Below are positions 1 through 64,000 of a stretch of DNA of 64,000 bases, one piece after another (positions within the stretch are counted from its first letter, which is position 1; the number at the start of each line of letters is the position of its first letter). Made by a program: the position numbers and the translations under genes. The stretch spans positions 558,001 to 622,000 of the forward strand of contig NZ_JAKRGF010000001.1 of the NCBI RefSeq assembly GCF_022347685.1, given 5' to 3'. The stretch comes from Thalassobius sp. Cn5-15. GTDB lineage: Bacteria > Pseudomonadota > Alphaproteobacteria > Rhodobacterales > Rhodobacteraceae. Under the pieces are notes generated by a model. That model searched no databases, had not been told where the DNA came from, and saw only the letters and a list, made by a program, of their open reading frames with translations.

Positions 1-3000
1 TTATGGATCGCACGCTGGTGTACCCCAGTCGTGTCATGACCGGACCAACCGTCCTTGCCGCTCTCTGCCTGCGTGACAACCACGTCAACGCCTGAGTTGT
101 CCATCTGGAACAGGTTATGCGCTTCAAGGCTGGCCTTTTTGCTGACCGTCTTTCCTTGGCGGTTGATGCCGGAACCAATCGGCATAGCCTTGGGAAATGC
201 CTCAAAGATCTGCTCACGCGCAGGTCGCAGCCCAGAGAAATCCAGCTGTCCAACCCAAGGGTGTTCCGTCAGAAAGTCGCCCCAAAGCGATCGCAGTGCG
301 TCAGGATCTCCGTCCCATTGCTGAATGGCCTCGTTAATATCAAACGGGTTCAGACCGCCGCCCACCTGCCGATCATGGAAAAAGATAACTTTGCGCCCCA
401 ACGCAATGTCTTTCTTAGCTTTTTCGATAGCCTGAGGTGCCTTGATTGCTTCCAGAAGCTGCACCTGCTTGTGGTACGTGAACACCTTTTTGAAAGCGTC
501 GTTGAGCGGGCGATAATCCTTATTGTCCCACATCAACTGAAAGCCCTCGTCAATCTTGTTGCCGATGCCTCCATCCACAGCAATGAACATGCGCTCATAG
601 TCGTGATCCACATCAAGCACATTGCCATCAACGGAACCTTGATCGCGCAGCCACTCGTGGAAGGTTCGGGCCATAAGGTTCTGGTCTACATCAGCTTCTG
701 GCGCCGTCAGCTTGTTGTACCGCATGCGGTATCCAAAGTGCTGGATCATGAAGGCGTCCCGACCGTCAGGCGCGTTGTAACCGCTGCTGTCCTCAATGGT
801 CGGATAGTCGAACAGGAACCCCTCAGCGAAATCCACCGTCTTAACCGTGGCGAAGGGCGTGGCCGATGCCATGAATACCTTGGGGCGCTCCATCTTGGTG
901 TAGCGCGCCAACAGGGCTTCACGCTGCTTCCTGATCCGGTCATTCAGTAGATCAGACTCTTTCTCCAGTCGTTCAGCCGCAGCGTAATCGTCGGCTGCAT
1001 TCGCCTTGGCGATCTGCTTTTTAAGCTCGGTCGCCTTTTTAATCTGCTCATGCAATTCCATATCTGCGCGGCGGTTAAGGTGGCGCGGATGTAGAGCTAT
1101 ACCGCGGAAATCGTGGGTCCGCGTGGAGGGCTTGCCGTCCATGCTTTCCATGACGTGATTGATCTCATCCCCAACGATCAGATCCCACTCAACCTTACCC
1201 AGCTCCTTGTTCAGCCCCAGCTGTCCATTGATGGTCGTGATCACCACACCATCGCCCGCGTCCTTGCCGTCCTTCAATACGCTGTGCGGCACATCCAAAA
1301 CATCAAGTGCCTCGCTTACAGTCTTGATCGGATTGGTTTTTGTGAGGATCAGAATGCGCCCCTTGCCAGCGGCATGGAAGCGTTTCACCACACCGCCCAG
1401 AATGAAGGATTTACCCGTGCCAGTGCCGGAAGTCGTCAGATAGCCTTCGCCCTGCGGCTTACCTTCGTCGGGATTGAAATACCGCTTTTCTGCCTGCAGA
1501 ACCTCCTTACGCTGCGACGGGAACAGCGCTGGCAGCATCGCATCAATGCTGTCAGCGTCACCCCATTTGGGCGTCAGCTTGGCCTCATTTGCAGCTTTCT
1601 GCTTCTGGGAGGGGCTTAGGTCAGGCTTTCGCGGAGAGGCTTGTTCAGCAGCGTCAGCAACGCCTTCATCCGGTCGTGGCCCAAACGATATTCCGCCTCG
1701 GCCAGCTTCCCCGCTTCCGTCAGCGTCAGGATTTCGGGAAACACCGCCGCCGGTATCATCCCCGCGCTGACCGCCTTCTGAATTGCGATCCGCTCGTGCA
1801 GAAGGGGCGCCGTTGTTAGAAACGCGCGGGCCACTATCGGCTCCACCCCGTTCTGCTCCAGCTGATCCGTCAGTTGATCCACCTTCTCGTCCAGCGCCGT
1901 CGCGTCCAGCGGGAAGATCTCCTTGCCCCACGCTGTTTCCGGCCCCTGCTGGGCCACCGCGTTCCACTGATCCGCCGTTCCGAAATTCATTGTCGAAATC
2001 CTTCATGATTGCACGGACGGCGCTCGGATCGTCCATATCCGACACGTCAAGGCCCGCGTCCTCGATCATGTCGCGGGCGCCGTTGTACCATGCCCGCGCG
2101 TATTTCTTCAATGCCTCCGGCTCTGCGTCGATGTCAGAGGCGATAGCCTTCACCAGATCCACAAAGCGACGTGTACCGGCCTCAATGTGAAATGCCGCCA
2201 ACTCGACGCCGATTGACAGCATTTCGGGATCGAAGCCGCTGTTAATCTGGTTCTTGAGTTTGTCTTTCAGGCGCTTGCGCAGTTCATCTGCGCGATCCTG
2301 AGAAACCAGTGTGTTTCCAGCGCCATAGTCGCTCTTGACCGGCTCTTGATTTTTATTTCCGCTTTTTTGACTTTCAGAGGTATTTTCCGACTTTTCCTCA
2401 TTAATACCAGATACTTGCTTTTTTGCTTCTTTCTTGATCCCGTCTTGATCGGAAGGTGGAGTAATACCATCCAGCCAGTCCAAAATCTTGTTGGCCTGTC
2501 TTACATCCATCTTGGAATGGTGGCCGCCTTTATTCTGGCTCACCTTCTCCGCAGCGTCACGGATACTGGATGCGCCAGCGTCGAAAGCCTCCCGCTCAGT
2601 TTCGTAGCCGCCACGGAACGGATCGACATGACCACTACTGCCGAAATGAACGCCGCTTCGCACCATGAACCCGCCATCGGGGTTCGGTCCAACGGACAGC
2701 TCTCCGGCGGGCATGCCTTCCTTCTGGCGACCCGGCAAACGCTCATCTAGTGTTGCGTTCTCTGAGGCATGATCGCGGCGGGCTTTGTCCGCCACTGCAT
2801 CGTCTGCGCGCTTCTGGCGTTCGGCCTCCGTATTGTCTTTTGACGGCGGCGCGTCAAACAGATCGCCACGGTTAGTAGGATCGCCAAACAAGCCATCGTC
2901 CTGCATGGCGTTGTCACCGCCACGCATGGGCTTGTCCTGCTGGGCCTGCGCTCGATCCTTATCCGTGACCGGCGCAACGCCTGGGATCAGCTGCTGCTGG

Positions 3001-5588
3001 CCTGCTTCGGTTTGCTCGGTGATAGGCTTTCCAGCATTGCGTCCATTACCTCCGCTGCTTCCTGTGCTTTCGCCTTCTGCTCCGGTGTTGCCTTGGGGTC
3101 GGCCAGCACGTTCTGCGCCTTCATCCAGATCTTGCGCGCTCGCAGCAGCTTCTGGGCTTTTGTCATTGGTGCTTTCTTCATAAGCCGCGATGTCCTCGTC
3201 CAAGAATGGGATAAAATCAGATGGTCCAGATGCCTGAATATCCTCGATCACACCGAAAGCGTCAAATAGTGCCTCATCCACATCTCCGCCGTTGTCCTGC
3301 AGGTTGGAGATCACCTCGGATACAGTGCGGGTGCGGATCTTGCCGCCCATGTTTGTCCCGACCAGACGGTCATGCACGGCGTCCTCAATAGTCTTGCGGC
3401 GTTCTGCGTCCGTACTGATGTCTTCATTGCGATCAGGGATGATAAATACGGGCGACTGATACATGCCGTCGTCGGGGCCAGTTTCACCGCGCAAGGCTTC
3501 TTCTGGCCCCGCTAGAGCTTGCTCATAAGCCTCATTATACACATCCGCCCGATCCTGCAGCTGTTGCTGCTGCGTGTTGTTGACAGGGAACCCCGCCGCC
3601 TCGTCTGACAGGCGGTCGATGAACCACTGGCGGTTCACATAGTTTCCAGTGTCGTCAGCCTCAGCATGTGGATAGTCGCCCACCCATTCCTCATGCGGTA
3701 GGTTGTCCAGATCCTTGGCGCCGCCTTTGCGGAAAAGCCCCGGTGCGGTCTTGCTGGTGATGCCGCGGGCTTTCAGTTCCGCCGCGATCTGCCCGCTGGG
3801 ATCAATGCCGATCTTTTTCATGCGATCAGTGAACGGCTTTTTCTGGGGCGCTTTCTTCGGCTTCTCAATCCCGATAGCTTTCAGGCGCTCAACCGCTTCT
3901 GCCTCGGCCGCTTCGGGGTCGATCTCCGGCGCTGGCTCTGCCTTCGGCGGCGTTGCCTCATCCACGGCCTTGATCGTGCCGTCGGGCATACGCTGAACCT
4001 GCATCATTTCTCCGGTCTTGACGTTCTGAACGTCAAGGATCTCGCCCTGCCCCTGATCCGGCTCTGCTGCGGGCGTCTCTGGCGCTGCGTCGGGCTGCAC
4101 GGGGGCGTCAGGGGTTGGCTGTGACTCTGGGGGCGCGGCCGGCGTTGTTTCGGCTTCTGGCGCGGGCTGTGTCTCGCCGTTTCCTCGCAACGAGCCAGCG
4201 GCACCAAGGCCACCACCAAGAACAGCTCCTACAGCTGCACTTTCCAGTGCACCCTCTGTCCAGCCACGCTCTGGGTCATAGAGGCCGCTAGCCACCATGT
4301 TGTTAGCGACCTGTGCCAGATATTCCTGTGCCGCTTCCTCACCTGCAGATCCGGCGATGTGCGCAGCACGTTTATAGACAGTGTTCGTCGCCTTCTTGCG
4401 CAATCCACTGGGTAGAAGTTTCAAGGCGCGGGTGATCGGGACAATCTCGGCGCTGCCGATGATCCCGCCCCAGCGCGCGGCCTGCAGCGCAACATCATCG
4501 TCGGCGCCCGCTTCTTTGGCCTCTTTGTAAAGCTGCTGCGCGTTCATGGACGCACCCATTGCGGCGCCGCCTACACCCATCGTTGGAACACCGGCCGCCA
4601 CCATAGCGGCCATGTTGCCGCCGCCATGTGCAACCTGCGACCAGAAACCTGTGTCGCGCGGATCTGGGGTGCCGAAGGCTTCGGCCGACTTGTCGCGCAC
4701 CTTATCGCCAGCCTTGAACAGATCGGTTTCCTCTGCGGGAACAACCTCGGCCTGCGCCATTTCATTCATGCGCGCAATGCCTTGAGCGATCTCATTGCGG
4801 CGCTGCAGAATGAAGGCACGGGCATCTGGCGCCAAAGACGGATCGGCCAGTGCCTGATCCATTTCAGCGACCATTTGCATCTGACGCTCTGCCACATGGC
4901 CCGCACGGTCACGGCGGGACAGCTGACCACCATATGCGGAAATAGCAAGGGCTTCGGGCAAGGACGCAACGCCTTCGGTCGCGCCCTGTGCAAACTGTTG
5001 ACCGCGGCGCCTTGCAAGCGGACCCAGCCCCTCGCCAACGAACGGATCTGCCTCTGGCGCCGGTGTCTCTGCTGGATTGGCATAGGTGATTTCGCCAGTG
5101 TGCGGATCGACGCTGACGATTTCGCGGCCCTCCTGATCACGGATGCCGGTCGTAGATTGCACCGGCCCCGCCGGCTCTGCCGCCATAAGCGCCTCAGACA
5201 AGCCGGATGGAGAGCGAGGAGGGTCCGGTTTCATGGGCGCTTGATTGGGAAGAACGGGCGGGGTGCCGGTTCCCATCGGCGCGCCCAGACCGGGGGCAGC
5301 GCGAGAAATCGGGCTATCCACGCCTGGGAGGGCTACCTTGGGTTCGTGCTGGCCTAGGCTTGCGACAGCCTGACCTTGTGGGTTGATACCCTGCGCCAAA
5401 GCGTCAAGGGCTGGCCGGCCTGCAAAACTACCGGCTTCGGTGGAACTGTAGCCAATGCGGCCGTAGAAATCGGCCTTGTCCAGCTGGGGGTAAAACTTGG
5501 AATGCAGCGCATCGGCCAAGTCTCCATCGGACATGTCTTTATACTGCGGGTACTTAGCCCGCACTTCTGCAATTGTGATATTTGCCAT
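1..5588 (-). CDS. giant phage polyvalent protein with SF2 (Strawberry-notch-like) helicase domain, C-terminus beyond window
   Basis: The frame opens at ATG 5588 and has no stop down to base 3, giving about 1,862 residues with the C-terminus outside the window. The first 45 residues carry the pattern V-R-x-K-Y-P-Q-Y ... M-S-D-x-x-L-A-D-A-L-H ... F, common at the start of injected or polyvalent phage proteins. Ala/Pro/Glu-rich segments follow. Residues about 1086-1195 hold a domain (YGAGNTLVS ... FHIEAG ... WYNGARDM ... GLDVS) that often precedes methylase/helicase parts in such proteins. A helicase core begins near residue 1385: Walker A GTGTGKS at about 1439-1400, then a Walker-B-like DLIVGDEINH near residue 1475. 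In related phages such proteins are thought to enter the host with the DNA; that role is inferred here. Two low-complexity linkers overlap other ORFs (listed separately). Confidence 0.8.
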   Translation of the reverse strand, partial: MANITIAEVRAKYPQYKDMSDGDLADALHSKFYPQLDKADFYGRIGYSSTEAGSFAGRPALDALAQGINPQGQAVASLGQHEPKVALPGVDSPISRAAPGLGAPMGTGTPPVLPNQAPMKPDPPRSPSGLSEALMAAEPAGPVQSTTGIRDQEGREIVSVDPHTGEITYANPAETPAPEADPFVGEGLGPLARRRGQQFAQGATEGVASLPEALAISAYGGQLSRRDRAGHVAERQMQMVAEMDQALADPSLAPDARAFILQRRNEIAQGIARMNEMAQAEVVPAEETDLFKAGDKVRDKSAEAFGTPDPRDTGFWSQVAHGGGNMAAMVAAGVPTMGVGGAAMGASMNAQQLYKEAKEAGADDDVALQAARWGGIIGSAEIVPITRALKLLPSGLRKKATNTVYKRAAHIAGSAGEEAAQEYLAQVANNMVASGLYDPERGWTEGALESAAVGAVLGGGLGAAGSLRGNGETQPAPEAETTPAAPPESQPTPDAPVQPDAAPETPAAEPDQGQGEILDVQNVKTGEMMQVQRMPDGTIKAVDEATPPKAEPAPEIDPEAAEAEAVERLKAIGIEKPKKAPQKKPFTDRMKKIGIDPSGQIAAELKARGITSKTAPGLFRKGGAKDLDNLPHEEWVGDYPHAEADDTGNYVNRQWFIDRLSDEAAGFPVNNTQQQQLQDRADVYNEAYEQALAGPEEALRGETGPDDGMYQSPVFIIPDRNEDISTDAERRKTIEDAVHDRLVGTNMGGKIRTRTVSEVISNLQDNGGDVDEALFDAFGVIEDIQASGPSDFIPFLDEDIAAYEESTNDKSPEAAASAQDLDEGAERAGRPQGNTGAEGESTGSSGGNGRNAGKPITEQTEAGQQQLIPGVAPVTDKDRAQAQQDKPMRGGDNAMQDDGLFGDPTNRGDLFDAPPSKDNTEAERQKRADDAVADKARRDHASENATLDERLPGRQKEGMPAGELSVGPNPDGGFMVRSGVHFGSSGHVDPFRGGYETEREAFDAGASSIRDAAEKVSQNKGGHHSKMDVRQANKILDWLDGITPPSDQDGIKKEAKKQVSGINEEKSENTSESQKSGNKNQEPVKSDYGAGNTLVSQDRADELRKRLKDKLKNQINSGFDPEMLSIGVELAAFHIEAGTRRFVDLVKAIASDIDAEPEALKKYARAWYNGARDMIEDAGLDVSDMDDPSAVRAIMKDFDNEFRNGGSVERGGPAGAGNSVGQGDLPAGRDGAGREGGSTDGSAGAERGGADSGPRVSNNGAPSARADRNSEGGQRGDDTGGGVSRNPDADGSGEAGRGGISFGPRPDEGVADAAEQASPRKPDLSPSQKQKAANEAKLTPKWGDADSIDAMLPALFPSQRKEVLQAEKRYFNPDEGKPQGEGYLTTSGTGTGKSFILGGVVKRFHAAGKGRILILTKTNPIKTVSEALDVLDVPHSVLKDGKDAGDGVVITTINGQLGLNKELGKVEWDLIVGDEINHVMESMDGKPSTRTHDFRGIALHPRHLNRRADMELHEQIKKATELKKQIAKANAADDYAAAERLEKESDLLNDRIRKQREALLARYTKMERPKVFMASATPFATVKTVDFAEGFLFDYPTIEDSSGYNAPDGRDAFMIQHFGYRMRYNKLTAPEADVDQNLMARTFHEWLRDQGSVDGNVLDVDHDYERMFIAVDGGIGNKIDEGFQLMWDNKDYRPLNDAFKKVFTYHKQVQLLEAIKAPQAIEKAKKDIALGRKVIFFHDRQVGGGLNPFDINEAIQQWDGDPDALRSLWGDFLTEHPWVGQLDFSGLRPAREQIFEAFPKAMPIGSGINRQGKTVSKKASLEAHNLFQMDNSGVDVVVTQAESGKDGWSGHDTTGVHQRAIH
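1616..1990 (-). CDS. probable overprinted gene inside the polyvalent gene (124 aa)
   Basis: This ORF lies wholly inside the giant polyvalent gene, on the same strand in another frame. It starts at ATG 1990 with AAGGA at 2003-1999, an 8-base spacing, and ends TAA. The protein has a globular composition: mixed hydrophobic and charged residues, a likely helical run around residues 30-45 (ALDEKVDQLTDQLEQ) and helices at its C-terminus. Its codons mostly end in G or C, as in the neighbouring phage genes. Over the same bases the main frame (residues about 1200-1324) encodes a Gly/Arg/Asp/Ser-rich linker with no apparent fold. That contrast suggests the small frame is, or was, the constrained one. 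No family is recognised. It could still be a chance open frame. Confidence 0.5.
   Translation of the reverse strand: MNFGTADQWNAVAQQGPETAWGKEIFPLDATALDEKVDQLTDQLEQNGVEPIVARAFLTTAPLLHERIAIQKAVSAGMIPAAVFPEILTLTEAGKLAEAEYRLGHDRMKALLTLLNKPLRESLT
2987..3181 (-). CDS. possible second overprinted gene in the polyvalent gene (64 aa)
   Basis: A 64-residue ORF is embedded in the polyvalent gene in a different frame. The product is Lys/Ala/Gln-rich and would form two amphipathic helices (KAQKLLRARKIWMKAQNVLA, then a PEQKAKAQEAAEVMDAML-type helix) with a Ser-rich tail. Codons are biased to G or C at the third position. The main frame here (residues about 803-867) is low complexity (Ser/Gly/Glu/Asn). The ribosome site is weaker than for the other overprinted ORF: only GAGG about 12 bases upstream of ATG 3181, with an alternative ATG five codons in. 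Function unknown. Confidence 0.35.
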   Translation of the reverse strand: MKKAPMTKAQKLLRARKIWMKAQNVLADPKATPEQKAKAQEAAEVMDAMLESLSPSKPKQASSS

Positions 5589-5591
5589 GAT

Positions 5592-6539
5592 TTAGTCCAG
5601 AATGCCTAGCGGGTCTGCTGCGGTGCCGTTTTTGGGTAGGCTTCCACCGTTGCGCGGGAGAGGCGTGGTCTCTGAGGGTGGCGCCTCCCCATCAAGAGAC
5701 AGAGGCTCCTCTAGCTCATGACGATGCAGCGCGGTGAAATACTGATCCCAAGTAATGTGGTTGCCGTGGTAGAGCGCATCCAAATGCTCTTTTCTCTTGT
5801 CGAAAACGCTGGGCTTGTACTTCTTTTCGGGACCGGCAAGATATTGTTGAGCTTGGTTCAGTTGGGACTTCAACGCATCAAGACCCGCCTGTTCTTCTGG
5901 GGAAATCGTACCGTCTGCAAGTGCAGCCGCAAGGCTGTTGTTCATCTGATTTTTGATGCCAGAAATTGCCCCGTTGCCGCCAGCACCACCGCCGCGGCCG
6001 ACGCGCGGCGGCTTGGGCTTCGCCCCCGCCAAGATCATGCTCTGGATCTGGCTATTCTCCAAAAACTCAGCACCCGGCACCGCCTTGCCCGACTGACGCA
6101 GAAAGTCGATCATTTGCTGACGCTCCTGCCTCTCCTTGTCGTCGGCCATTTGCCCACGGATGCGCTGTGCCGCCATATTCGACGGGTTGTTGGGGCTGGC
6201 ACCATAGGACTGCGCCAGATACCCCAGCGCCTCTGCAATGCGCGCACGGTTTTCCGGTTTGCGCATGCGATCCATGAATGAATTACCCTCGCCCATTTTG
6301 GTGCCGGTTGCGTTGATCGCGTCCCCAAGATTGGGGCCAGAGTTTTTGGGCTTGGTTCGGGGGGACATCGAAGGGGATGATACCCCGCCGCCCGAAAGCG
6401 AACCGCCGGTGTGCGACAGCGCGTCTGCAAGCGATGCGCCACGCTGAGCGCCTTTGCTCATAGTGTCAGCACTGCGGCGCTCCTTCTCCGCGCCCATGCG
6501 CCCAGAAAATATACCCAATGCCTCAGCAAGTCCGCTCAT
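5592..6539 (-). CDS. phage protein of unknown function (315 aa)
   Basis: Lies in the late operon between the S74-domain gene and the polyvalent gene. Its ATG shares one base with the upstream stop (TGATG), which suggests translational coupling. The first 110 residues are Ser/Gly-rich and probably disordered. The middle (residues about 105-170) looks helical, with an R-x-R-I-A-E-A-L-G-Y-L-A-Q-S pattern. A Gly-rich stretch near residue 185 precedes a helical region, and the C-terminus is Pro/Gly-rich. From its place just before the giant ejected-type protein it may be an internal virion or tail component; that is inference only. No family is recognised. Confidence 0.7.
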   Translation of the reverse strand: MSGLAEALGIFSGRMGAEKERRSADTMSKGAQRGASLADALSHTGGSLSGGGVSSPSMSPRTKPKNSGPNLGDAINATGTKMGEGNSFMDRMRKPENRARIAEALGYLAQSYGASPNNPSNMAAQRIRGQMADDKERQERQQMIDFLRQSGKAVPGAEFLENSQIQSMILAGAKPKPPRVGRGGGAGGNGAISGIKNQMNNSLAAALADGTISPEEQAGLDALKSQLNQAQQYLAGPEKKYKPSVFDKRKEHLDALYHGNHITWDQYFTALHRHELEEPLSLDGEAPPSETTPLPRNGGSLPKNGTAADPLGILD

Positions 6540-7513
6540 CAGTGGATCTCCCCGTAATTTACAGCCAACAGCCCATCGGGGCGCTCCACAACAGCCTCTG
6601 GGAACTTATCCTGCGCCTCTTGGGCCATAACGCCCATCTGCATGGTGCTGTCGCCTTTGTATCGGTAGACGTAGACGGGTAGGCCACCATCGGTTTTCCC
6701 AACGCGGCGAATGTCTGTTTTGGCGCGACGGTCGGATAGCGCAGCGCCAGCAATCCCAAACAGATTGCCGAACATTGCGTTGCGACCAGCCTGACGCGCA
6801 TTGGCTTGCGCCATTTGAGCATCGTAATTGCTCTGCATCATACCGGCCACGTCGATGTTGCTGGGTGATCCACCGCGAACCAATGGCGACGGAGAAAAGC
6901 GGCCAGAGGTCACGCCTGTGATTTCGTTGATCGCACTGTCACGCGCCTGTCGGCCAAGCCCAAAGCGCCGGCTCTGTTCTTGCCCTGCGTAATTGATGGC
7001 GTTTGCAGAAAGTCCGGTAAGCGCACGGTTCTGCGCATCCATGACCGGACGCATGCCGTCTTCGTAGGCGGCAGATCCAACAGGCAAGCCGCGGTTTTGC
7101 ATACGCCCCATCATGCGCTCTTGATCGCGCCCGAAATGCTCCGTCAACAGGCCCACATTGGCGTCGAAATACTGTTGCGCGATACCGTTCTGATCTTCGA
7201 TCTGAGGCACCCCGGGTAGCGCCCCGCCGCCCTCACCATCAAGTCCGTAGCTGCCGAGAACGGCGCTCTGCAACCCAAGGGTTCCGGCCTCGTTGCCTTC
7301 GCGCAACTGACGCTGGAACTCGGTTTCTTCGGTCTGCATCGCCTGTTGTTGATCGCGCCCTCCTCGACCCGCAACGAACTGCCCATCATCACCGACATGG
7401 CCGTAGACCACATTGCCGTTAGGGCCATAGCTATTCAGGCGGTTGTAGTGGCTTTGCGCTGCGGCCATGTCCCAAGGGCTAATTGGGTCTGGCATGCGAG
7501 GTGTTTTGCCCAT
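6539..7513 (-). CDS. phage tail protein with C-terminal Peptidase_S74-type chaperone domain
   Basis: This 324-residue protein ends in an S74 (intramolecular chaperone) domain. The domain begins LSDRRAKTDI at about residues 259-268, with the Ser-Asp pair at 260-261 and Lys at 265, and continues with VYVYRYKG, QMGVMAQEAQ and a final AVNYGEI. In characterised tailspikes and fibres this domain helps trimerisation and then cuts itself off before the Ser. The N-terminal 250 residues are Gln/Ala/Gly-rich with long helical stretches and no recognisable receptor-binding fold. The S74 part is therefore attached to something unlike a classical fibre; related podophages have such proteins near the tail needle and ejection genes. 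It shares its last base with the next start. Confidence 0.75.
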   Translation of the reverse strand: MGKTPRMPDPISPWDMAAAQSHYNRLNSYGPNGNVVYGHVGDDGQFVAGRGGRDQQQAMQTEETEFQRQLREGNEAGTLGLQSAVLGSYGLDGEGGGALPGVPQIEDQNGIAQQYFDANVGLLTEHFGRDQERMMGRMQNRGLPVGSAAYEDGMRPVMDAQNRALTGLSANAINYAGQEQSRRFGLGRQARDSAINEITGVTSGRFSPSPLVRGGSPSNIDVAGMMQSNYDAQMAQANARQAGRNAMFGNLFGIAGAALSDRRAKTDIRRVGKTDGGLPVYVYRYKGDSTMQMGVMAQEAQDKFPEAVVERPDGLLAVNYGEIH

Positions 7514-7974
7514 TAGAGAAACCTACATTCAGCTTTGAGAAGGCCCAGTAGAACAACGTCGCCGTCGTCTGCGCCCTGCCGGATTATCCCCTCCTGAACA
7601 AAGCCAAGGCCACGGCACAGCCGTAGTGAACGATGATTGCTTTCGTCCACAGTGGCAGTGACCCGTTGACAGCCGAGGCTATTGAAGGGGTAGTGAAACA
7701 ACGATTTAAGGATGCCCTTTCGGGACCAATTGGGGCTGTCAGCCGCAATACTCATGATCACGTTGCGGCCGTCGAACCCGTGGTAGACCGCGCCTGCGAT
7801 CAATCCACTTCGATTTTTATCTAGCACACCAATGGCCGCGAAGGAACCCGCCCAAGGGGTTGCCGACAGTCTTTTTGCCACCCAATCCGCAACAACACGG
7901 TCGGCGCGCAGGACCAGCTGCCCGACTACAGCCGCGCTCTGGCCTGCTTCATCCGAACGGAACACTTCCGCCAT
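7513..7974 (-). CDS. phage GNAT-family N-acetyltransferase
   Basis: 153 residues with the GNAT pattern. A beta hairpin around AIGVLDKNRSGLIAGAVYHGF is followed by a helix and then GCQRVTATVDESNHRSLRL ... LGF..EGIIR, the acetyl-CoA-binding and C-terminal motifs usual for phage GNAT proteins. The substrate cannot be read from the sequence. ATG 7974 has a good ribosome site (GGAGAAGG about 8 bases upstream) but overlaps the end of the gp10-like gene by 49 bases, so a shorter start at a GTG near 7929 is possible. Such enzymes recur in the structural operons of podophages, where they may modify host or virion proteins. Confidence 0.75.
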   Translation of the reverse strand: MAEVFRSDEAGQSAAVVGQLVLRADRVVADWVAKRLSATPWAGSFAAIGVLDKNRSGLIAGAVYHGFDGRNVIMSIAADSPNWSRKGILKSLFHYPFNSLGCQRVTATVDESNHRSLRLCRGLGFVQEGIIRQGADDGDVVLLGLLKAECRFL

Positions 7975-9392
7975 TTGACCGCCCCTTCTCCGTTGTCGAT
8001 GGTGATAGTCAGCTGCAACGTGTCGCCGCGACCGTTGATAGGCAGATTGTTTAACGCCGAGGGCGATGCAGGAATGATCGCCGTAGACATCGACATGGTG
8101 TCGTCCTGCCCATTGATGATGTTGGCCTCGATCATGATCTGCCTGTCACAACTGAACAGATTGTGGACCATAGAAACTGAAGCCTCTTGCTCCCGTGACA
8201 TTCCCCCAAGCGCCGCAAACGCGGTGATGCTGCTGAGGTAATCCTTTTCTCCGGTCCAGAACTCCCCAATGGTTCCGCCCTTAGTGACGAAATACATCTT
8301 TCCATCGAAAGTAGCCCAGTCCACCGCGCCGATGCCGGTAAAGCGCACCCACACACCGGCCTCTAGGCACTTCACATATTGGTGGATCTCTCCGTCGCTA
8401 CTCTCTTGATTGAGGATCAGCATTTTGCCGTGCGGATCTTGCAGCCCAACCCAAACCCCGTAGTTTCCTAAGTAAGCGCGATCCACATAAAGCGCATCCA
8501 CCGGCTCAGAGAAGTTGCGTACCGCTGATAATTCAGCAGACCGGAACACACTCGACAGACTGATCACGCCTGATTTCGTTTGGATCAGAAGGTCTGAGCC
8601 ATGCTTGAACGCAGCGCGGCGTGACGGGATTACATCCGGCAGCTTAAAGCGGCCGGTAAGGCGCCAGTCGCTTGCATCGCTTGGGTCGATCCCCTCGTAA
8701 GCGATCACCTCGCCCTTGCTGGTCATGATCACCAGCACGTCGTTTGAGCCATGTCCAGCGTCAACCGTCCACGACGCCATACTGACGATGTTGCCTGAAA
8801 TACTGCCCAGCTGCGACAGTGGGAATAGGGTCATATTCCCGCGGATTGCGCCCGTTTCGCCATGCCAGAAATCGGCGCTGTCCTCAGCCCAGAAGAAACA
8901 CCGTTCGTTGTGCGAAAGCACCCCGCTAATGCGCGTTGCCGTGGGGCCGCCTGTCCAGACTTCTTCTTGAAAGGTGGTGCCATTGTAGGAAAACAGCTTG
9001 CCGGCCGTCGCTACGACAAGGTGGTTTGAGATATGGGTATAGGATGCCTTGGCGCTGCCTAGACCATGAACAAAGATCCTCTGCCCAGTCAGTGCGTCGG
9101 TAATTATCCCCTGGCTACTGCACAGCAACTGCGACTTGCCGTTCAACTCGTATGGCATGAGCGTAGAGGCGATGTTTGACGCACACTGCCCGACCTTCTG
9201 CCAGCCTTTACGGATAGTCACCTCGTTATTGCGGCCGATGAACCAGTTATCCAGCAGTGAGGCGGTGCCAGCGGGCAGCGAGTATTCCCAACCGGCCGCG
9301 TCCATTCCGTTGACGGGAAGAATTGCAGGAGTGTCTTGCTGGCGGGGGCGCCCCGCTATCTCTGGGATGATGCGCCTCATGTTTTTATCCAC
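7926..9392 (-). CDS. P22 gp10-like tail/packaged-DNA stabilisation protein
   Basis: 488 residues of mostly beta composition, with no signal peptide or membrane segment. The start is typical of the family: a short N-terminal tail, then a LDNWFIGRNNEVTIRKGW motif (residues about 47-64), followed by repeated strand-turn units (VTATAGKLFSYNGTTF-like, IMTSKGEVIAYEG, VWVGLQDPHGKMLIL) that suggest a propeller. Position supports this: it follows the adaptor and collar genes in a podovirus tail module. In P22, gp10 closes the portal channel below gp4. The assignment rests on fold-like features and order, so the exact equivalence is moderate. Confidence 0.6.
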   Translation of the reverse strand: MDKNMRRIIPEIAGRPRQQDTPAILPVNGMDAAGWEYSLPAGTASLLDNWFIGRNNEVTIRKGWQKVGQCASNIASTLMPYELNGKSQLLCSSQGIITDALTGQRIFVHGLGSAKASYTHISNHLVVATAGKLFSYNGTTFQEEVWTGGPTATRISGVLSHNERCFFWAEDSADFWHGETGAIRGNMTLFPLSQLGSISGNIVSMASWTVDAGHGSNDVLVIMTSKGEVIAYEGIDPSDASDWRLTGRFKLPDVIPSRRAAFKHGSDLLIQTKSGVISLSSVFRSAELSAVRNFSEPVDALYVDRAYLGNYGVWVGLQDPHGKMLILNQESSDGEIHQYVKCLEAGVWVRFTGIGAVDWATFDGKMYFVTKGGTIGEFWTGEKDYLSSITAFAALGGMSREQEASVSMVHNLFSCDRQIMIEANIINGQDDTMSMSTAIIPASPSALNNLPINGRGDTLQLTITIDNGEGAVKWRKCSVRMKQARARL

Positions 9393-10015
9393 CAGTAAAT
9401 GCCCACATACGGGGGTGTTATGTCGATAGGATCGCCGCCGCCAGCATTGCCCACGGTGACGCCAGATTGTGCGTTGTTGATAGTAATGCCGGTCTGCGCG
9501 GGTCCGGTTGTCGCGGGCGCTGGCGCCGATACCGGCTGCCCGACGCCCACTGCCGCCTCTGCAGTCTGCACCACCCCAGTTTCAGTGTGGGTGTGTCCTG
9601 CATCTGTGACCGTGTGTGTGTGCCCTGCGTCATTGACGGGGTGATCGTGCGGGGGCAGCTGCGCAACGGAAAGCGAGACACTGGCCGCGCCGCCGGTGCT
9701 GAGTGCGGCATAGGCGCCGCCAGCCCCCATAGGAACGCGGTTACGGAAGTCAGGCAGGGTATTCCCGCCCAGCAATGCGGACAATTCAGGATTGGCCGCT
9801 GCATCAAATGTGCTGCCATCACACAGCAGCCAACCCGCGTCTGGCGTAGGGTTCACAGTCGGCTTGAGATCCCCGACATTCACGGCTGTGACATAGGGCG
9901 ACACGATGTAGTCAAGGATGGACTGCAAGGCGTTGGCAATGCCAGTTTTGGCGTCATAAGGGCGAGTGCGGCGACGGTTTTCTGTGACAGTGGTGTTGAT
10001 GGTGGGTTGAGGCAT
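9377..10015 (-). CDS. phage tail-collar domain protein with His-rich repeats
   Basis: 212 residues. Residues about 55-105 carry the tail-collar signature: GWLLCDGSTFDAAANPELSA, then LPDFRNRVPMGAG. A His-rich stretch (LPPHDHPVNDAGHTHTVTDAGHTHTETG) follows with two near-identical DAGHTHT units, and the end is YVGIYWWIKT, typical of collar proteins that finish in an Ile-Lys strand. In T4-like fibres the His-x-His pairs bind metal and organise a trimeric fibre tip; the same is inferred here. It ends 16 bases inside the next gene and its ATG overlaps the previous stop. Probably a short tail appendage or fibre tip. Confidence 0.75.
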   Translation of the reverse strand: MPQPTINTTVTENRRRTRPYDAKTGIANALQSILDYIVSPYVTAVNVGDLKPTVNPTPDAGWLLCDGSTFDAAANPELSALLGGNTLPDFRNRVPMGAGGAYAALSTGGAASVSLSVAQLPPHDHPVNDAGHTHTVTDAGHTHTETGVVQTAEAAVGVGQPVSAPAPATTGPAQTGITINNAQSGVTVGNAGGGDPIDITPPYVGIYWWIKT

Positions 10016-10743
10016 TATCCAAGCACCACTGTGTTGCTTTCATAGTAGCCCGCCAGACCGCTACTATCGCGACTACCAAACCGGATAGACGGCGCGGCCG
10101 CCTCCTGCGATTTGCGCTTGGCAAACTCCTCGTCTGCCTCCTGCTTTTCTTCCGCATAGGGTTCGCCAAATTCGCGCAGGATGCGCCATTTCAGTTCCAG
10201 CTTGAGGACGAAATCATCGAACACACTGCGGAAATCGTCACTGGTGCAGAAGCCACGGAAATAGCCGTTGATGTCCACCCACGGAAAGCCGCTGACATAC
10301 TCGAAATCAAACACCATCTGATCGCTTGGCGTGGGATAGATGAAGATCCGGTCTGCGCCGATGCGGAAACGATCCACAAACGGGCTGTAGTTGCCGGATT
10401 TCAGATAGCGCCATTCCTCAGCCGTAGCATTGCCATGCACACGGTCATATTGGTGACTCTGCGTGTAAAAGGTGTTGGAACGAATGCGGTCCATATCGGG
10501 GGGAAACGGAACGCTTTCGTCGCCCGCGGGCACAGTGAATTGCGCGGTGCGCCACTGGCTCTGCCACACGGTTTCACGGTTCAGAAACTGTGCAGCGTCG
10601 TGAATAACGCCTTTCAGACGCCGCGTGGTTTCGTCAGTCGGGGCGGCAATCGCTGCAGTGCCAAAGATGGCGGGCAACGCCGAAACAGATGCAGAGGCCG
10701 ACGCCTCGTTGACGATTTCCAGAATGCTGCGGCTGAAAGGCAT
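10015..10743 (-). CDS. P22 gp4-like head-tail adaptor (tail accessory factor)
   Basis: 242 residues. The N-terminal half is helical, with a segment around RRLKGVIHDAAQFLNRE and a W-Q-S-Q-W pair. The middle has FPPDMDRIRSNTFY, then FRIGADRIFIYPTPSDQMVFDFEYVSGFPW, a strand-rich core common in podovirus adaptor proteins. The C-terminus is a long charged helix (LELKWRILREFGEPYAEEKQEADEEFAKRK) and a short tail. In P22 the equivalent protein docks to the portal ring and carries the tail needle. It sits four bases from the upstream gene and overlaps the collar start by one base. Confidence 0.65.
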   Translation of the reverse strand: MPFSRSILEIVNEASASASVSALPAIFGTAAIAAPTDETTRRLKGVIHDAAQFLNRETVWQSQWRTAQFTVPAGDESVPFPPDMDRIRSNTFYTQSHQYDRVHGNATAEEWRYLKSGNYSPFVDRFRIGADRIFIYPTPSDQMVFDFEYVSGFPWVDINGYFRGFCTSDDFRSVFDDFVLKLELKWRILREFGEPYAEEKQEADEEFAKRKSQEAAAPSIRFGSRDSSGLAGYYESNTVVLG

Positions 10744-10747
10744 AGTG

Positions 10748-11581
10748 TTACTCAGCCTCCAGAATGGCTTTGTTCAGTTCCAGCGGCTCAAGCTCACCAT
10801 CATCGAAGGTGTCCAAACCCTGATTTTGCTGCACGTCAGCTGCGGCCGCCGCGTTGCTGGGGTCCAAGCCGTTGGCTTCCAGCAGCATGCGATCCAGCGA
10901 CGGGTCGGATGCCGGTTCGCTCAAGGGCGCCTGCAGGCCAGATGTCAGGGGGTTGCGGCTACCCGACACGTTGGCGGCGATTTCAGCGACACGGCTCTGG
11001 TTCTCAACCGTGGTCTGCAGCGCCTCGTTGTCGCGCGTCAGTGCGTCGATCTGCGACTGCATTTCGCGCAGCTTTTCAGCCATCTGCATTGCGTCGGCGT
11101 TGCCTTGGCTGATCTGCAGCCAGTCGATTGCCTTCTGGCGCAACTTGCCGCCGCCCATGCCCAAATCCATCAACTGACCATCAGACAGATTTGCCAGCTG
11201 TTCGACGGTCAGGATATTCATCAGCTTGAGGGTTTCGGCGGTCGCGCGGTCGATGCTGGGCCATTCGGTCAACGCCGTGCCATCAGGAACCTGTGCGTTC
11301 TGCGTCTTGAACGCGCGGTATTGCGGCGCATATGCTTTCTGATCTTCCGGCAACACCTTGCGGCGAATGCTTTGGTTGTTGCTGCCAGCGAACAATAGCA
11401 GAACCATTTCCACGTTCTTGTGGATGATGCGGCCCTGTCGGCGGCTGGCGTTGCCGTCAATTTCGGTGCCCATGTAAAACTGCGGGATCACGCCAACCGC
11501 TTGGGTCGGTACGCCTGCGTTGCTGCCCAAGAAGGCAGTGCCAGCTTCGGGTGCCTCAAAGTTTTGGCGAAGGGTGTTCAT
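10748..11581 (-). CDS. phage protein with helix-hairpin-helix-like segment and coiled coil
   Basis: 277 residues. The N-terminal 100 residues look globular (FYMGTEIDG, MVLLLFAGSNNQ, YRAFK). Residues about 115-150 contain LKLMNILTVEQLANLSDGQLMDLGMGGGKLRQKA, which resembles a helix-hairpin-helix motif. A coiled coil follows (MAEKLREMQSQIDALTRDNEALQTTVENQ), then an acidic tail. It begins just after a rho-independent terminator, so it may be expressed at lower level than the capsid genes upstream. Its place between decoration protein and adaptor suggests a head or connector role. No family name is claimed. Confidence 0.65.
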   Translation of the reverse strand: MNTLRQNFEAPEAGTAFLGSNAGVPTQAVGVIPQFYMGTEIDGNASRRQGRIIHKNVEMVLLLFAGSNNQSIRRKVLPEDQKAYAPQYRAFKTQNAQVPDGTALTEWPSIDRATAETLKLMNILTVEQLANLSDGQLMDLGMGGGKLRQKAIDWLQISQGNADAMQMAEKLREMQSQIDALTRDNEALQTTVENQSRVAEIAANVSGSRNPLTSGLQAPLSEPASDPSLDRMLLEANGLDPSNAAAAADVQQNQGLDTFDDGELEPLELNKAILEAE

Positions 11582-11595
11582 GTCATGCTCTCCAA

Positions 11596-11628
11596 TAAAA
11601 GCCCCACCGGCGCGAACCGGAGGGGCTG
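11596..11628 (-). terminator. rho-independent terminator after the capsid block
   Basis: On the minus strand a stem AGCCCC(T)CCGG / CCGG(T)GGGGCT with a TTCGCG loop is followed by TTTT. It lies in the 73-base gap between the decoration-like gene and the next phage gene, so it probably lowers transcription after the abundant capsid products. Confidence 0.7.
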
Positions 11629-11654
11629 GTTGATTTCTTGCGATGTGTCGGGGG

Positions 11655-12215
11655 TTAGCCCTTCACATACACCTCACCGAAGCCAATGCCGTAGGACGGC
11701 AGGTTGTCGGGAACCGAAACGGTGTCGGGCACGGTTGCGGTGTCCGACATTGCCACGGCGCCCAGATCCACGGCGCCAGCGGCCATGCCCAGACCCAGAT
11801 TGCCGGGGGCGTTTTTCAATTCCGTACCGTTGGTGACGCCTGCATCCAGACGCGCGATGGTACGGCCTTCGATGATAATCCAGCCATACAGATCCTTGGT
11901 CAGATTGTTGCGCTGGGGATCAACCGAAGCGGTGCAGACGCCGATACGGACGCCGGCATTTGCCCCATCCAGACGGGTAGTGGTGAAGTCGTCACCGTTC
12001 AGCGCCAGAAAGTCGCCATACTTTGCGTCAGTCGGCAGTTTCACCAGCATGGCGCGGGCGGAACTGTTGCGGAAGGTGCAGTCGATGATCTGACCCGCGG
12101 AGGCCAGATAGCGTTCGTTGATGAAGTCATCCGCATCATGGACGCGGTTCATTGCCGGCAGGCCAGCAACCGTTTCGACGGGATGAAACTTCTCAGTGAT
12201 CGGGGTGGCAGTCAT
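11655..12215 (-). CDS. capsid decoration-like phage protein
   Basis: 186 residues, beta-rich, directly downstream of the major capsid gene. It has strands around GQIIDCTFRNSS, AMLVKLPTDAKYGDFLALNG, GVRIGVCTAS and GWIIIEGRTIARLDAGV; the last pattern (surface Gly turn, then a loop able to bind a neighbour) is usual in head decoration or cement proteins. The C-terminal 50 residues are Gly/Ala/Val-rich. No sequence-level family is recognised, so position carries much of the call. A strong terminator follows it. Confidence 0.55.
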   Translation of the reverse strand: MTATPITEKFHPVETVAGLPAMNRVHDADDFINERYLASAGQIIDCTFRNSSARAMLVKLPTDAKYGDFLALNGDDFTTTRLDGANAGVRIGVCTASVDPQRNNLTKDLYGWIIIEGRTIARLDAGVTNGTELKNAPGNLGLGMAAGAVDLGAVAMSDTATVPDTVSVPDNLPSYGIGFGEVYVKG

Positions 12216-12249
12216 GATACTGTCCTCTGATTTGAGATTACGATGAGGC

Positions 12250-12263
12250 GGGGCCGAAGCCCC
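12250..12263 (-). other. short GC hairpin after the capsid gene
   Basis: A perfect 5-base GGGGC/GCCCC stem with a TTCG loop on the minus strand, 6 bases beyond the major-capsid stop. There is no T-run, so it is more likely an mRNA-stabilising 3' hairpin than a terminator. Confidence 0.35.
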
Positions 12264-12269
12264 TACCCC

Positions 12270-13238
12270 TTAGCTGACGATCCGGCCCTGCAAGATCCGG
12301 TTGCTGATGCACATGTTCCCCGCCCAGGTGATCAGCTGAGTTTCAGCGTCCTGATTGATGGAACCGCGCTTATCCAGCGGGGTGAAGTCCCGATCTTTGT
12401 GGGTGCAGAAGTAGATGTAGTCGGTGTTCAGGAAGTACATGCCCGGAGGCGCGTATCCCCAGAGGCCGCCGTCGAACATCACATCCGCACCCATGAATTT
12501 CAGGCTTTCAAAACCTGCTTGGGCGGTGCCATTTGCAGAGGTGATCCGCTGGATCTGCTGCAGGCTTTCCCAATAATAGGAGTAGTAGGTGTTGTCGCAG
12601 ACGATCAGGTCGGTGCGATCCGAACCACGGGTGGTGTTCAGATACATCGAGTTCATTGCGGACTGGATGCGGTTCTGACCGGGGGTCACACCGTTTGCCG
12701 CAAACGAATACACACCGTTACGCCAGAAGTCCCACACGTTCGCGTCGATGCCGCCTACGTTGTTGAGCGGGTTGTCGGGCACCAGCAGCTGCAAGCCGCC
12801 GATCTGCTTGCCACCATCGGCCGTGCCATCCGAATAAATATCGGACGCAATGGCGTTTGTCATGGACTTGATCGCATTGTCGATCCGGCGGCCCCACTGG
12901 TTGTAGCGCGCGCTGTCCCCACTGTTGATCAGTCCTTCCAGACCGGACATGGTGACGGCAACAGCCATCTGACGCCACGGGAAGGTCACGGCGGTGAACA
13001 CTTCGGACGGGCTGATGTCCAGTTGTTGATAGCCAGAGTACCGCTTTACGGTCTGGTTTTCGGCGTATTCGATGTCAAGCTGGATCTCACGGCCACCGTC
13101 TTCCTTCATCATGTTGCCCTTGGATTTCAGGCGACGAAGCAGCGCAGCGTGACTGGTCACGTTGTCGTAGATCTTTTTTTTCAGCTTGTTCAGGGTCATT
13201 ACGGTAGCTTCACCGTAGTTGACGTTTGGCGCAGACAT
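12270..13238 (-). CDS. phage major capsid protein
   Basis: 322 residues without signal peptide. It is preceded by the scaffold gene and followed by a decoration-like gene, the standard order. Features expected of an HK97-fold capsid protein are visible: an N-terminal helical part (LNKLKKKIYDNV), an extended strand region (GGREIQLDIEYAEN), a central long helix (WGRRIDNAIKSMTNAIASDIYSDG), a Gly/Pro-rich A-domain-like part (VCDNTYYSYYWESLQQI ... SLKFMGADVMFDGGLWGYAPPGMYFLNTDYIYF) and a closing strand. Tyr/Trp-rich loops near residues 215-275 are typical. The specific subfamily is not claimed. Confidence 0.8.
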   Translation of the reverse strand: MSAPNVNYGEATVMTLNKLKKKIYDNVTSHAALLRRLKSKGNMMKEDGGREIQLDIEYAENQTVKRYSGYQQLDISPSEVFTAVTFPWRQMAVAVTMSGLEGLINSGDSARYNQWGRRIDNAIKSMTNAIASDIYSDGTADGGKQIGGLQLLVPDNPLNNVGGIDANVWDFWRNGVYSFAANGVTPGQNRIQSAMNSMYLNTTRGSDRTDLIVCDNTYYSYYWESLQQIQRITSANGTAQAGFESLKFMGADVMFDGGLWGYAPPGMYFLNTDYIYFCTHKDRDFTPLDKRGSINQDAETQLITWAGNMCISNRILQGRIVS

Positions 13239-13262
13239 GGCCGTTCTCCTAAACGAGAGTTA

Positions 13263-14411
13263 TCAGCGACCGCCTTGCGCGAAATGCTCAAAGATTTCGG
13301 CAGAGGACATGTCGTCAAAATTTGGTGCTGTCGGGGCTGCCGGCTCAGATGAGGCAACGGAGGATGCCGTCTGTGCGCGCGCTGCTGCTTTGCGGGCTGC
13401 CTCAAACTCATCGCCCTGCGCTGCAGGGAGGGACGGCGGGGCTTCCGCGATAAGGCTCCGGCCGAGGCAGGCTTTCCGATACAATTCAGAAAGGTCATCG
13501 CCCGGATAAACATTCGCAAGTGCTGCCATGTCCTGACGGACCATGTTGAAATGCGGATGTTTCAGAACGCCATTTTCCATAGCATTCTGAAATTCTTGTA
13601 CCTGCGCAAGGGCTGGATTGTCAACTTGATTAGCCGTATTGGCGAATGACATTTGCTGTTGCGGCTGTTGTGGCGCCGGCTGAGGGGTCGCTTGGGGCTG
13701 CTGTGCGGGTGCTGGCGCCTGAGGTGCCGCGGGCGCGTCAACGCCCCAGAAATCATCTGGTTCGTCGCTCTTGGTCTTGCCGCCCAGCCGCTCAATCAGC
13801 TTGGTCTTGTCAATATTCAAGTTGTCCAAGATAAAATCGACATAGCCATCAGGGTTATTTGACGCCATTTGATCCAGATCGGTCAGGCGCTTGATGTAGG
13901 TGAACGGCGTTGCTCCCATCTGGCGCAGCTGATCCATGTGCGGTTTAAACATGTCCTGCAACGGTTGATAATCGCGGCGCAGATCCGCAATATCCATCGT
14001 CTTTTTCTGAAAACCGCGCTCCATATCGGCTTCACGCCGCTTGATGAAATCCACCACTGGCGCCTGCGCCTCAGCGGGCAGCTTTGCCAGCGCCTCGCGC
14101 TCCTCGTTATTGAGCGATTTCAGCCCTGCCAGAAGATCATTCTCAGTATTGGCCGGCGTATCTTCGGGTTGCTGCCCCTTATCGGGGTCTGCGGCGGGCG
14201 CTTCCTCGGTCTGAGCCGGCGTTTCGGGCGCTTCCTGCGCTGGAACCTCTGCGTCGGGCGCAGGGGTTTCTGCTGGCACCGGATCTGCCGCTTTGGCGGG
14301 GGCTGGCTCATTGCCAGCGGCCAGTTCAGCCGCGCTTTCTTCCATCAACTTGGTGGCTTCTTCTGCCATCGACATCTGCGGCTCGTTGTTGCTCTCTGCT
14401 TGGGTGTCCAT
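13263..14411 (-). CDS. phage scaffold protein
   Basis: 382 residues from ATG 14411. The first 115 residues are a disordered Ala/Pro/Glu tract. A helical middle follows (LAGLKSLNNEEREALAKLP ... FIKRREADMERGFQKKTMDIADLRRDYQPLQDMF), then a Pro/Gln-rich linker and a short charged C-terminal helix. Very acidic, Ala/Pro-rich proteins of this size directly upstream of the capsid gene are scaffolds that assemble the procapsid and then leave. The longer frame opening at 14459 runs through a terminator hairpin. The start at 14411 instead has GGAG 9 bases upstream and excludes it. Confidence 0.75.
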   Translation of the reverse strand: MDTQAESNNEPQMSMAEEATKLMEESAAELAAGNEPAPAKAADPVPAETPAPDAEVPAQEAPETPAQTEEAPAADPDKGQQPEDTPANTENDLLAGLKSLNNEEREALAKLPAEAQAPVVDFIKRREADMERGFQKKTMDIADLRRDYQPLQDMFKPHMDQLRQMGATPFTYIKRLTDLDQMASNNPDGYVDFILDNLNIDKTKLIERLGGKTKSDEPDDFWGVDAPAAPQAPAPAQQPQATPQPAPQQPQQQMSFANTANQVDNPALAQVQEFQNAMENGVLKHPHFNMVRQDMAALANVYPGDDLSELYRKACLGRSLIAEAPPSLPAAQGDEFEAARKAAARAQTASSVASSEPAAPTAPNFDDMSSAEIFEHFAQGGR

Positions 14412-14426
14412 TGTTTCGCTCTCCAT

Positions 14427-14450
14427 AAAAAAAGCGCCCCAAAAGGGCGC
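14427..14450 (-). terminator. rho-independent terminator upstream of the scaffold gene
   Basis: On the minus strand the stem GCGCCC / GGGCGC with a TTTTG loop is followed by seven T. It lies 16 bases ahead of the scaffold start, so the capsid block either needs read-through or antitermination, or has its own promoter. Confidence 0.75.
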
Positions 14451-14478
14451 GTCATTCATTCAAAAAGGCGCGAACGCC

Positions 14479-14811
14479 TTATCGGTTCAATTCTGCCACT
14501 GACTGCTCAAAGGCGTTCTTTACGTCTTCGGTCGTCACAACCGGCTTGTCCTCGATCACCGGCTGTTCAGGCTTGGCATCCACGATCTCCAGACCATCGC
14601 GTTTCAGGTGCTGGTAGTAGGCGGATTTGCTGTCATAAGTCTGGCCGTCGCCTTGGGAGACAATCGGGTCCATTTGGTCGCGGACCAGACGCGGGGCGCC
14701 AATTGAACGCGACCGCTTGTCATAGCTGCCACGGGCTTTGCGCGCAGGCGGCGCAGGCACCGGATTGGCGAAGATGCGGCCGAACTTATCTGGATCACAC
14801 AAGCGGCTCAT
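14479..14811 (-). CDS. small phage protein between portal and scaffold (110 aa)
   Basis: 110 residues. The N-terminus has CDPDKFGRIFANPVP, then basic residues; the middle has IVSQGDGQTYDSKSAYYQHLKRDGLEIVD; the end is an acidic helix. This layout is seen in small proteins beside portal genes of many alphaproteobacterial podophages, where they lack a known function. It overlaps the preceding gene by four bases and is followed by a terminator. The YDSKSAYYQHLK part might bind portal or capsid; that is a guess. Confidence 0.65.
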   Translation of the reverse strand: MSRLCDPDKFGRIFANPVPAPPARKARGSYDKRSRSIGAPRLVRDQMDPIVSQGDGQTYDSKSAYYQHLKRDGLEIVDAKPEQPVIEDKPVVTTEDVKNAFEQSVAELNR

Positions 14812-15056
14812 TGCGGCACCACCATTGCGTTCAGTTGGTTGTCGTGCACGCCGGTGTTGGGGGTTAAGCGATACTCGAAACCCTCCAGCTCAAAACCGTG
14901 CGCTGATTTCGCCACGGCGCTCTCGTGCATGATCAGAACTTGACGCCCATCGGGCAGAAAACCACGGTCACGGCCACGCGCCTGCAGGTTGTTGTTCTGC
15001 TCCAAGTCACGGCGGGCGCCGTCAATATCAGCTGTTACCACCAGATACAGGGGCAT
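14808..15056 (-). CDS. small phage protein, portal-adjacent (82 aa)
   Basis: 82 residues from ATG 15056, which has AGGAGAG about 6 bases upstream; the longer frame to 15131 has no ribosome site and lies inside the portal gene. The protein starts PLYLVVTADIDGARRDLEQ and has a likely beta-alpha-beta arrangement, including GFLPDGRQVLIMHES. It overlaps the portal end by 29 bases and the next gene by four, so the three are probably translated together. No family is recognised. Confidence 0.65.
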   Translation of the reverse strand: MPLYLVVTADIDGARRDLEQNNNLQARGRDRGFLPDGRQVLIMHESAVAKSAHGFELEGFEYRLTPNTGVHDNQLNAMVVPQ

Positions 15057-17130
15057 TGCTTCTCTCCTTTTGCTGTTGAGCCTGTGTTGCCATCTGCTCA
15101 CGTTGGATGTTGATGTCTGCGGCCTTCTCATGGGCGCGCAGCCCTCGCTCCTTGCCGCCCTCCACGGCGCGGATCTGCTCAGCGGCCACCTGCGCAGCGC
15201 GTTCTTTGTCGCCCTCTGCTGCTTGGAATTGGTGGTCGCGCGCTTGCTTCAATAGGTCGATCTGACCTTTCAGCTGCTCCAACTGCATCTTCATTTCTGC
15301 ATCGCTTGGGCCTTGATCCGGCTGCTGCGGTGGCTGCATGTCCTCCAGAACCTGTTCCAGATCCCGCGCTTGGCTAAAGCCGCGGACTGAGAACATGATG
15401 ATCTCCTTCGCCATATCGAAGGTCATAGCCCCACCGGCGACCACCGCGTTCATGGCCTGCATCAGCTGGACAAAGGCCGTCAGGAACTCAATGCGCTGCT
15501 GCTTATCGGCCTGACGGTCCACCTCAATGGTGTCTTCTGTCTCAATACGGATCGCGAAGGATCGGCGGTAATCGTCGCGCAACAGCTGCACCACGTCCTC
15601 CCACGTCGGGTCATTCGACATGCGCTGTGCGGCAGCCTGATCCCCAGCCAAAGCCAGACGGGTGATTTCCGCCTGCTTCCGCATCTGATTTTCGGCCATT
15701 TCCACACCGGAGATAGCGGCTAAAATATGCGCCTCGAAATGCTCTGCGACCAACTCGCCCATGATCCCGCAAGCCTCTGCGATCATCTGGGCGATGAGGC
15801 GCTTGCGTTCATCCAGACGCAGGGTGGCAAACTGGCCCTTGATCCGCTGTGCCGTCGCGGTTTCTGCTGCGTCAGACGCGCCGCGCACCACATCCGAAAT
15901 ACCGGACACCTCATACAGATCCTGCTTTGCGACATCACGGCTCTGCTGCAGCTGGTGCAGCGTTTCCACCATTTCACGGATCGGCGCCCATTCGATGTGG
16001 TTGCGCAGGCCGCGCCCCTCCATCATCGACATCCAGTTGTCGATGGGCACCAGTGTGCCGTCCTCTTGGGTCAGGATTTTCGATAGCTTTTCGTGGTGTT
16101 GACCTGCAAAAGCACCAACTGCGCGGATCTTGTCCGAAAGCGAATAGATCCGGTTTGTCAGTCGGTTCACCTCGGCCGCCTGATCCTCATACAGCGTGTA
16201 TTCGGGCACCGGCGTTGCGTCTGTGGATGTCTCGATCACTTGGATTGGCTTGGGGCACGGAAAGAAATTCTCCAACCCGTATGGGTCGTCTTTCTCGTCC
16301 AGTGGCCCCATAGTGTAGCCGTCAGTGATCCAGATCACCTTGCGCTCTTCGCGATCCCAGATTTCCCAAACATCCACTTCTTGAAACATCTGGGCGGCTG
16401 GGTTGTTCTCATTTTCTGTCTGCGACAGGCGGCTTTGGTTCAAGGAAACCACCTCGCCCTTCTTGCCAAACCGTGCCACCAGCTTTTTGCGGTTCATCCG
16501 CGACCGGAACGCAACCCAGCGCTTCTTGCGCCAAACGCCCTCTGGACTGCAGAGAAAATCGTTCCACGCGACATGCTCAAGGCGCACGGTCTGGCTCTTG
16601 ATGCTGGGCGGCACCGGCTGGGGCGGCTCCTGCCCGCTTAGAATGGCGCTGTAGATCTCCTGTTCGGTAGGCTGGCGCCCCTCATCAACCTTCGCCCGAT
16701 AGATCACCTTGAGGACGCCCCGACCAGTGATCAAATAGTCGTCGCGGCATGCCTTCACATGACCCTCTGCGTCGTGTTTGTCGGCCATGAATGCAATGCC
16801 GCGCTCCAGTACAGTCGAAGCCATGAGCGATACGGCGTCACGCTGTTTCCAGCGGCGCTCCACGGCTGGGTTCGGCATCTTCTGGAACAACGCCGGCTGC
16901 AGCGTGGACACATTCGACCAGAACAGGTTCATTTGGTTGCGGCCGCGCTGCTTCTTCTCACCACGGTAACGCTTCACCAGATCAGCGGACTGATTGAACC
17001 ATTGCGAATGCGCGCGCTTCGCCAGTTCAATCTCTGTTATCCAGTATTTGTGCGTGCTGGCGGCGTCGGTGCCATAGGCATCCTCACGGGTATCAATGCC
17101 GGTTTCGCCCGTCGTGACGGCTACGTTCAT
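15028..17130 (-). CDS. phage portal protein (P22-type)
   Basis: 700 residues, close to the 725 of P22 portal. It lies immediately downstream of the large terminase with an ATGA overlap. The N-terminal part (residues about 25-75: KYWITEIELAKRAHSQWF ... RYRGEKKQRGRNQMNLFWSN) is typical of P22-like portals and is followed by the wing/stem core. Residues about 555-690 form a long Gln/Glu/Ala/Arg-rich coiled coil, matching the barrel extension of P22 portals. The portal is the dodecameric ring through which DNA enters and leaves the head. Confidence 0.85.
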   Translation of the reverse strand: MNVAVTTGETGIDTREDAYGTDAASTHKYWITEIELAKRAHSQWFNQSADLVKRYRGEKKQRGRNQMNLFWSNVSTLQPALFQKMPNPAVERRWKQRDAVSLMASTVLERGIAFMADKHDAEGHVKACRDDYLITGRGVLKVIYRAKVDEGRQPTEQEIYSAILSGQEPPQPVPPSIKSQTVRLEHVAWNDFLCSPEGVWRKKRWVAFRSRMNRKKLVARFGKKGEVVSLNQSRLSQTENENNPAAQMFQEVDVWEIWDREERKVIWITDGYTMGPLDEKDDPYGLENFFPCPKPIQVIETSTDATPVPEYTLYEDQAAEVNRLTNRIYSLSDKIRAVGAFAGQHHEKLSKILTQEDGTLVPIDNWMSMMEGRGLRNHIEWAPIREMVETLHQLQQSRDVAKQDLYEVSGISDVVRGASDAAETATAQRIKGQFATLRLDERKRLIAQMIAEACGIMGELVAEHFEAHILAAISGVEMAENQMRKQAEITRLALAGDQAAAQRMSNDPTWEDVVQLLRDDYRRSFAIRIETEDTIEVDRQADKQQRIEFLTAFVQLMQAMNAVVAGGAMTFDMAKEIIMFSVRGFSQARDLEQVLEDMQPPQQPDQGPSDAEMKMQLEQLKGQIDLLKQARDHQFQAAEGDKERAAQVAAEQIRAVEGGKERGLRAHEKAADINIQREQMATQAQQQKERSNAPVSGGNS

Positions 17131-18650
17131 CTATCCAGATCCTTTTGGGGTGCCTGCCAGCCTTCGGGGGTGCCGAGAGGCGGCGCAATCATAGTTCCGC
17201 TTTCGACATGCCCCGCCCGCGGTGCGCGGGGTTTGTCTTGCGGCCGCTTGATGATGATCGGACGGCTCATGCAAGCGTACCGAACCTCGTCCGCGCAATG
17301 GTCTTCCATGTCTGTGTTCAGATCCTCCGGCCGGTCCTCATCGTGGATAAGCGCGGGGATTGTGCGGATCGCATGGATATTGTTCTGAAACAAATACAAC
17401 ATCGGGCGCTTCTGCCCGTCGCTGCACATCTGGCCGTTAAGCCTCGCCCGCATCTGATCCCAGCCGCCAGATGGGTTCTGGCCCGTGCCGACACGCGCGT
17501 TATTCGCCTTTTTCAGCGACTTGATGCCCTTTCCGCCCTCGTTATAGAGGGTTTCGGCGGGCGGCGGGCCGCTCTGACTGCCCCACATCGCGGGGTCGCA
17601 CACGGTATAGGCAAACTGTTCGCCCTTGGATCGGGCCAAGATGCCGTCGCGGACCTCCTCCACATCGAGGCGCACACCTTTGTCGTCCTCAAATTTGCCA
17701 TGCTCATCTGTCTTGATCCCGTACCACTCCCGATACCGGATCAAAGCACCGCGCGGGAACGCGCCGTATCTGCCGTCAGCGATAGCGTACCAGCCCACAG
17801 AGAATGGCTTTGCATAGCCCCAGTCCATCGCACGAAAGCGCGTCCATTCCGCCGGAATGCGGAACGGCTTGATCACATGCGTATCTTCATCCCAGCGGTC
17901 GAAGAATGCGCCGTCGATCACGTTCCAGTCGCCATCCCGCATAGCCTTCACCAGCGCGTCAGACCCCAAACCAGACAGACGATCCATGTAATTCGGGTCG
18001 GCCTTTAACAGTTCCTTGTTGTCGTCCAGACGCGCCGGAATGTACTGGCGCATCATGCCGCCCTCTGACGGGGCCGTGCGGTAGATACGCAGAGGCTCTT
18101 GCCCGTCGATGAAGGTCTTCTTCACGAACAAATGCCCGACGTTGCCGGGGTTCGATCCGCACAATATGCGAGGGAAACGCCCCTCGTATTTCTTGGGCAA
18201 CTTGATGTTTGTCATGCGAACACGGTTGCGTAGGAAGCGGTAGATTTTATCCGTGAACAGCGTCAACTCATCAATCAACAGGACATGTATTTCAGCGCCC
18301 TGATATTTGAAGCGGTGCTTTTCCTGCTGACAGTGACACAGGTGGATCTTGCTGCCGTTCCAAAACCGGATTTCCGTTTCGATGATCTCGACCTTGCCGC
18401 GCTCGACCCACGGATGCAGCAGGTTTCGGTATCCGGTCGGACCCTCTACGTGGTTCTTCACCAGATCATCGAAGATACGGCGGAACAGATAGATTTGCAG
18501 ACCTGGGATTTCCATTGCCCAAGCGATTGAGGCCACGCGCATCAGGTGGCTTTTCCCGCCACCAGCGGCCCCCCCATACAAAATCTCTGTTGCCTTTGAA
18601 TTGAATGCTTGGATTTGCTTTGGTTGTAAGCCCAAGGCAACGGTCTGCAT
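17127..18650 (-). CDS. terL: terminase large subunit
   Basis: 507 residues. The ATPase domain has Walker A GGAAGGGKS at residues 26-34 and Walker B HVLLIDELT near residue 130, followed by a coupling segment (LCGSNPGN). The nuclease domain starts around RAMDWGYAKPFSVGW (residue about 270), where the first acidic residue sits, with a later VCDPAMWG strand. It is the motor that cuts and packages phage DNA through the portal. It begins right after the small subunit stop and overlaps the portal start by four bases. Confidence 0.9.
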   Translation of the reverse strand: MQTVALGLQPKQIQAFNSKATEILYGGAAGGGKSHLMRVASIAWAMEIPGLQIYLFRRIFDDLVKNHVEGPTGYRNLLHPWVERGKVEIIETEIRFWNGSKIHLCHCQQEKHRFKYQGAEIHVLLIDELTLFTDKIYRFLRNRVRMTNIKLPKKYEGRFPRILCGSNPGNVGHLFVKKTFIDGQEPLRIYRTAPSEGGMMRQYIPARLDDNKELLKADPNYMDRLSGLGSDALVKAMRDGDWNVIDGAFFDRWDEDTHVIKPFRIPAEWTRFRAMDWGYAKPFSVGWYAIADGRYGAFPRGALIRYREWYGIKTDEHGKFEDDKGVRLDVEEVRDGILARSKGEQFAYTVCDPAMWGSQSGPPPAETLYNEGGKGIKSLKKANNARVGTGQNPSGGWDQMRARLNGQMCSDGQKRPMLYLFQNNIHAIRTIPALIHDEDRPEDLNTDMEDHCADEVRYACMSRPIIIKRPQDKPRAPRAGHVESGTMIAPPLGTPEGWQAPQKDLDR

Positions 18651-18651
18651 C

Positions 18652-19305
18652 CTACTCGTCTTCCTCGTCGTCTTGCGTGGCGGCCGCCAGATCCTCGCGA
18701 TTTTGCAGATCCTCCAGCTCAGCCTGAATGTCGCCGTTCTCGCTGTTGAACAGGGTCAGCACCGGCACATCATCGTCGCCATCACCGCCGGTTTTGTTTC
18801 CCTGCAGTGCTGGGTGGGTCAGCGCCAGTTTATTCAGCGCAGCCAGCTTGTCGTGCATCTCAATCGCAAGGCCATACTTGGTCTGCTTGATGCTCTTGAT
18901 CGACGCCGAAACCTTGGGCGACAACTCGTCGCTGTCGATCAGCTGAAGGTGCGAAACCATCTGTTGATTGCCTGCGTCGTCCACAATCGGCATGCCCTCA
19001 TCATCCAGTAATTCCTTGGTTTCCCAAGTCGCCACATCGGTGATTTTGGCAAAGGCGATTGCCTCAAACTCATGACGGACACGGCTTTCGCTTGCCATCG
19101 ACCGCTGGGACAGCAACTCGTTGATACGCGGCTTGACGCCTTTCCGGCGCATCATGTTTTCATGGCGTCGCCCCACGCCGCCGTTGGCATCAAAGAACTC
19201 ACCCGCGACATTGCTGAAAGCGTGGATATATGCCTTTTTGGCATCCAGCATTTGAGCGTAGGCTTGGCAAAACGCCTCTGCCATCGTGTCGGGGTGCTTA
19301 CCCAT
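18652..19305 (-). CDS. terS: terminase small subunit
   Basis: 217 residues from ATG 19305, which has GGAGG six bases upstream; a longer frame to 19407 lies in the previous gene and lacks a ribosome site. The N-terminus is a DNA-binding helical region (FCQAYAQMLDAKKAYIHAF ... GVGRRHENMMRRKGVKPRINELLSQ) resembling the helix-turn-helix of Terminase_2-type small subunits. The C-terminal 50 residues are strongly acidic. It recognises phage DNA and loads the large subunit. The large subunit begins one base after its stop. Confidence 0.8.
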   Translation of the reverse strand: MGKHPDTMAEAFCQAYAQMLDAKKAYIHAFSNVAGEFFDANGGVGRRHENMMRRKGVKPRINELLSQRSMASESRVRHEFEAIAFAKITDVATWETKELLDDEGMPIVDDAGNQQMVSHLQLIDSDELSPKVSASIKSIKQTKYGLAIEMHDKLAALNKLALTHPALQGNKTGGDGDDDVPVLTLFNSENGDIQAELEDLQNREDLAAATQDDEEDE

Positions 19306-19582
19306 CTGCATCCTCCGCAGGGTGCCCCAGAGCGCCGTCGCGCCCTTCACGGAATGCTTGGCTGATTTCGACCTTGCGCAATCGCTCGTCGTGATCGTGA
19401 GACACACGCTTCAATTCCAGAATATCCTCGTGGATAGACTTGAAACCGCGCTCCACGATTTCACGGACGCTGGCGATGTCTGTCTTGATGCCCTTCACAG
19501 CGATAGCCACGCCGACGCCCCCGACAATGGCGGTCCCCGCCAGATATGGCAAAAGCTGATCTGTCATTTCTTGGAAGGTCAT
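19298..19582 (-). CDS. small phage membrane protein with coiled coil
   Basis: 94 residues. One hydrophobic segment at about 9-29 (LLPYLAGTAIVGGVGVAIAV) is followed by a charged helix that would form a coiled coil (SVREIVERGFKSIHEDILELKRVSHDHDERLRKVEI). It overlaps the terminase small subunit by eight bases. One membrane helix plus a coiled coil is seen in class III-like holins and spanin-like proteins, but no lysin gene is nearby, so a lysis role is only a possibility. Confidence 0.6.
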   Translation of the reverse strand: MTFQEMTDQLLPYLAGTAIVGGVGVAIAVKGIKTDIASVREIVERGFKSIHEDILELKRVSHDHDERLRKVEISQAFREGRDGALGHPAEDADG

Positions 19583-20226
19583 GCGCGTTCAAACCTCAAA
19601 TTTCCGGCGTTCACGCGGACAAAATAGTTCGCGCTTGGTGCGGTCGGGGCGCCTACCCCCAGAGTGACCATGTTGCCTGCGGGGATAACCACATCCGCCA
19701 GCGTTGGTCCGCCAATGTCGGAGGTGGTTGTGGTGACACTGGTGCGCTGCTTGGACGGGTTCTGATAATCGCGCAGCCCGAAGCCGGTTGAGCATTCATT
19801 CAGAAGGAACCCCTGAAACGCCTCGTTGTTGCTGTTGAATGAAAAGCTAGTGTGCCAGATCATCCAGCCCCACGCCTCTGCCAGCCCGTTGGAATTGTCG
19901 TGGATTGCATCAACGCCGGTCAGCTTCACATCAAACGGGAAGATCCAGCCCCCCAGAGAGTTTGTCATTCCCGCGCCTATTGCCAGGTTGTTCAGCGCAG
20001 TCACGTCGCCCAAGTCGGCCGTCTGGCTCTGATCGTTGGGGCCAAGCACCCCCACACCGTTGACCTCGTTAGGGTCCAGCAAATACTGGCCCGTGAAGTC
20101 GCGCAGGTAAGGCGCATGCTGGTTCAGCATGGCCTTAACTGTCTCGGTGTAATAAGTACCGCTATCCCCATCCCCAACTACGCCATTGCGGTTCAGAGAT
20201 AGGCGATCCTCAAGCTGCCAAGGCAT
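19579..20226 (-). CDS. phage tail-tip/fibre protein sharing an N-terminal anchor with the next gene
   Basis: 215 residues. The first 30 (MPWQLEDRLSLNRNGVVGDG then DSGTYYTETV) nearly match the start of the gene at 20239-20751, which suggests a common docking element on the virion. The rest is Gly/Asn/Thr-rich and beta-like, including WGWMIWHTSFSFNSNNEAFQ and a C-terminal VPVTLGVG-like strand set, in keeping with a carbohydrate-binding or fibre-tip fold. It overlaps the small membrane-protein gene by four bases. Confidence 0.6.
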   Translation of the reverse strand: MPWQLEDRLSLNRNGVVGDGDSGTYYTETVKAMLNQHAPYLRDFTGQYLLDPNEVNGVGVLGPNDQSQTADLGDVTALNNLAIGAGMTNSLGGWIFPFDVKLTGVDAIHDNSNGLAEAWGWMIWHTSFSFNSNNEAFQGFLLNECSTGFGLRDYQNPSKQRTSVTTTTSDIGGPTLADVVIPAGNMVTLGVGAPTAPSANYFVRVNAGNLRFERA

Positions 20227-20238
20227 TTATCAGATACC

Positions 20239-20751
20239 TTACGGCGCCGTGGGGGCGCTCATCCAAGCGGTTTTCTTGACCACAGTGCTGCCGCCAGCGG
20301 ACGCCAGCGTCACGGTGCCAGCCGCTTGGTTGTCGGTCACACTGTTGATGTAAGAAGACAGGTCAACGGTGATGTCAGCGGTGCCGCCATCGTTGTCGGT
20401 CAGTACAAGTTGACCTGCGCCGTTAATGCTGGCGCCATTCACATAGACATCGGTGGTCAGCGCAGACAGATCAATAGTCGTCGGGGCGCCGTTGTGGTCG
20501 GTGAAAGTCAGGATATTGGTGCCAGCGTTATAGGCCAGAGTGGCGGCGTCCACGGCCGCCTCAACGGCCGCCTTGTTCAAAAACACGCCATCATCGGTGC
20601 CGTTGGTCAGCAGGTTCCCTGCATCCGCGGAAATGGCCGCGATCAGCTTTTTCAGTTCAGTAACGGTTTCGACATAGTAGTCGCCGCTGTCGCCGTCGCC
20701 TGGGGTGCCACCACGGTTAAGGGGCAGTCGGTCTGTAAGTTGAAACGCCAT
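20239..20751 (-). CDS. phage fibre-associated protein, N-terminal anchor plus beta repeats
   Basis: 170 residues. The start (MAFQLTDRLPLNRGGTPGDG then DSGDYYVETV) matches the neighbouring 215-residue protein. The middle has DAGNLLTNGTDDGVFLNKAAV, a module also present in changed form in the 180-residue gene upstream (DAGNLLSTGSDGRYFLKKEDV). The remainder is Asp/Thr/Gly-rich beta repeats (LTFTDHNGAPTTIDLSALTTD, LVLTDNDGGTADITVDLSSY) of the kind found in phage fibre shafts. It ends MSAPTAP, like the 180-residue protein (MSLPTAP). These shared pieces indicate duplication and shuffling. Confidence 0.6.
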   Translation of the reverse strand: MAFQLTDRLPLNRGGTPGDGDSGDYYVETVTELKKLIAAISADAGNLLTNGTDDGVFLNKAAVEAAVDAATLAYNAGTNILTFTDHNGAPTTIDLSALTTDVYVNGASINGAGQLVLTDNDGGTADITVDLSSYINSVTDNQAAGTVTLASAGGSTVVKKTAWMSAPTAP

Positions 20752-20762
20752 CGTTCAGATCC

Positions 20763-21305
20763 TCACGGTGCAGTTGGTAGAGACATGAACCCAGCCGCCT
20801 TGCCGCCCCAGTGAACGCACTTCCAATCAGCGCCAGCACCAAGGACGAACAGCCAAGTTTCGCCAGTAGAGATTTTGAAATTGGGGTTGCCCCCGTTGAT
20901 CGTGGTGCCACCCGCAGGGGCAACCATCACTACGCCGCCAAATGCTGTGACCAAGACCTCATCAGCACTGGCGGGGGCCGAGGGCAACAGCATGCTGCCC
21001 GCCGACATCATTTTGACTCGCTCACCTACCGCAGCATTGGTGCTGCCGAAGGTGACACGGGTGTATTGTGTAACATCCTCTTTCTTGAGGAAATATCGAC
21101 CATCCGAGCCAGTCGATAGGAGGTTGCCGGCGTCGCTTGAGGGCGGCGCGGGCGCGGTGGAGGCGAGGTTCGCACGAAACTCTTTTCCATCCACCAGCGT
21201 CAAGACCAGATGATTGCCATCGACCCTGACGTTTTCGACCTCTGCGCTGTCCTGCATCGGCGGAAATATACTTCCGCCGACGATGTTTTGAGCCACTGCC
21301 ATCAA
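20763..21305 (-). CDS. phage fibre-associated protein (180 aa)
   Basis: 180 residues between the long fibre and the two anchor-type proteins. Near residues 57-78 it carries DAGNLLSTGSDGRYFLKKEDV, a module shared with the next gene. The C-terminal half (TINGGNPNFKISTGETWLFVLGAGADWKCVHWGGKAAGFMSLPTAP) looks like a small beta domain with two Trp and ends with the shared MS-x-PTAP motif. The gene is 9 bases from the fibre stop. Probably part of the same receptor-binding apparatus; no family is recognised. Confidence 0.6.
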   Translation of the reverse strand: MMAVAQNIVGGSIFPPMQDSAEVENVRVDGNHLVLTLVDGKEFRANLASTAPAPPSSDAGNLLSTGSDGRYFLKKEDVTQYTRVTFGSTNAAVGERVKMMSAGSMLLPSAPASADEVLVTAFGGVVMVAPAGGTTINGGNPNFKISTGETWLFVLGAGADWKCVHWGGKAAGFMSLPTAP

Positions 21306-21314
21306 ATAGATCGC

Positions 21315-24300
21315 TTACGGCTTGTCGCCAATTGCTGTCCAGTTGAGTTGCGCACTATTCACATCGTCGTCGCGATCAACTTGAAACTGCGTCGTGGTTT
21401 TGCTGCCGGATACAATCCAATAGGTGAAGTCTACATCACCTCCAGATGAAATGGCGATGCCGGGGGAGCCTACGCTTTCAAGTGCGAAGCTGAGTGAGTA
21501 GTTTGCGTTCGCGAAGGGTTGAGGCAGAGCAATGGTATCCGCGCTGTCGCTACCCGGCTGAATGCCCCACTGGATGCGCTTATTGCCAATATCCAGATAG
21601 TTGTTCTGATCATGAACAACGGTTGCTTCGCTTTCTGGGATCACAACTTGCTGGGCGCGTTTTGCCACCATTTTAACCCGAGTAGGTGTGGCCCAATTCC
21701 GCAGGTCGATCACTAGGCCGTCGGTTGTCATATCTGCGATGCTGAACGCCGCCTTATAGTCCGCGTTTTGTATGCCGTCTACAGCGTGGAAAAACCCGCC
21801 AGTCTTCAAGTCTTCAACTCGAACGCTGACTTCTTGGAAGTAAAATGTGGAGCCGACGTGACCTTCAAAATAGACAGTCACTTCCTGAAATTCGGGCGAT
21901 AGCGTATTCCAGACTTTGCCCGTCGCGACGGTCCCGCCATTGGCTACATCGGTCCAATCTAGGACAATCTCAGTCACTGCTTGACTGGTGGTGCTGGGCG
22001 CCGGATCTGCCGCCTTTTCCGGCTCAAACAGACCTACGGACCATTCACCAACGCCAGCGTCAACAATGATTGCCATGCCGCCTGTCGTAGGAATGTCAAA
22101 GGTGCCGTCTGTCACGCCATTCAGCTTCTGGCCGGAAGGCACGGAAATGGTTGTATCTGTGGCTTCGATGGTGGCGCCAGCATTATACTTAAACTCAACA
22201 GCAAGCTGCTGCCCGGCAACCGGCGAGCCATTCGGCCCGATAACATCAAATCCGGTGAAGGGTGCTGGGTTTGTGTTTGTGGTCCGCATCTCGAAGATCG
22301 GCCCCGTGACTTTCACATACTCAATCACCATCGTGTAGGTCTGACCCTGAACAGTATCCCACTCCCCCGGCGAAGCCCCGCCGCCAAGCGATGATGCAAG
22401 GTATCGTGTGCTTCCAAAATTACCGTTGCTGCTTTGCGAAATCAGGGTGCCGCCAGTCCCTTCGCCTTCATAAAGCGATACCTGAAACGTATTGCTGCTG
22501 GCACCCGGGCTATTTCCTGCGTCCTCATCACCATAAATCTCCATAGTGATGACGCGACCTGTGTATTCAGCCACGAAAGACTGAATGATCGTCTGACCGT
22601 TTGCGTTCAACGTGATGTCGGACGCGGGATCAAATGGCGTTGGCGATCCACTATTAACCGACGCGCCGCCATTCGCGGGGATACCCTCCCCATCACCGGA
22701 GGTCACAATTCGCACTTCTTGAGAACCCACAGCATCAGGCAGAGTGATCGAATACGACGCATCGTCGTTGTGGTCGAGCCGGTAAACGCCCTCACGAGCA
22801 AGGGTTTCGGATACAGCGGTATTGCCGCGCGGGGTGAGGGAGCGCGTTTCTACACGCGACACGTTGCCGGAGGCGTCCACATGCCATGCGTGCGTCACTG
22901 GATCTGTGGCGGTGTCGGTGCCGGTGTAGTATGCCAGCACATCCACTGCCGCGCCAATGGCGGTGATCGCCTCTGCATCTGTTGGCTGTAGGCGAGTGTC
23001 GGGGTCAACGGTCGTGTTGCTCAAAAACACGCGGTCTTTTGCGGAGGTGGTCGGCTCCAGAATACGGGTCAATTTCCCGTTGGTTGGATCGGACAGCCAC
23101 GCATAGGTGGCATCATTGGTACTGTCATCTGTCCCGTTGTAATAGAAAACGCGGTCATAGTTTGCCGCACCACCAGCATTCACAACGGCCTGAGCTTCTG
23201 CATCTGTCGGCGCCCCAGACGCGCTGGGGTTCATCCCAGAGTTAGGGATGAAGACGCGGGTTTTCCCTGCGGCCTTGACGTGCGTCAGAGATGTTTGCCA
23301 GCCAGCGGGGAGAGGTGGTGTGTCGTAATATTCAAACCAGCGCACCCCATCATCGTAGGCTTCAACATGGATGTCGCCTTCTTTGGCACCAGTTGGCGCA
23401 TTTGCGGGAACCGCCCCCAAGTTTGATCCCGCTGCATTATGAAAGGTAATTTTGCGGTCTTCCGGCACAAACAACTTGCCGTCAGAACCTTTAACCAGAT
23501 CATTGTCTGCGTCTACAGAGATCAGGTCATCAGGGTCCAACATGTGCAGGCCGTCTGATCCAGCCTTAAGCAACTGCTCTGCATCGCCAGACGGCGCCTG
23601 TGCTGGGTGCTTATGGTCCTCACGGGCATATCGCGCCACGGTGCCCACGGCGCCGGCAGCGTCGTCAGATGCAGGACTAATGCCCGTGGCCGGAGACACT
23701 GCCGCCATGCCGGTGAACGACGCGGAAACTGCCCACGAACCATTGGTGCGAGTAAACCAACGCGCGCCATCATCGTAGACCTCAAGGTGGACATCGCCGT
23801 CGTCTGGCGATGCAGGTGCCGACAGAGGGGCAAGCCCCATGTCATTTCCTGCCGCATCCGCAACAGTCAGGTTCATGTCCACAGTGGCCGTCGGCACGGG
23901 CTGCCAATTGCCGGACGGGTCAACAAAAAACGCGGCGCCGGTGGCAATGTTCACGCCCCATTCAGTACCCGCTGGCGCGGCACCCGTCAGGTTGGTGGTG
24001 GATCGTACCACCTCATCTGGGATGGTGACGAAATGCAGGCCGTCAGTGCCCACGGTGATTGCGTTGTTGGCATCGCCAGACGGCGCCTGCGCCGCGTGTT
24101 TGTGGTCGGCGTGCGCGGCATTGGTGGATGATCCGCCGGCGCCGGTAGCGTCGTCGGCTGCCGTAGTGGCTGCACCAAAAGTGGTTTGCAGGCCAGACAG
24201 ATCCACGGTGACATCGCTTGTGTCGTCGCGGGTCAGGGTCAGGGTTACCCCTGTCAGTGAGGCGGAGGTGATGCGCGCCAGATTGGTGTCGTCCATCAAC

Positions 24301-24467
24301 GATGCGACGTTCACGGTAATGACGCTTCCATCGTTGGCGGTCAGCGTCAGCGTGTTGCCCGACAGGGCGCCAGAGGCAAGGCCGGTGGTACCGCCACCTG
24401 CCCCGCCCGCCAACGGGTCGGCCTGATCGGGAATGATGTCAACGGGGATGAGGTTAGTGTCAGCCAT
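21315..24467 (-). CDS. long phage tail fibre (1050 aa), modular
   Basis: 1,050 residues, Gly/Thr/Asp-rich and beta-like throughout. The first 100 residues contain shaft repeats (LTLTANDGSVITVNVASL, LTLTRDDTSDVTVDLSGL). Two copies of a module A-x-x-DHKH-x-AQAPSGDA ... GSDGLH (residues about 118-148 and 280-310) and two copies of a module ending DGDVHLEVYDDGARWFTR / EGDIHVEAYDDGVRWFEY (about 215-245 and 350-380) alternate. Two similar VFLSNTTVDPD / VFIPNSGMNPS units follow near residues 400-500. The C-terminal third contains FVAEYTGRVITMEIYGDED and later lectin-like beta regions. It probably binds the host surface. The repeats suggest growth by internal duplication. Confidence 0.75.
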   Translation of the reverse strand: MADTNLIPVDIIPDQADPLAGGAGGGTTGLASGALSGNTLTLTANDGSVITVNVASLMDDTNLARITSASLTGVTLTLTRDDTSDVTVDLSGLQTTFGAATTAADDATGAGGSSTNAAHADHKHAAQAPSGDANNAITVGTDGLHFVTIPDEVVRSTTNLTGAAPAGTEWGVNIATGAAFFVDPSGNWQPVPTATVDMNLTVADAAGNDMGLAPLSAPASPDDGDVHLEVYDDGARWFTRTNGSWAVSASFTGMAAVSPATGISPASDDAAGAVGTVARYAREDHKHPAQAPSGDAEQLLKAGSDGLHMLDPDDLISVDADNDLVKGSDGKLFVPEDRKITFHNAAGSNLGAVPANAPTGAKEGDIHVEAYDDGVRWFEYYDTPPLPAGWQTSLTHVKAAGKTRVFIPNSGMNPSASGAPTDAEAQAVVNAGGAANYDRVFYYNGTDDSTNDATYAWLSDPTNGKLTRILEPTTSAKDRVFLSNTTVDPDTRLQPTDAEAITAIGAAVDVLAYYTGTDTATDPVTHAWHVDASGNVSRVETRSLTPRGNTAVSETLAREGVYRLDHNDDASYSITLPDAVGSQEVRIVTSGDGEGIPANGGASVNSGSPTPFDPASDITLNANGQTIIQSFVAEYTGRVITMEIYGDEDAGNSPGASSNTFQVSLYEGEGTGGTLISQSSNGNFGSTRYLASSLGGGASPGEWDTVQGQTYTMVIEYVKVTGPIFEMRTTNTNPAPFTGFDVIGPNGSPVAGQQLAVEFKYNAGATIEATDTTISVPSGQKLNGVTDGTFDIPTTGGMAIIVDAGVGEWSVGLFEPEKAADPAPSTTSQAVTEIVLDWTDVANGGTVATGKVWNTLSPEFQEVTVYFEGHVGSTFYFQEVSVRVEDLKTGGFFHAVDGIQNADYKAAFSIADMTTDGLVIDLRNWATPTRVKMVAKRAQQVVIPESEATVVHDQNNYLDIGNKRIQWGIQPGSDSADTIALPQPFANANYSLSFALESVGSPGIAISSGGDVDFTYWIVSGSKTTTQFQVDRDDDVNSAQLNWTAIGDKP

Positions 24468-24481
24468 CGGTAAATCCTCGC

Positions 24482-24916
24482 TTACTGTTCGCTGCCACGG
24501 CGGGCCATCGCCATGTAGACGGCCTCATCAGCGGGGTCTTTGGTGAGAATGCGCAGACGCACGTAGTCGCCCAGTTCGGCCATGACCATGTTTTTGGCGT
24601 AGTCGGGGCCGGTGATGGTGGTCAGGACGCGCGCCTGATCGTCGTCCTCATAGGACTGCTTGGTTTCGATCACGACGCTGGAAGCGATAGAGCCTGCGTC
24701 ACAGCGGTAGTGCGCCACCTCGCGGCTCTGTGCGCTCTGGTCGGTTTCATAGCGCGTTCCGTTGATGGTCGCGCCGTAGACAGCAAAGGTCACTTCGCCG
24801 TCGCCAAGGGGCATCCATGCGGTTGCATCACCAGCGGCGTTACCAACAGCCACATCACGCACAACGGGCTTTGCCGAGGTGCCTTTCTTTTCGGACTTGG
24901 AATACACCACAGTCAT
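24482..24916 (-). CDS. phage protein of unknown function (144 aa)
   Basis: 144 residues, second gene of the phage transcript. It starts MTVVYSKSEKKGTSAKPVVRD. The middle is beta-like (GEVTFAVYGATINGTRYETD) and followed by an acidic, possibly helical C-terminal part with YVRLRILTKDPADEAVYMAMARRG. Placed between a related-looking gene (176 residues, also MTV-x-Y at its start) and the tail fibre, it may be a minor structural protein. No family is recognised. Confidence 0.55.
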   Translation of the reverse strand: MTVVYSKSEKKGTSAKPVVRDVAVGNAAGDATAWMPLGDGEVTFAVYGATINGTRYETDQSAQSREVAHYRCDAGSIASSVVIETKQSYEDDDQARVLTTITGPDYAKNMVMAELGDYVRLRILTKDPADEAVYMAMARRGSEQ

Positions 24917-24941
24917 GACAATTCTCCTGAATTTTGGGGGA

Positions 24942-25472
24942 TCAGTACGGGTCGTCCACGATCAGCTGGATGGCATATTGGCCGCTGTTGAGCGACAAGC
25001 ATTCGACGGCATAGAAGCCGTAGCCGGCCGCCCCGTCGCTTTCATCGACAATTGAGACCAAGCCCTGCGCCATCACAGTGTCATAACGGGCGACTTCGAT
25101 GCGCTCTGCATCTGTGATGTCTTCCCATCGCTTGAACACCACGGCAAATTCGGCGTCGATGGTGCCGTCTGTGATTAGCTGAACGCGCTTCTTGCTGCCC
25201 ATTGCTCCGGTCAATCCGGCGACGTCTGCCCACGGACCCCCGATATTGGCGGCAATGATTTTTTCGGATCGCACAATGACGCCCTGACGGATGCGGCGGA
25301 TACCGACGCGCAGGATCTCATCCTTGCGGTCAGTGCGGGTTCCTGTGGCGAAGCCGTTTTTGCGGGTCACATCCTCACTGATACCGACGCCGACAAATGG
25401 CGTCACATCGCCCACGGCGTCGATAACGGCCACCACGCGCTGTGGGCCGGCTTCATAATATTGGACTGTCAT
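24942..25472 (-). CDS. phage protein of unknown function, first gene of the structural transcript (176 aa)
   Basis: 176 residues, starting MTVQYYEAGPQRVVAVIDAVG. It is rich in beta strands (ILRVGIRRIRQGVIVRSEKIIAANIGGP, KKRVQLITDGTIDAEFAVVFKRW) with two strong hydrophobic strands near the end (YGFYAVECLSL, YAIQLIVDDPY). GGAG lies 6 bases ahead of ATG 25472. It begins just 11 bases downstream of a strong terminator hairpin, so its promoter must be upstream and is read through, or lies within the short gap. Function unknown. Confidence 0.55.
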   Translation of the reverse strand: MTVQYYEAGPQRVVAVIDAVGDVTPFVGVGISEDVTRKNGFATGTRTDRKDEILRVGIRRIRQGVIVRSEKIIAANIGGPWADVAGLTGAMGSKKRVQLITDGTIDAEFAVVFKRWEDITDAERIEVARYDTVMAQGLVSIVDESDGAAGYGFYAVECLSLNSGQYAIQLIVDDPY

Positions 25473-25482
25473 GGATGTTCTC

Positions 25483-25522
25483 CAAAAGAAAACCCCCGCC
25501 TACGTTTTCACGCGGGCGGGGG
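25483..25522 (-). terminator. strong rho-independent terminator ahead of the phage structural operon
   Basis: On the minus strand the perfect 8-base stem CCCCCGCC / GGCGGGGG (loop about 14 bases) is followed by TTTTCTTTT. It separates the KaiB-like gene from the phage transcript, leaving only about 11 bases before the first phage start. Confidence 0.8.
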
Positions 25523-25614
25523 TTCGTTGTAAACCAAAAGAAACCAAATCTTCCGATGATTAACTTCTGCCCAATATGCCGGAAAAAATCAAGCCTTTTG
25601 GATCATGTTATTAT

Positions 25615-25878
25615 CTAAATCCGATCCATTATTGTCTTTTGAAGCAAATCAAAAGGCGCCGTTCCTACACGGCATGCGGGCATTACCCCCTCTTGCTCGA
25701 TCACCAGCGTTGGGATCTCATGGATGTGATTGTGGATTGCGGCAATCGGCTCCCCTGCCAGATCAACGATGTTGAGTTCGATACCGGCTGTGTCCGCGAT
25801 GCGCTTAACGTTGGTCACGAATGCCTCAATGTCTGGTTCGGAATTGCCGTGCGTGAACAGTTTCAGACTGATGGCCAT
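25615..25878 (-). CDS. KaiB-like / thioredoxin-fold small protein
   Basis: 87 residues. The pattern LKLFTHGNSEPDIEAF ... ELNIVDLAGEP ... IHEIPTLVIE ... CRVGTAP follows the KaiB domain layout: an LKLY-type strand, a GN(T/S) turn, a helix, VIDV-x-x-x-P, the cis-Pro PTL strand and a G near the end. Classical thioredoxins have Cys-x-x-Cys where this has Gly-Asn-Ser-Glu, so it is probably not a redox enzyme. KaiB proteins bind other proteins, and some act outside clocks. No KaiC is visible here. It sits between the prophage structural operon and the serine recombinase. A GATAAT box lies just before ATG 25878, and the terminator at 25483 ends the transcript. A generic thioredoxin-like protein is the alternative. 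Confidence 0.5.
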   Translation of the reverse strand: MAISLKLFTHGNSEPDIEAFVTNVKRIADTAGIELNIVDLAGEPIAAIHNHIHEIPTLVIEQEGVMPACRVGTAPFDLLQKTIMDRI

Positions 25879-25904
25879 GCCAAATTATCCCCCGATTGAC
25901 TTGA

Positions 25905-25932
25905 ACGACTTTTGACACGACTTTTGACACGA
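25905..25932. repeat. 12-base tandem duplication near the integrase end
   Basis: The unit ACGACTTTTGAC is present twice in direct tandem, followed by ACGA, in the 142-base gap between the KaiB-like start and the serine recombinase stop. This gap is where an attachment core for the recombinase could lie; no core is proven. Confidence 0.6.
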
Positions 25933-26020
25933 AAAATGAAAATTTACCAAATTATATTTAAGACACCATGTCTTTTAAGCGGTTGTTTTAATTGGTCAAT
26001 TTGTCCATTTTTCGCCAAAT

Positions 26021-27565
26021 CTAAACATCAAGTACGCATCCCTGTCTCTCCGCCATTATCTTTTTATTGATAGAAAACCCCTCTAACACCTTGAATGGTA
26101 AGGTGGTTTTTGGTGTTCGAAGTCCGTTTTCACGTGAGTATGAAATCCGATCTGCAAAGGCCAATCGTAGCACGTTCTTACGCCCTAGCAGATTTTCACT
26201 TTCCCAGAGTTTCCAAGGGTTTGAGAGGAATTGCATGGCGTGTTCGAACAATTGTTCAAAGGTATGCGCCTTTGCTGGCTGTTTTTCCAGTTTTTCGTCT
26301 AAAATCAACTTCGTGCGCTCCATCTTTTCGATGCGTTTTTCATAGGCTGTGATGATTGTAGGACTATCCGCCTCGACGATGCGGTCCATGAACGCTTCAA
26401 TCTGCTTCGTGAGTTGATCACGTTCATTGCGCAATATGCGCCTGTTCGCTTCGGCCTGTGCCGAGCGTTGAGACCATGCATCTTTGAACATGCCCTTAGC
26501 ATAGGCAAAGATGCCCTCAGAGGGGGCAAGACCCTGCATCAAAGTCGCAAACTCCCCTTCCAGAACATCGCGACGGATCGACTTGCGGTAGCTTGGACAG
26601 CCTTTGGCATGGCAGAGATAATAAGGATGTTTCTTTCCTGATTTGCTGGTGGACCAGCAGGCGGTCAAAGGCGTGCCGCAGTCGTCACAGCAGACAAAAC
26701 CACGCAAAGGGAAATCGGCATTGATATCCTTGCGTGCGGGCGCTCGTGCGCCTTCCTTGATGCGTTGCTGGATTGTCTCGTAGGTCTCAAGCGAAATCAG
26801 CCCTTCATGATGGCCTTTGCGCAAAGACACATCCCAATCGGGAATTTCAATATAGCCTGCAAAGTGAATGCGGGTCATGAGGCGGATCACCCGCTCAAAC
26901 CGAATGGTGCCATCGTCGAAGTCTTTAGGAAAGATCGGCTGGCTTTCCAGAAACCGTTTCACCTCGGCCTGTGTCTCAAATCTGCGGGAAGCAAAGCCTT
27001 CTAAAGCCTCCTGAATAATGGAGGCCATGGGTTCATCGCGCACCAGCATATTCCCGTGTCCAGAAACACGCTGGAATTTATATCCAATCGGGGCGCGGAA
27101 CACCCAGTACCCGTTGAGCGCACGTCCCCGCATACGGTTTTTCGTCTGCTCACCGTTTTTCTGGCGTTGATGTTGCGATACCGAGGCCAGCAGGTTCTCC
27201 ACCAAAATGCTGTCGCTGTCCTCGCCAAACTCAATTGACGGGCTTTCCAATTTGCCCCCTGCTTCCGCCAACATGGCACGAAGCTGCCAATGTCCAACAA
27301 CGTCCCGCGCGAAACGGTTGATGTCATCAATGATCACGACGCTGGTTTCAGATTGCTTAGACAGGAAGTCTAGCAAGGCCATCATGGCTGGGCGGTCTGC
27401 ATCGCCGCCCGATTTGTTATCTTGAAAGACTTCCACGACCTCATAGCCCTTGAAGCGGGCGTATTCCCGACATCGGCTTTCTTGCGAAGCGAGGCCGTCG
27501 CCCTTCTTCAATTGTGCCAGACTGGACACACGCGCATAGATGACTGCTCTTTGGTTTGCTTCCAT
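26021..27565 (-). CDS. large serine recombinase (integrase), intact
   Basis: 514 residues. Residues 1-150 are the catalytic resolvase domain with YARVSS (Ser at 14 or 15) and Arg/Asp patterns (SGGDADRPAMMALLDFL, DDINRFARD). The recombinase domain spans about 170-300. A zinc ribbon CxxC ... C-x-x-x-GC starts near residue 295 (CCDDCGT ... HAKGCPSY). A long coiled coil (about 380-440) precedes a C-terminal LSNPWKLWES ... RLAFADRISYSRE motif. It catalyses site-specific integration and excision of the element it belongs to. It is encoded one base overlapping the small upstream gene, with AAGGAG ahead of ATG 27565. Two decayed relatives lie at 42.3-42.6 and 53.5-54.4 kb. Confidence 0.88.
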   Translation of the reverse strand: MEANQRAVIYARVSSLAQLKKGDGLASQESRCREYARFKGYEVVEVFQDNKSGGDADRPAMMALLDFLSKQSETSVVIIDDINRFARDVVGHWQLRAMLAEAGGKLESPSIEFGEDSDSILVENLLASVSQHQRQKNGEQTKNRMRGRALNGYWVFRAPIGYKFQRVSGHGNMLVRDEPMASIIQEALEGFASRRFETQAEVKRFLESQPIFPKDFDDGTIRFERVIRLMTRIHFAGYIEIPDWDVSLRKGHHEGLISLETYETIQQRIKEGARAPARKDINADFPLRGFVCCDDCGTPLTACWSTSKSGKKHPYYLCHAKGCPSYRKSIRRDVLEGEFATLMQGLAPSEGIFAYAKGMFKDAWSQRSAQAEANRRILRNERDQLTKQIEAFMDRIVEADSPTIITAYEKRIEKMERTKLILDEKLEKQPAKAHTFEQLFEHAMQFLSNPWKLWESENLLGRKNVLRLAFADRISYSRENGLRTPKTTLPFKVLEGFSINKKIMAERQGCVLDV

Positions 27566-27885
27566 TATCGACTCCTTTCTTGATGCGCGTCCCCATCTGG
27601 ACGCGCGGCGTTTTCAAATGTTGTTTTGGTATGGGATGAGTTTACCACATCACCCTTGGGCAATTCAGGCAAACTCACCTCTTGTCCACAGGCTTGCTGG
27701 ACTGGGTGAATGCCAAATCCCAGATCGACGAAGCTGACCATGATCGTCCACAGCGCCTCAATCAACTCGCGTTTATGTTCTTCTGAAATGTCTTCATTCT
27801 CAAAGAACGGCAGATAGGCATCCCAATCAATCGTCAGCGCAGGTGGTGCGGTCTCGGGGTTAAATTCTGGGGGTGTCTCGGTCAT
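27565..27885 (-). CDS. small recombinase-partner protein (106 aa)
   Basis: 106 residues from ATG 27885; the longer frame to 28125 runs through the promoter region and has no ribosome site. The core ALTIDWDAYLPFFENEDISE then EHKRELIEALWTIMVSFVDLGFGIHP is compact and helical and resembles a protein often found directly upstream of serine recombinases in Rhodobacterales (recalled, not checked). Its stop overlaps the recombinase start by one base (TAATG). It may be a recombination directionality or regulatory factor; that is inference. Confidence 0.65.
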   Translation of the reverse strand: MTETPPEFNPETAPPALTIDWDAYLPFFENEDISEEHKRELIEALWTIMVSFVDLGFGIHPVQQACGQEVSLPELPKGDVVNSSHTKTTFENAARPDGDAHQERSR

Positions 27886-28099
27886 AGCCTGTCTCTTTCT
27901 GCCGTCTGGCGTTTCTCTGATTTTTAGGTCTCCTTTTAATCCCTCACTACGAGAGAACATAAGTGGAACACTATGGGATATTATTCCCAAGACCCAAAGC
28001 TCGAATGTTCTGGCTTCGTGATCTGGATACCCTAGAATAACCGTGTATTGGCCGTAGGTTGCGGGTAAAATCGGGTAGTTTTTAGGCAAGGATTTTGAT

Positions 28100-28825
28100 G
28101 TGAATATTAATTGGAAGACAGCCACTAAAGCCGACCGCGCTGCCCTTTACCTCGTGGCTCGCGCGATTGCAGACGCCGCCAACACGAGTGTGGAAGCCAT
28201 TATGGAGCAAGCCTTCGGACACGAATTGGTGGCCGGAACGGACTATCTATCTAATTTCCGAAGCGGAACAATTGGACGACCCAAGGCCAAGCTCATCCAT
28301 GCATGGATCGCCGAACATCATCTATCAGCAGCGAACGCGGTCGATCCCAATTTATTTCCTAAACCGCATACGAATGCATGGGATGAACATCTCAACCAAA
28401 ATGCGATAAGTGGTAGATTGAAGCTGGTGAGGTTTTCACAATCGTCGTTTGGGTTAGTGGAACGTGCCCGCGAGACTACCGCATCAGATGAGACGATTAA
28501 GTTAGGTGAACCGTTCTGTTTACAGCTTAGTTGCGTAGATGCTGGATATTCGGCTGCCTTCCAAATCTACGCTGGAAAGTGGCACAGCCTTCCGCTTGTC
28601 TCTGATGGCAGCCTGACGATCCAGCTTGAGGCCGGAGACCAACTTCTACCCATCGCTGCAGACGCTAAACCAGACCCGATTGTAGAGCGCCATGACGCTG
28701 GGCCACATAAGTTCGTGGTCTTGATCGCACCAGAGCGCGACGCTTTGCCAAAACGAGATGAGGTTCCGTCTGCGTCTGACAATTGTGAATGGCATCTTCT
28801 AAGTGTTCAGGTGGATGCTAAGTAA
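28100..28825 (+). CDS. unknown protein, N-terminal helical plus DUF4384-like C-terminal half
   Basis: 241 residues from a GTG start at 28100, with AAGGA seven bases upstream. The N-terminal 90 residues look helical (AALYLVARAIADAANTSVEAIMEQAFG) and may form a helix-turn-helix-like unit. The C-terminal half (residues about 135-240) has KLGEPFCLQLSCVDAGYSAAFQIYAGKWHSLPL, which resembles the beta domain of DUF4384 proteins (a 'GD-x-L-x-L-x-x-x-x-x-x-x-G-Y-x-x-x-x' strand set). The gene converges on the metalloprotease gene, overlapping it by 19 bases, and diverges from the recombinase operon. Function unknown. It may belong to the same island cassette as the protease and nuclease. Confidence 0.6.
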   Translation: MNINWKTATKADRAALYLVARAIADAANTSVEAIMEQAFGHELVAGTDYLSNFRSGTIGRPKAKLIHAWIAEHHLSAANAVDPNLFPKPHTNAWDEHLNQNAISGRLKLVRFSQSSFGLVERARETTASDETIKLGEPFCLQLSCVDAGYSAAFQIYAGKWHSLPLVSDGSLTIQLEAGDQLLPIAADAKPDPIVERHDAGPHKFVVLIAPERDALPKRDEVPSASDNCEWHLLSVQVDAK

Positions 28826-29709
28826 TTCGGCAAAAGCGGCAGCAAAAGTTCATTCACAGACTTAAGGCTCGCCCATTCCTGCGCCCCGGATGTTATCAGG
28901 GCATCCCATCGCCGCAACTTGGCGTTTGCAATGTCGGCAAAGAACGCTTCAGGCGACCCAAGGTCGGCGGTGATGGCTTCGGCTCCCGCTGCCTTGGCCA
29001 GAGAGACTGCATCAAAATATGCAGGCAAGATCACGTCTTTGCTGAACGCTTGTATCTGTTGTTCGGGAGGCAACGGCGCACCGTTCACTTGCGTTGGGAT
29101 CGCCCACATTTCGCCGACATGACCAAGCAGTTGAAAAATGCGCGTGGCCGCCTTTGGATGGGTGATGAGATCAGCTTCACGACCGGCGCCGGCTTGCTCT
29201 ATTAGAACAATGGCGGCTGTAATACTGGCGACGAGTTCGCGCAGTTCACTCGCATCCAACTCATCGAATGAACCCAGCATCATTTCCATTGCATCATGAT
29301 CGGCTTGCAGTTCAAGGCATGGTGCGATCTTTGGCCAATCATCTTGAGGCAGGGTGTTGAGGCATACGGGTTGCGCCTCAGCACGGGCTACGAGATTGAG
29401 GGTAGGCACGCCCCGCATCATCTCAAAATGCCCAAGATCAGCGTGATGCAATTCATGTAGGATCAGCCATTGCAGAGCGGTTTCTAGATTGAATGTGACT
29501 GATGTCTCAGCTTGCAATTCCTCCAGAGCGGTTAGGCAACCTGTCGAAACCTGCACAACCAAGTCAGGTGTCTGCGTCACCGAAGAAAAGAAACCAACGT
29601 GGCCCACGATGTTCAAAACTGGGTCTTGTGCCCAAGGTTGATCAAAACATTCCTGTATTCGAGCCATAGATCTTGTAAAGGCACGCTCAATCACTTGATT
29701 TATGATCAT
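28807..29709 (-). CDS. M48-like zinc metalloprotease
   Basis: 300 residues without signal peptide or membrane segment. Residues 85-89 are H-E-L-H-H, the HExxH zinc site, and E133 in LELQADHDAMEMM fits the third ligand of M48-type gluzincins (E-x-x-AD). ITHPKAATRI near residue 182 matches the conserved THP segment of that family. Unlike HtpX or Oma1-type M48 proteins it has no membrane helices, so it should act in the cytoplasm. Its ATG overlaps the stop of the 1,262-residue nuclease gene (ATGA), so the two products are probably made together. Its substrate is unknown. One possibility is activation or control of the nuclease partner. Confidence 0.75.
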   Translation of the reverse strand: MIINQVIERAFTRSMARIQECFDQPWAQDPVLNIVGHVGFFSSVTQTPDLVVQVSTGCLTALEELQAETSVTFNLETALQWLILHELHHADLGHFEMMRGVPTLNLVARAEAQPVCLNTLPQDDWPKIAPCLELQADHDAMEMMLGSFDELDASELRELVASITAAIVLIEQAGAGREADLITHPKAATRIFQLLGHVGEMWAIPTQVNGAPLPPEQQIQAFSKDVILPAYFDAVSLAKAAGAEAITADLGSPEAFFADIANAKLRRWDALITSGAQEWASLKSVNELLLPLLPNYLAST

Positions 29710-32700
29710 TGATGTTGACTGAAGAATTCCTCCACTGAGCCAACAAATGTGTCGTCCAGTGCCTTACTCTTTGAGAACTGCATGGGCACCACGCCGCTAC
29801 AGATCAAACAAGAAACGATCTCTGGATTTTCTTTGCCACAGAATTTCGCAATTTTTGTAGTATTTTCCTTGGCGAGATTAACGCGATCAAGGTGTTTTCT
29901 AAGTTTATCTTTCTTACCTTCGCCTTGATAATCAGAGAGTTGGGCTGCAATCTCGGAATAGTTTCGCGCAGCAGACAAATCCTTGCATTCCATAAGATAC
30001 ACTTTGTTTGCGGTATCATTCCAAGCCAGCACATCTACATCGCCATAGTTTTTGTCCAACTTTGTGTTCAAAATCTCTTCTAGCTTGATCTCTTTGCGAA
30101 CATGCCATCCTTGGTCAGCAACTTTCTGTGCCACTCCTTCATTGAAGGTATGACCTTCGCTTGCCACACCCCACCAGTCATTTCGCATTTTGGGAGTTTT
30201 GAAAAAGTCTTGATCCAAGGAGCCATTGAAAGCCCCATCAAATACATAAGCAAAGCCACGACGCAAAATAGTTGGCGCAATCACAGCCTTTTCAAATCCG
30301 TCTACATCCATTCCCAAGATTGGACGTGTAACAATTGACAGCCTTCGGCCATACTTCCAAGGATAGATATCCTTTAAGTGATAACCGTCCGGAGTGGTCT
30401 CCCAATTGTCACGAGACGGCAACAAGAAGGCTGACCAAAATGCCCTAGCTACGGCTTCCGATACTTGGCCTGAGACCACGTTCTCAACGAATTCACCTTC
30501 AGTTAGCTCCAAAACCAAGCTCCCCTCACTGAGACCAATGTCTTCTAAAGCGCCTATTATGTTTCTGGCTTCATCCAAGTTGAATCCGAATTCGTCTGTC
30601 CAAATTTTCCAAAAGTCAGCATCGATCTTGCTCTCAGTTTCAGGGACTATTTCGGCCTCATCGTAGTTTTTGGCTTGCTTCGCTGATGCCGCAACAAAGT
30701 TCTCGCCTACGACCCTTTCCAGCATGGGTTCGACCACAAAATTTCCAAAGTCGTCTTCAACTAGAACATCTCCTAGAGGTGAGATTTTCAGCTCTGGTTT
30801 CAGAGCGTTGAAGCGTATTGCGTCAGAAAGGCCTCCAAAGCGCACTATCAAAGCAATTTTTGCAATTAGGTGTTCTAGTTCGATGTCTGAGATTTGCTCA
30901 TCGCCATTCTTGGGGCAAACGCAAATCGCCATCTCAATGAGTATTCGACAGGCGACACTAGCACCGACACATTGCGAATTGTGCTCTACAAATTTTGCTA
31001 AAGTGCTGGGAGTATTTCCATTCAGACCAAGTATGGCCGCGGATGTGCGCCTCCATTGTGCGGAACTCTCCTCAGCCTTGAGCGTGTTGTAAAGCAATCG
31101 ATGAATGAGAGGCCGACGTTCAAATTTTTTTAAGGCACCTTTTACATCTTCAATCAGTTCGTCGACCAATGAGGCAAGGAATTTACAACACTCGCTTACG
31201 CCAGAGACATTCCCATCCTGCGAGACACCTTTACCACGCCAGCCAAGACCGATCTTGGTCGCTGCATCAGGAATTTTTTCGATAGTTATGACGTCTTTTG
31301 GAAGATCGTGTCGAAGAAAATCACCAAAATTTTGGGCCACGAACAGATGGAAGCAACGAGCATCCTCGTTGGGAACTATTTCATCTAAAAGCTCTCCCAA
31401 TCGGAGAGGTGAAGCTTGATCACTTGAGTATGAAAGAACCGCATCTAAAATCGTCCTGACAATGGTTGCTTCGGCCACGTTTTCAGATGACCTGAAACCG
31501 AGCAGAAATCCACTTCCAAATGTTATTTCGATCTTGTTGTTAGCCTTATCGGAGCTGACTTTTATTAGTGCTTCCAGATCGAGACGACCAGCCTTCAGAG
31601 CGGTGTCCTCTGGTGTTTCGGCATCCAAGAATGCCAACGTAATTTCAATATCGTTTTGGTTCTGCCCATCGCTATCCAACGCGGTTCCAATGCGTCCAAG
31701 CCACTCGTTGCACATCTCCCATAGCCGGTATTCTAGATCACGGTCCGTAGTGTTTGGGCAATGCACGCCTAACCAGATGTCGTGATGCCCACGATGCACA
31801 GACAAGAGTTTTGCCTGCCTTAAGGCTCGCAGTGAGACGTAAACTTTTTCCTTAGTTTCATTGGACCAGTACGAGTTGGCAAAAAATTTCTTTAGGCCAT
31901 GCAAGTTACCTTGAACGTCAATGGCAACGTGCTCATCGTACAACGTGTCACCTTCAGCCCTTACATCTCTAAGTAGGTTCGAGGGCATCATCAACTGAAG
32001 TGGCCTTCGAGGGCTGATGCGATCTCCATCCAAGGATGCATGTGGAACGAGATGCCCATTATTGGATCGAACCCAGCCAATTAGGTTTGCAATCCCGTTA
32101 ACATTCCATAGGTTTACACCTGCATCCAACAGTGTGCTTTCTGCTGACAAAAGCTGATATAGATACCGCAAGCTAATTTCTGGCAGCCCACTTAGTCTAA
32201 TGAGGTCCGATGCGGGAAAATGGGCAAGATGCCAACCGTCATGTCGGAAAGTTATGCTTTCGGTTGCCAAACCTGGCCCCCAGCCGCACCCAACGAGGAT
32301 GACCAACCCACCTTTTGTCCCTTCTTTGGATTTGAATGAGCTGACTGATTTATCAATATCCTCTTGCAGAACCTTTGCGATCTCACCGTCAGTATCTCTG
32401 ATTACATCTTTGAAGCGCTTTGAATGGTTTAGTTCTATTTTCGGCAGGAAGAGGTGGAACGTGGCGAAATGGCCCTCATCAAATTGCAGACCGAAAGTTG
32501 CGATTTTGACCTGTTCGTGATCTCGCCAAAGAATCGGCGCACCTACTGGGCCTCCCAGTAGAGATGTGCTGCTGATTGCATCAGAAAAGGATTTTGCCAA
32601 CCTAATACCAAGAGTTGGCAGCTGCTCCATTGCATGACAGAAATCTAGTATATAGCGTCGTATTGTTACCGATATGGCTGTTGGCATGGCTACAAGTAGA

Positions 32701-33494
32701 TTTTCCTCATCGAAAACCATTATCGGGTGCGAAATCAGTGAATTGTCATCGATCTCTTGCGTTCCGATATCCAACAGTTTCTCTGGTGGAATAATGAATG
32801 GTCCCAGATCATTCGGGGTAATACCTGCCGCATCCAATTGAGATATTGGTATAAGTGTTCGACTGCGCAGTTCACCTTCAGGAGGAAGAAATTTGCTTTC
32901 CAACGTTGCAAATTTCTGTTCGGAACCAAGTGTATATCTCTTAATTCCAGAGTTTTTGCACACCAGCTCGGACACAAAGAGTAGTGCGTGAACGGATTTT
33001 TTGACCTGAGAAAAGCTTCCCTCATCTGGCATAGTGTCCAGTATGTCAATCATGCGCTGAGTATTGAAACCAGAGGCTTCCCAAAGCCCTTCAAGCAGAC
33101 GAAAATTCCCTTTGGGGCTTGTGACTTGAGAAACAAATACGTCCTCAGCAGGGTCTTCACCTAAAACGCTTGGCGATTTACCGATCTCGCGAAACCATCG
33201 TGCTGCCTGTCCAATTCGCGGGCGTTTTCTCCCTGCACAGTGGATCGCAGCCAACAAGACCAGAGCCTCAAATCTCAGGTTGTGTGACTGGTACATGGGT
33301 ACTGTAATTAACCCGCTCAATAATGCCACAGTCATTGATCTGTCGTATTTGGCTAGGTCTCTTACTAGAGGTTTGCTTTTGTGACCAATGTCTTGGAGCG
33401 TTACATTTAGGTGCGCCCAATCCATTTGCTCTCCCAGCAATTTCTTAAACTCTTCAGGAACTTGGTCTAAAATATCCAAATTAATCTCTTTCAA
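29706..33494 (-). CDS. giant protein with C-terminal PD-(D/E)XK nuclease domain (1262 aa)
   Basis: 1,262 residues, no membrane segments. The first 1,000 residues show no family I recognise. They are mixed alpha/beta with helical repeat-like stretches and no clear Walker A, so there is no visible ATPase. The end (about residues 1120-1250) is a restriction-endonuclease-like domain: helix EGVAQKVADQGWHV, then strand GDVDVLAW with Asp at 1154, and VYLMECKDL with Glu 1169 and Lys 1171, followed by a helix. Such domains cut DNA or RNA. Base composition is visibly AT-richer than the prophage. It is translationally coupled to the metalloprotease. A large sensor-like body joined to a nuclease suggests a defence effector; this is inferred. 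Confidence 0.75.
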   Translation of the reverse strand: MKEINLDILDQVPEEFKKLLGEQMDWAHLNVTLQDIGHKSKPLVRDLAKYDRSMTVALLSGLITVPMYQSHNLRFEALVLLAAIHCAGRKRPRIGQAARWFREIGKSPSVLGEDPAEDVFVSQVTSPKGNFRLLEGLWEASGFNTQRMIDILDTMPDEGSFSQVKKSVHALLFVSELVCKNSGIKRYTLGSEQKFATLESKFLPPEGELRSRTLIPISQLDAAGITPNDLGPFIIPPEKLLDIGTQEIDDNSLISHPIMVFDEENLLVAMPTAISVTIRRYILDFCHAMEQLPTLGIRLAKSFSDAISSTSLLGGPVGAPILWRDHEQVKIATFGLQFDEGHFATFHLFLPKIELNHSKRFKDVIRDTDGEIAKVLQEDIDKSVSSFKSKEGTKGGLVILVGCGWGPGLATESITFRHDGWHLAHFPASDLIRLSGLPEISLRYLYQLLSAESTLLDAGVNLWNVNGIANLIGWVRSNNGHLVPHASLDGDRISPRRPLQLMMPSNLLRDVRAEGDTLYDEHVAIDVQGNLHGLKKFFANSYWSNETKEKVYVSLRALRQAKLLSVHRGHHDIWLGVHCPNTTDRDLEYRLWEMCNEWLGRIGTALDSDGQNQNDIEITLAFLDAETPEDTALKAGRLDLEALIKVSSDKANNKIEITFGSGFLLGFRSSENVAEATIVRTILDAVLSYSSDQASPLRLGELLDEIVPNEDARCFHLFVAQNFGDFLRHDLPKDVITIEKIPDAATKIGLGWRGKGVSQDGNVSGVSECCKFLASLVDELIEDVKGALKKFERRPLIHRLLYNTLKAEESSAQWRRTSAAILGLNGNTPSTLAKFVEHNSQCVGASVACRILIEMAICVCPKNGDEQISDIELEHLIAKIALIVRFGGLSDAIRFNALKPELKISPLGDVLVEDDFGNFVVEPMLERVVGENFVAASAKQAKNYDEAEIVPETESKIDADFWKIWTDEFGFNLDEARNIIGALEDIGLSEGSLVLELTEGEFVENVVSGQVSEAVARAFWSAFLLPSRDNWETTPDGYHLKDIYPWKYGRRLSIVTRPILGMDVDGFEKAVIAPTILRRGFAYVFDGAFNGSLDQDFFKTPKMRNDWWGVASEGHTFNEGVAQKVADQGWHVRKEIKLEEILNTKLDKNYGDVDVLAWNDTANKVYLMECKDLSAARNYSEIAAQLSDYQGEGKKDKLRKHLDRVNLAKENTTKIAKFCGKENPEIVSCLICSGVVPMQFSKSKALDDTFVGSVEEFFSQHQ

Positions 33495-33781
33495 AGTCGG
33501 CCTGCACGAAATTGGACTTCGGCGTAACTATTCATATTCTAGAGAACTATTGTGCCACAGCTTAAGGTTGAATCTATACTAAAATGTGAAAATCAATCGA
33601 GTGTCGCAGCATATACCTCTCTTTAACATTTGGAGTTTGTACTGTCCTGCCTATTAGCGCACAGGCTCAACTATGTTCACTGTCTTCACAAGTTCGTAGG
33701 CTATAAAAAATAAAGCATCTTATTGAAAACAAAGGCAGACCGTATTCAAAATCAGAAAAACGCTCTTTTCAGCGTTGCCCC

Positions 33782-33826
33782 CATATTGTATAGTGAAGAC
33801 AATCTACAACAATATGTAGGTATATT
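33782..33826 (+). promoter_or_regulatory. promoter/operator-like region of the 39-aa peptide gene
   Basis: CATATTGT at 33782-33789 and ACAATATG at 33809-33816 form a perfect 8-base inverted repeat. A second short palindrome CTACA-n6-TGTAG overlaps it. TATAGT (33789-33794) and TATATT (33821-33826) could serve as -10 boxes. A further AACGCT/AGCGTT inverted repeat lies at 33759-33776. The layout is that of a repressible promoter for the short ORF starting at 33860; the repressor is unknown. Confidence 0.4.
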
Positions 33827-33859
33827 GAAAAACAAAAAACACGAGGGGGCATTGACATT

Positions 33860-33979
33860 ATGCGGGCATTTATTACCTTTAATTCAGAAGCGAAACAGCT
33901 AGAGATCAAGAAGATGGCTAAGCGCAAAAAGCCAACACGTGATCTCCTTCAAAAACCTTGTTGGAAACCGTGCTGGTAA
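33860..33979 (+). CDS. tiny peptide gene (39 aa) ending KPCWKPCW
   Basis: A 39-codon ORF with its own AT-rich promoter region, a ribosome site (GAGGGGG, 9-11 bases ahead of ATG 33860) and a terminator 4 bases after its stop, so it is a complete transcription unit. The peptide begins MRAFITFNSEAKQLEIKK, has a very basic middle (MAKRKKPTRDLL, with a possible internal start at residue 19) and ends QKPCWKPCW. The doubled Lys-Pro-Cys-Trp end is unusual. It could be a modified or secreted peptide, a small toxin, or a leader peptide rich in Cys/Trp codons. No modification enzyme is seen beside it, and the next gene on this strand is about 1.9 kb away, so attenuation of a downstream gene is unlikely. 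The function is unknown. Confidence 0.55.
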   Translation: MRAFITFNSEAKQLEIKKMAKRKKPTRDLLQKPCWKPCW

Positions 33980-33983
33980 ATTG

Positions 33984-34016
33984 AAAAAAGCCCGACTCTT
34001 AAGTCGGGCTTTTTTC
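33984..34016. terminator. bidirectional rho-independent terminator
   Basis: AAAAAAGCCCGACT / AGTCGGGCTTTTTT with a CTTA loop. On the plus strand it ends the short peptide gene. On the minus strand its A-run reads as T-run and it ends the gene 34015-34977, whose stop codon touches it. Confidence 0.85.
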
Positions 34017-34977
34017 ACGACAAATTCAATCTGCCCTGTTTGCTGAATTCAAGTAAGACACCATCGGAAAACTCCTTAGTAGGGGCAGGAAGGTGGAATG
34101 ACGGTCTTTTACGTTTTATTAGATCTACAATGATTTTTTTCCCTTCCGATACCATGGCATCATCATTTTTCATTATTCCAATGTGGAATTTATAGAATCC
34201 GACTGTTTCCCAAACTTCATACCAAGGAAATGGATTTCCTTCCGATCCAAGGCTTTTGTGTTTACTTAGTTCAAGAAGTTCATCAGATTGTTTGTCCAAT
34301 TCAGACATGAACACGTCGCTCTCGCATGCTTCGGTAATCACAAACTTTGCCGCGTTGCTGTAAACAAATTGATTTATCAAATGGACGTATGACCTAAACA
34401 TTAGAGTTTCGCTTTGCAACGTTCGAAGGATTTCCTCTTTAGAGGAACCCAACGGAGCTACGGATCCTATTCCTCGATGTGCCGCATGAATGGCGTTGCT
34501 TATTGCATTAAGCGCAGTAGATTTTTCGATCTCAGAAATCTGAAGTCCATCTAGTTTTTTTTGAAGAATACCCTCGTAAGCTACCCACCAAGTGTATGCA
34601 AACTCGTTAAATGACCAAGTAATTGTCGTCGCTTTTGCAATTTCAACTTTTTTGTCCAAATTTGTCTCAATTGGACGTATTATTTTTGTTGAAATTGATG
34701 CTTTAATTCCGCTGTAAATTCCGATGCCCAAAACAGCGGTAATTGCTGATGTTATAGCCACTATTTGTGTGACAATTTTAGACACCTCAGATTTTATTTG
34801 AATTTCGCGTTCTAGCTCAGAAATTGATTTAGCAAGTTCGGATACCGAGGCATTCAAATCTGTGTTTCCGCCCCCACCGTTCGTTGCATTGGCTAAATCT
34901 GGAAACAACACGCAAAATGTTGAAATAGCGATCAATGCAACAGAAATAAAATTTCTCAAATCTAAATTTCCTTTCAA
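34015..34977 (-). CDS. exported/membrane protein with coiled coil, unknown function (320 aa)
   Basis: 320 residues. A signal peptide is likely (residues 1-31: basic start, hydrophobic core ISVALIAISTFCVLF, then ANA). A Gly/Asn linker precedes a coiled coil (about 42-66: SVSELAKSISELEREIQIK), and one transmembrane segment follows at about 68-92 (TQIVAITSAITAVLGIGIYSG). The remaining 220 residues are cytoplasmic or periplasmic and mostly helical, with Trp/Tyr-rich patches (FNEFAYTWWVAYEG, PFPWYEVWETVGFYKFHIG). DNA is AT-rich and codon use is unlike the core genes, which suggests transfer. It converges on the peptide gene. No family is recognised. Confidence 0.6.
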   Translation of the reverse strand: MKGNLDLRNFISVALIAISTFCVLFPDLANATNGGGGNTDLNASVSELAKSISELEREIQIKSEVSKIVTQIVAITSAITAVLGIGIYSGIKASISTKIIRPIETNLDKKVEIAKATTITWSFNEFAYTWWVAYEGILQKKLDGLQISEIEKSTALNAISNAIHAAHRGIGSVAPLGSSKEEILRTLQSETLMFRSYVHLINQFVYSNAAKFVITEACESDVFMSELDKQSDELLELSKHKSLGSEGNPFPWYEVWETVGFYKFHIGIMKNDDAMVSEGKKIIVDLIKRKRPSFHLPAPTKEFSDGVLLEFSKQGRLNLS

Positions 34978-35920
34978 AACTAAGATGTTAAATCTGCATA
35001 GGTTGAAACAAACAAATTCAGTCGAATCTTAATCGAACTCTTTAAAAAGCAATAGATGAAATCACACCGCCTTTATACATCATCTCGCTAGAGCGCCGCC
35101 GTAAAGTTCTACGAAAGCGCCAAAAAAAACTTGATATCATTCTATGTGAACAAAATAGCTAAACTCTATTCCTGCGGCCATCTTACCTTGATTACCCTTC
35201 TTCCGATGTGGGTCATGTGACCCGTTTACGCTGCGATCCCTGCGGGCCATCTTACGGTCTAAGGGTGACCGCAAGTTGTGTGCGGTAGTACCGCACAACT
35301 TGACAAGGGGGCTGCTGCGCTCCCCCGTTGTATCCCCCAAAGCTAATAGCTGAGATCGGCATTGAACCCATCCCAGCCATGCAAACATATCGTTGTTTGA
35401 TCACTCGTCGGGGAGAAGCCATCTCTCCCCAACACCCCATAGGTCAACCGTCCGCCGATTGAAGGCCGCCAGCTTGTCGAAGCTGAACCCGACCAAAGGG
35501 CGAGATCGCCGCCCCTTGGAACCCGCTCGCTAGACCTGGAGATTTGCTTCTCCACCAGCACCGAACCATGCACAATCCTTTGGTGATTGATCGCCAATCA
35601 GGGGCGCTTGCCTGCCCCCCAATACCCCCTTGGCTCTAGGGCTGCTGCCCTCACGCGGATCAAAGGGTGGGTCCTCGCCATGCTCGGTTCACTGTGCTGC
35701 ACCTGTGCGTGGCTCTGGTCCTGCGGAACGCACCTTTGCCCCTTGCACCCCGGCCCCTCGGCGGGAGCCAGACGGTTGCATGCACAACCCGTCAGGACAA
35801 AGAAACATTCAAACCAGTTATAAAAAAACATCAGAACTAAATGAGTTTTCAGCTTAGTCTCTCATATGTACAGTAATAGGTGTTTTATGGGCCATTTCAA
35901 ATTTAGATATTGAGGTAATT
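34978..35920. other. hairpin-rich block, no convincing gene
   Basis: About 940 bases without a believable gene. The first 180 bases are AT-rich. From about 35230 to 35790 the DNA turns GC-rich and carries closely spaced hairpins: CAAGTTGTG(TG)CGGT/ACCGCACAACTTG at 35272-35302, GGGGG/CCCCC at 35307-35326, GGGGAGA/TCTCCCC at 35410-35430, GGGGCG/TGCCCCC near 35601-35620 and AGGG/CCCT near 35637-35651. Open frames here are on both strands with implausible Cys/Trp/Pro-rich products. The layout would fit a structured non-coding RNA, or an origin of transfer or replication of the mobile element whose mob genes lie at 37-42 kb. Neither is proven. Confidence 0.4.
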
Positions 35921-36424
35921 ATGACTGAAGTAGACGATACTAATTCGCGAAAAACAGTTTTTGGATGGTTAGCTGAATCTAAGCCGACAGATTGGCTAAC
36001 CGTGGGCGTTTCTATCGTAACATTGCTGGTGACGCTTAATGTCGTCAAACCTGCCGCTGACCAAGCCAAAGATAGCGCCAATGAGGCTGTGAAGATCGCA
36101 ACCGAAACTGGGATCGAAGCTGTTACGGTTGAGGGAGTGAAGAAAGAATATGTTGTGCAACTTGCCAGCTACCAACGCCAAAATTGTTCAATTGCACAGG
36201 AAGAATTAAATTCTTATGCTTCGCGCTTTGAAACTAGCCCAGCACTTTTCGAAACCGCAGATAATCGCTTCATCGTCATCGGCGTCGAAGCTGAGAACGA
36301 ACAAGAGGCCATAGCCATACAGGAACTGGCATTTCAACTTTCTGAGCTTCCTGAGTACAGCAAAGAAAGCCTTGATCAAGCACGGCGTCGCCACGATCCC
36401 AATTGGAAAAAAGTTAGCTGCTAG
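35921..36424 (+). CDS. membrane-anchored protein with SPOR-like C-terminal part (167 aa)
   Basis: 167 residues, start ATG 35921 with GAGG five bases upstream. One hydrophobic segment at about 25-45 (WLTVGVSIVTLLVTLNVV) anchors it, with an Ala-rich helix after. The C-terminal half starts KKEYVVQLASYQRQNCSIAQEEL, then FIVIGVEAENEQEAIAIQELA. The YVVQLASY strand, helix, strand pattern resembles a SPOR fold, though identity is weak. Two Cys (residues about 89 and 167) are conspicuous. It lies alone between the hairpin-rich block and a minus-strand membrane protein. Function unknown. Confidence 0.55.
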   Translation: MTEVDDTNSRKTVFGWLAESKPTDWLTVGVSIVTLLVTLNVVKPAADQAKDSANEAVKIATETGIEAVTVEGVKKEYVVQLASYQRQNCSIAQEELNSYASRFETSPALFETADNRFIVIGVEAENEQEAIAIQELAFQLSELPEYSKESLDQARRRHDPNWKKVSC

Positions 36425-36551
36425 AGCAAATTGCCTGTGACTGGTTCTTACGCTGGTAACGAATTCAACAATTGTATGTTGTCAGAGTGTGTGTAGGAAA
36501 ATTTAGTGTAATGCTGCGGTCACTGAGGTGACCGCATTCTGCATCTATGCC

Positions 36552-37007
36552 TTAAAAACCCTGCGTGTCCTCGCGAGACCAGTGCGTTAGGTTTTGGAAT
36601 ATCTCAATCGGTGAAATAAACAACAAAATACCAAGGCTTACAAAGCCCACGCCGATTGTGACTACCGCCAACGTTGTTTCCCAGAAGACGATAATGCTGT
36701 CACCGTTGCCAAGAGTGGCTGCAACCGCGCTAACGAATACGCCGACAATTGCATAACGCGATAGAGCCGACAGCTTATTTGGATTTTCAAATTTCTTGTT
36801 AAGCGCCAAATAAAGACGGCAGCCAACAAAAAAACTGACGGTGACAGCTATAATTGCGATGAGGGACAGAGCAAGAAGCCCTTGAACAACGCTAAGCGGT
36901 GGAATGTCCCCAACGAGAACCCCATAACCCCAGAATGCGAGCCAGCCGCAAATCAGGACAACTAGGTTTAAACGAAGCGCCATCTTTTTAAATTGTTGCC
37001 AAGTCAT
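36552..37007 (-). CDS. small integral membrane protein (151 aa)
   Basis: 151 residues from ATG 37007, which has GGGAAGG 8 bases upstream. The longer frame to 37073 would run through a palindrome that resembles one near the resolvase gene, so the shorter start is preferred. Four hydrophobic stretches (about 15-32, 42-65, 85-105 and 110-135) suggest four membrane helices. The protein has no recognised family. It is encoded back to back with the serine resolvase. Confidence 0.6.
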   Translation of the reverse strand: MTWQQFKKMALRLNLVVLICGWLAFWGYGVLVGDIPPLSVVQGLLALSLIAIIAVTVSFFVGCRLYLALNKKFENPNKLSALSRYAIVGVFVSAVAATLGNGDSIIVFWETTLAVVTIGVGFVSLGILLFISPIEIFQNLTHWSREDTQGF

Positions 37008-37040
37008 ATTTGCGCCTTCCCGACCTAAGTTTGGCGCAGT

Positions 37041-37179
37041 TTCAAAAGGCTTCCCTTTTGATATTATTGTCATAATTGGATTACGGTGTCACTCTGTGAT
37101 TGGTTATCCACAGTTTTCTTAGCGTTGAAATCGCTTCAATACGTTGATCCGCGCGGGTTCAAAAGGGAACCCTTTTGAA
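37041..37179. repeat. paired palindromes, candidate res subsites of the adjacent resolvase
   Basis: TTCAAAAGGG-AA-CCCTTTTGAA at 37158-37179 is a perfect 10-base palindrome. A second with the same core, TCAAAAGG-n4-CCTTTTGA, lies at 37042-37061, about 117 bases away. Both are upstream of the resolvase gene at 37240. Serine resolvases bind several inverted sites beside their gene, so these are candidates for its binding sites. Confidence 0.5.
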
Positions 37180-37239
37180 AAGCCCCAATTCCCCTAAATT
37201 CAGGGTTTTTCGAAGATTGCGACGAGGCATAATAGGACG

Positions 37240-37833
37240 ATGGAAGACGTTGATTTCGAGGGTGACACAAAAGGTCGCCGCATTGGTTATGTGCGAGTTT
37301 CGGACAAGGACCAGAGCCAAGATTTACAGGTAGATGCGTTGAAGCATGCGGGCTGTGACGTGATCTATGGCGATCTGGGTATGTCTGGTGCGGACGTTAC
37401 GCGGCGCTCGCTTGAGACCTTGCTACGCGATCTAACCAAGGGTGACACACTTGTCGTTTGGAAATTGGATCGCCTTAGTCGTTCAACGCTGCATTTGCTT
37501 GAATTACTCGATGATCTGCGAGTGAACGGCGTGGATTTTATTGCGCTCACACAGGGCATCGACACGACCACCGCCGTGGGGCGTATGGTCTTTGGTCACC
37601 TTGCTGTTTTTGCCGAGTTTGAACGTGAACAAATCCGCGAACGCACCAAAGCAGGAATGGCCGCCGCCAAAGCGCGGGGCGTGCATATCGGACGGCCGCG
37701 CGCGATTTCTGATGACATGGCGAGATTGATCAAACACCGCCTCGCTATCGGTGAGGCGTCTGTATCGCAGCTGGCCGAAGAGTTGGACATCTCGCAACAG
37801 ACAATTGTCAGAGCGATGAAAAACATCGAATAG
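37240..37833 (+). CDS. serine resolvase/invertase
   Basis: 197 residues. The resolvase domain starts RRIGYVRVSDKDQ with the nucleophile Ser at 21, followed by LQVDALKHAGC, DLGMSGADVTRRSLETLL and LVVWKLDRLSRSTLHLLELL. The dimer helix AVFAEFEREQIRERTKAGMAAAKARG is clear. The C-terminal 45 residues (GRPRAISDDMARLIKHRLAIGEASVSQLAEELDISQQTI) are a Hin-type helix-turn-helix. Members resolve cointegrates or invert segments and are common on mobilisable plasmids. It lies next to the mob genes on the opposite strand. The candidate sites at 37041-37179 are upstream. Length is normal for the family. Confidence 0.88.
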   Translation: MEDVDFEGDTKGRRIGYVRVSDKDQSQDLQVDALKHAGCDVIYGDLGMSGADVTRRSLETLLRDLTKGDTLVVWKLDRLSRSTLHLLELLDDLRVNGVDFIALTQGIDTTTAVGRMVFGHLAVFAEFEREQIRERTKAGMAAAKARGVHIGRPRAISDDMARLIKHRLAIGEASVSQLAEELDISQQTIVRAMKNIE

Positions 37834-37865
37834 GGGAAAGCTATTCAGGCCAATCAAGATGCATT

Positions 37866-38174
37866 TTATACTATACGATGCGGGTTGATATGCAGCGGCA
37901 CATCATCGCCCGCGCGATGGCGACGGGCCTCGTCTCTGACCAGCATTTTTTCTACATATCCTGAAAAGGTTATCATATATGGCTGATCAATGTGGCGGTT
38001 CACATCGCATTCCATCGTAAATTGGTCCATGTCTGCGCCAATCGATGCAAGCCAATCGAAATGCTTCCAATGAGATTGAGGAAGCCGAATAGGTTCATCA
38101 ATGCCAAAGGCATTCTTGACGTTTTTCGCTACCCACTCCCCATCTGGCAAAAAGTCTCTATTTAAAATATTCAC
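37866..38174 (-). CDS. small protein at the end of the mob operon (102 aa)
   Basis: 102 residues. It starts MNILNRDFLPDGEWVAKNVKNAFG and continues with QSHWKHFDWLASIGADMDQFTMECDVNRHIDQPYMITFSGYVEKML, an acidic, Trp-containing middle without membrane segments. The last 20 residues are basic. It lies in the same direction and 38 bases downstream of the 207-residue gene, so it probably belongs to the same transcript as traG and mobA. No family is recognised; similar small genes accompany mob loci. Confidence 0.5.
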   Translation of the reverse strand: MNILNRDFLPDGEWVAKNVKNAFGIDEPIRLPQSHWKHFDWLASIGADMDQFTMECDVNRHIDQPYMITFSGYVEKMLVRDEARRHRAGDDVPLHINPHRIV

Positions 38175-38212
38175 CCATATATTTTGTCATGACTACTGAC
38201 TTAAATCTAGTT

Positions 38213-38836
38213 TTATCGCGACTTTCCCTTGTCCTTTTTGGCGTTAATATCATGTTGGCGTTCGATTTCTTGCTCCTCCTTTTGCCGCTGTTCTTCGAAA
38301 AATTCACCGTCGTATTCCTGAACCGCATCCATGACGGCTTGACGTTCTGGGGTCGCCTCAGGTTGCTTTTCCCAATCGCCGTCTTTGAAATGTGCAACCT
38401 CCAATTCGTGACCATATTCTCCCTGTGTCACCACAATTTTGTTTAGGTGCCCGCCTTCATAACCATCTTTAGTCGGATGCTCCGCTCGCCATGCCCTGAC
38501 ACGAAACCCATTAAATTCGCCTTCCAATGTATGATTGCCATTGCGCAATGCATGTTGCCATTCATCATCCGAAGGTTGTTTCTCCGTAGTGGCGGGTTGA
38601 GATGGTGTTTGCCACTGATCTTGGGAGCGGGGTGGCGGAAAGAAATTTCCCGTCCCTGAAGGAGTCAGGCTTGGATTTTTTACATTTGCAGGGTCGTGTT
38701 TTGGATCGGTGTTGCTGCGAAGGGGTTCGTCATCTTCTTCAAGGTCAATATCGGCTTCAAAAACAATCTCAACTTCAGGTTTTTGAGCCGCCACATTGAA
38801 CGGCTTTTGGGGACGCTTGTCGTTATCTTGGGCCAT
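38213..38836 (-). CDS. acidic mob-operon protein (207 aa)
   Basis: 207 residues. The N-terminal 95 residues are disordered and acidic/Pro-rich (FEADIDLEEDDEPL, then Pro/Gln/Thr). A folded middle begins near residue 95: HTLEGEFNGFRVRAWRAEHPTKDGYEGGHLNKIVVTQGEYG, a beta-rich small domain. The end is a highly charged coiled helix (EQRQKEEQEIERQHDINAKKDKGK). It is transcribed after the coupling-protein gene, 58 bases downstream. An accessory role in conjugation is possible. No family is recognised. Confidence 0.55.
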   Translation of the reverse strand: MAQDNDKRPQKPFNVAAQKPEVEIVFEADIDLEEDDEPLRSNTDPKHDPANVKNPSLTPSGTGNFFPPPRSQDQWQTPSQPATTEKQPSDDEWQHALRNGNHTLEGEFNGFRVRAWRAEHPTKDGYEGGHLNKIVVTQGEYGHELEVAHFKDGDWEKQPEATPERQAVMDAVQEYDGEFFEEQRQKEEQEIERQHDINAKKDKGKSR

Positions 38837-38894
38837 GCTTAGGCTCTTTCATGAAAAGGAGTGCACGGGCAGCGATTACCGCCCGTGCAATTGT

Positions 38895-40572
38895 TTAATC
38901 GTGTAGGCTGCGGCCAAGTGCTTTGAGTTCGGTATCTTCAAACCATTTCACCTTGGTTGCACGCAGCGGGTGCATGTTTTCAAGGAAGGCAATTTGGTGG
39001 GTTTGCGGAAAACGCATTAGTTCATCTGGAAAGGCCAACTTCCGTTGAGCGGGCGTATATGTCGAAGATTCAGAGCTACTATTGCTACCTGCTCCAAAGG
39101 TATTCGAAACAGCGCTGCTAAACGACCACACTGTGGTTTCGCCGCACAGGCTTGAGAAATAGTCGGCTGTCATTTTGTCACTCGACCCAAAGTAGTTGAT
39201 CATACCTGAATTTGAGACAAAGCTCTGCCACCCTTTGTCGTAGATACGGTCTAACTGGTTGAAGTCCTGCACAATGCCCCAAAGCTGCATACCGTAACCC
39301 GCCATAAGGCCATAGGCTTGCTCAACCATTGTTAGACGCCCCAGTGCCGCAAACTCATCCAGCAAGAACAGAATTGAATTATCTGGTTTGGTTTCTAGGT
39401 TTCGTGCATTCACGGTGATAGCCTGTTGCACCAACAGACGCAGCCAACGACCAAATGTGTTCAATCGATCTGAGGGCAAGACGAGATAGATCGTCATCGG
39501 TTTGGTTTTCAGGTCTTCAAACTTGAAGCTTGAAACCTTCATGTTCTTCGCGATGCGATCACTATCCAAGAAGTGAGTATGCGCTTGTGCTGTCGCAATA
39601 ACACTCGCCTTTAGCTTTTCTTCCTTTTGCAAGCTTCTCGCCCCCGTGCTTTTGACAATCGGGTGCATTGATTTTTTCATCTTTGTGAAAGTCTTATCCA
39701 GCTCCGTTACATCTTGAACAAGCAATTCACGCACGCGTGGCAAATGGCGTCCGCCATCTTCTTCGGGGTCTGTCGCAACATGCATAATTAGACCTTGGAG
39801 TAAGGCCTTGGAGTAAGGCCTTGGCTTCCTCATCCCAAAACGGGTCTTTGCTATTGCCCTCAACGACCAATGCGGATGCCAACAACATCGCGTTTTCAGG
39901 TAGATCAGGATCGGTTGTATCCAACCAATCAAGTGGATTGAAGGACGACACTTGCAAATCATCCAGTGGGGTAATCGCCCACGGATCTACAATCTGAATT
40001 TCTTGCCCCATCTGCTGACGGCGTTCTGCCGTTGCAAAAGCGTTTTCTCCCTTTGGATCGATCACTAAGGCTGAACCTCCATAGGTCAAAAGATTTGGAA
40101 TGATCTGTGTGGTGCCTTTGCCAGCGCGAGTTGGGGCTACCGTTAGCAAATGACGATCACCTTTATAGGAGACCCAATCCATTTCACCCTCAGCATTTTT
40201 AAATTTCCCGATGCGAATACCGTCAGTTCCAAAGGCATCTTTACTCGCCACATCTTCATGTGTCGCCCAGCGGCTTGAGCCGAAAGTTGTCGGTTTGTCA
40301 AAGAATCCAGAGGCCAATCCACCAAGCCAATACGCAAGGCCAAAGACAAATGCGATAATCGCCAACAAAACAGCGGCATTCCAGCCAAGAAGATTGTTCA
40401 GGAATATGGTCGCAAACACGAGCACGCCAACAATGATGTAGAGGGCCATTTTGCGGAAAGAGGCTGATTTTGGGGAGAATAGCCATCCCAATAAAAAGCC
40501 AATTCCAAATGATGCGACCACCATGACAATACGCACAATTGTCATGCCGAAATAATAAATTAGTTCATCCAT
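38895..40572 (-). pseudogene. traG: VirD4/TraG coupling protein, broken by a 13-base tandem duplication
   Basis: Two overlapping frames together make one type IV coupling protein. The N-terminal frame (40572 down to about 39800) has three to four membrane helices, then FGSSRWA and the Walker A TRAGKGTTQ, followed by LVIDPKGENA. The C-terminal frame (about 39800 to 38895) has LLDEFAALGRLTMVEQA and a final HPLRATKVKWFED motif, both standard for the family. The frames change exactly at two tandem copies of GGCCTTACTCCAA (minus strand). Removing one copy gives a continuous reading ...KALLQGLIMHVA. The intact protein would link the relaxosome to the secretion channel. In the sequence as given the protein stops early. 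The defect could revert by loss of one copy. Confidence 0.85.
39793..39818. repeat. 13-base tandem duplication inside traG
   Basis: The plus-strand unit CCTTGGAGTAAGG is present at 39793-39805 and again at 39806-39818. 13 is not a multiple of three, so the second copy shifts the traG frame. Confidence 0.9.
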
Positions 40573-40594
40573 TTCGGAATATTCCTTTTAAAAA

Positions 40595-41860
40595 CTATCT
40601 TGAAAAACCTAGATCGCGCCCGCGTCGTTTAACTGTTTGGGGCGATGTCTTGGGGGGATTGAGAGATTGTCGTATTTTTGAAGCCAGCAATCGTCGCTCT
40701 TCGGCCTGACTGCGACGTAGCTTTATAAACTCGCGCTGCAATAGGCGACGCTCTTTCATCTGCTCAACGACCATAAAATCGCGCTGATCTTGATCTCGTT
40801 TTGCAAATTTCTGAGCTTCAAACTCATTTTGCCGACGAATGGAATTAGCTTTTCCCGTCAGGCGATCAAACAGGCCGCGCAAGCCTTTGTTCAGTCGATC
40901 AGAACGAACCTTGGTTTCCACCAGCCAACGCTGCTCTTGCCCGGTTTTGAGTTTCTGGCGCTCCGCGCGATGTGCCGTGTTCATATCCCGTAGTTTGTCG
41001 CGCAGCGGATCAAGGTCGCTTCTCTGACGATCTTTAATGTCATTGATATAGCCGCGCATTTGATCCGTAACTTTGGACCGAATGATTGATCGCGTTTCAT
41101 CAACCGAAGGAAGGCTATCTGGCGATCCAAGTTTAGCGTTCACATCTTTGGTTTTAAGCGCTGCCCATTTGGCAATCGAATAGACTTTGCCATCAGCATC
41201 CAAGGCAACGAAGCCACGCCGATCACCACGGGCGAGGAAATAGCCGCGCTCTTCGAGCGCATTCTTGAAACCAATCTGGCTATCACAACGTTTCCAAGCC
41301 TGCTGAAACGCTTGTTTAATTTCTCGCGGATCAAGCCCTTGGCGCTTGGCCTGCTGCCATTCATCCAGCGTGAAGTTCAGGGGCGATTTGTTCCCATAGG
41401 TCGCAAGACCATCAGGCAATTGCCACCCATGATCCAAGAACAGATCGCGCGATAAGTCCCGCAGCTTGTTTTTGAAGTGGGGCAGATTGATAGCGGTTAT
41501 GGTTTCCGCATCAATGCGCGACCACACCGCGTGCGCGTGGCGTCGGCCTTCTTTCTCATGCACGACAATCGCACGGGGTTGCCCCTCAAGACCAAGTGCT
41601 TTCTCGGCGCGATCAGCCGCTTCCAAGAACTCTTGCTCAGTGGCCACATGGTCTTGTGGCGGGTTCAAACTCAACGAAAACATATACTGCTTACAAAAGG
41701 TTGCTTTAGAAATGGCGTGGGCCTCAGACAAAGCCCCGTGCAAATGCTCAGATAAAAATCCACGCAACTCTAAGCAGTTTACATGATCGTTGTCACGATC
41801 ATTCATCAGGTGATCGGCCAGCGCTTTTGCACCCGCCCGTTGGGAGCCTTTGAGGATCAT
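40595..41860 (-). CDS. mobA: relaxase / mobilisation nuclease (MOBP-like)
   Basis: 421 residues. The N-terminal 150 residues are the relaxase: MILKGSQRAGAKALADHLMN, QYMFSLSLNPP, and the His-rich motif HEKEGRRHAHAVWSRID (H101, H108, H110) that binds the metal. Residues about 175-245 hold a typical DUF-like accessory segment (FTLDEWQQAKRQGLDPREIKQAFQQAW ... GRGDRRGFVALD). A long Arg/Lys/Gln-rich coiled coil follows to the end. It nicks the transfer origin and pilots the strand. It overlaps mobC by four bases and is followed by the broken coupling-protein gene. It looks intact. Confidence 0.85.
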   Translation of the reverse strand: MILKGSQRAGAKALADHLMNDRDNDHVNCLELRGFLSEHLHGALSEAHAISKATFCKQYMFSLSLNPPQDHVATEQEFLEAADRAEKALGLEGQPRAIVVHEKEGRRHAHAVWSRIDAETITAINLPHFKNKLRDLSRDLFLDHGWQLPDGLATYGNKSPLNFTLDEWQQAKRQGLDPREIKQAFQQAWKRCDSQIGFKNALEERGYFLARGDRRGFVALDADGKVYSIAKWAALKTKDVNAKLGSPDSLPSVDETRSIIRSKVTDQMRGYINDIKDRQRSDLDPLRDKLRDMNTAHRAERQKLKTGQEQRWLVETKVRSDRLNKGLRGLFDRLTGKANSIRRQNEFEAQKFAKRDQDQRDFMVVEQMKERRLLQREFIKLRRSQAEERRLLASKIRQSLNPPKTSPQTVKRRGRDLGFSR

Positions 41861-42213
41861 TGCTTCACCCCCAAAGCTTCCATGATGGTTGCTCTAATCC
41901 ATGCCACCTCAGCAACGGCACGTTTGAGGTCTTCCTCCAATTCAGGATCGACAATCAACGTGCCTTGGTTCAGATGCTTGGCGATCTGATTGAGATTGTT
42001 CGCCTGTCGTGTTTGGCCCAATCGTGCCAATACCTCAGCTAAGAGCTGTTGCTCCGCAACAGGTGGTTTCCGCCGCTTCCGATATTTGGGAGCTTCAGCG
42101 GCAAAAACCACGGACTTGATATAAGCCGACAGCGACATACCCCCAGCCTGAGATTCAAGCTGTGATCGTTCCGCAGAGGTTAGGCGCAATGAAAAGGGTG
42201 AGAGGCGGCTCAT
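41857..42213 (-). CDS. mobC: MobC-like relaxosome accessory protein
   Basis: 118 residues. The start LSPFSLRLTSAERSQLESQAGGMSLSAYIK is a ribbon-helix-helix-like DNA-binding region, and the second half LARLGQTRQANNLNQIAKHLNQGTLIVDPELEEDLKRA is the usual MobC pattern. It would help the relaxase open the transfer origin. Its stop overlaps the mobA start by four bases (ATGA). This gene is first in the mob operon, so a promoter and oriT are expected upstream, in the 42.2-42.3 kb gap. Confidence 0.8.
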   Translation of the reverse strand: MSRLSPFSLRLTSAERSQLESQAGGMSLSAYIKSVVFAAEAPKYRKRRKPPVAEQQLLAEVLARLGQTRQANNLNQIAKHLNQGTLIVDPELEEDLKRAVAEVAWIRATIMEALGVKQ

Positions 42214-42249
42214 GGGCGAGGCCCTCGCAACTGGTGTTTATGCTCTTCA

Positions 42250-42640
42250 AGAACCTTGTTCCAGTTCTCCAATTCGTCGAACAAAGTGTTCGAACAAACT
42301 GGCTCACTGTCCGCCATTCTCTTCTTTTCGCAAGAAAACCCCTCTAAAACCCTGATTATAAATGTGTTTTTGGGTTTCGAGCTCCTGTTTCTCAGGAGTA
42401 GGAAATTCGCACAGCAAACGCCAGCTTAAGGACGGTGCGGCGCAACGTTAGATGACCCGAATCCCATAGTTTTCAAGGATTTGCGAAGAAGGTGCAGGCG
42501 AGTTCGCACACTTCGTCAAACCTGGTCTGAGCTGGTAAGCTAGCGGCTTGTTTTTCCTGCAATGCGATCTTATCGCGTTCAAACTGACCAAGGCGCTTTT
42601 CATAGGCTTTGATCACGGCTGAGCTGTCGGCATCTTTGCT
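42250..42640 (-). pseudogene. C-terminal remnant of a large serine recombinase (left remnant)
   Basis: Only the last about 115 residues of a recombinase related to the intact one at 26.0-27.6 kb remain. AVIKAYEKRLGQFERDKIALQEK is the coiled-coil end, and CELACTFFANP followed by a stop (TAG/TGA-type) and KLWDSGHL...RISYS matches LSNPWKLWES...RISYS of the intact enzyme. Internal stops break the reading. The upstream side abuts the IS3-family remnant at about 42640, so the catalytic N-terminus was lost at that junction. Confidence 0.75.
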
Positions 42641-43490
42641 CCTGCTGATCGGGTTGCATGTCATCTTTCCCTAACCAGTAAACCACAGTGGGCGGTTTGC
42701 CGCCATGGGCGCTGTGAGGGCGTTTGTGGTTGTAGAACTCGACCCACTTGGCGCTTCCGGCTCGGGCATCCGATCCGGTTTTCCATGCATGCAGGTAGAC
42801 ACATTCGTATTTCAGGGACCGCCCTATGCCATCCATGGAGATGCGTCTGCCGGATCGGCGTAATCGATCTGCCCATGCGAACAACGTATATTGCGGTCCT
42901 TGATCCGTGTTCATAATCTCGGGTTCGCCGTATTTGGCCATCGCCTCGTTCAACACATCGACGCAGAAGTCGGCTTCCCGCGTGTTTGATATCCGCCATG
43001 CCAATACTTTACGCGTATACCAGTCAATGATCACAAGCAGATAAAGGAGCCCGCGCCGCATGGGGATGTAGGTGATGTCCGACGCCCAAACCTGGACGCC
43101 CAAACCTGATTGGGCAGCGTTACGCGCAAACCCTTTAGCAGATACGGGTAAGTCATGTGTCCTTTTACAGGTTTGTTCGTATTGAGATTTTGATAAATTG
43201 GCATGAGGCCGGTCAACCGCATGAGCCAACGGATGCGCTTCTCGTTCACCTGCGGGGGGCCTTCTTTCCACCACGATCAAGGACACCGGATGCCCTTCCA
43301 GCAGCGCCCGCTTCAAACTGTGGATCATCGTGGGGTGAACGCCAAACCGGCTCGACAGCTCGACGACCGTGCGTTCACCCTTCAATGCCTCAAGCGCGAC
43401 TTTGGCCTTAAAATCAGGGCTGCGGTTCTTCCGCTTCTTCATTTTGGATCGTCACTTTCGTCATGCGACCCACCTTATACACTGGTCCGA
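42640..43490 (-). mobile_element. IS3-family remnant with deleted and frame-shifted transposase
   Basis: The reading starts at 43442 with an OrfA head (KKRKNRSPDFKAKVALEALKGERTVVELSSRFGVHPTMIHSL). OrfB pieces occur in two frames: NEKRIRWLMRLTGLMPIYQN ... TLPNQVWAS (frame of 43031-43249) and ASDITYIPMRRG ... LVIIDWYTRKVLAWRISNT ... IMNTDQGPQYT ... KYECVYLHAW (frame of 42600-43442). The frames join where a 14-base unit is doubled (43081-43108); with one copy the text reads NQVWASDITYIPM. The third catalytic residue region (normally ...IFIERLW) is missing between MDGIGR and SLKYE. The element is therefore dead. Ends are approximate. Confidence 0.75.
43081..43108. repeat. 14-base tandem duplication inside the IS3 orfB remnant
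   Basis: GACGCCCAAACCTG occurs at 43081-43094 and again at 43095-43108. It shifts the orfB frame, just as the 13-base duplication does in traG. Confidence 0.9.
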
Positions 43491-43633
43491 ATTTGCGCCG
43501 CCCCCTCTCACCTTACCTTAAATATCGCATTCTGATGCGGCGGTTGGCACTTCGGAGTCTTAGAGTTGATCCATTAAAGACTGTTACGCGTAGAAGACTT
43601 CATGAGGTCCCAGCGAACATAGACTGAAAAAAC

Positions 43634-45166
43634 ATGAAGTTAGTATTGATACTAGGAGATCAGCTTTCACGCTCAATCGCCTCATTGCGCACGCTTCAGG
43701 ATGGGGACGTGGTGATGATGGCAGAGGTTTGTGAAGAGGCGACCTATGTACGCCATCACAAAAAGAAGCTCGTCTTTGTGTTTTCTGCAATGCGCCATTT
43801 TGCAGAACAACTTGCGACCGAAGGCCTGACGATCCACTACACAAAATATGACGATGCGGATAACCGCGGATCGTTATATGGCGAGATCAAAAAGGCCGCT
43901 GACTGTTTCAGTCCAGATGAAGTTGTTGTAACCGCCCCGGGCGAATTTCGCTTGCTCGAAGAAATCCGTGGCTGGTCTAAACAGCTCGGATTACCCGTTT
44001 CCATCCTCGAAGATGACCGTTTTCTAGCCAGCCAATCAGAATTTGCCAAATGGGCCGCAGATCGCAAAAGCCTTAGAATGGAATACTTCTATCGGGATAT
44101 GCGCAAAAAATGGTCTGTTTTAATGGAGCCGCATGGTCCTACAGGGGGGCAGTGGAATTTTGATGCCGACAATCGCAAAGCCCCTGACCCCACCCTGAAA
44201 GTACCGCCGACTTATACCTGCGATCCTGATGACATAACCTTAGAGGTCATAAGCTTGGTGGAGCGTGTTTTTCCCAAGCACTTTGGCGACATCCATCCGT
44301 TCAACTACGCCGTCACCCGCAGCGGTGCGCTGGACGCTTTAGAGCTGTTTATTCGTGATCGGCTGCCCGGCTTCGGAGACTGGCAAGATGCAATGTTGCA
44401 GGGTGAGCCCTGGATGTATCACAGTCATATTGCCCTGTATCTCAACAGCGGGCTACTCGAACCACTAGAATGCATTCAGCGCGCTGAGGCCGCTTATCGC
44501 CAAGGGAGTGCGCCCTTGAACGCTGTCGAGGGATTTATCCGTCAGATACTCGGCTGGCGGGAATATGTACGCTGCCTCTATTGGTTAAAAATGCCAGCTT
44601 ACAAAACCAGTAATTTTCTAGACGCATCTCGCGACCTACCTGACCTCTTCTGGACAGCAGAAACCCGCATGAACTGCATGCGACAATCGGTATTAGAAAC
44701 ACAACAAAACGCCTATGCCCATCACATTCAACGCTTAATGGTTCTGGGCAACTTCGCTCTGTTGGCAGGATTAGATCCTCAGCAAGTTGGTGATTGGTTC
44801 TTGCTGGTTTACGCGGACGCCTATGAGTGGGTTGAACTCCCGAATGTCCACGGTATGGCGCTGTTTGCGGACGGTGGCGTTCTGGCATCTAAGCCCTACG
44901 CTGCCAGCGGGTCTTACATAAATAAGATGTCGAACTACTGCGCCCAATGTTCCTATAGCGCATCCGTAAAAAACGGGGCCAAAGCGTGTCCGTTCAACTT
45001 CCTTTATTGGGATTTCATCGATCGCAACGCCGCGCGGCTACGCAGCAATTCCCGTATGGGTTTCGCCTTTAGGACACTGGAACGCATGTCACCGCAAAAA
45101 CTTAACGCTGTGCGTGATGATGCCAAACGATTTTTGAGAGCTCTAGAAAATGGCGAGAAAGTCTGA
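43634..45166 (+). CDS. iron-sulfur bacterial photolyase/cryptochrome (FeS-BCP type)
   Basis: 510 residues. The N-terminal alpha/beta domain starts [12 protein letters not shown], the family signature, and FAD-binding motifs occur in the C-terminal half: [19 protein letters not shown], then [27 protein letters not shown] and [21 protein letters not shown]. Cysteines at about [10 protein letters not shown], and [22 protein letters not shown] are placed as the four ligands of the [4Fe-4S] cluster in this class. Characterised members repair (6-4) photoproducts or sense light. It begins the photolyase operon: its last 17 bases overlap the DUF2256 gene. Confidence 0.88.
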
Positions 45167-45317
45167 TCTCCCCGAAAAACTCTGCCCTGTATGCCAGCGC
45201 CCCTTCACCTGGCGCAAGAAATGGGCGCGGGTTTGGGATGACGTGCGCTATTGTTCGGCGCGGTGTCGGTCTGCACGCAACTCAACGACGGTCAGAGGTC
45301 AGCATGACAGGGTTTGA
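45150..45317 (+). CDS. DUF2256 zinc-ribbon protein (55 aa)
   Basis: A 55-residue ORF starting inside the end of the photolyase gene. It reads [20 protein letters not shown] ... [13 protein letters not shown]: two C-x-x-C/C-x-x-x-C pairs that bind zinc, with the [29 protein letters not shown] signature of DUF2256. This small protein is commonly found next to cryptochrome/photolyase genes, and its function is unknown. Its stop overlaps the next start by 14 bases. It would be missed by any caller with a 60-residue cut-off. Confidence 0.85.
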
Positions 45318-46452
45318 ACCGACCCGCGCCGCAGCCTTGCACCGTCTGGCGGCCTTTGTCCCTGATGCGGGGCGCAGCTACGGGGTGAAGCGGAACCATG
45401 ACCTGGCGGGCGGGGCGCCATCAGAACAGCCCGCCGTATCGCAGCTTTCCCCCTATCTGCGACATCGCTTGATCGCGGAGCGCGAGGTGATCGACGCTGT
45501 GCTCAGCCGGCACGCCCCGCAAGAGGCGATGCCGTTTCTGCAACAGCTGTTCTGGCGCAGCTACTTCAAGGGGTGGTTGGAACAACATCCCAGCGTCTGG
45601 AACAGCTATCAAACGGGTTTAGACACTGCCCGCCAGCAGTCGCACGACGGCTACAATGCTGCGATATCTGGGCGCAGCGGAATCGCCTGCTTTGACCACT
45701 GGTGTCGCCAGCTATGCGACACCGGCTATCTGCACAATCACGCGCGCCTTTGGTTTGCCTCGATCTGGATTTTCAGCCTGCGCCTGCCGTGGCAATTGGG
45801 GGCGGATCTGTTCCTGCGGCATCTGGCGGATGCCGATCCGGCCTCAAACACGCTCAGCTGGCGCTGGGTCGCGGGCCTGCACACCAAGGGCAAACACTAC
45901 CTTGCCACTGCGGACAACATCGCCCGTTTCACCGACGGGCGGTTCCATCCCGTAGGGGAGCTGGACGAAACCGCGCCGCCCTTGACGGAAGACGACGACC
46001 ATACCCTTGCCGCCTGCCCCACGCCCATGGCCACACCCGCGGCACGCACCCTTTGGCTGATCACCGAAGAGGACAGCCTGTCGCCCCCTGCGGGATTGAA
46101 GGTCGCGGGGGTTTTAGGGATCGCATCACATGACGCATCCGACTTTGCGCAGCAGGCGGTGCGGAACAGCGCGGCTGCGGCTGGCGGGGTCTACTATCTT
46201 GGCCACTGTTGGAGCACGGCAATCCTGCGTGCCGCAGAAACTGCAGGGGTGCGTGATGTCGCCTGCGCCTATCTGCCAGTGGGACCAACCGCCGATGGCT
46301 TCGCTGCCACGCACCAACGTCTGGCCGCAGCGGGCCTAAGGCTGCACCTCCACCAACGGACCTATGACCGGCTGGTCTGGCCCCACGCGACCAAGGGCTA
46401 CTTCAAGCTGAAGAAGCAGATCCCATCGCTGATTGACGGGCTGGCACAATGA
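45304..46452 (+). CDS. FAD-binding photolyase-like protein with domains in reversed order
   Basis: 382 residues from ATG 45304; the longer frame to 45238 lies inside the DUF2256 gene. The FAD-binding photolyase domain is at the N-terminus: [70 protein letters not shown]. The usual antenna alpha/beta domain is absent in front. Instead the last 130 residues ([47 protein letters not shown]) look like an alpha/beta domain placed behind. It overlaps the next photolyase gene by four bases. It may sense light or help repair; activity is unknown. Confidence 0.75.
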
Positions 46453-47975
46453 GCGAACCGCCCCATATCGTCTGGTTCAAGCGGGATCTGCGCGTGCATG
46501 ATCATCAACCGCTTTACCAAGCGGCCCAAAGCGGCAGCGCGGTGATCCCGCTGTATATTGTTGAGCCAGAGCTGTGGCAGCAACCCTTCGCCTCCTCCCG
46601 CCACTGGCAGTTCGTGCATGATTGCCTGCGCGACCTCAACGACAGTCTAGATGCCCTGGGCCAGCCGTTGATCATCCGCATCGGTGACGCCTGCGAGGTG
46701 CTGGCACAGATCGCAGAAAGCACTGGCGCGCGGACCATTTGGGCGCATGAAGAAACTGGCGATGGCTGGACCTATGATCGGGATCTGACCGTGCATCGAA
46801 TGTGCCGCGACCATAGGCTGGCCTTTCACGAACTGCCCGCTAACGGAGTGGTCCGGCGCCTTGGCAGTCGCGATGATTGGAGTGCGCTGCGCAATCAGCG
46901 TATGGCCACGCCCATCACCCCAAAACCCACACCGCTCACGCCAGTGCCACAGTGTCACACGGATGCGCTGCCAGCCAAGGATCACCCGATGTTCGGCGCC
47001 CCCCTACCCGCCCCACAGCGCGGCGGACGGCGCGCGGCGGTCGCGGATCTGCGCAGTTTTCTGGAACAACGGGCGACGGGGTATCTGCGCCACATCTCTT
47101 CGCCGCTTGGGTCCGAACGCCACTGTTCACGCCTGTCTGCGCATCTGACATGGGGCAGCCTGTCCACCCGTGAGGTGGTGCAGGCGCTGGCACGGCGGCG
47201 CGCGCAGCTGAGCCCGATGGAGAGACAGGGTATGGGGCGTGACCTCAGCGCGTTTGGGTCGCGATTGGCGTGGCGCTGTCATTTCATCCAAAAACTCGAA
47301 GATCAGCCCACGATCGAAACCCACTGCATGCATGCTGCCTTTGACGGCCTGCGCGAGGGGGATCATGATCCCGCACGCTTTCAGGCCTGGGCGACGGGAC
47401 AGACCGGATTTCCATTCATCGACGCCTGCATGCGGTCGCTGATACAAACCGGCTGGATCACATTTCGGATGCGGGCGCTGTTGGTCAGTTTTGCCAGCTA
47501 TCAACTGTGGCTCGACTGGCGGCGCACGGCCCCCTATATGGCGCGGCTGTTTACAGATTATGAACCGGGCATTCATTACAGCCAGTTCCAGATGCAATCA
47601 GGCGTCACAGGGATCAACGCCCTGCGCGTCTATAACCCCATCAAGCAAAGCCGTGATCAGGACCCGCAGGGGCGCTTTATCCGCAAATGGGTGCCGGAAT
47701 TGCGTCAGCTCAGCGATGATCAGATACACTGGCCGTGGGCGGATGATCTGACCCTGTTTCAGGCGGGGCAGACGATGGACTACCCGCCCCCCGTTGTCGA
47801 TCATGAGACAGCCGCGCGACAGGCCAAAGAGCGGATCGCGGCGGTGCGCAACGGTGCGGGGTTTCGCGATCATTCCAAACAGGTCTATCGCAAACACGGC
47901 AGCCGCAAACGCACCGCGCGCAAGGCGCTCAGACATGGTGATGACAAGGGACAGCTGTCCCTGTTTAGCGACTAA
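46449..47975 (+). CDS. photolyase/cryptochrome family protein
   Basis: 508 residues with the standard layout. An N-terminal antenna domain ([21 protein letters not shown] ... [20 protein letters not shown]) is joined to a FAD domain ([36 protein letters not shown] ... [37 protein letters not shown] ... [33 protein letters not shown]). The C-terminus is basic ([13 protein letters not shown]), perhaps for DNA contact. The DNA is more GC-rich than in the first photolyase gene. It is the last gene of the photolyase operon and ends 33 bases from the tail-to-tail cioB/cydB stop. CPD repair or signalling cannot be told apart here. Confidence 0.8.
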
Positions 47976-48008
47976 TCTGCGGCCACCTTTACCCGTATCA
48001 CCAAGTCC

Positions 48009-49022
48009 TTAGTCATAGCGCAGCGCCGTCGCTTTCCCACGGAAAATTGTGTAGGACAGCACGCTATAACCCGCGATCACCGGCAGCACGAAGATGGTGC
48101 CGACCAGAATGATAAACAGACTTTCCGGCGCGCTGGCGGCCTCATAGATGGTCAGTTGTTCGGGCACCACGTAGGGGTAGAAACTGTAGGACAGCCCGAA
48201 AAACGCCAGCGTGAACAGCGCGATGGCTGCGACAAAGGGAAACCAAGCCCAGCGGTCGTTGCGTGTGGGTAACTGACGCAGCCCAAACCACAAAAGCGCG
48301 ATCAGTAACGCCGACATCAACGGCAGAGGCAGCAACAACACCACCTCGGGGAAGGTGAACCATTTGGCAAAAATCCTCTCGCTCACCAGCGGGGTTGCGA
48401 TGGAAATCAGCGCAATACCAATGATCAGCCCCCAGATACCCCCCCGCGCCCAAGCGACCGCCTTGCGCTGCAATGCACCGTCGGTTTTCAGGATCAGCCA
48501 GCACGCGCCGATAAAGGAATACCCCACCGCCAGAAAAACCGAGGTCATCACCGCAAAAATCCAGATGCCCAGCGTGCTCTCCAGACCCATAATGTATTTG
48601 CCCAGCATGAAGCCCTGCGACAGCGCGGTGATCAGGGATCCAACGTAGAAGGCGGCGTTCCAGTAGACCTTGTGGTGCCCCGGCGCCTTTACCCGAAATT
48701 CAAACGCCACACCGCGCAGGATCAGACCCACCAGCATGATCGCCACCGGCAGATATAGCGCTGTCAGAATCGCACCATGCGCCGCAGGGAAGGCAACCAG
48801 CAACAGCCCGATGGCCAGCACCAGCCACGTTTCATTGGCGTCCCAAAACGGCCCGATGGAGGCGACCATGCGGTCCTTCTCTGCCTCATCAGCGAAGGGA
48901 AACAGGATCCCAACGCCCAGATCGAACCCATCTAAGATCACATAGATCAGGATCGACACCCCCATCAGGGTGGCAAAGGCGACGGGCAGCCATTGGGCGG
49001 GGTCTCCGAACAGGGTCATCAT
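48009..49022 (-). CDS. cydB: cytochrome bd ubiquinol oxidase subunit II (CioB/CydB)
   Basis: 337 residues from ATG 49022; the longer frame to 49238 lies inside cydA. The start ATLMGVSILIYVILDGFDLGVGILFPFADEAEKDRMVASIGPFWDANETWLVL is the family signature, and about eight membrane helices follow. Subunit II supports the heme-bearing subunit I in the inner membrane. It begins 5 bases after cydA. No cydX- or cydDC-like gene is visible beside it. Confidence 0.9.
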   Translation of the reverse strand: MMTLFGDPAQWLPVAFATLMGVSILIYVILDGFDLGVGILFPFADEAEKDRMVASIGPFWDANETWLVLAIGLLLVAFPAAHGAILTALYLPVAIMLVGLILRGVAFEFRVKAPGHHKVYWNAAFYVGSLITALSQGFMLGKYIMGLESTLGIWIFAVMTSVFLAVGYSFIGACWLILKTDGALQRKAVAWARGGIWGLIIGIALISIATPLVSERIFAKWFTFPEVVLLLPLPLMSALLIALLWFGLRQLPTRNDRWAWFPFVAAIALFTLAFFGLSYSFYPYVVPEQLTIYEAASAPESLFIILVGTIFVLPVIAGYSVLSYTIFRGKATALRYD

Positions 49023-49027
49023 GGCGC

Positions 49028-50398
49028 TTACTCCGCAGGAACGGGTTGGGATTTGGGCGCGCTTGGGGCGGGGCCATCGTGGCTGCCCGCCTTGCGCGCC
49101 AAATAGAACAGGACGCTGATGTAGGCGATCAGCAATAACACATAGAGGCTGAGGTAGATCGCCAAGGTGCTGGCCACCATCGGCGCAGGCACATCCGCAA
49201 CCGCCTGTTTGGTGGTCAGCACCCCCTGAACCAGCCACGGCTGGCGGCCAATTTCAGTTGTGTACCAGCCAGACAGCGTTGCCACCCAACCGGAAAAGGC
49301 CATCGGCACCAGCGCCAGCTGCATCAGTTTCGGCACCCCCGCGGGGCCACGACCACGGCGCATGAACCACAGTACTGACCAGCTAAGGACCAGCATCGCC
49401 ATGCCTGTGCCCACCATGATGCGGAAGGACCAGAACACCGGTGCCACGGGCGGGTGCTGGGGCGTGCCATCCTCGGCCACAAAATCGTTCAGACCGGGGA
49501 CCACGCCCTCTGCCTTATGGGTCAGGATGATCGACGCCACGTTGGGCACCGCCACCTCAAACCTGTTTTCGCGCGCTGCCTCATCCGGCAGGGCAAAGAG
49601 CAAGAGCGGCACGTTGGATTGCGTGTCCCAGTTGCCCTCCATCGCGGCGACTTTCTGCGGTTGGTATTTCAGCGTGTTCAGCCCGTGCATGTCCCCCATG
49701 TAGATCTGCACAGGGATCAACAAGGCCGCCAGCCATGCACCGGTTTTAAACACCGCGCGCGCATCTGCGCCACGATCGCCGCGCAGCCAGCGAAAGGCCG
49801 ACAGGCCAAGGATCAGGAAGGCCACGGTCAACCCGCTGGCCATCAGCATATGCGCCAGACGGTAGGGCATCGACGGGTTAAAGATGATCGCCCACCAATC
49901 GGTTGCATGGGCCACCCCATCGCGCAGTTCAAACCCTGCGGGGGTGTGCATCCAACTGTTCAGCACCAAGATCCAGAAGGCCGACATCGTGGTCCCGAAG
50001 GCCACCAGAAAGGTCGCCAATGAGTGCAGCCAGTTGGGCACCTTGGAAAATCCGAACAGCATGATGCCAAGGAACACCGCCTCTAGGAAAAACGCGGTCA
50101 GCACCTCATAGGCCAAAAGCGGCCCTGCGATATTGCCGACGGTTTCCATAAACCCGGGCCAGTTGGTGCCGAACTGAAACGACATGGTGATGCCCGACAC
50201 AACACCCATGGCAAAGGACAGGGCAAAGACCTTTACCCAGAACCGATAGGCGTCCATCCATTTCACATCACCCGTCGCGTTGAAGCGCAGCTTGAAGAAC
50301 AACAGAACCCACCCCAGCGCGATGGTGATCGTCGGGAACAAGATGTGGAAAGAGATATTCGCCCCGAACTGAATGCGGGACAGCAGAAGCGTATCCAT
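49028..50398 (-). CDS. cydA: cytochrome bd ubiquinol oxidase subunit I, short-Q-loop (cyanide-insensitive) type
   Basis: 456 residues, shorter than the 522 of E. coli CydA. The start LSRIQFGANISFHILFPT has the heme-ligand His at 18, and GRQPWLVQGVL (near residue 385) is the conserved loop. The region before it (about 245-330) is short, as in the cyanide-insensitive CioA group. The complex takes electrons from ubiquinol and reduces O2 to water without pumping protons, useful at low O2 or with respiratory poisons. cydB follows immediately. The upstream gap to 50525 should hold the promoter. Located between two regions of mobile DNA. Confidence 0.9.
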   Translation of the reverse strand: MDTLLLSRIQFGANISFHILFPTITIALGWVLLFFKLRFNATGDVKWMDAYRFWVKVFALSFAMGVVSGITMSFQFGTNWPGFMETVGNIAGPLLAYEVLTAFFLEAVFLGIMLFGFSKVPNWLHSLATFLVAFGTTMSAFWILVLNSWMHTPAGFELRDGVAHATDWWAIIFNPSMPYRLAHMLMASGLTVAFLILGLSAFRWLRGDRGADARAVFKTGAWLAALLIPVQIYMGDMHGLNTLKYQPQKVAAMEGNWDTQSNVPLLLFALPDEAARENRFEVAVPNVASIILTHKAEGVVPGLNDFVAEDGTPQHPPVAPVFWSFRIMVGTGMAMLVLSWSVLWFMRRGRGPAGVPKLMQLALVPMAFSGWVATLSGWYTTEIGRQPWLVQGVLTTKQAVADVPAPMVASTLAIYLSLYVLLLIAYISVLFYLARKAGSHDGPAPSAPKSQPVPAE

Positions 50399-50524
50399 GG
50401 GAACACCTATTGAACCTGTGTGTCAGAACTTATGTCTAAGATATACCTATGATGCCGCGCGCAGTGCATAAGGGGGATGCGACCGTGTAGCGCGCGACAT
50501 TCTGTGACGTCTTGCGGCGATGAC

Positions 50525-51254
50525 CGACGGGTGAGCCTCCCCAACGGAACTGGTCCGCCCCTATGTTTAGGAAACGGAGGACCCAAAACTGGCAAACAAG
50601 CGACCGAAGCCAGAAGAGAGAGTTTCGAAGTTACGGCAAGTAGAGGTGTTGATGGGGCAAGGCATGTCTCGTCTTGATGCGAATAGACAGATCGGTGTTG
50701 TTGAACAAACCTATTACCGCTGGCGAAAGAAATGAGCCATTGTAGGCGCCATTGGTTCGAGCCCAATGGGCGACGGCAAAGTCTTTCGCACGCTGAACAT
50801 TTTTGATGAGCACAGCCGTGAATGCCTGGCAATCAAGGTGCAGCGCAAATTGCGCTCTGCAGATGTCATCGACGCCTTGACGGATCTGTGCATCCTGCGT
50901 GGACCACCAGCATTCATTCGGTCGGACAATGGCCCGGAGTTCGCCGCCAAGGCCGTCCGCGATTGGATTGCAGTGGTCAGCGCTAAGACCGCCTACATTG
51001 AGCCGGGATCACCTTGGGAGAACAGATACTGCGAAAGCTTCAATGCAAGGCTTCGGGATGAACTGCCGAACGGCGAGGTCTTCTACAGCTTACGGGAAGC
51101 GCAAATCCTGATTGAACAATGGAGGAAACACTATAACACGAAACGACCATACAGTGCCTTGGGCTACCGCCCACCGGCCCCGGAAACCATCGTCCCGATG
51201 AAACCCAGGCCAATAATGCACGAACATTCAAACTGGACCACTTAGGTGGGGCTG
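50525..51254 (+). mobile_element. IS3-family remnant, internally deleted
   Basis: A short OrfA piece is readable at about 50590-50734 (NKRPKPEERVSKLRQVEVLM ... QTYYRWRKK then stop), and the C-terminal OrfB half at 50766-51245 (FRTLNIFDEHSRECLAIKV ... IRSDNGPEFAAKAV ... AYIEPGSPWENRYCESFNARLRDE ... KRPYSALGYRPPAPE). The DNA between them is lost, including the first catalytic Asp. Outer ends show imperfect inverted similarity around TGGTCC. Boundaries are approximate. Confidence 0.7.
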
Positions 51255-51282
51255 ATCAGCATGTTTTTGGATACTAAGCCGT

Positions 51283-52095
51283 ATGCCATCACTTGTTTCA
51301 TCACAAAAACTGCGCGCAGCACGGGCGCAGGTTCTGTTGAAAAACCGGCAACGCCTGTTGTTGGGCGGCGTCTTATTTTTGCAGATTGCCGCACCCCTGC
51401 CAGCATCTGCCGGCACATCCGCGACGGATCAGGAACAGCCCGTGCAGACGGCGGATCATACGGTCCAGATGTGCGTCGGCGGGCACCAGTTTAATGTACC
51501 GATCATCCGGTAATTGTCTGTAAGGTCGCTTGAATCTGAGATCAGCCACTGTCTTACTGGCAATCAATGCACTTTCCCTGACGAGCCAGTGCAAACTGGG
51601 GCAGCCAACTTTCACCAGTACAAAAACGCCTATGGCACGCCTCTGTTGGTTTCCATTCTGGGGCGCGCATCTGCGTATCAGGTTGACTATCTTTACCTCC
51701 GCACCACGCCGCTCAATTCTAGGCCGCTTGATAATGTGACTGCCCCATTCTACCACGTTTCAGGGCCGAATGAGATCACGCTTGTTCCAGACAGTCTTCA
51801 ATTCATGGGTGCAAACGTCAAAATGCACTGTTTTCGCGGATTGCCTGCATATAGCACAGATGAGAACCGAGCGGTGTGTATTGTCATCGCACAGGCCCCG
51901 CCGGAGTTGCGAATACTTTTTTCTTTTGCAGTGGGATCTGACCTTGAGGGGCAATGGGCCATCGACGCCGATGCATGGGACAGACGAGATTGGTCTGTTT
52001 GGAAAAAACCCTTGGCCGAGGTTGAGGCGGCCGTTCGGTCAATGAGAAATAGTAGTAAGGAAGTAAATTTATGCAGTTCAGAGCTGATCAAGTAG
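51283..52095 (+). pseudogene. exported protein gene split by an in-frame stop
   Basis: Two ORFs in the same frame (51283-51513 and 51514-52095) are separated by one TAA. The first has a signal peptide (basic start, LLLGGVLFLQIAAPLPASA) and runs into VQMCVGGHQFNVPIIR. The second continues without its own ribosome site from a TTG and contains four Cys and a closing charged helix. Read through, the product would be about 270 residues, exported and beta-rich. No family is recognised. An alternative is two separate genes. It is followed by a 50-residue gene and framed by IS3-type elements. Confidence 0.5.
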
Positions 52096-52223
52096 CGTTT
52101 TTGGATGCTGCAATAAACGGTACCCTGAAAGAATTCATTGTCAATGGACCGCATGGCGCTGATTTGATAGGCGTATATGTAACCCTAGAGCTGCACATAG
52201 GCGCTCCGATTGGCATCAATTAA
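52071..52223 (+). CDS. small orphan protein (50 aa)
   Basis: 50 residues, start ATG 52071 with AAGGAAG seven bases upstream, stop TAA 52221-52223. The sequence FRADQVAFLDAAINGTLKEF is followed by VNGPHGADLIGVYVTLELHIGAPIGIN: a helix, then two or three strands. It overlaps the end of the preceding ORF by 25 bases and stops 10 bases before an IS3-type inverted repeat. No family is recognised. Good ribosome site and spacing favour a real gene. Confidence 0.5.
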   Translation: MQFRADQVAFLDAAINGTLKEFIVNGPHGADLIGVYVTLELHIGAPIGIN

Positions 52224-52232
52224 TACGCCACG

Positions 52233-53476
52233 GGAGTTGGAGTTCCCCCGGTTTTGTGGACGGTTATGGGCTTAGAGATTTCAGCCCTTCAGCGGTGATC
52301 CTTTCGTCGTTGACGGGTGACTTGTAACCCAAAGCCGAATGCCTGCGCGAGGGGGTGTACCAGGCTTCAATGAACTCGAAGCAGGCGATGCGGGCCTCAG
52401 CTTTGGTCTTGAACTTCCGTCGAGCCAGCAATTCACATTCGGGCGTGGCGAAGAAGCTCTCGCACATGACGTTGTCATAACAATCACCAACCGATCCCAT
52501 CGACAGGCGTACCCCCATTTCTTTGCAGCGCAGGCCAAAAGCCATCGGTGTGTACTGCGATCCCTGGTCGCTATGAGGAATGACGCTGTCGGGTTTGCCT
52601 TGTGTTACCGCCATGTTCATTGCGTCGATGACAAGCTGCGCCTTCTGGTCATTCCCCATAGCCAGCCAGTGATCCGCCGACTGAAGGCATTCAGGACGAC
52701 AGCTAGATACAGAAAGCCCGCCCAAGTTGGCGCATACGTTATGTCTGCGACCCACAGCACGTTTGGCGCATCCGCATAGAAGTTCCGGTCCACCAGATCG
52801 CTTGCGGGCCGGGCCCATAGATCGCGCTCTGTCGTGACCACGAACTTGCGGCGACTGACAGACCGCAAGCCTTTAGCTTTCATCAATCTCTCAATGCGCT
52901 TGCGCCCCACATGGTCGCCTTCGTCAGCGAGTTCAGCGTGAATGCGTGGCGCAGCCTCATGGATGGCGGCAATCCGGTCGCTTAACGCGTCATCGGCAAC
53001 CTGTCGGACACTGGGCGTGCGGTTGTGATAGGCATAGAAACCGCTGCGGGATACGCCCAAGGTATGCGACATCAACTGGATCGAATACTCGGCCTGATTT
53101 GCGGTCATGAACTTGAAGACCTCCGCGATGTCACGTCGCTTTGTGCAAACCAAGCCGCGGCCTTTGATAAGATGTCCCGCTCTTGGCGAAGCTGCCTGAC
53201 TTCTTTGCGAAGTTGACGCAGCTCCGCCAATTCCGTGCTGGTCAGGCGATCATCGCGTTCACCATCGTCGGCACCAGCCTGCTTGACCCAGTCATGGATC
53301 GTTGCGGCGCATGGCTCATACTCCCGCGCAATGCTTTCAACACTGCGACCAGCTCGCACCAGCGCACCCAATTGCTCCCTGAATTCCGTCAGCTACGGGG
53401 TCCTCGTTCTCGGCGTGAAAAACACTCTCCTTCATCAGTGAAAAAGTGTCCATCAAACCGGGGGAGCTCCAACTCC
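52233..53476 (-). mobile_element. IS3-family insertion sequence (about 1.24 kb) with terminal inverted repeats
   Basis: Left end GGAGTTGGAGTTCCCCCGG (from 52233) and the reverse complement of the right end (to 53476), GGAGTTGGAGCTCCCCCGG, match over 29 bases with four differences. Between them are minus-strand orfA and orfB. The right end is joined directly to the middle of a serine recombinase gene. No clear target duplication is seen, which suggests deletion beside the element. Confidence 0.8.
52264..53371 (-). pseudogene. IS3-family orfA/orfB transposase, frame-shifted in orfB
   Basis: OrfA (53371-53105) has a helix-turn-helix (VESIAREYEPCAATIHDWVKQ) and a leucine-zipper-like LTSTELAELRQLRKEVRQLRQERDILSKAAAWF. 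OrfB starts in the frame of 53153 (IQLMSHTLGVSRSGFYAY ... LWVADITYAPTWAGFLYLAVVLNAFSRRITGW) and continues in the frame of 52818 (MGNDQKAQLVIDAMN ... IPHSDQGSQYT ... NVMCESFFATPECELLARR ... YTPSRRHSALGYKSP). The break is at about 52665: one missing base between TGG and CTATGGGG would restore it. All three catalytic residues are otherwise present, so the defect is a single-base loss. Confidence 0.8.
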
Positions 53477-54373
53477 AGGCTGAGGTGCTGCGCTTTTTGA
53501 GTGCCAAGCCAGATTTTCCACGTGGCAACAACGGTGAGGTCCGCCCGAAGCGCGTGGCGGATATGTTGGTGAACCCGCTTTATGCAAGCTGCATTTGCAG
53601 TGAGGTTTATGAGTTGAACTGGCTGCGTGGGCACCACCAGCCGCTGATCTCATTGGAAACCTATGACAAGGTTCAAACCCGCCTGCATGGCACGGCCTAT
53701 GCGCCAGCACGCAAGAATATCAGCGATGATTTCACTTTGCGCGGTTTTGTGACCTGCGGGGATTGTGGAAAGAAATTGCGCTCGTCGTGGGCAAAAGGGA
53801 AGTACAAGCACTACGCTTATTACCTTTGCCAGACCAAGGGCTGTGACAGCTACGGCAAATCCATTCCCCGGGCACGCGTTGAGGATGCCTTTGGGGATGT
53901 CGTTAGAACGCTGCAGACCACACCCGGTTTGTTGCAAATGGCTGAAACCATGTTCCGTGATGCGTGGGCGGCGCGGTTGGATCAGGTGAAGGACGTCACA
54001 AAATCGGTCCGCCGTCAGATCAGAGGGGGATAAGCAAATCGAATCCCTTTTGGATCGGATCATGAATGCGACCAATGACGCGGTGATTTCAGCTTATGAA
54101 CAGAAGATCGGCCTGCTCGAAAAAGACAAAACCCGCCTGCACGATACGCTGATTCATCAGGCCCCTGCGCCCAAGCGATATGACGAGGCGCCAGAACTCT
54201 CCCTGAGGTTCCTGTCAAGCCCTTGGAAACTCTGGAAAAGCGGCCAGATTTTATTGCACAGAACGCTGCTCAGACTGGCGTTTACAGAAGGATTTTCTGA
54301 CCATCGCACTGAGGGGGCTAGAACACCAAAAAACCTTATTATTCAAGACTTTAGGGGTGGCTTGAGGTGTTGA
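53477..54373 (+). pseudogene. C-terminal remnant of a large serine recombinase (right remnant)
   Basis: Starting at the IS right end the text reads QAEVLRFLSAKPDFPRG, matching TQAEVKRFLESQPIFPKD of the intact enzyme at 26-27.6 kb. NPLYASCICSEVYELNWLRGHHQPLISLETYDKVQTRL and the zinc ribbon FVTCGDCGKKLRSSWAKG ... CQTKGCDSYGKS follow. A frame change at a GGGGG run (about 54024-54030) ends the first part. The second frame (from about 54032) continues DRIMNATNDAVISAYEQKIGLLEKDK ... RFLSSPWKLWKSG ... RLAFTEGFSDH. The catalytic N-terminal 200 residues are missing. The remnant ends about 10 bases before tRNA-Leu. Confidence 0.8.
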
Positions 54374-54382
54374 ATATAAAAG

Positions 54383-54467
54383 TGGTGCGGGTGAAGGGAC
54401 TTGAACCCCCACGCCTTGCGGCGCCAGAACCTAAATCTGGTGCGTCTACCAATTCCGCCACACCCGC
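54383..54467 (-). tRNA. tRNA-Leu (anticodon TAG), CCA encoded
   Basis: The minus strand folds as a long-variable-arm tRNA. The acceptor arm GCGGGTG/CACCCGC is followed by discriminator A and an encoded CCA. The anticodon stem CCAGA/TCTGG encloses the loop TTTAGGT, with anticodon TAG reading CTA. A variable-arm hairpin GCGCC-GCAA-GGCGT and TTCAAGTCC are present. The serine recombinase remnant ends about 10 bases from the CCA end. tRNA genes are common landing sites, but large serine recombinases do not usually require them. Confidence 0.95.
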
Positions 54468-54638
54468 ATCCGATCAATGAAACACGCCGATTCAGCCTGT
54501 TTCGCAGAGCCGCTACTTAGCAAACCCTTTCAAGAGATGCGAGAGGAAAATTTCACTAAAAAACAGAAGACAAGTGACGTTATCCACAGTAAGCTGCTTG
54601 TATAAAAAAAATACAGGCAGAGCAGTAGGACATAGCCC

Positions 54639-55133
54639 ATGAAACCGAAAACGGTCAGGGCGCGGCGTGGCGGTAACGTCATCGAAGCCCATTCGGAAAC
54701 GACCTTTGGCATTTTGCCGGGGACGCAAATCCTCACCTTGGACGGCGCATTGCCGATTGAGGTCTTGTCGCCAGGCGACAAAATCATCACCCGCAGCAGT
54801 GGTGTTGCGATGCTGAAAGGCATCGAATGCGGTTACAAGACGTGTGAAACGGTGCGTGTGCGCGCTGGTTCGCTGGGTCACGACCGCCCCGGGATGGACA
54901 CCATCCTTCCTTCTAAACAGAAGATTCTGATCCGCGATTGGCGTGCGCAGGCTCTCTATAATGAACCGCAGAAGCTGATCGAGGCACAGAACCTCATTGA
55001 CGGCGAATACCTGCGCCTGCAACCTGCGGCGCGTCATATGGTGTTCCGCATGTTCTTTGATGAGCCGCAAGTGGTTTATGCAGACGGGCTTGAGGTGGAT
55101 TGCGCCACCGCCAGCATCCGCATGATGGCCTAA
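54639..55133 (+). CDS. Hint-domain protein (Hedgehog/intein fold)
   Basis: 164 residues. ILPGTQILTLDGALPIEVLSPGDKIITRSSGVAMLKGIE is the Hint signature of Rhodobacterales proteins (usually F-x-P-GT-x-I-x-T-x-x-G-x-x-x-V-E-x-L-x-x-GD). Further strands include YKTCETVRVRAGSLG, KQKILIRDWRAQAL and VVYADGLEVDCAT. The residue before ILPGT is Gly, not the catalytic Cys or Ser of self-splicing Hint domains, so it is probably not autocatalytic, or uses another residue. A terminator follows at 55158. It is transcribed away from the tRNA. Role unknown; common in this group. Confidence 0.8.
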   Translation: MKPKTVRARRGGNVIEAHSETTFGILPGTQILTLDGALPIEVLSPGDKIITRSSGVAMLKGIECGYKTCETVRVRAGSLGHDRPGMDTILPSKQKILIRDWRAQALYNEPQKLIEAQNLIDGEYLRLQPAARHMVFRMFFDEPQVVYADGLEVDCATASIRMMA

Positions 55134-55157
55134 ACAACACCAGAAAAGATGATGAAC

Positions 55158-55183
55158 GGGCCTGCGATTTGCGGGCCCTTTTC
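55158..55183 (+). terminator. terminator of the Hint gene
   Basis: GGGCC / GGCCC stem with an internal GC-rich loop followed by TTTTCT, 25 bases after the Hint stop and just before the convergent nnr stop. Confidence 0.6.
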
Positions 55184-55190
55184 TGTTACC

Positions 55191-56777
55191 TCAAACCTTG
55201 AAGAGATCCCGCAGCACGATGGGCAGTTGCTCCGGCAGATCTTCGGCGATCAAACCGGGACCAAAGGTGCGGGCGCATTCCACATGCAGATAGGCAGCGG
55301 TCGTGGTGGCCTCATGCGGTGCGAATCCCCGCGCCAAAAGGCCGGTGGTGAAGCCCGCGAACACATCCCCTGCCCCAGCGGTCGCCAACCAAGGCGCGGC
55401 GCGGCCGTAATGGGCGGAATGGACACTGGTGCGGCCATCAGGAGTAGCGATGACGGTATCCGCCCCCTTGAATAGCACAGTGCAGCCTGCCCGTTTTGCC
55501 GCCGCGCGGGTGGCGTCAACCTTGGAATAGGCCGGGCCTTTGGTCGGCGGCTCTGCCAGTTCGGCAGCGATGTCTGGGAACAGGCGGGCGAATTCACCAC
55601 CGTGCGGCGTCAGTACACAGGTGTCATGAAGCATGTCGAAAAGCGTCTGAGGGTCATCCGCATAGGCGCTGAGCCCATCTGCATCCAGAACACAAGCCCG
55701 TTTTGAGGCGAGCGCAACAGGCACCAGACACCGTGCCCGGTCATGCCCCAGCCCCGGCCCGAGACACAGCGCGTTGAGGCGCGTGTCCTCCAGCACCTTT
55801 GCCAACGCATCGCCGTCGCACACACGAGTCAGCATCAAGGCGGTGATTTGCGCCGCCACCTCCATCTGGGCAGACGGCGGCACCCCCACTGTGACCAGCC
55901 CCGCCCCGATCCGCAAAGCCCCGCGCGCCGCAAGCCGCGCCGCACCGGTTTTTCCAGAACCGCCAGAAAGGATGAGGGCGTGACCGTGAGAGAATTTATG
56001 CGCGCCGTGTTTGTCCAACAGATCTGGCACAGCCTCTACCTTATGAACCACACCGTCCGGCATAGCCGGACAGCCCCCGACCGCCCCCATGGGCGGGGGC
56101 TTCACCCCCACCCGCGGTCTGGGGCCATTCTCAATCGCAGTGCCCTGCAATCCAATGCCCTTAATGACAGTCTTGCCGGATAGGTAAGCACCATCCTGAA
56201 GGACGTGCCCCAGTTTCATACGGTGAAATGTCACGCTTAAATCTGCGCGTAGCGAAAGGTCACCGCCCAATGATCGCCCACTGTCCGCGCAAAGCCCCGA
56301 GGGCAGATCGACAGCAACAATAGGTACCTGTCCTTTATTGAAGATCTCTCGCACGACGGGCAAATCCAAAAACGGGCGCGTCAATCCTGTGCCGAACAGG
56401 GCATCCACGACGATATCCGCCTTCGGCAAACCAGAATCTGCCAACGGAAAAACGACCCCACTCTCACACCACCGATCATAATTCACCCGCGCATCCGGCG
56501 GCAGTTTTTCGGCATCACCGTATAGATACACCTCCATCGACCAGCCCCTCGCGGCCAGCAGGCGCGCAACGACAAATCCGTCGCCGCCATTATTGCCAGG
56601 ACCGCACAGAACGACCGCGCGCCCCGGCGCATCCGCCAGTGCGGGCCATTCCTCAAAAATCGCCTCAACCACGCCTGCGCCGGCGCGCTCCATCAGCTCT
56701 AACCCGGTGACCTCACCGGACTGAATCGCCGCCTGTTCAATGGCGCGCATTTGTGCGGCTGTTAGCAGTTCCGTCAT
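55191..56777 (-). CDS. nnr: bifunctional NAD(P)H-hydrate epimerase / ADP-dependent dehydratase
   Basis: 528 residues from ATG 56777, with GAGG 5-9 bases upstream; the longer frame to 56801 lacks a better site. The N-terminal YjeF domain has VLCGPGNNGGDGFVVARLLAARG (residues about 65-87). A kinase-like C-terminal domain has LILSGGSGKTGAARLAARGALRIGAGLVTVGVP and near the end ATAGAGDVFAGFTTGLLARG with the catalytic Asp. Together they repair hydrated NADH and NADPH. The gene is next to glnB, divergently transcribed, a common arrangement in Rhodobacterales. Confidence 0.92.
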   Translation of the reverse strand: MTELLTAAQMRAIEQAAIQSGEVTGLELMERAGAGVVEAIFEEWPALADAPGRAVVLCGPGNNGGDGFVVARLLAARGWSMEVYLYGDAEKLPPDARVNYDRWCESGVVFPLADSGLPKADIVVDALFGTGLTRPFLDLPVVREIFNKGQVPIVAVDLPSGLCADSGRSLGGDLSLRADLSVTFHRMKLGHVLQDGAYLSGKTVIKGIGLQGTAIENGPRPRVGVKPPPMGAVGGCPAMPDGVVHKVEAVPDLLDKHGAHKFSHGHALILSGGSGKTGAARLAARGALRIGAGLVTVGVPPSAQMEVAAQITALMLTRVCDGDALAKVLEDTRLNALCLGPGLGHDRARCLVPVALASKRACVLDADGLSAYADDPQTLFDMLHDTCVLTPHGGEFARLFPDIAAELAEPPTKGPAYSKVDATRAAAKRAGCTVLFKGADTVIATPDGRTSVHSAHYGRAAPWLATAGAGDVFAGFTTGLLARGFAPHEATTTAAYLHVECARTFGPGLIAEDLPEQLPIVLRDLFKV

Positions 56778-57058
56778 CTTTGCCTCATGGTAATGTCGCA
56801 TTTGACCGCTATTGTGACGCTCTCTCCAGCGGGTATCACGCCTTAAAAATCAGCGCTTCAGGTAATTCGCCGGTGCGCAAATTTTCATTTCGCACATTAT
56901 TTGGGCAGTTAGCACAAAATTTAAACGGCCTCCAAAAAACCGCCCGAATTTTAGGCCCCTCCTACTCTATCCGTTTGAGCCAAGGCAGGGAAAGTGATCT
57001 GTCAAATTTCAACGCAATACGGTTGGCGGCGGGGAGGCCTGCCAAGAACCCCAGTTAA

Positions 57059-57436
<378 letters not shown>

Positions 57437-57469
57437 TTACCCATTTATCTTAAACGAAGGGACAAGAGC

Positions 57470-58876
57470 ATGAGCGCAGAATCCGTTCTCAAGCTGATCA
57501 AAGACGAAGATGCGGCCTACGTCGACATCCGTTTCACCGACACGCGCGGCAAACTGCAGCACGTGACCGTTGATGTGGACCTGGTTGACGAAGACTTCCT
57601 CGAAGAAGGCTTCATGTTTGACGGCTCCTCCATCGCTGGCTGGAAATCGATCGAAAACTCGGACATGAAACTGATGCCCGACACCCTGTCGGCCTACATT
57701 GATCCGTTCTACGCCGAAAAAACCATCGCGATCCATTGTTCGATCGTTGAGCCCGACACCGGCGAAGCCTACGAGCGTGACCCGCGCGGCACCGCCCAAA
57801 AGGCCGAAGCCTACCTGAAATCTTCGGGCATTGGTGATGTTGCTTACATGGGCCCGGAAGCTGAATTCTTCCTGTTCGACAACGTACGTTTCTCTAACTC
57901 CATCAACAAAGTATCCTACGAAGTTGATGCGGTAGACGCGTCCTGGAACACCGACACCGAATACGAAATGGGCAACACCGGCCACCGTCCGGGCCTCAAG
58001 GGCGGTTACTTCCCGGTCAACCCGATCGACGATGCACAGGAAATCCGTTCCGAGATGCTGTCGACCATGAAGCGCACCGGCATGAAAGTGGACAAGCACC
58101 ACCACGAGGTTGCGTCCTGTCAGCACGAGCTGGGTCTGATCTTTGACAGCCTGACCAAACAGGCCGACGAGCTGCAGAAGTACAAGTACATCATCCACAA
58201 CGTTGCCCACGCCTACGGCAAATCGGCCACCTTCATGCCGAAGCCGATCTACGGTGATAACGGCACCGGCATGCACGTAAACATGTCGATCTGGAAAGAC
58301 GGCAAGCCGCTGTTCGCTGGCGACAAATACGCTGATCTGTCGCAGGAAGCGCTGTATTTCATCGGTGGTGTGCTGAAGCACGCAAAAACCCTGAACGCCT
58401 TCACCAACCCGTCGACCAACTCTTACAAGCGTTTGATCCCGGGTTTTGAAGCACCTGTTCTGCGCGCCTACTCGGCACGTAACCGTTCGGGTTGTGTTCG
58501 TATCCCATGGACCGAATCGCCGAAAGCGAAACGTGTTGAAGCACGCTTCCCCGATCCTTCGGCCAACCCCTACCTGTGCTTCGCAGCACTGCTGATGGCT
58601 GGTCTGGACGGCATCAAGAACAAGATCGATCCCGGCGAAGCCATGGATAAGAACCTGTACGATCTGCCGGCCGAAGAATTGGCTGACATCCCGACCGTAT
58701 GTGGTTCGCTGCGCGAAGCGCTGGATGCGCTGGCGGCAGACCATGACTTCCTGCTGGCCGGTGACGTGTTCACCAAAGACCAGATCGACGGTTATATCGA
58801 CCTGAAGATGGAAGAGGTTGAAACCTACGAACACACCCCTCACCCGGTTGAGTTCGGCATGTACTACAGCTGCTAA
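57470..58876 (+). CDS. glnA: glutamine synthetase type I
   Basis: 468 residues, normal for GSI-beta. Signatures are [19 protein letters not shown] (residues about 45-65), [10 protein letters not shown] (about 125), [21 protein letters not shown] and [27 protein letters not shown]. Tyr397 in NLYDLP matches the adenylylation site of E. coli GlnA, so it should be controlled by GlnE as well as by P-II. It makes glutamine from glutamate, ammonia and ATP. A strong terminator follows at 58907. The large minus-strand frame across it is a codon-bias mirror, not a gene. Confidence 0.97.
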
Positions 58877-58906
58877 TTCGGGCTCCGAATTAACGGTTTG
58901 AATTGG

Positions 58907-58935
58907 AAGGGCGCTCCTCTGGGGCGCCCTTTTTT
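58907..58935 (+). terminator. rho-independent terminator of glnBA
   Basis: AGGGCGC / GCGCCCT stem with a nine-base loop, followed by TTTTTT, 31 bases after glnA. A further inverted repeat CCGAACCG / CGGTTCGG (58964-58971 and 59005-59012) lies just beyond and may form a second hairpin. Confidence 0.85.
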
Positions 58936-59137
58936 CATGGCAGCTTAATCACCACCACCGCGTCCGAACCGAGGGGTGAAAGCGAAGCGCTCGCCCCGTG
59001 GGGGCGGTTCGGGTGCTGAAAATCAGAGATTTGGCATAATAGACAAACTCTTAGTGGCGACAACGGTGCTTGCATTGATCAACGGCAGGCACCATTGTGA
59101 CCTGCGAAACAGAGGCACCTGAGAAAAGACCACCCGC

Positions 59138-59989
59138 ATGAAGATTGATCCGCTCTGGGACTTTGATGATCTGGCCGCCACCAAGGCGCGGTTTGAGGCA
59201 GCCTTTGCTGCCGCCACCGCACCGGAGGATCAGATCATCTGCCTCAGCCAGTTGGCGCGCATTGCAGGCCTTGATCAGGATTTCACCCTTGGTGAATCTC
59301 TGTTGGGTCAGGCGCGGGCGATCGGGCCGTCACCGGCAACAAACGCGCGGATCACGCTGGAAGCCGCCCGGCTGGCGCAGGCAGAGGGGCGCGCCGCAAT
59401 GGCGGCAACGCTTTATCATCAGGCCGCCACTCAGGCCCGCGCAGCCGCAGCATTGAACGTAGCACTGGAGGCGCTGAATGAACAGACCAAAGGTGTACCA
59501 ACAGCGGTGGCCCTCGCGATTGTCGATCAGGCGGAGAACCTGACCCGCAACACGCCTGCGCTACGCCACTATCTGGGACCGCTTTATCAGCAAACCGGCT
59601 GGTCTCTGTTTGAAGAGGGTGATCTAAACAGCGCGCTGACGATGTTTCAGCGCGACCACGCCCTGCGCCGTTCGCTGGGACAGGCAGCCGAGCGTCACAC
59701 GGCCGGACTGCATATCGCACGGACATTACGAATGCTCGGGCGGTTTGCCGAAACGTCGGATCAGTTGCAGAATTTGGTGGTGGAGCTGGGGCCACATGGT
59801 CGCGGGTTGGGTGAGGTGTTTGAGGAACGCGCTGAACTGGCCTACGCCACCGATAAACCCGACGAGGCGCGCCAATACGCGCAGGATGCACGCGCACGTT
59901 TTGAGGCACGGGGGATGAGCGCGGACACTCACCCCTCCCGCTTTATGCGTCTGGCAATGCTGGCTGGTGAGGCGCCGGACGCGATCTAA
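59138..59989 (+). CDS. TPR-like helical-repeat protein (283 aa)
   Basis: 283 residues, almost all helical with Ala/Leu/Gln repeats of about 34-40 residues (for example ARAIGPSPATNARITLEAARLAQAEGRAAMAATLYHQAATQAR; LGPLYQQTGWSLFEEGDLNSALTMFQRDHALRRSLG; ERHTAGLHIARTLRMLGRFAETSDQLQNLVVEL). GDLNSALTMFQR and LGRFAETSDQL fit the tetratricopeptide pattern. No signal peptide or catalytic residues are seen, so it probably mediates protein contacts in the cytoplasm. It ends four bases inside the convergent DUF3445 gene. Confidence 0.7.
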   Translation: MKIDPLWDFDDLAATKARFEAAFAAATAPEDQIICLSQLARIAGLDQDFTLGESLLGQARAIGPSPATNARITLEAARLAQAEGRAAMAATLYHQAATQARAAAALNVALEALNEQTKGVPTAVALAIVDQAENLTRNTPALRHYLGPLYQQTGWSLFEEGDLNSALTMFQRDHALRRSLGQAAERHTAGLHIARTLRMLGRFAETSDQLQNLVVELGPHGRGLGEVFEERAELAYATDKPDEARQYAQDARARFEARGMSADTHPSRFMRLAMLAGEAPDAI

Positions 59990-60750
59990 TCGGCGGTCAA
60001 TTCACGCCCCAAATCACCGCTCACCATATAAGTATGGATCGAAAACACCGTCGCGCCGGTTTTCGGCAGGCGCAAGATCGCCTGTTTTTCTGAGCGCAGG
60101 AACGCCGCATCTTCACGGCTAACATAAGCGCGGGTGTCATATTCAGGGCGGGGGAAGTGTAATTCGCTGGTGTCATACCACAGGATATTAAATCGCCACA
60201 AAGGCCGCCCTGCCCGCACCCCGTCAAACAGCCGCTGCACCCGTTTGCCGATGTTGTCATCATAACTGTCTACCGGCACGTGGATCGCCAACAAAGGCTT
60301 CCCCAGTTTCTGCGCCAGCGTCCAACTGGACGGAAAACACAAAACAGCCGCCGTCAACACATGCTCATCGCCCTGTTTTTGCAGGATACACAGATCTTCC
60401 TGCACCAGCAGGCCAAGCGTTGCCAATGGATCGGCCATATCCAGTCCCACCACACCCCCGTCAGGCCGCAGCACGCTATCGGCCCTTACCTTATAGGCAG
60501 GGTTGGCGCGCAACTGATCCAACACCAGCGCTAATAATTCCTGCAAAGGCGCCTCGGCTTCGGGCAATGCGCCAATGACGGCATCGCGTTTGCCCGCAAT
60601 CAAGGTCGTCCTATAGGCCATCTGGCCTAGAAATGCGTCGTCCACATGTAGCCAATTGGCCATGTCCAGTGGCTGTATACCCGGAAGTGGGCGCTGCGCC
60701 CGCAGATCGTAAGGCAATTTTTGTTGTAAAATCTGTACCATAGCCGCCAT
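59986..60750 (-). CDS. DUF3445 family protein (heme-dependent oxidative N-demethylase-like)
   Basis: 254 residues. The start LPYDLRAQRPLPGIQPLDMANWLHVDDAFLGQMAYRTTLI, the middle VLCFPSSWTLAQKLGKPLLAIHVPVDSYDDNIGKRVQRLFDGVRAGRPLWRFN and the later REDAAFLRSEKQAILRLPKTGATVFSIHTY are diagnostic of DUF3445. The family contains a heme-dependent oxidative N-demethylase that acts on dimethylamine-type substrates and feeds tetrahydrofolate; whether this member has that activity is not shown. It converges with the TPR-like gene. The gene stands alone, with no visible partner subunits. Confidence 0.85.
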   Translation of the reverse strand: MAAMVQILQQKLPYDLRAQRPLPGIQPLDMANWLHVDDAFLGQMAYRTTLIAGKRDAVIGALPEAEAPLQELLALVLDQLRANPAYKVRADSVLRPDGGVVGLDMADPLATLGLLVQEDLCILQKQGDEHVLTAAVLCFPSSWTLAQKLGKPLLAIHVPVDSYDDNIGKRVQRLFDGVRAGRPLWRFNILWYDTSELHFPRPEYDTRAYVSREDAAFLRSEKQAILRLPKTGATVFSIHTYMVSGDLGRELTAD

Positions 60751-61290
60751 TAAACAAAATTCGAAAATATTTGAAAAGAGGCCTAACAGACAGATGGCCT
60801 AGGCCGTTAGATATACTAAGCCGCCACAGACAAAGAATGGCGGATGGTATGAGGCTTGCACACCCCTATCGCATGCAAGTGGTCAAACGCCCCTCAGCTG
60901 GGGCGCGGAAACCTGCGCTTTTGGCGCCTCACTCTGGTGAGCGAATCTGATTCCTTGCCTGAGTCGCATTGGCATGCCTTTTGCACAGCGATCCCGAAAT
61001 CGGGGGCGCAAAAACTGACATGGGCACGACGGTACCCTGTCTGGTTTTAGGATTTTATTTTCGGCTCTTTCGGCGAAATGCCACCTCCTTTGGGGGGTAT
61101 CCGACATCGAATAAGTCGGCATTTTCCACATCGCGTGGACTCCCACTGGTCCGAGTCGCAGTTTCTTCTCAGCAAAACTTTTCAGGCAGCTTCCCCGCCT
61201 ATCGAGCACACCAAAAAACACTCAGGGGACGCGTCAGAAACATCGCTAGACGACAGCAACCACCTTTTCGACAGAAGAGAGGGAACGATA
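60751..61290. other. 540-base gap before the glycoside hydrolase, no gene seen
   Basis: Contains divergent promoter territory for the DUF3445 gene and the downstream hydrolase. A hairpin-like GGCGCCTCACTCTGGTGAGCG (about 60923-60943) and a C/G-rich stretch CCACCTCCTTTGGGGGGT (about 61080-61097) are the only structures noticed. An open frame runs into the hydrolase from 61078 but has no ribosome site. Confidence 0.4.
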
Positions 61291-63048
61291 ATGATCACTC
61301 TGAACGCACATGGCCTTGGCGCCAATGAGTACACTGAAGAACTGTTTGGTGCCAATATCTTAGCCAGCCGTGACCAGATCGGTGCAGACGGGACCTTTGA
61401 CGAAAAGGTTGCGGCTCTGGGGATTGATCACATCCGTTATCCGGGTGGTTCGTTGACTGAGGACTATTTTGATCTGACCGATCCTGACAAGGCAAGCGCC
61501 ATTGATCCCGACACCGGTCGCGAGGTCGAACTGCTGCCTTACAGCGAGTTTATGGCTTACGCCGAAGAGAACGATATCGACGTCACGGTCGTACTGCCAA
61601 CCCGCAACTATCTGAGTGCCGAAGATGACGCCAGTGGCCACCGCACCGCCGAGGTGGATGAGGACGCGTTGCGCACCTTCGTGCGTGACACGCTGAACGG
61701 CGAATACGGTGATCCCACCATTCGTGGCTTTGAGATTGGCAACGAGTACTGGGGCAGCGGCGAAATGGACGCGCTGGAATATGGCCGTGTTTCATCACGG
61801 ATGGCAGAAATCGTAAATGACGAAATCAACAACCATCCCCAGTCGGAGCTGTTTCAAGACATCGACATTCTGGTGCAGAACGGCCAGAACTATGGCTCTT
61901 CGCGCCTGTCGGACAGCTATGACCACATCCTCGAAGGCAATGACCAGCTGGCCGCTGTGATGAGCGACTACGGTCTGGATCTGGACCCAGATGTCTTCAT
62001 GTACAACAATGGTGAAGTCGCCTGGCCCAAAGTGATGAACGAAATCATCATCTCGGAATTTGACACACAGGCTGAAATGGACGCCGTCGACGGTCTGGCC
62101 TTTCACATCTATTCCAAGGGCGCAGACAACGTAAACAGCCGCGACTTCGATCTGCGGTCGGCGGAACAGACCTGGGACGAACACTTTGACGGTCTGGAAA
62201 AGCACGTCACTGAGTGGAACCTCAAAGCCAGCCGCAGCTGGGAGGTTGAGGAAGAATATGGCCTGAAACAGGCCCATGAAATGCTGAACATGACCGAAGA
62301 GTTCACCGAACACGGTGTTGAAAGCGGTTTTGTCTGGGCGGTTCAACAAAACAACCTGACCAACCTTGCTGGCAATGAAGGTGACGAAGGACCGCTGAAT
62401 GTGCCGGGCGAAATGTTCCGCATGATGAATGAAGTTCTGCCCAACACCACAGCAATTGATCTGAGCCCGGCCGACGGCACCGAACATGAAGTGGTCGAAG
62501 AAGATACCGCCGTACACTCGTTTTACAGCGACGACACCTTTGTCACCTTCATCGCCTCAAACAGCGAAGAGCCTCATCAGACACAGATTGATTTCTCGCA
62601 GATCCTAGATGCCGGCGGTACCATGCGGGTTGAGGTTCTGGGCGTCGAAGACGGCTATAACCCCACCGACAGCCGCAGCCCGGCCGAAGTGACAGAGCTG
62701 GATCCGGCAGATGTATTCAAAGACGGCGTTTTCACCGCTGATCTGGATGCTTATGAAATCATGCGTGTGGTGGTCGACAACCCCAATTACACGGAAGAAT
62801 TCGAAAGGGCCGTGGCCCCTGAACCGGACGATCCTGATCCGGAGGCCGTGGGCGACAGCGTCCCCGACCCGGGCGACCCGATAATCCCCACGATACCCGA
62901 CAATAACAGCGACCTTAACTACCCAGACGACACAGAGGAAAATCAACAACTCGCCGACGAAAGCCCAGACGATGACGGCGGGATGGCAGGAGGATTAGGC
63001 GGACTACTTGGCCTCCTCCCGCTGCTGGCTCTTCTGGGCGGCTTCTAA
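61291..63048 (+). CDS. clan GH-A-type glycoside hydrolase with hydrophobic Gly/Leu C-terminal tail
   Basis: 585 residues from ATG 61291 (GAGGG about eight bases upstream). The protein is very acidic. A TIM-barrel start (HIRYPGGSLTEDYFDL) leads to GFEIGNEYWG with the acid/base Glu152, and KHVTEWNLKAS with the likely nucleophile Glu308, matching the 4/7 pattern of clan GH-A enzymes (GH39/GH51-like). It has no N-terminal signal peptide. Residues about 470-560 are Pro/Asp-rich linker. The end DDDGGMAGGLGGLLGLLPLL ALLGGF is a hydrophobic Gly/Leu tail that may direct export. The substrate, probably an acidic polysaccharide, is not known. Confidence 0.7.
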   Translation: MITLNAHGLGANEYTEELFGANILASRDQIGADGTFDEKVAALGIDHIRYPGGSLTEDYFDLTDPDKASAIDPDTGREVELLPYSEFMAYAEENDIDVTVVLPTRNYLSAEDDASGHRTAEVDEDALRTFVRDTLNGEYGDPTIRGFEIGNEYWGSGEMDALEYGRVSSRMAEIVNDEINNHPQSELFQDIDILVQNGQNYGSSRLSDSYDHILEGNDQLAAVMSDYGLDLDPDVFMYNNGEVAWPKVMNEIIISEFDTQAEMDAVDGLAFHIYSKGADNVNSRDFDLRSAEQTWDEHFDGLEKHVTEWNLKASRSWEVEEEYGLKQAHEMLNMTEEFTEHGVESGFVWAVQQNNLTNLAGNEGDEGPLNVPGEMFRMMNEVLPNTTAIDLSPADGTEHEVVEEDTAVHSFYSDDTFVTFIASNSEEPHQTQIDFSQILDAGGTMRVEVLGVEDGYNPTDSRSPAEVTELDPADVFKDGVFTADLDAYEIMRVVVDNPNYTEEFERAVAPEPDDPDPEAVGDSVPDPGDPIIPTIPDNNSDLNYPDDTEENQQLADESPDDDGGMAGGLGGLLGLLPLLALLGGF

Positions 63049-63679
63049 GACAAAGACTTGACGACATAGGGTGCTGACCCTGACTTCGGTTAAACACAGA
63101 AAACATAGGATCTCTGGATCTCTTCGACGTAACATTCCGAAGATTGAGAAGGTGGATCCCAGCAATACGCGGCCTCACCCCGGCACGCCTCAGCCAAGCT
63201 GAAGCAGGATGATCCGGAAGACCGCAGAAAAAAATCCAAACATTCTAAATCTGCGCCGAAGTGTGTCTAAGTGCGACCTATACTTTGGATAGATTTTTAC
63301 CCCCCTCCGCCTCTTAACTTACCCCCCTCTGCCAGCGCCTTGGTGGCCCAAGGATATCCCCCATGCCCGATCTGATACGCAGGCGCGCGTAGGGGGATAT
63401 ATGCATGTAAAAAGGAAGAAAACGGGCCCATTTAGACAATTCTTTGCTGATGCCTGGGCAAGTCCGGTGACGCCTTGTGGCGCCTTCATGCCACGCGCCA
63501 AAACTGCCTTCGAACTCCATAGACACCTTTTGAACAGGTGACATGACCGAAGTCGTATGTGATTGGTAAAAGGTCATTCACAATCTTCGCAGTCGCACGA
63601 TCATCGTGGGCGCTGATCGGTCACATTAAACGCATGCGGCTCAGGCACAGAAAGTGCAATCAAGGAATGGGTTGCCGAG
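63049..63679. other. 630-base gap, no convincing gene
   Basis: The DNA between the hydrolase and the DUF6314 gene holds no supported gene. The open frames here (for example 63314-63577 minus) have no ribosome site and an unlikely composition. TTACCCCCCTC is repeated near 63296-63306 and 63319-63329, flanking CGCCTCTTAAC; nothing else was noticed. Confidence 0.4.
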
Positions 63680-64000
63680 CTACCGAATATAGCGTGACCG
63701 CATCACATAATCCTTGCGCGGGCCCTGCACTGTCCATGTGGCCCGCCAGTCAGGCCAGCGGGTGAAATCCATCACCACGTCATATTGATCAGGGCTGCAC
63801 CAGTGTGCCGCGGCGGTCTCTCCGTCAGGGCGAAACTGGAAAAAGGCGCGCCCATCAGCGAAGAAGGTCGCGATCGCTGCGCCATCGGGGCGCCAGATAT
63901 AGCGTTGGCTGCCCTGCATCGGCGGTTGGCCTGCCACCTCCAGCGTCCCCTCTTCGACCAGCATCAGACCGTCCTCATAACGTCGAAAGGTGGCGGTTCC
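63680..64000 (-). CDS. DUF6314 family protein, N-terminus beyond window
   Basis: The frame is open to the right edge of the window, so only about the last 107 residues are seen: GTATFRRYEDGLMLVEEGTL at the edge, then QRYIWRPDGAAIATFFADGRAFFQF, AHWCSPDQYDVVMDFTRWPDWRATWTVQGPRKDYVMRSRYIR. This strand-rich end with HxC-PD-x-Y and W-x-V-x-GPRKDY is the pattern of DUF6314, small calycin-like proteins of Rhodobacterales with unknown function. Confidence 0.8.
   Translation of the reverse strand, partial: GTATFRRYEDGLMLVEEGTLEVAGQPPMQGSQRYIWRPDGAAIATFFADGRAFFQFRPDGETAAAHWCSPDQYDVVMDFTRWPDWRATWTVQGPRKDYVMRSRYIR

Follow-up and report, generated by a model that had tools for sequence, protein, structure and literature searches.

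A 13-base tandem duplication breaks the coupling-protein gene of a candidate mobilizable island in Thalassobius sp. Cn5-15

Coupling proteins of the VirD4/TraG kind (T4CPs; Pfam family PF02534) are expected to be encoded in one continuous reading frame. In phase-variable genes with simple sequence repeats, the repeat lies within the coding frame, a feature shared by the gene described here, and the tract is expected to be conserved in relatives; unlike such genes, the present tract holds only two copies and was found in none of the 45 relatives examined. Microhomology-mediated tandem duplications of fungi (ssp1 and others), as covered in a review (PMC13207564), resemble our case in that a short direct repeat lies at the offset of a unit that was duplicated once and broke the frame, but ours is bacterial and a single instance. 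No direct bacterial case of a short reversible tandem duplication was found in the literature searched, although one may well have been published.

The surrounding island resembles integrative and mobilizable elements (IMEs), with which it shares a relaxase, a MobC-like protein, serine recombinases and the lack of any detected VirB4- or TraC-type ATPase, whereas it differs from them in having its own VirD4-type gene beside a relaxase of family PF03432, a model assigned to MOBP1 in PMC11104534. A 2017 review (PMC5704250) lists a VirD4 of their own for two putative IMEs and for a few mobilizable plasmids, and gives their relaxase as MobC.

Here, we describe a duplication within a window of 64,000 nucleotides, the whole stretch of Thalassobius sp. 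Cn5-15 DNA that was analysed (Table 1), and read it as very probably an ordinary recent loss-of-function mutation, namely a slippage duplication that hit a dispensable gene while the mobilizable island around it was decaying. A broken T4CP alone matters little, as it would merely add to the recent pseudogenes of mobile islands, and a short, tidy tandem copy seen in a single genome says little for a switch as long as such copies have not been counted across that genome as background.

Table 1 Features of the window and T4CP genes broken or truncated in relatives (positions of the window, or of the locus named).
Feature	Sequence	Position	Strand	Remarks
Two exact 13-base tandem copies	Window	39793-39805 and 39806-39818 (39793..39818)	not assigned	
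Whole repeat tract	Window	39793..39824		2.46 copies; six-base repeat CCTTGG recurs at lag 13
N piece of coupling protein	Window	39727..40572	-	First 256 or so residues follow the family's frame; last 25 or so are out of frame
C piece of coupling protein	Window	38895..39962	-	Homology to relatives in frame only from codon 51; first 50 codons out of frame
MobA-like relaxase (PF03432)	Window	40595..41860	-	Full length against relatives
MobC-like accessory protein	Window	41857..42213	-	Full length
Conserved module protein, 207 aa	Window	38213..38836	-	
Conserved module protein, 102 aa	Window	37866..38174	-	
Small serine resolvase of module	Window	37240..37833	+	
Large serine recombinase, C-terminal remnant	Window	42303..42649	-	Two stops; directly upstream of mobC
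IS3-like transposase ORF	Window	42600..43442	-	Probably broken; overlaps recombinase remnant
Open large serine recombinase	Window	26021..27565	-	Low-coordinate end of G+C-poor stretch
Upx-like anti-phage protein	Window	29706..33494	-	Island cargo
T4CP, broken	L020			In-frame stop
T4CP, broken	L023 (uncultured Pelagimonas)	11480-11600		Frame change near run of T, towards N-terminal end
T4CP, broken	L031 (Pseudaestuariivita rosea)	11276-11452		Frame opens about 30 codons later than any other; likely N-terminal part in another frame
T4CP, truncated	L025, L057, L068			

Repeat tract and reading frame of the coupling-protein gene

On the plus strand, the tract consists of CCTTGGAGTAAGG twice followed by CCTTGG, six extra bases in register, giving 19 consecutive matching positions at lag 13, and it occurs once in the whole genome. 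The microhomology pair CCTTGG is present at the offset of the duplicated unit. The duplication is not a chance match, because a perfect tandem duplication of at least 12 bases occurred in 0 of 20 Markov-random 64 kb windows with the window's nearest-neighbour composition, and it is confirmed as real unless the assembly is wrong. An assembly or sequencing error concealing an intact gene has in its favour that the locus is read from one assembly, but we judge it very unlikely because a tract of 32 bases falls short of the usual length of a sequencing read, and similar duplications also occur elsewhere on the contig.

The tract sits inside a T4CP gene of the VirD4/TraG kind on the minus strand, the frame of which is shifted by the insertion and breaks at this point, since 13 is not a multiple of three and two frames meet there. 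The first-pass annotation had proposed that a 13-base tandem duplication breaks a TraG/VirD4 gene, and the two exact copies and the meeting frames bear this out. Like other members of PF02534, both pieces score above the family's cut-off of 20.1 (94.3 and 190.4 bits), the N piece at positions 12-158 and the C piece at positions 151-453, and together they span positions 12-453 of 468; unlike them, the window gene lacks one continuous frame, which the duplication has broken. In a search of solved structures, the N piece and the C piece each matched one chain, Cag5. Neither piece contains a further stop or frame change, and the genome search found no PF02534 gene besides the broken one.

The pieces could in principle form a split but working T4CP, with the C piece translated from an internal ATG past the tract and pairing with the N piece. 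An in-frame ATG does lie just beyond the tract, with an AAGG-like site seven bases upstream of it, and neither piece has stops and both keep coding-like pN/pS. However, a recent break would equally leave the coding signal preserved, a frame change at this site occurs in 0 of 45 relatives, and within what is a single ATPase fold the cut falls between the P-loop motif, which we assign to the N piece, and the acidic DE motif; we therefore regard a split functional protein as extremely improbable.

The mobilization module and its island

The module comprises mobC, mobA and the T4CP gene together with two small conserved ORFs and a small resolvase; its parts recur together in relatives, though not every part is present in each. 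The first-pass annotation held the rest of this module to be intact, which is borne out for the full-length mobC and mobA genes but not for the recombinase beside mobC, a stop-bearing remnant overlapped by an IS3-like element. Recombinase loss upstream of mobC is also found elsewhere, since the large serine recombinase in this place is open in locus L052 and broken or partial in L053, L057 and L061. The remnant and the IS3-like overlap also speak against the earlier suggestion that the module was silenced by one event, as does the genome's lack of any match to a VirB4-type (PF03135) or TraC-type (PF11130) ATPase, the two families by which the presence of a T4SS was checked. Because neither ATPase type was detected in the genome, transfer of the island would need a helper.

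As in IMEs, a relaxase is thus present without a T4SS of its own, as judged by PF03135 and PF11130. An open large serine recombinase is also present, while neither an empty site nor paired ends were found; queries of 19.9 kb and 7 kb, run against the genus to look for an unoccupied integration site, returned scattered IS and recombinase pieces and no clean empty site. Within the genome, PF03432 has one match over its cut-off and another under it on a different contig. Encoded in the G+C-poor stretch, which spans roughly 25-45 kb, are the Upx-like anti-phage protein (1349 bits in PADLOC; 1506 bits in NCBIfam, below its cut-off of 1900) and a weakly Lit-like protein. The best reading of this stretch is a decaying mobilizable island that carries a T4CP gene together with a Upx-type defence gene.

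The weakly Lit-like protein lies beside Upx, within 28807-33494, as further island cargo. Another large serine recombinase fragment, in pieces, is located at 53467-54340 and adjoins a tRNA-Leu gene (54383-54467), and an Rfam search over 25-55 kb found tRNA only.

Across loci L016-L096, a PF03432-type relaxase with a downstream VirD4-type T4CP recurs in many alphaproteobacterial genomes, and this module with its own T4CP may be of use for classifying mobilizable elements. In 32 genomes chosen from those behind the 81 loci compared below, PF03135 was present in 17 and absent in 15 (completeness not given). Some of these 32 genomes are without a nearby coupling protein.

Relatives of the gene and the age of the break

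A relaxase profile built from five MobA-like relaxases yielded 359 candidate stretches, from which the best 80 loci of the 359 (named genomes) were kept, and the addition of one viral contig relative from a relaxase scan of viral contigs brought the set to 81 loci. T4CP states were sorted by eye, and a re-check of the 45 listed as open moved L031 from intact to broken. The state was uncallable in 31 of the 81 loci: 23 had no homologous same-strand T4CP within 4.5 kb of the relaxase or the contig ended, five had only a distant T4CP (about 30% identity) and three could not be assigned, L030 and L056 because the contig stops within the gene region and L084 because of Ns. Among the 23, L070 has a T4CP homologue about 7 kb away and six have a distant T4CP on the opposite strand. 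A homologous T4CP in one open frame, on the same strand and no more than 4.5 kb downstream of the relaxase, was present in 44 of the 81 loci. In the remainder of the 50 callable relatives (6/50), the T4CP was broken or truncated, in no case by the 13-base duplication.

At the duplication site, 45 genes were compared, namely the 44 open ones and that of L031, and 44 of these 45 are open over their full length. Each of the 45 carries one copy and stays in one frame across the site, so the two-copy state in the window is derived and unique in the sample; the comparison with related strains suggested by the first-pass annotation thus turned up no relative that shares the duplication (0/45). A lag-13 match of six bases or more occurs at the site in three of the 45 relatives, whereas 1800 segments drawn at random from these genes gave 19, with the relatives not independent of one another, and the conserved AKALLQG residues encoded there may make such a match slightly likelier. 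That this stretch, written with GCCAAGGCC...CAAGG codons, provides a built-in lag-13 microhomology serving as a recurrent, reversible off-switch for mobilisation appears exceedingly unlikely.

The DNA of the gene matched one of nine genus genomes, the window's own, and none of the eight others, and a search with the C piece of 295 genomes of Rhodobacteraceae (cut-off 1e-60) matched five, the window's own included. A search of plasmid DNA returned 28 records, all at 60-80% identity and none covering 80% of the query, and a plasmid protein search with the C piece returned at least 5000 records, with all of the matches listed below 60% identity.

The pN/pS values of the window against 12 relatives were compared with those of 66 pairs among the relatives. 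They were similar for the N piece (0.377 versus 0.366 among relatives), the C piece (0.258 versus 0.250) and the relaxase (0.226 versus 0.233). Because synonymous sites approach saturation (mean pS of about 0.75-0.81 for the N and C pieces), this test of recency is weak and excludes only a large excess of protein change. Trees were built from the window and 44 relatives, these being the 46 with enough cover minus L023, dropped for its frame change, and L084, dropped for Ns within the gene, while L031 was retained both here and among the 12 pN/pS relatives despite its frame change near the N-terminal end. In end-branch ratios to the relaxase (mobA), the window ranked 6/45 for the C piece, which is somewhat fast, and 15/45 for the N piece, and its end-branch N/C ratio ranked 38/45. 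The faster C piece could reflect some relaxed selection or normal variation, and is a mild result against recency. As the pieces show neither other damage nor a clear excess of protein change, the gene was probably broken recently, in keeping with the earlier annotation.

Short tandem duplications as genomic background

In a 400 kb sample of the contig that holds the window, eight perfect tandem duplications had units of 12-25 bases, and three of the eight fell within a single 20-kb stretch. The 64 kb window has three, versus about 1.3 expected (Poisson estimate with clumping ignored, P about 0.14). In the 400 kb sample, the three duplications with a unit that is not a multiple of three are at ORF edges or between ORFs, none mid-gene, while both such duplications in the window sit in mobile-element genes (the T4CP and the IS3-like transposase). 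The positions in the sample are those to be expected if frame-breaking copies persist only where they are tolerated, and ordinary mutation with weak selection explains this distribution.

These counts also bear on a reversible switch, in which the 13-base copy would be gained and lost by slippage and mobilisation turned off and on, as the first-pass annotation had envisaged. Loss of a copy is mechanically plausible given the 19 matched positions at lag 13, and reversible microhomology-mediated tandem duplications are described for ssp1 in fungi in the review cited above (PMC13207564). However, this class of duplication is background in the genome, the duplication is absent from all 45 relatives and only 3/45 have a lag-13 match of at least six bases, and no VirB4- or TraC-type ATPase that would make switching useful was detected in the genome. 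Two copies also make a poor hypermutable tract, and switchable mobilisation is accordingly a highly improbable reading.

An ordinary loss-of-function mutation remains the preferred explanation. In an ancestral CCTTGG-AGTAAGG-CCTTGG arrangement, the six-base direct repeat, offset by 13 bases, would have allowed slippage of the strands, or a comparable event at the microhomology, to copy 13 bases once more, and the extra bases would have put the island's coupling-protein gene out of frame. An island that depends on a helper for its transfer, and that is apparently decaying, would have tolerated loss of the T4CP, and the pieces are presumably non-functional and under weak selection. Judging from the tract itself, reversion by loss of one copy would be possible.

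Elsewhere in the window, a perfect tandem repeat with a 12-base unit lies at 25905-25932, just past where the open large serine recombinase gene ends; it was considered as an attachment site and rejected, having no second place in the window. A perfect 14-base duplication at 43081-43108 lies in the IS3-like transposase ORF, 3.3 kb from the 13-base one, and is probably frame-breaking.
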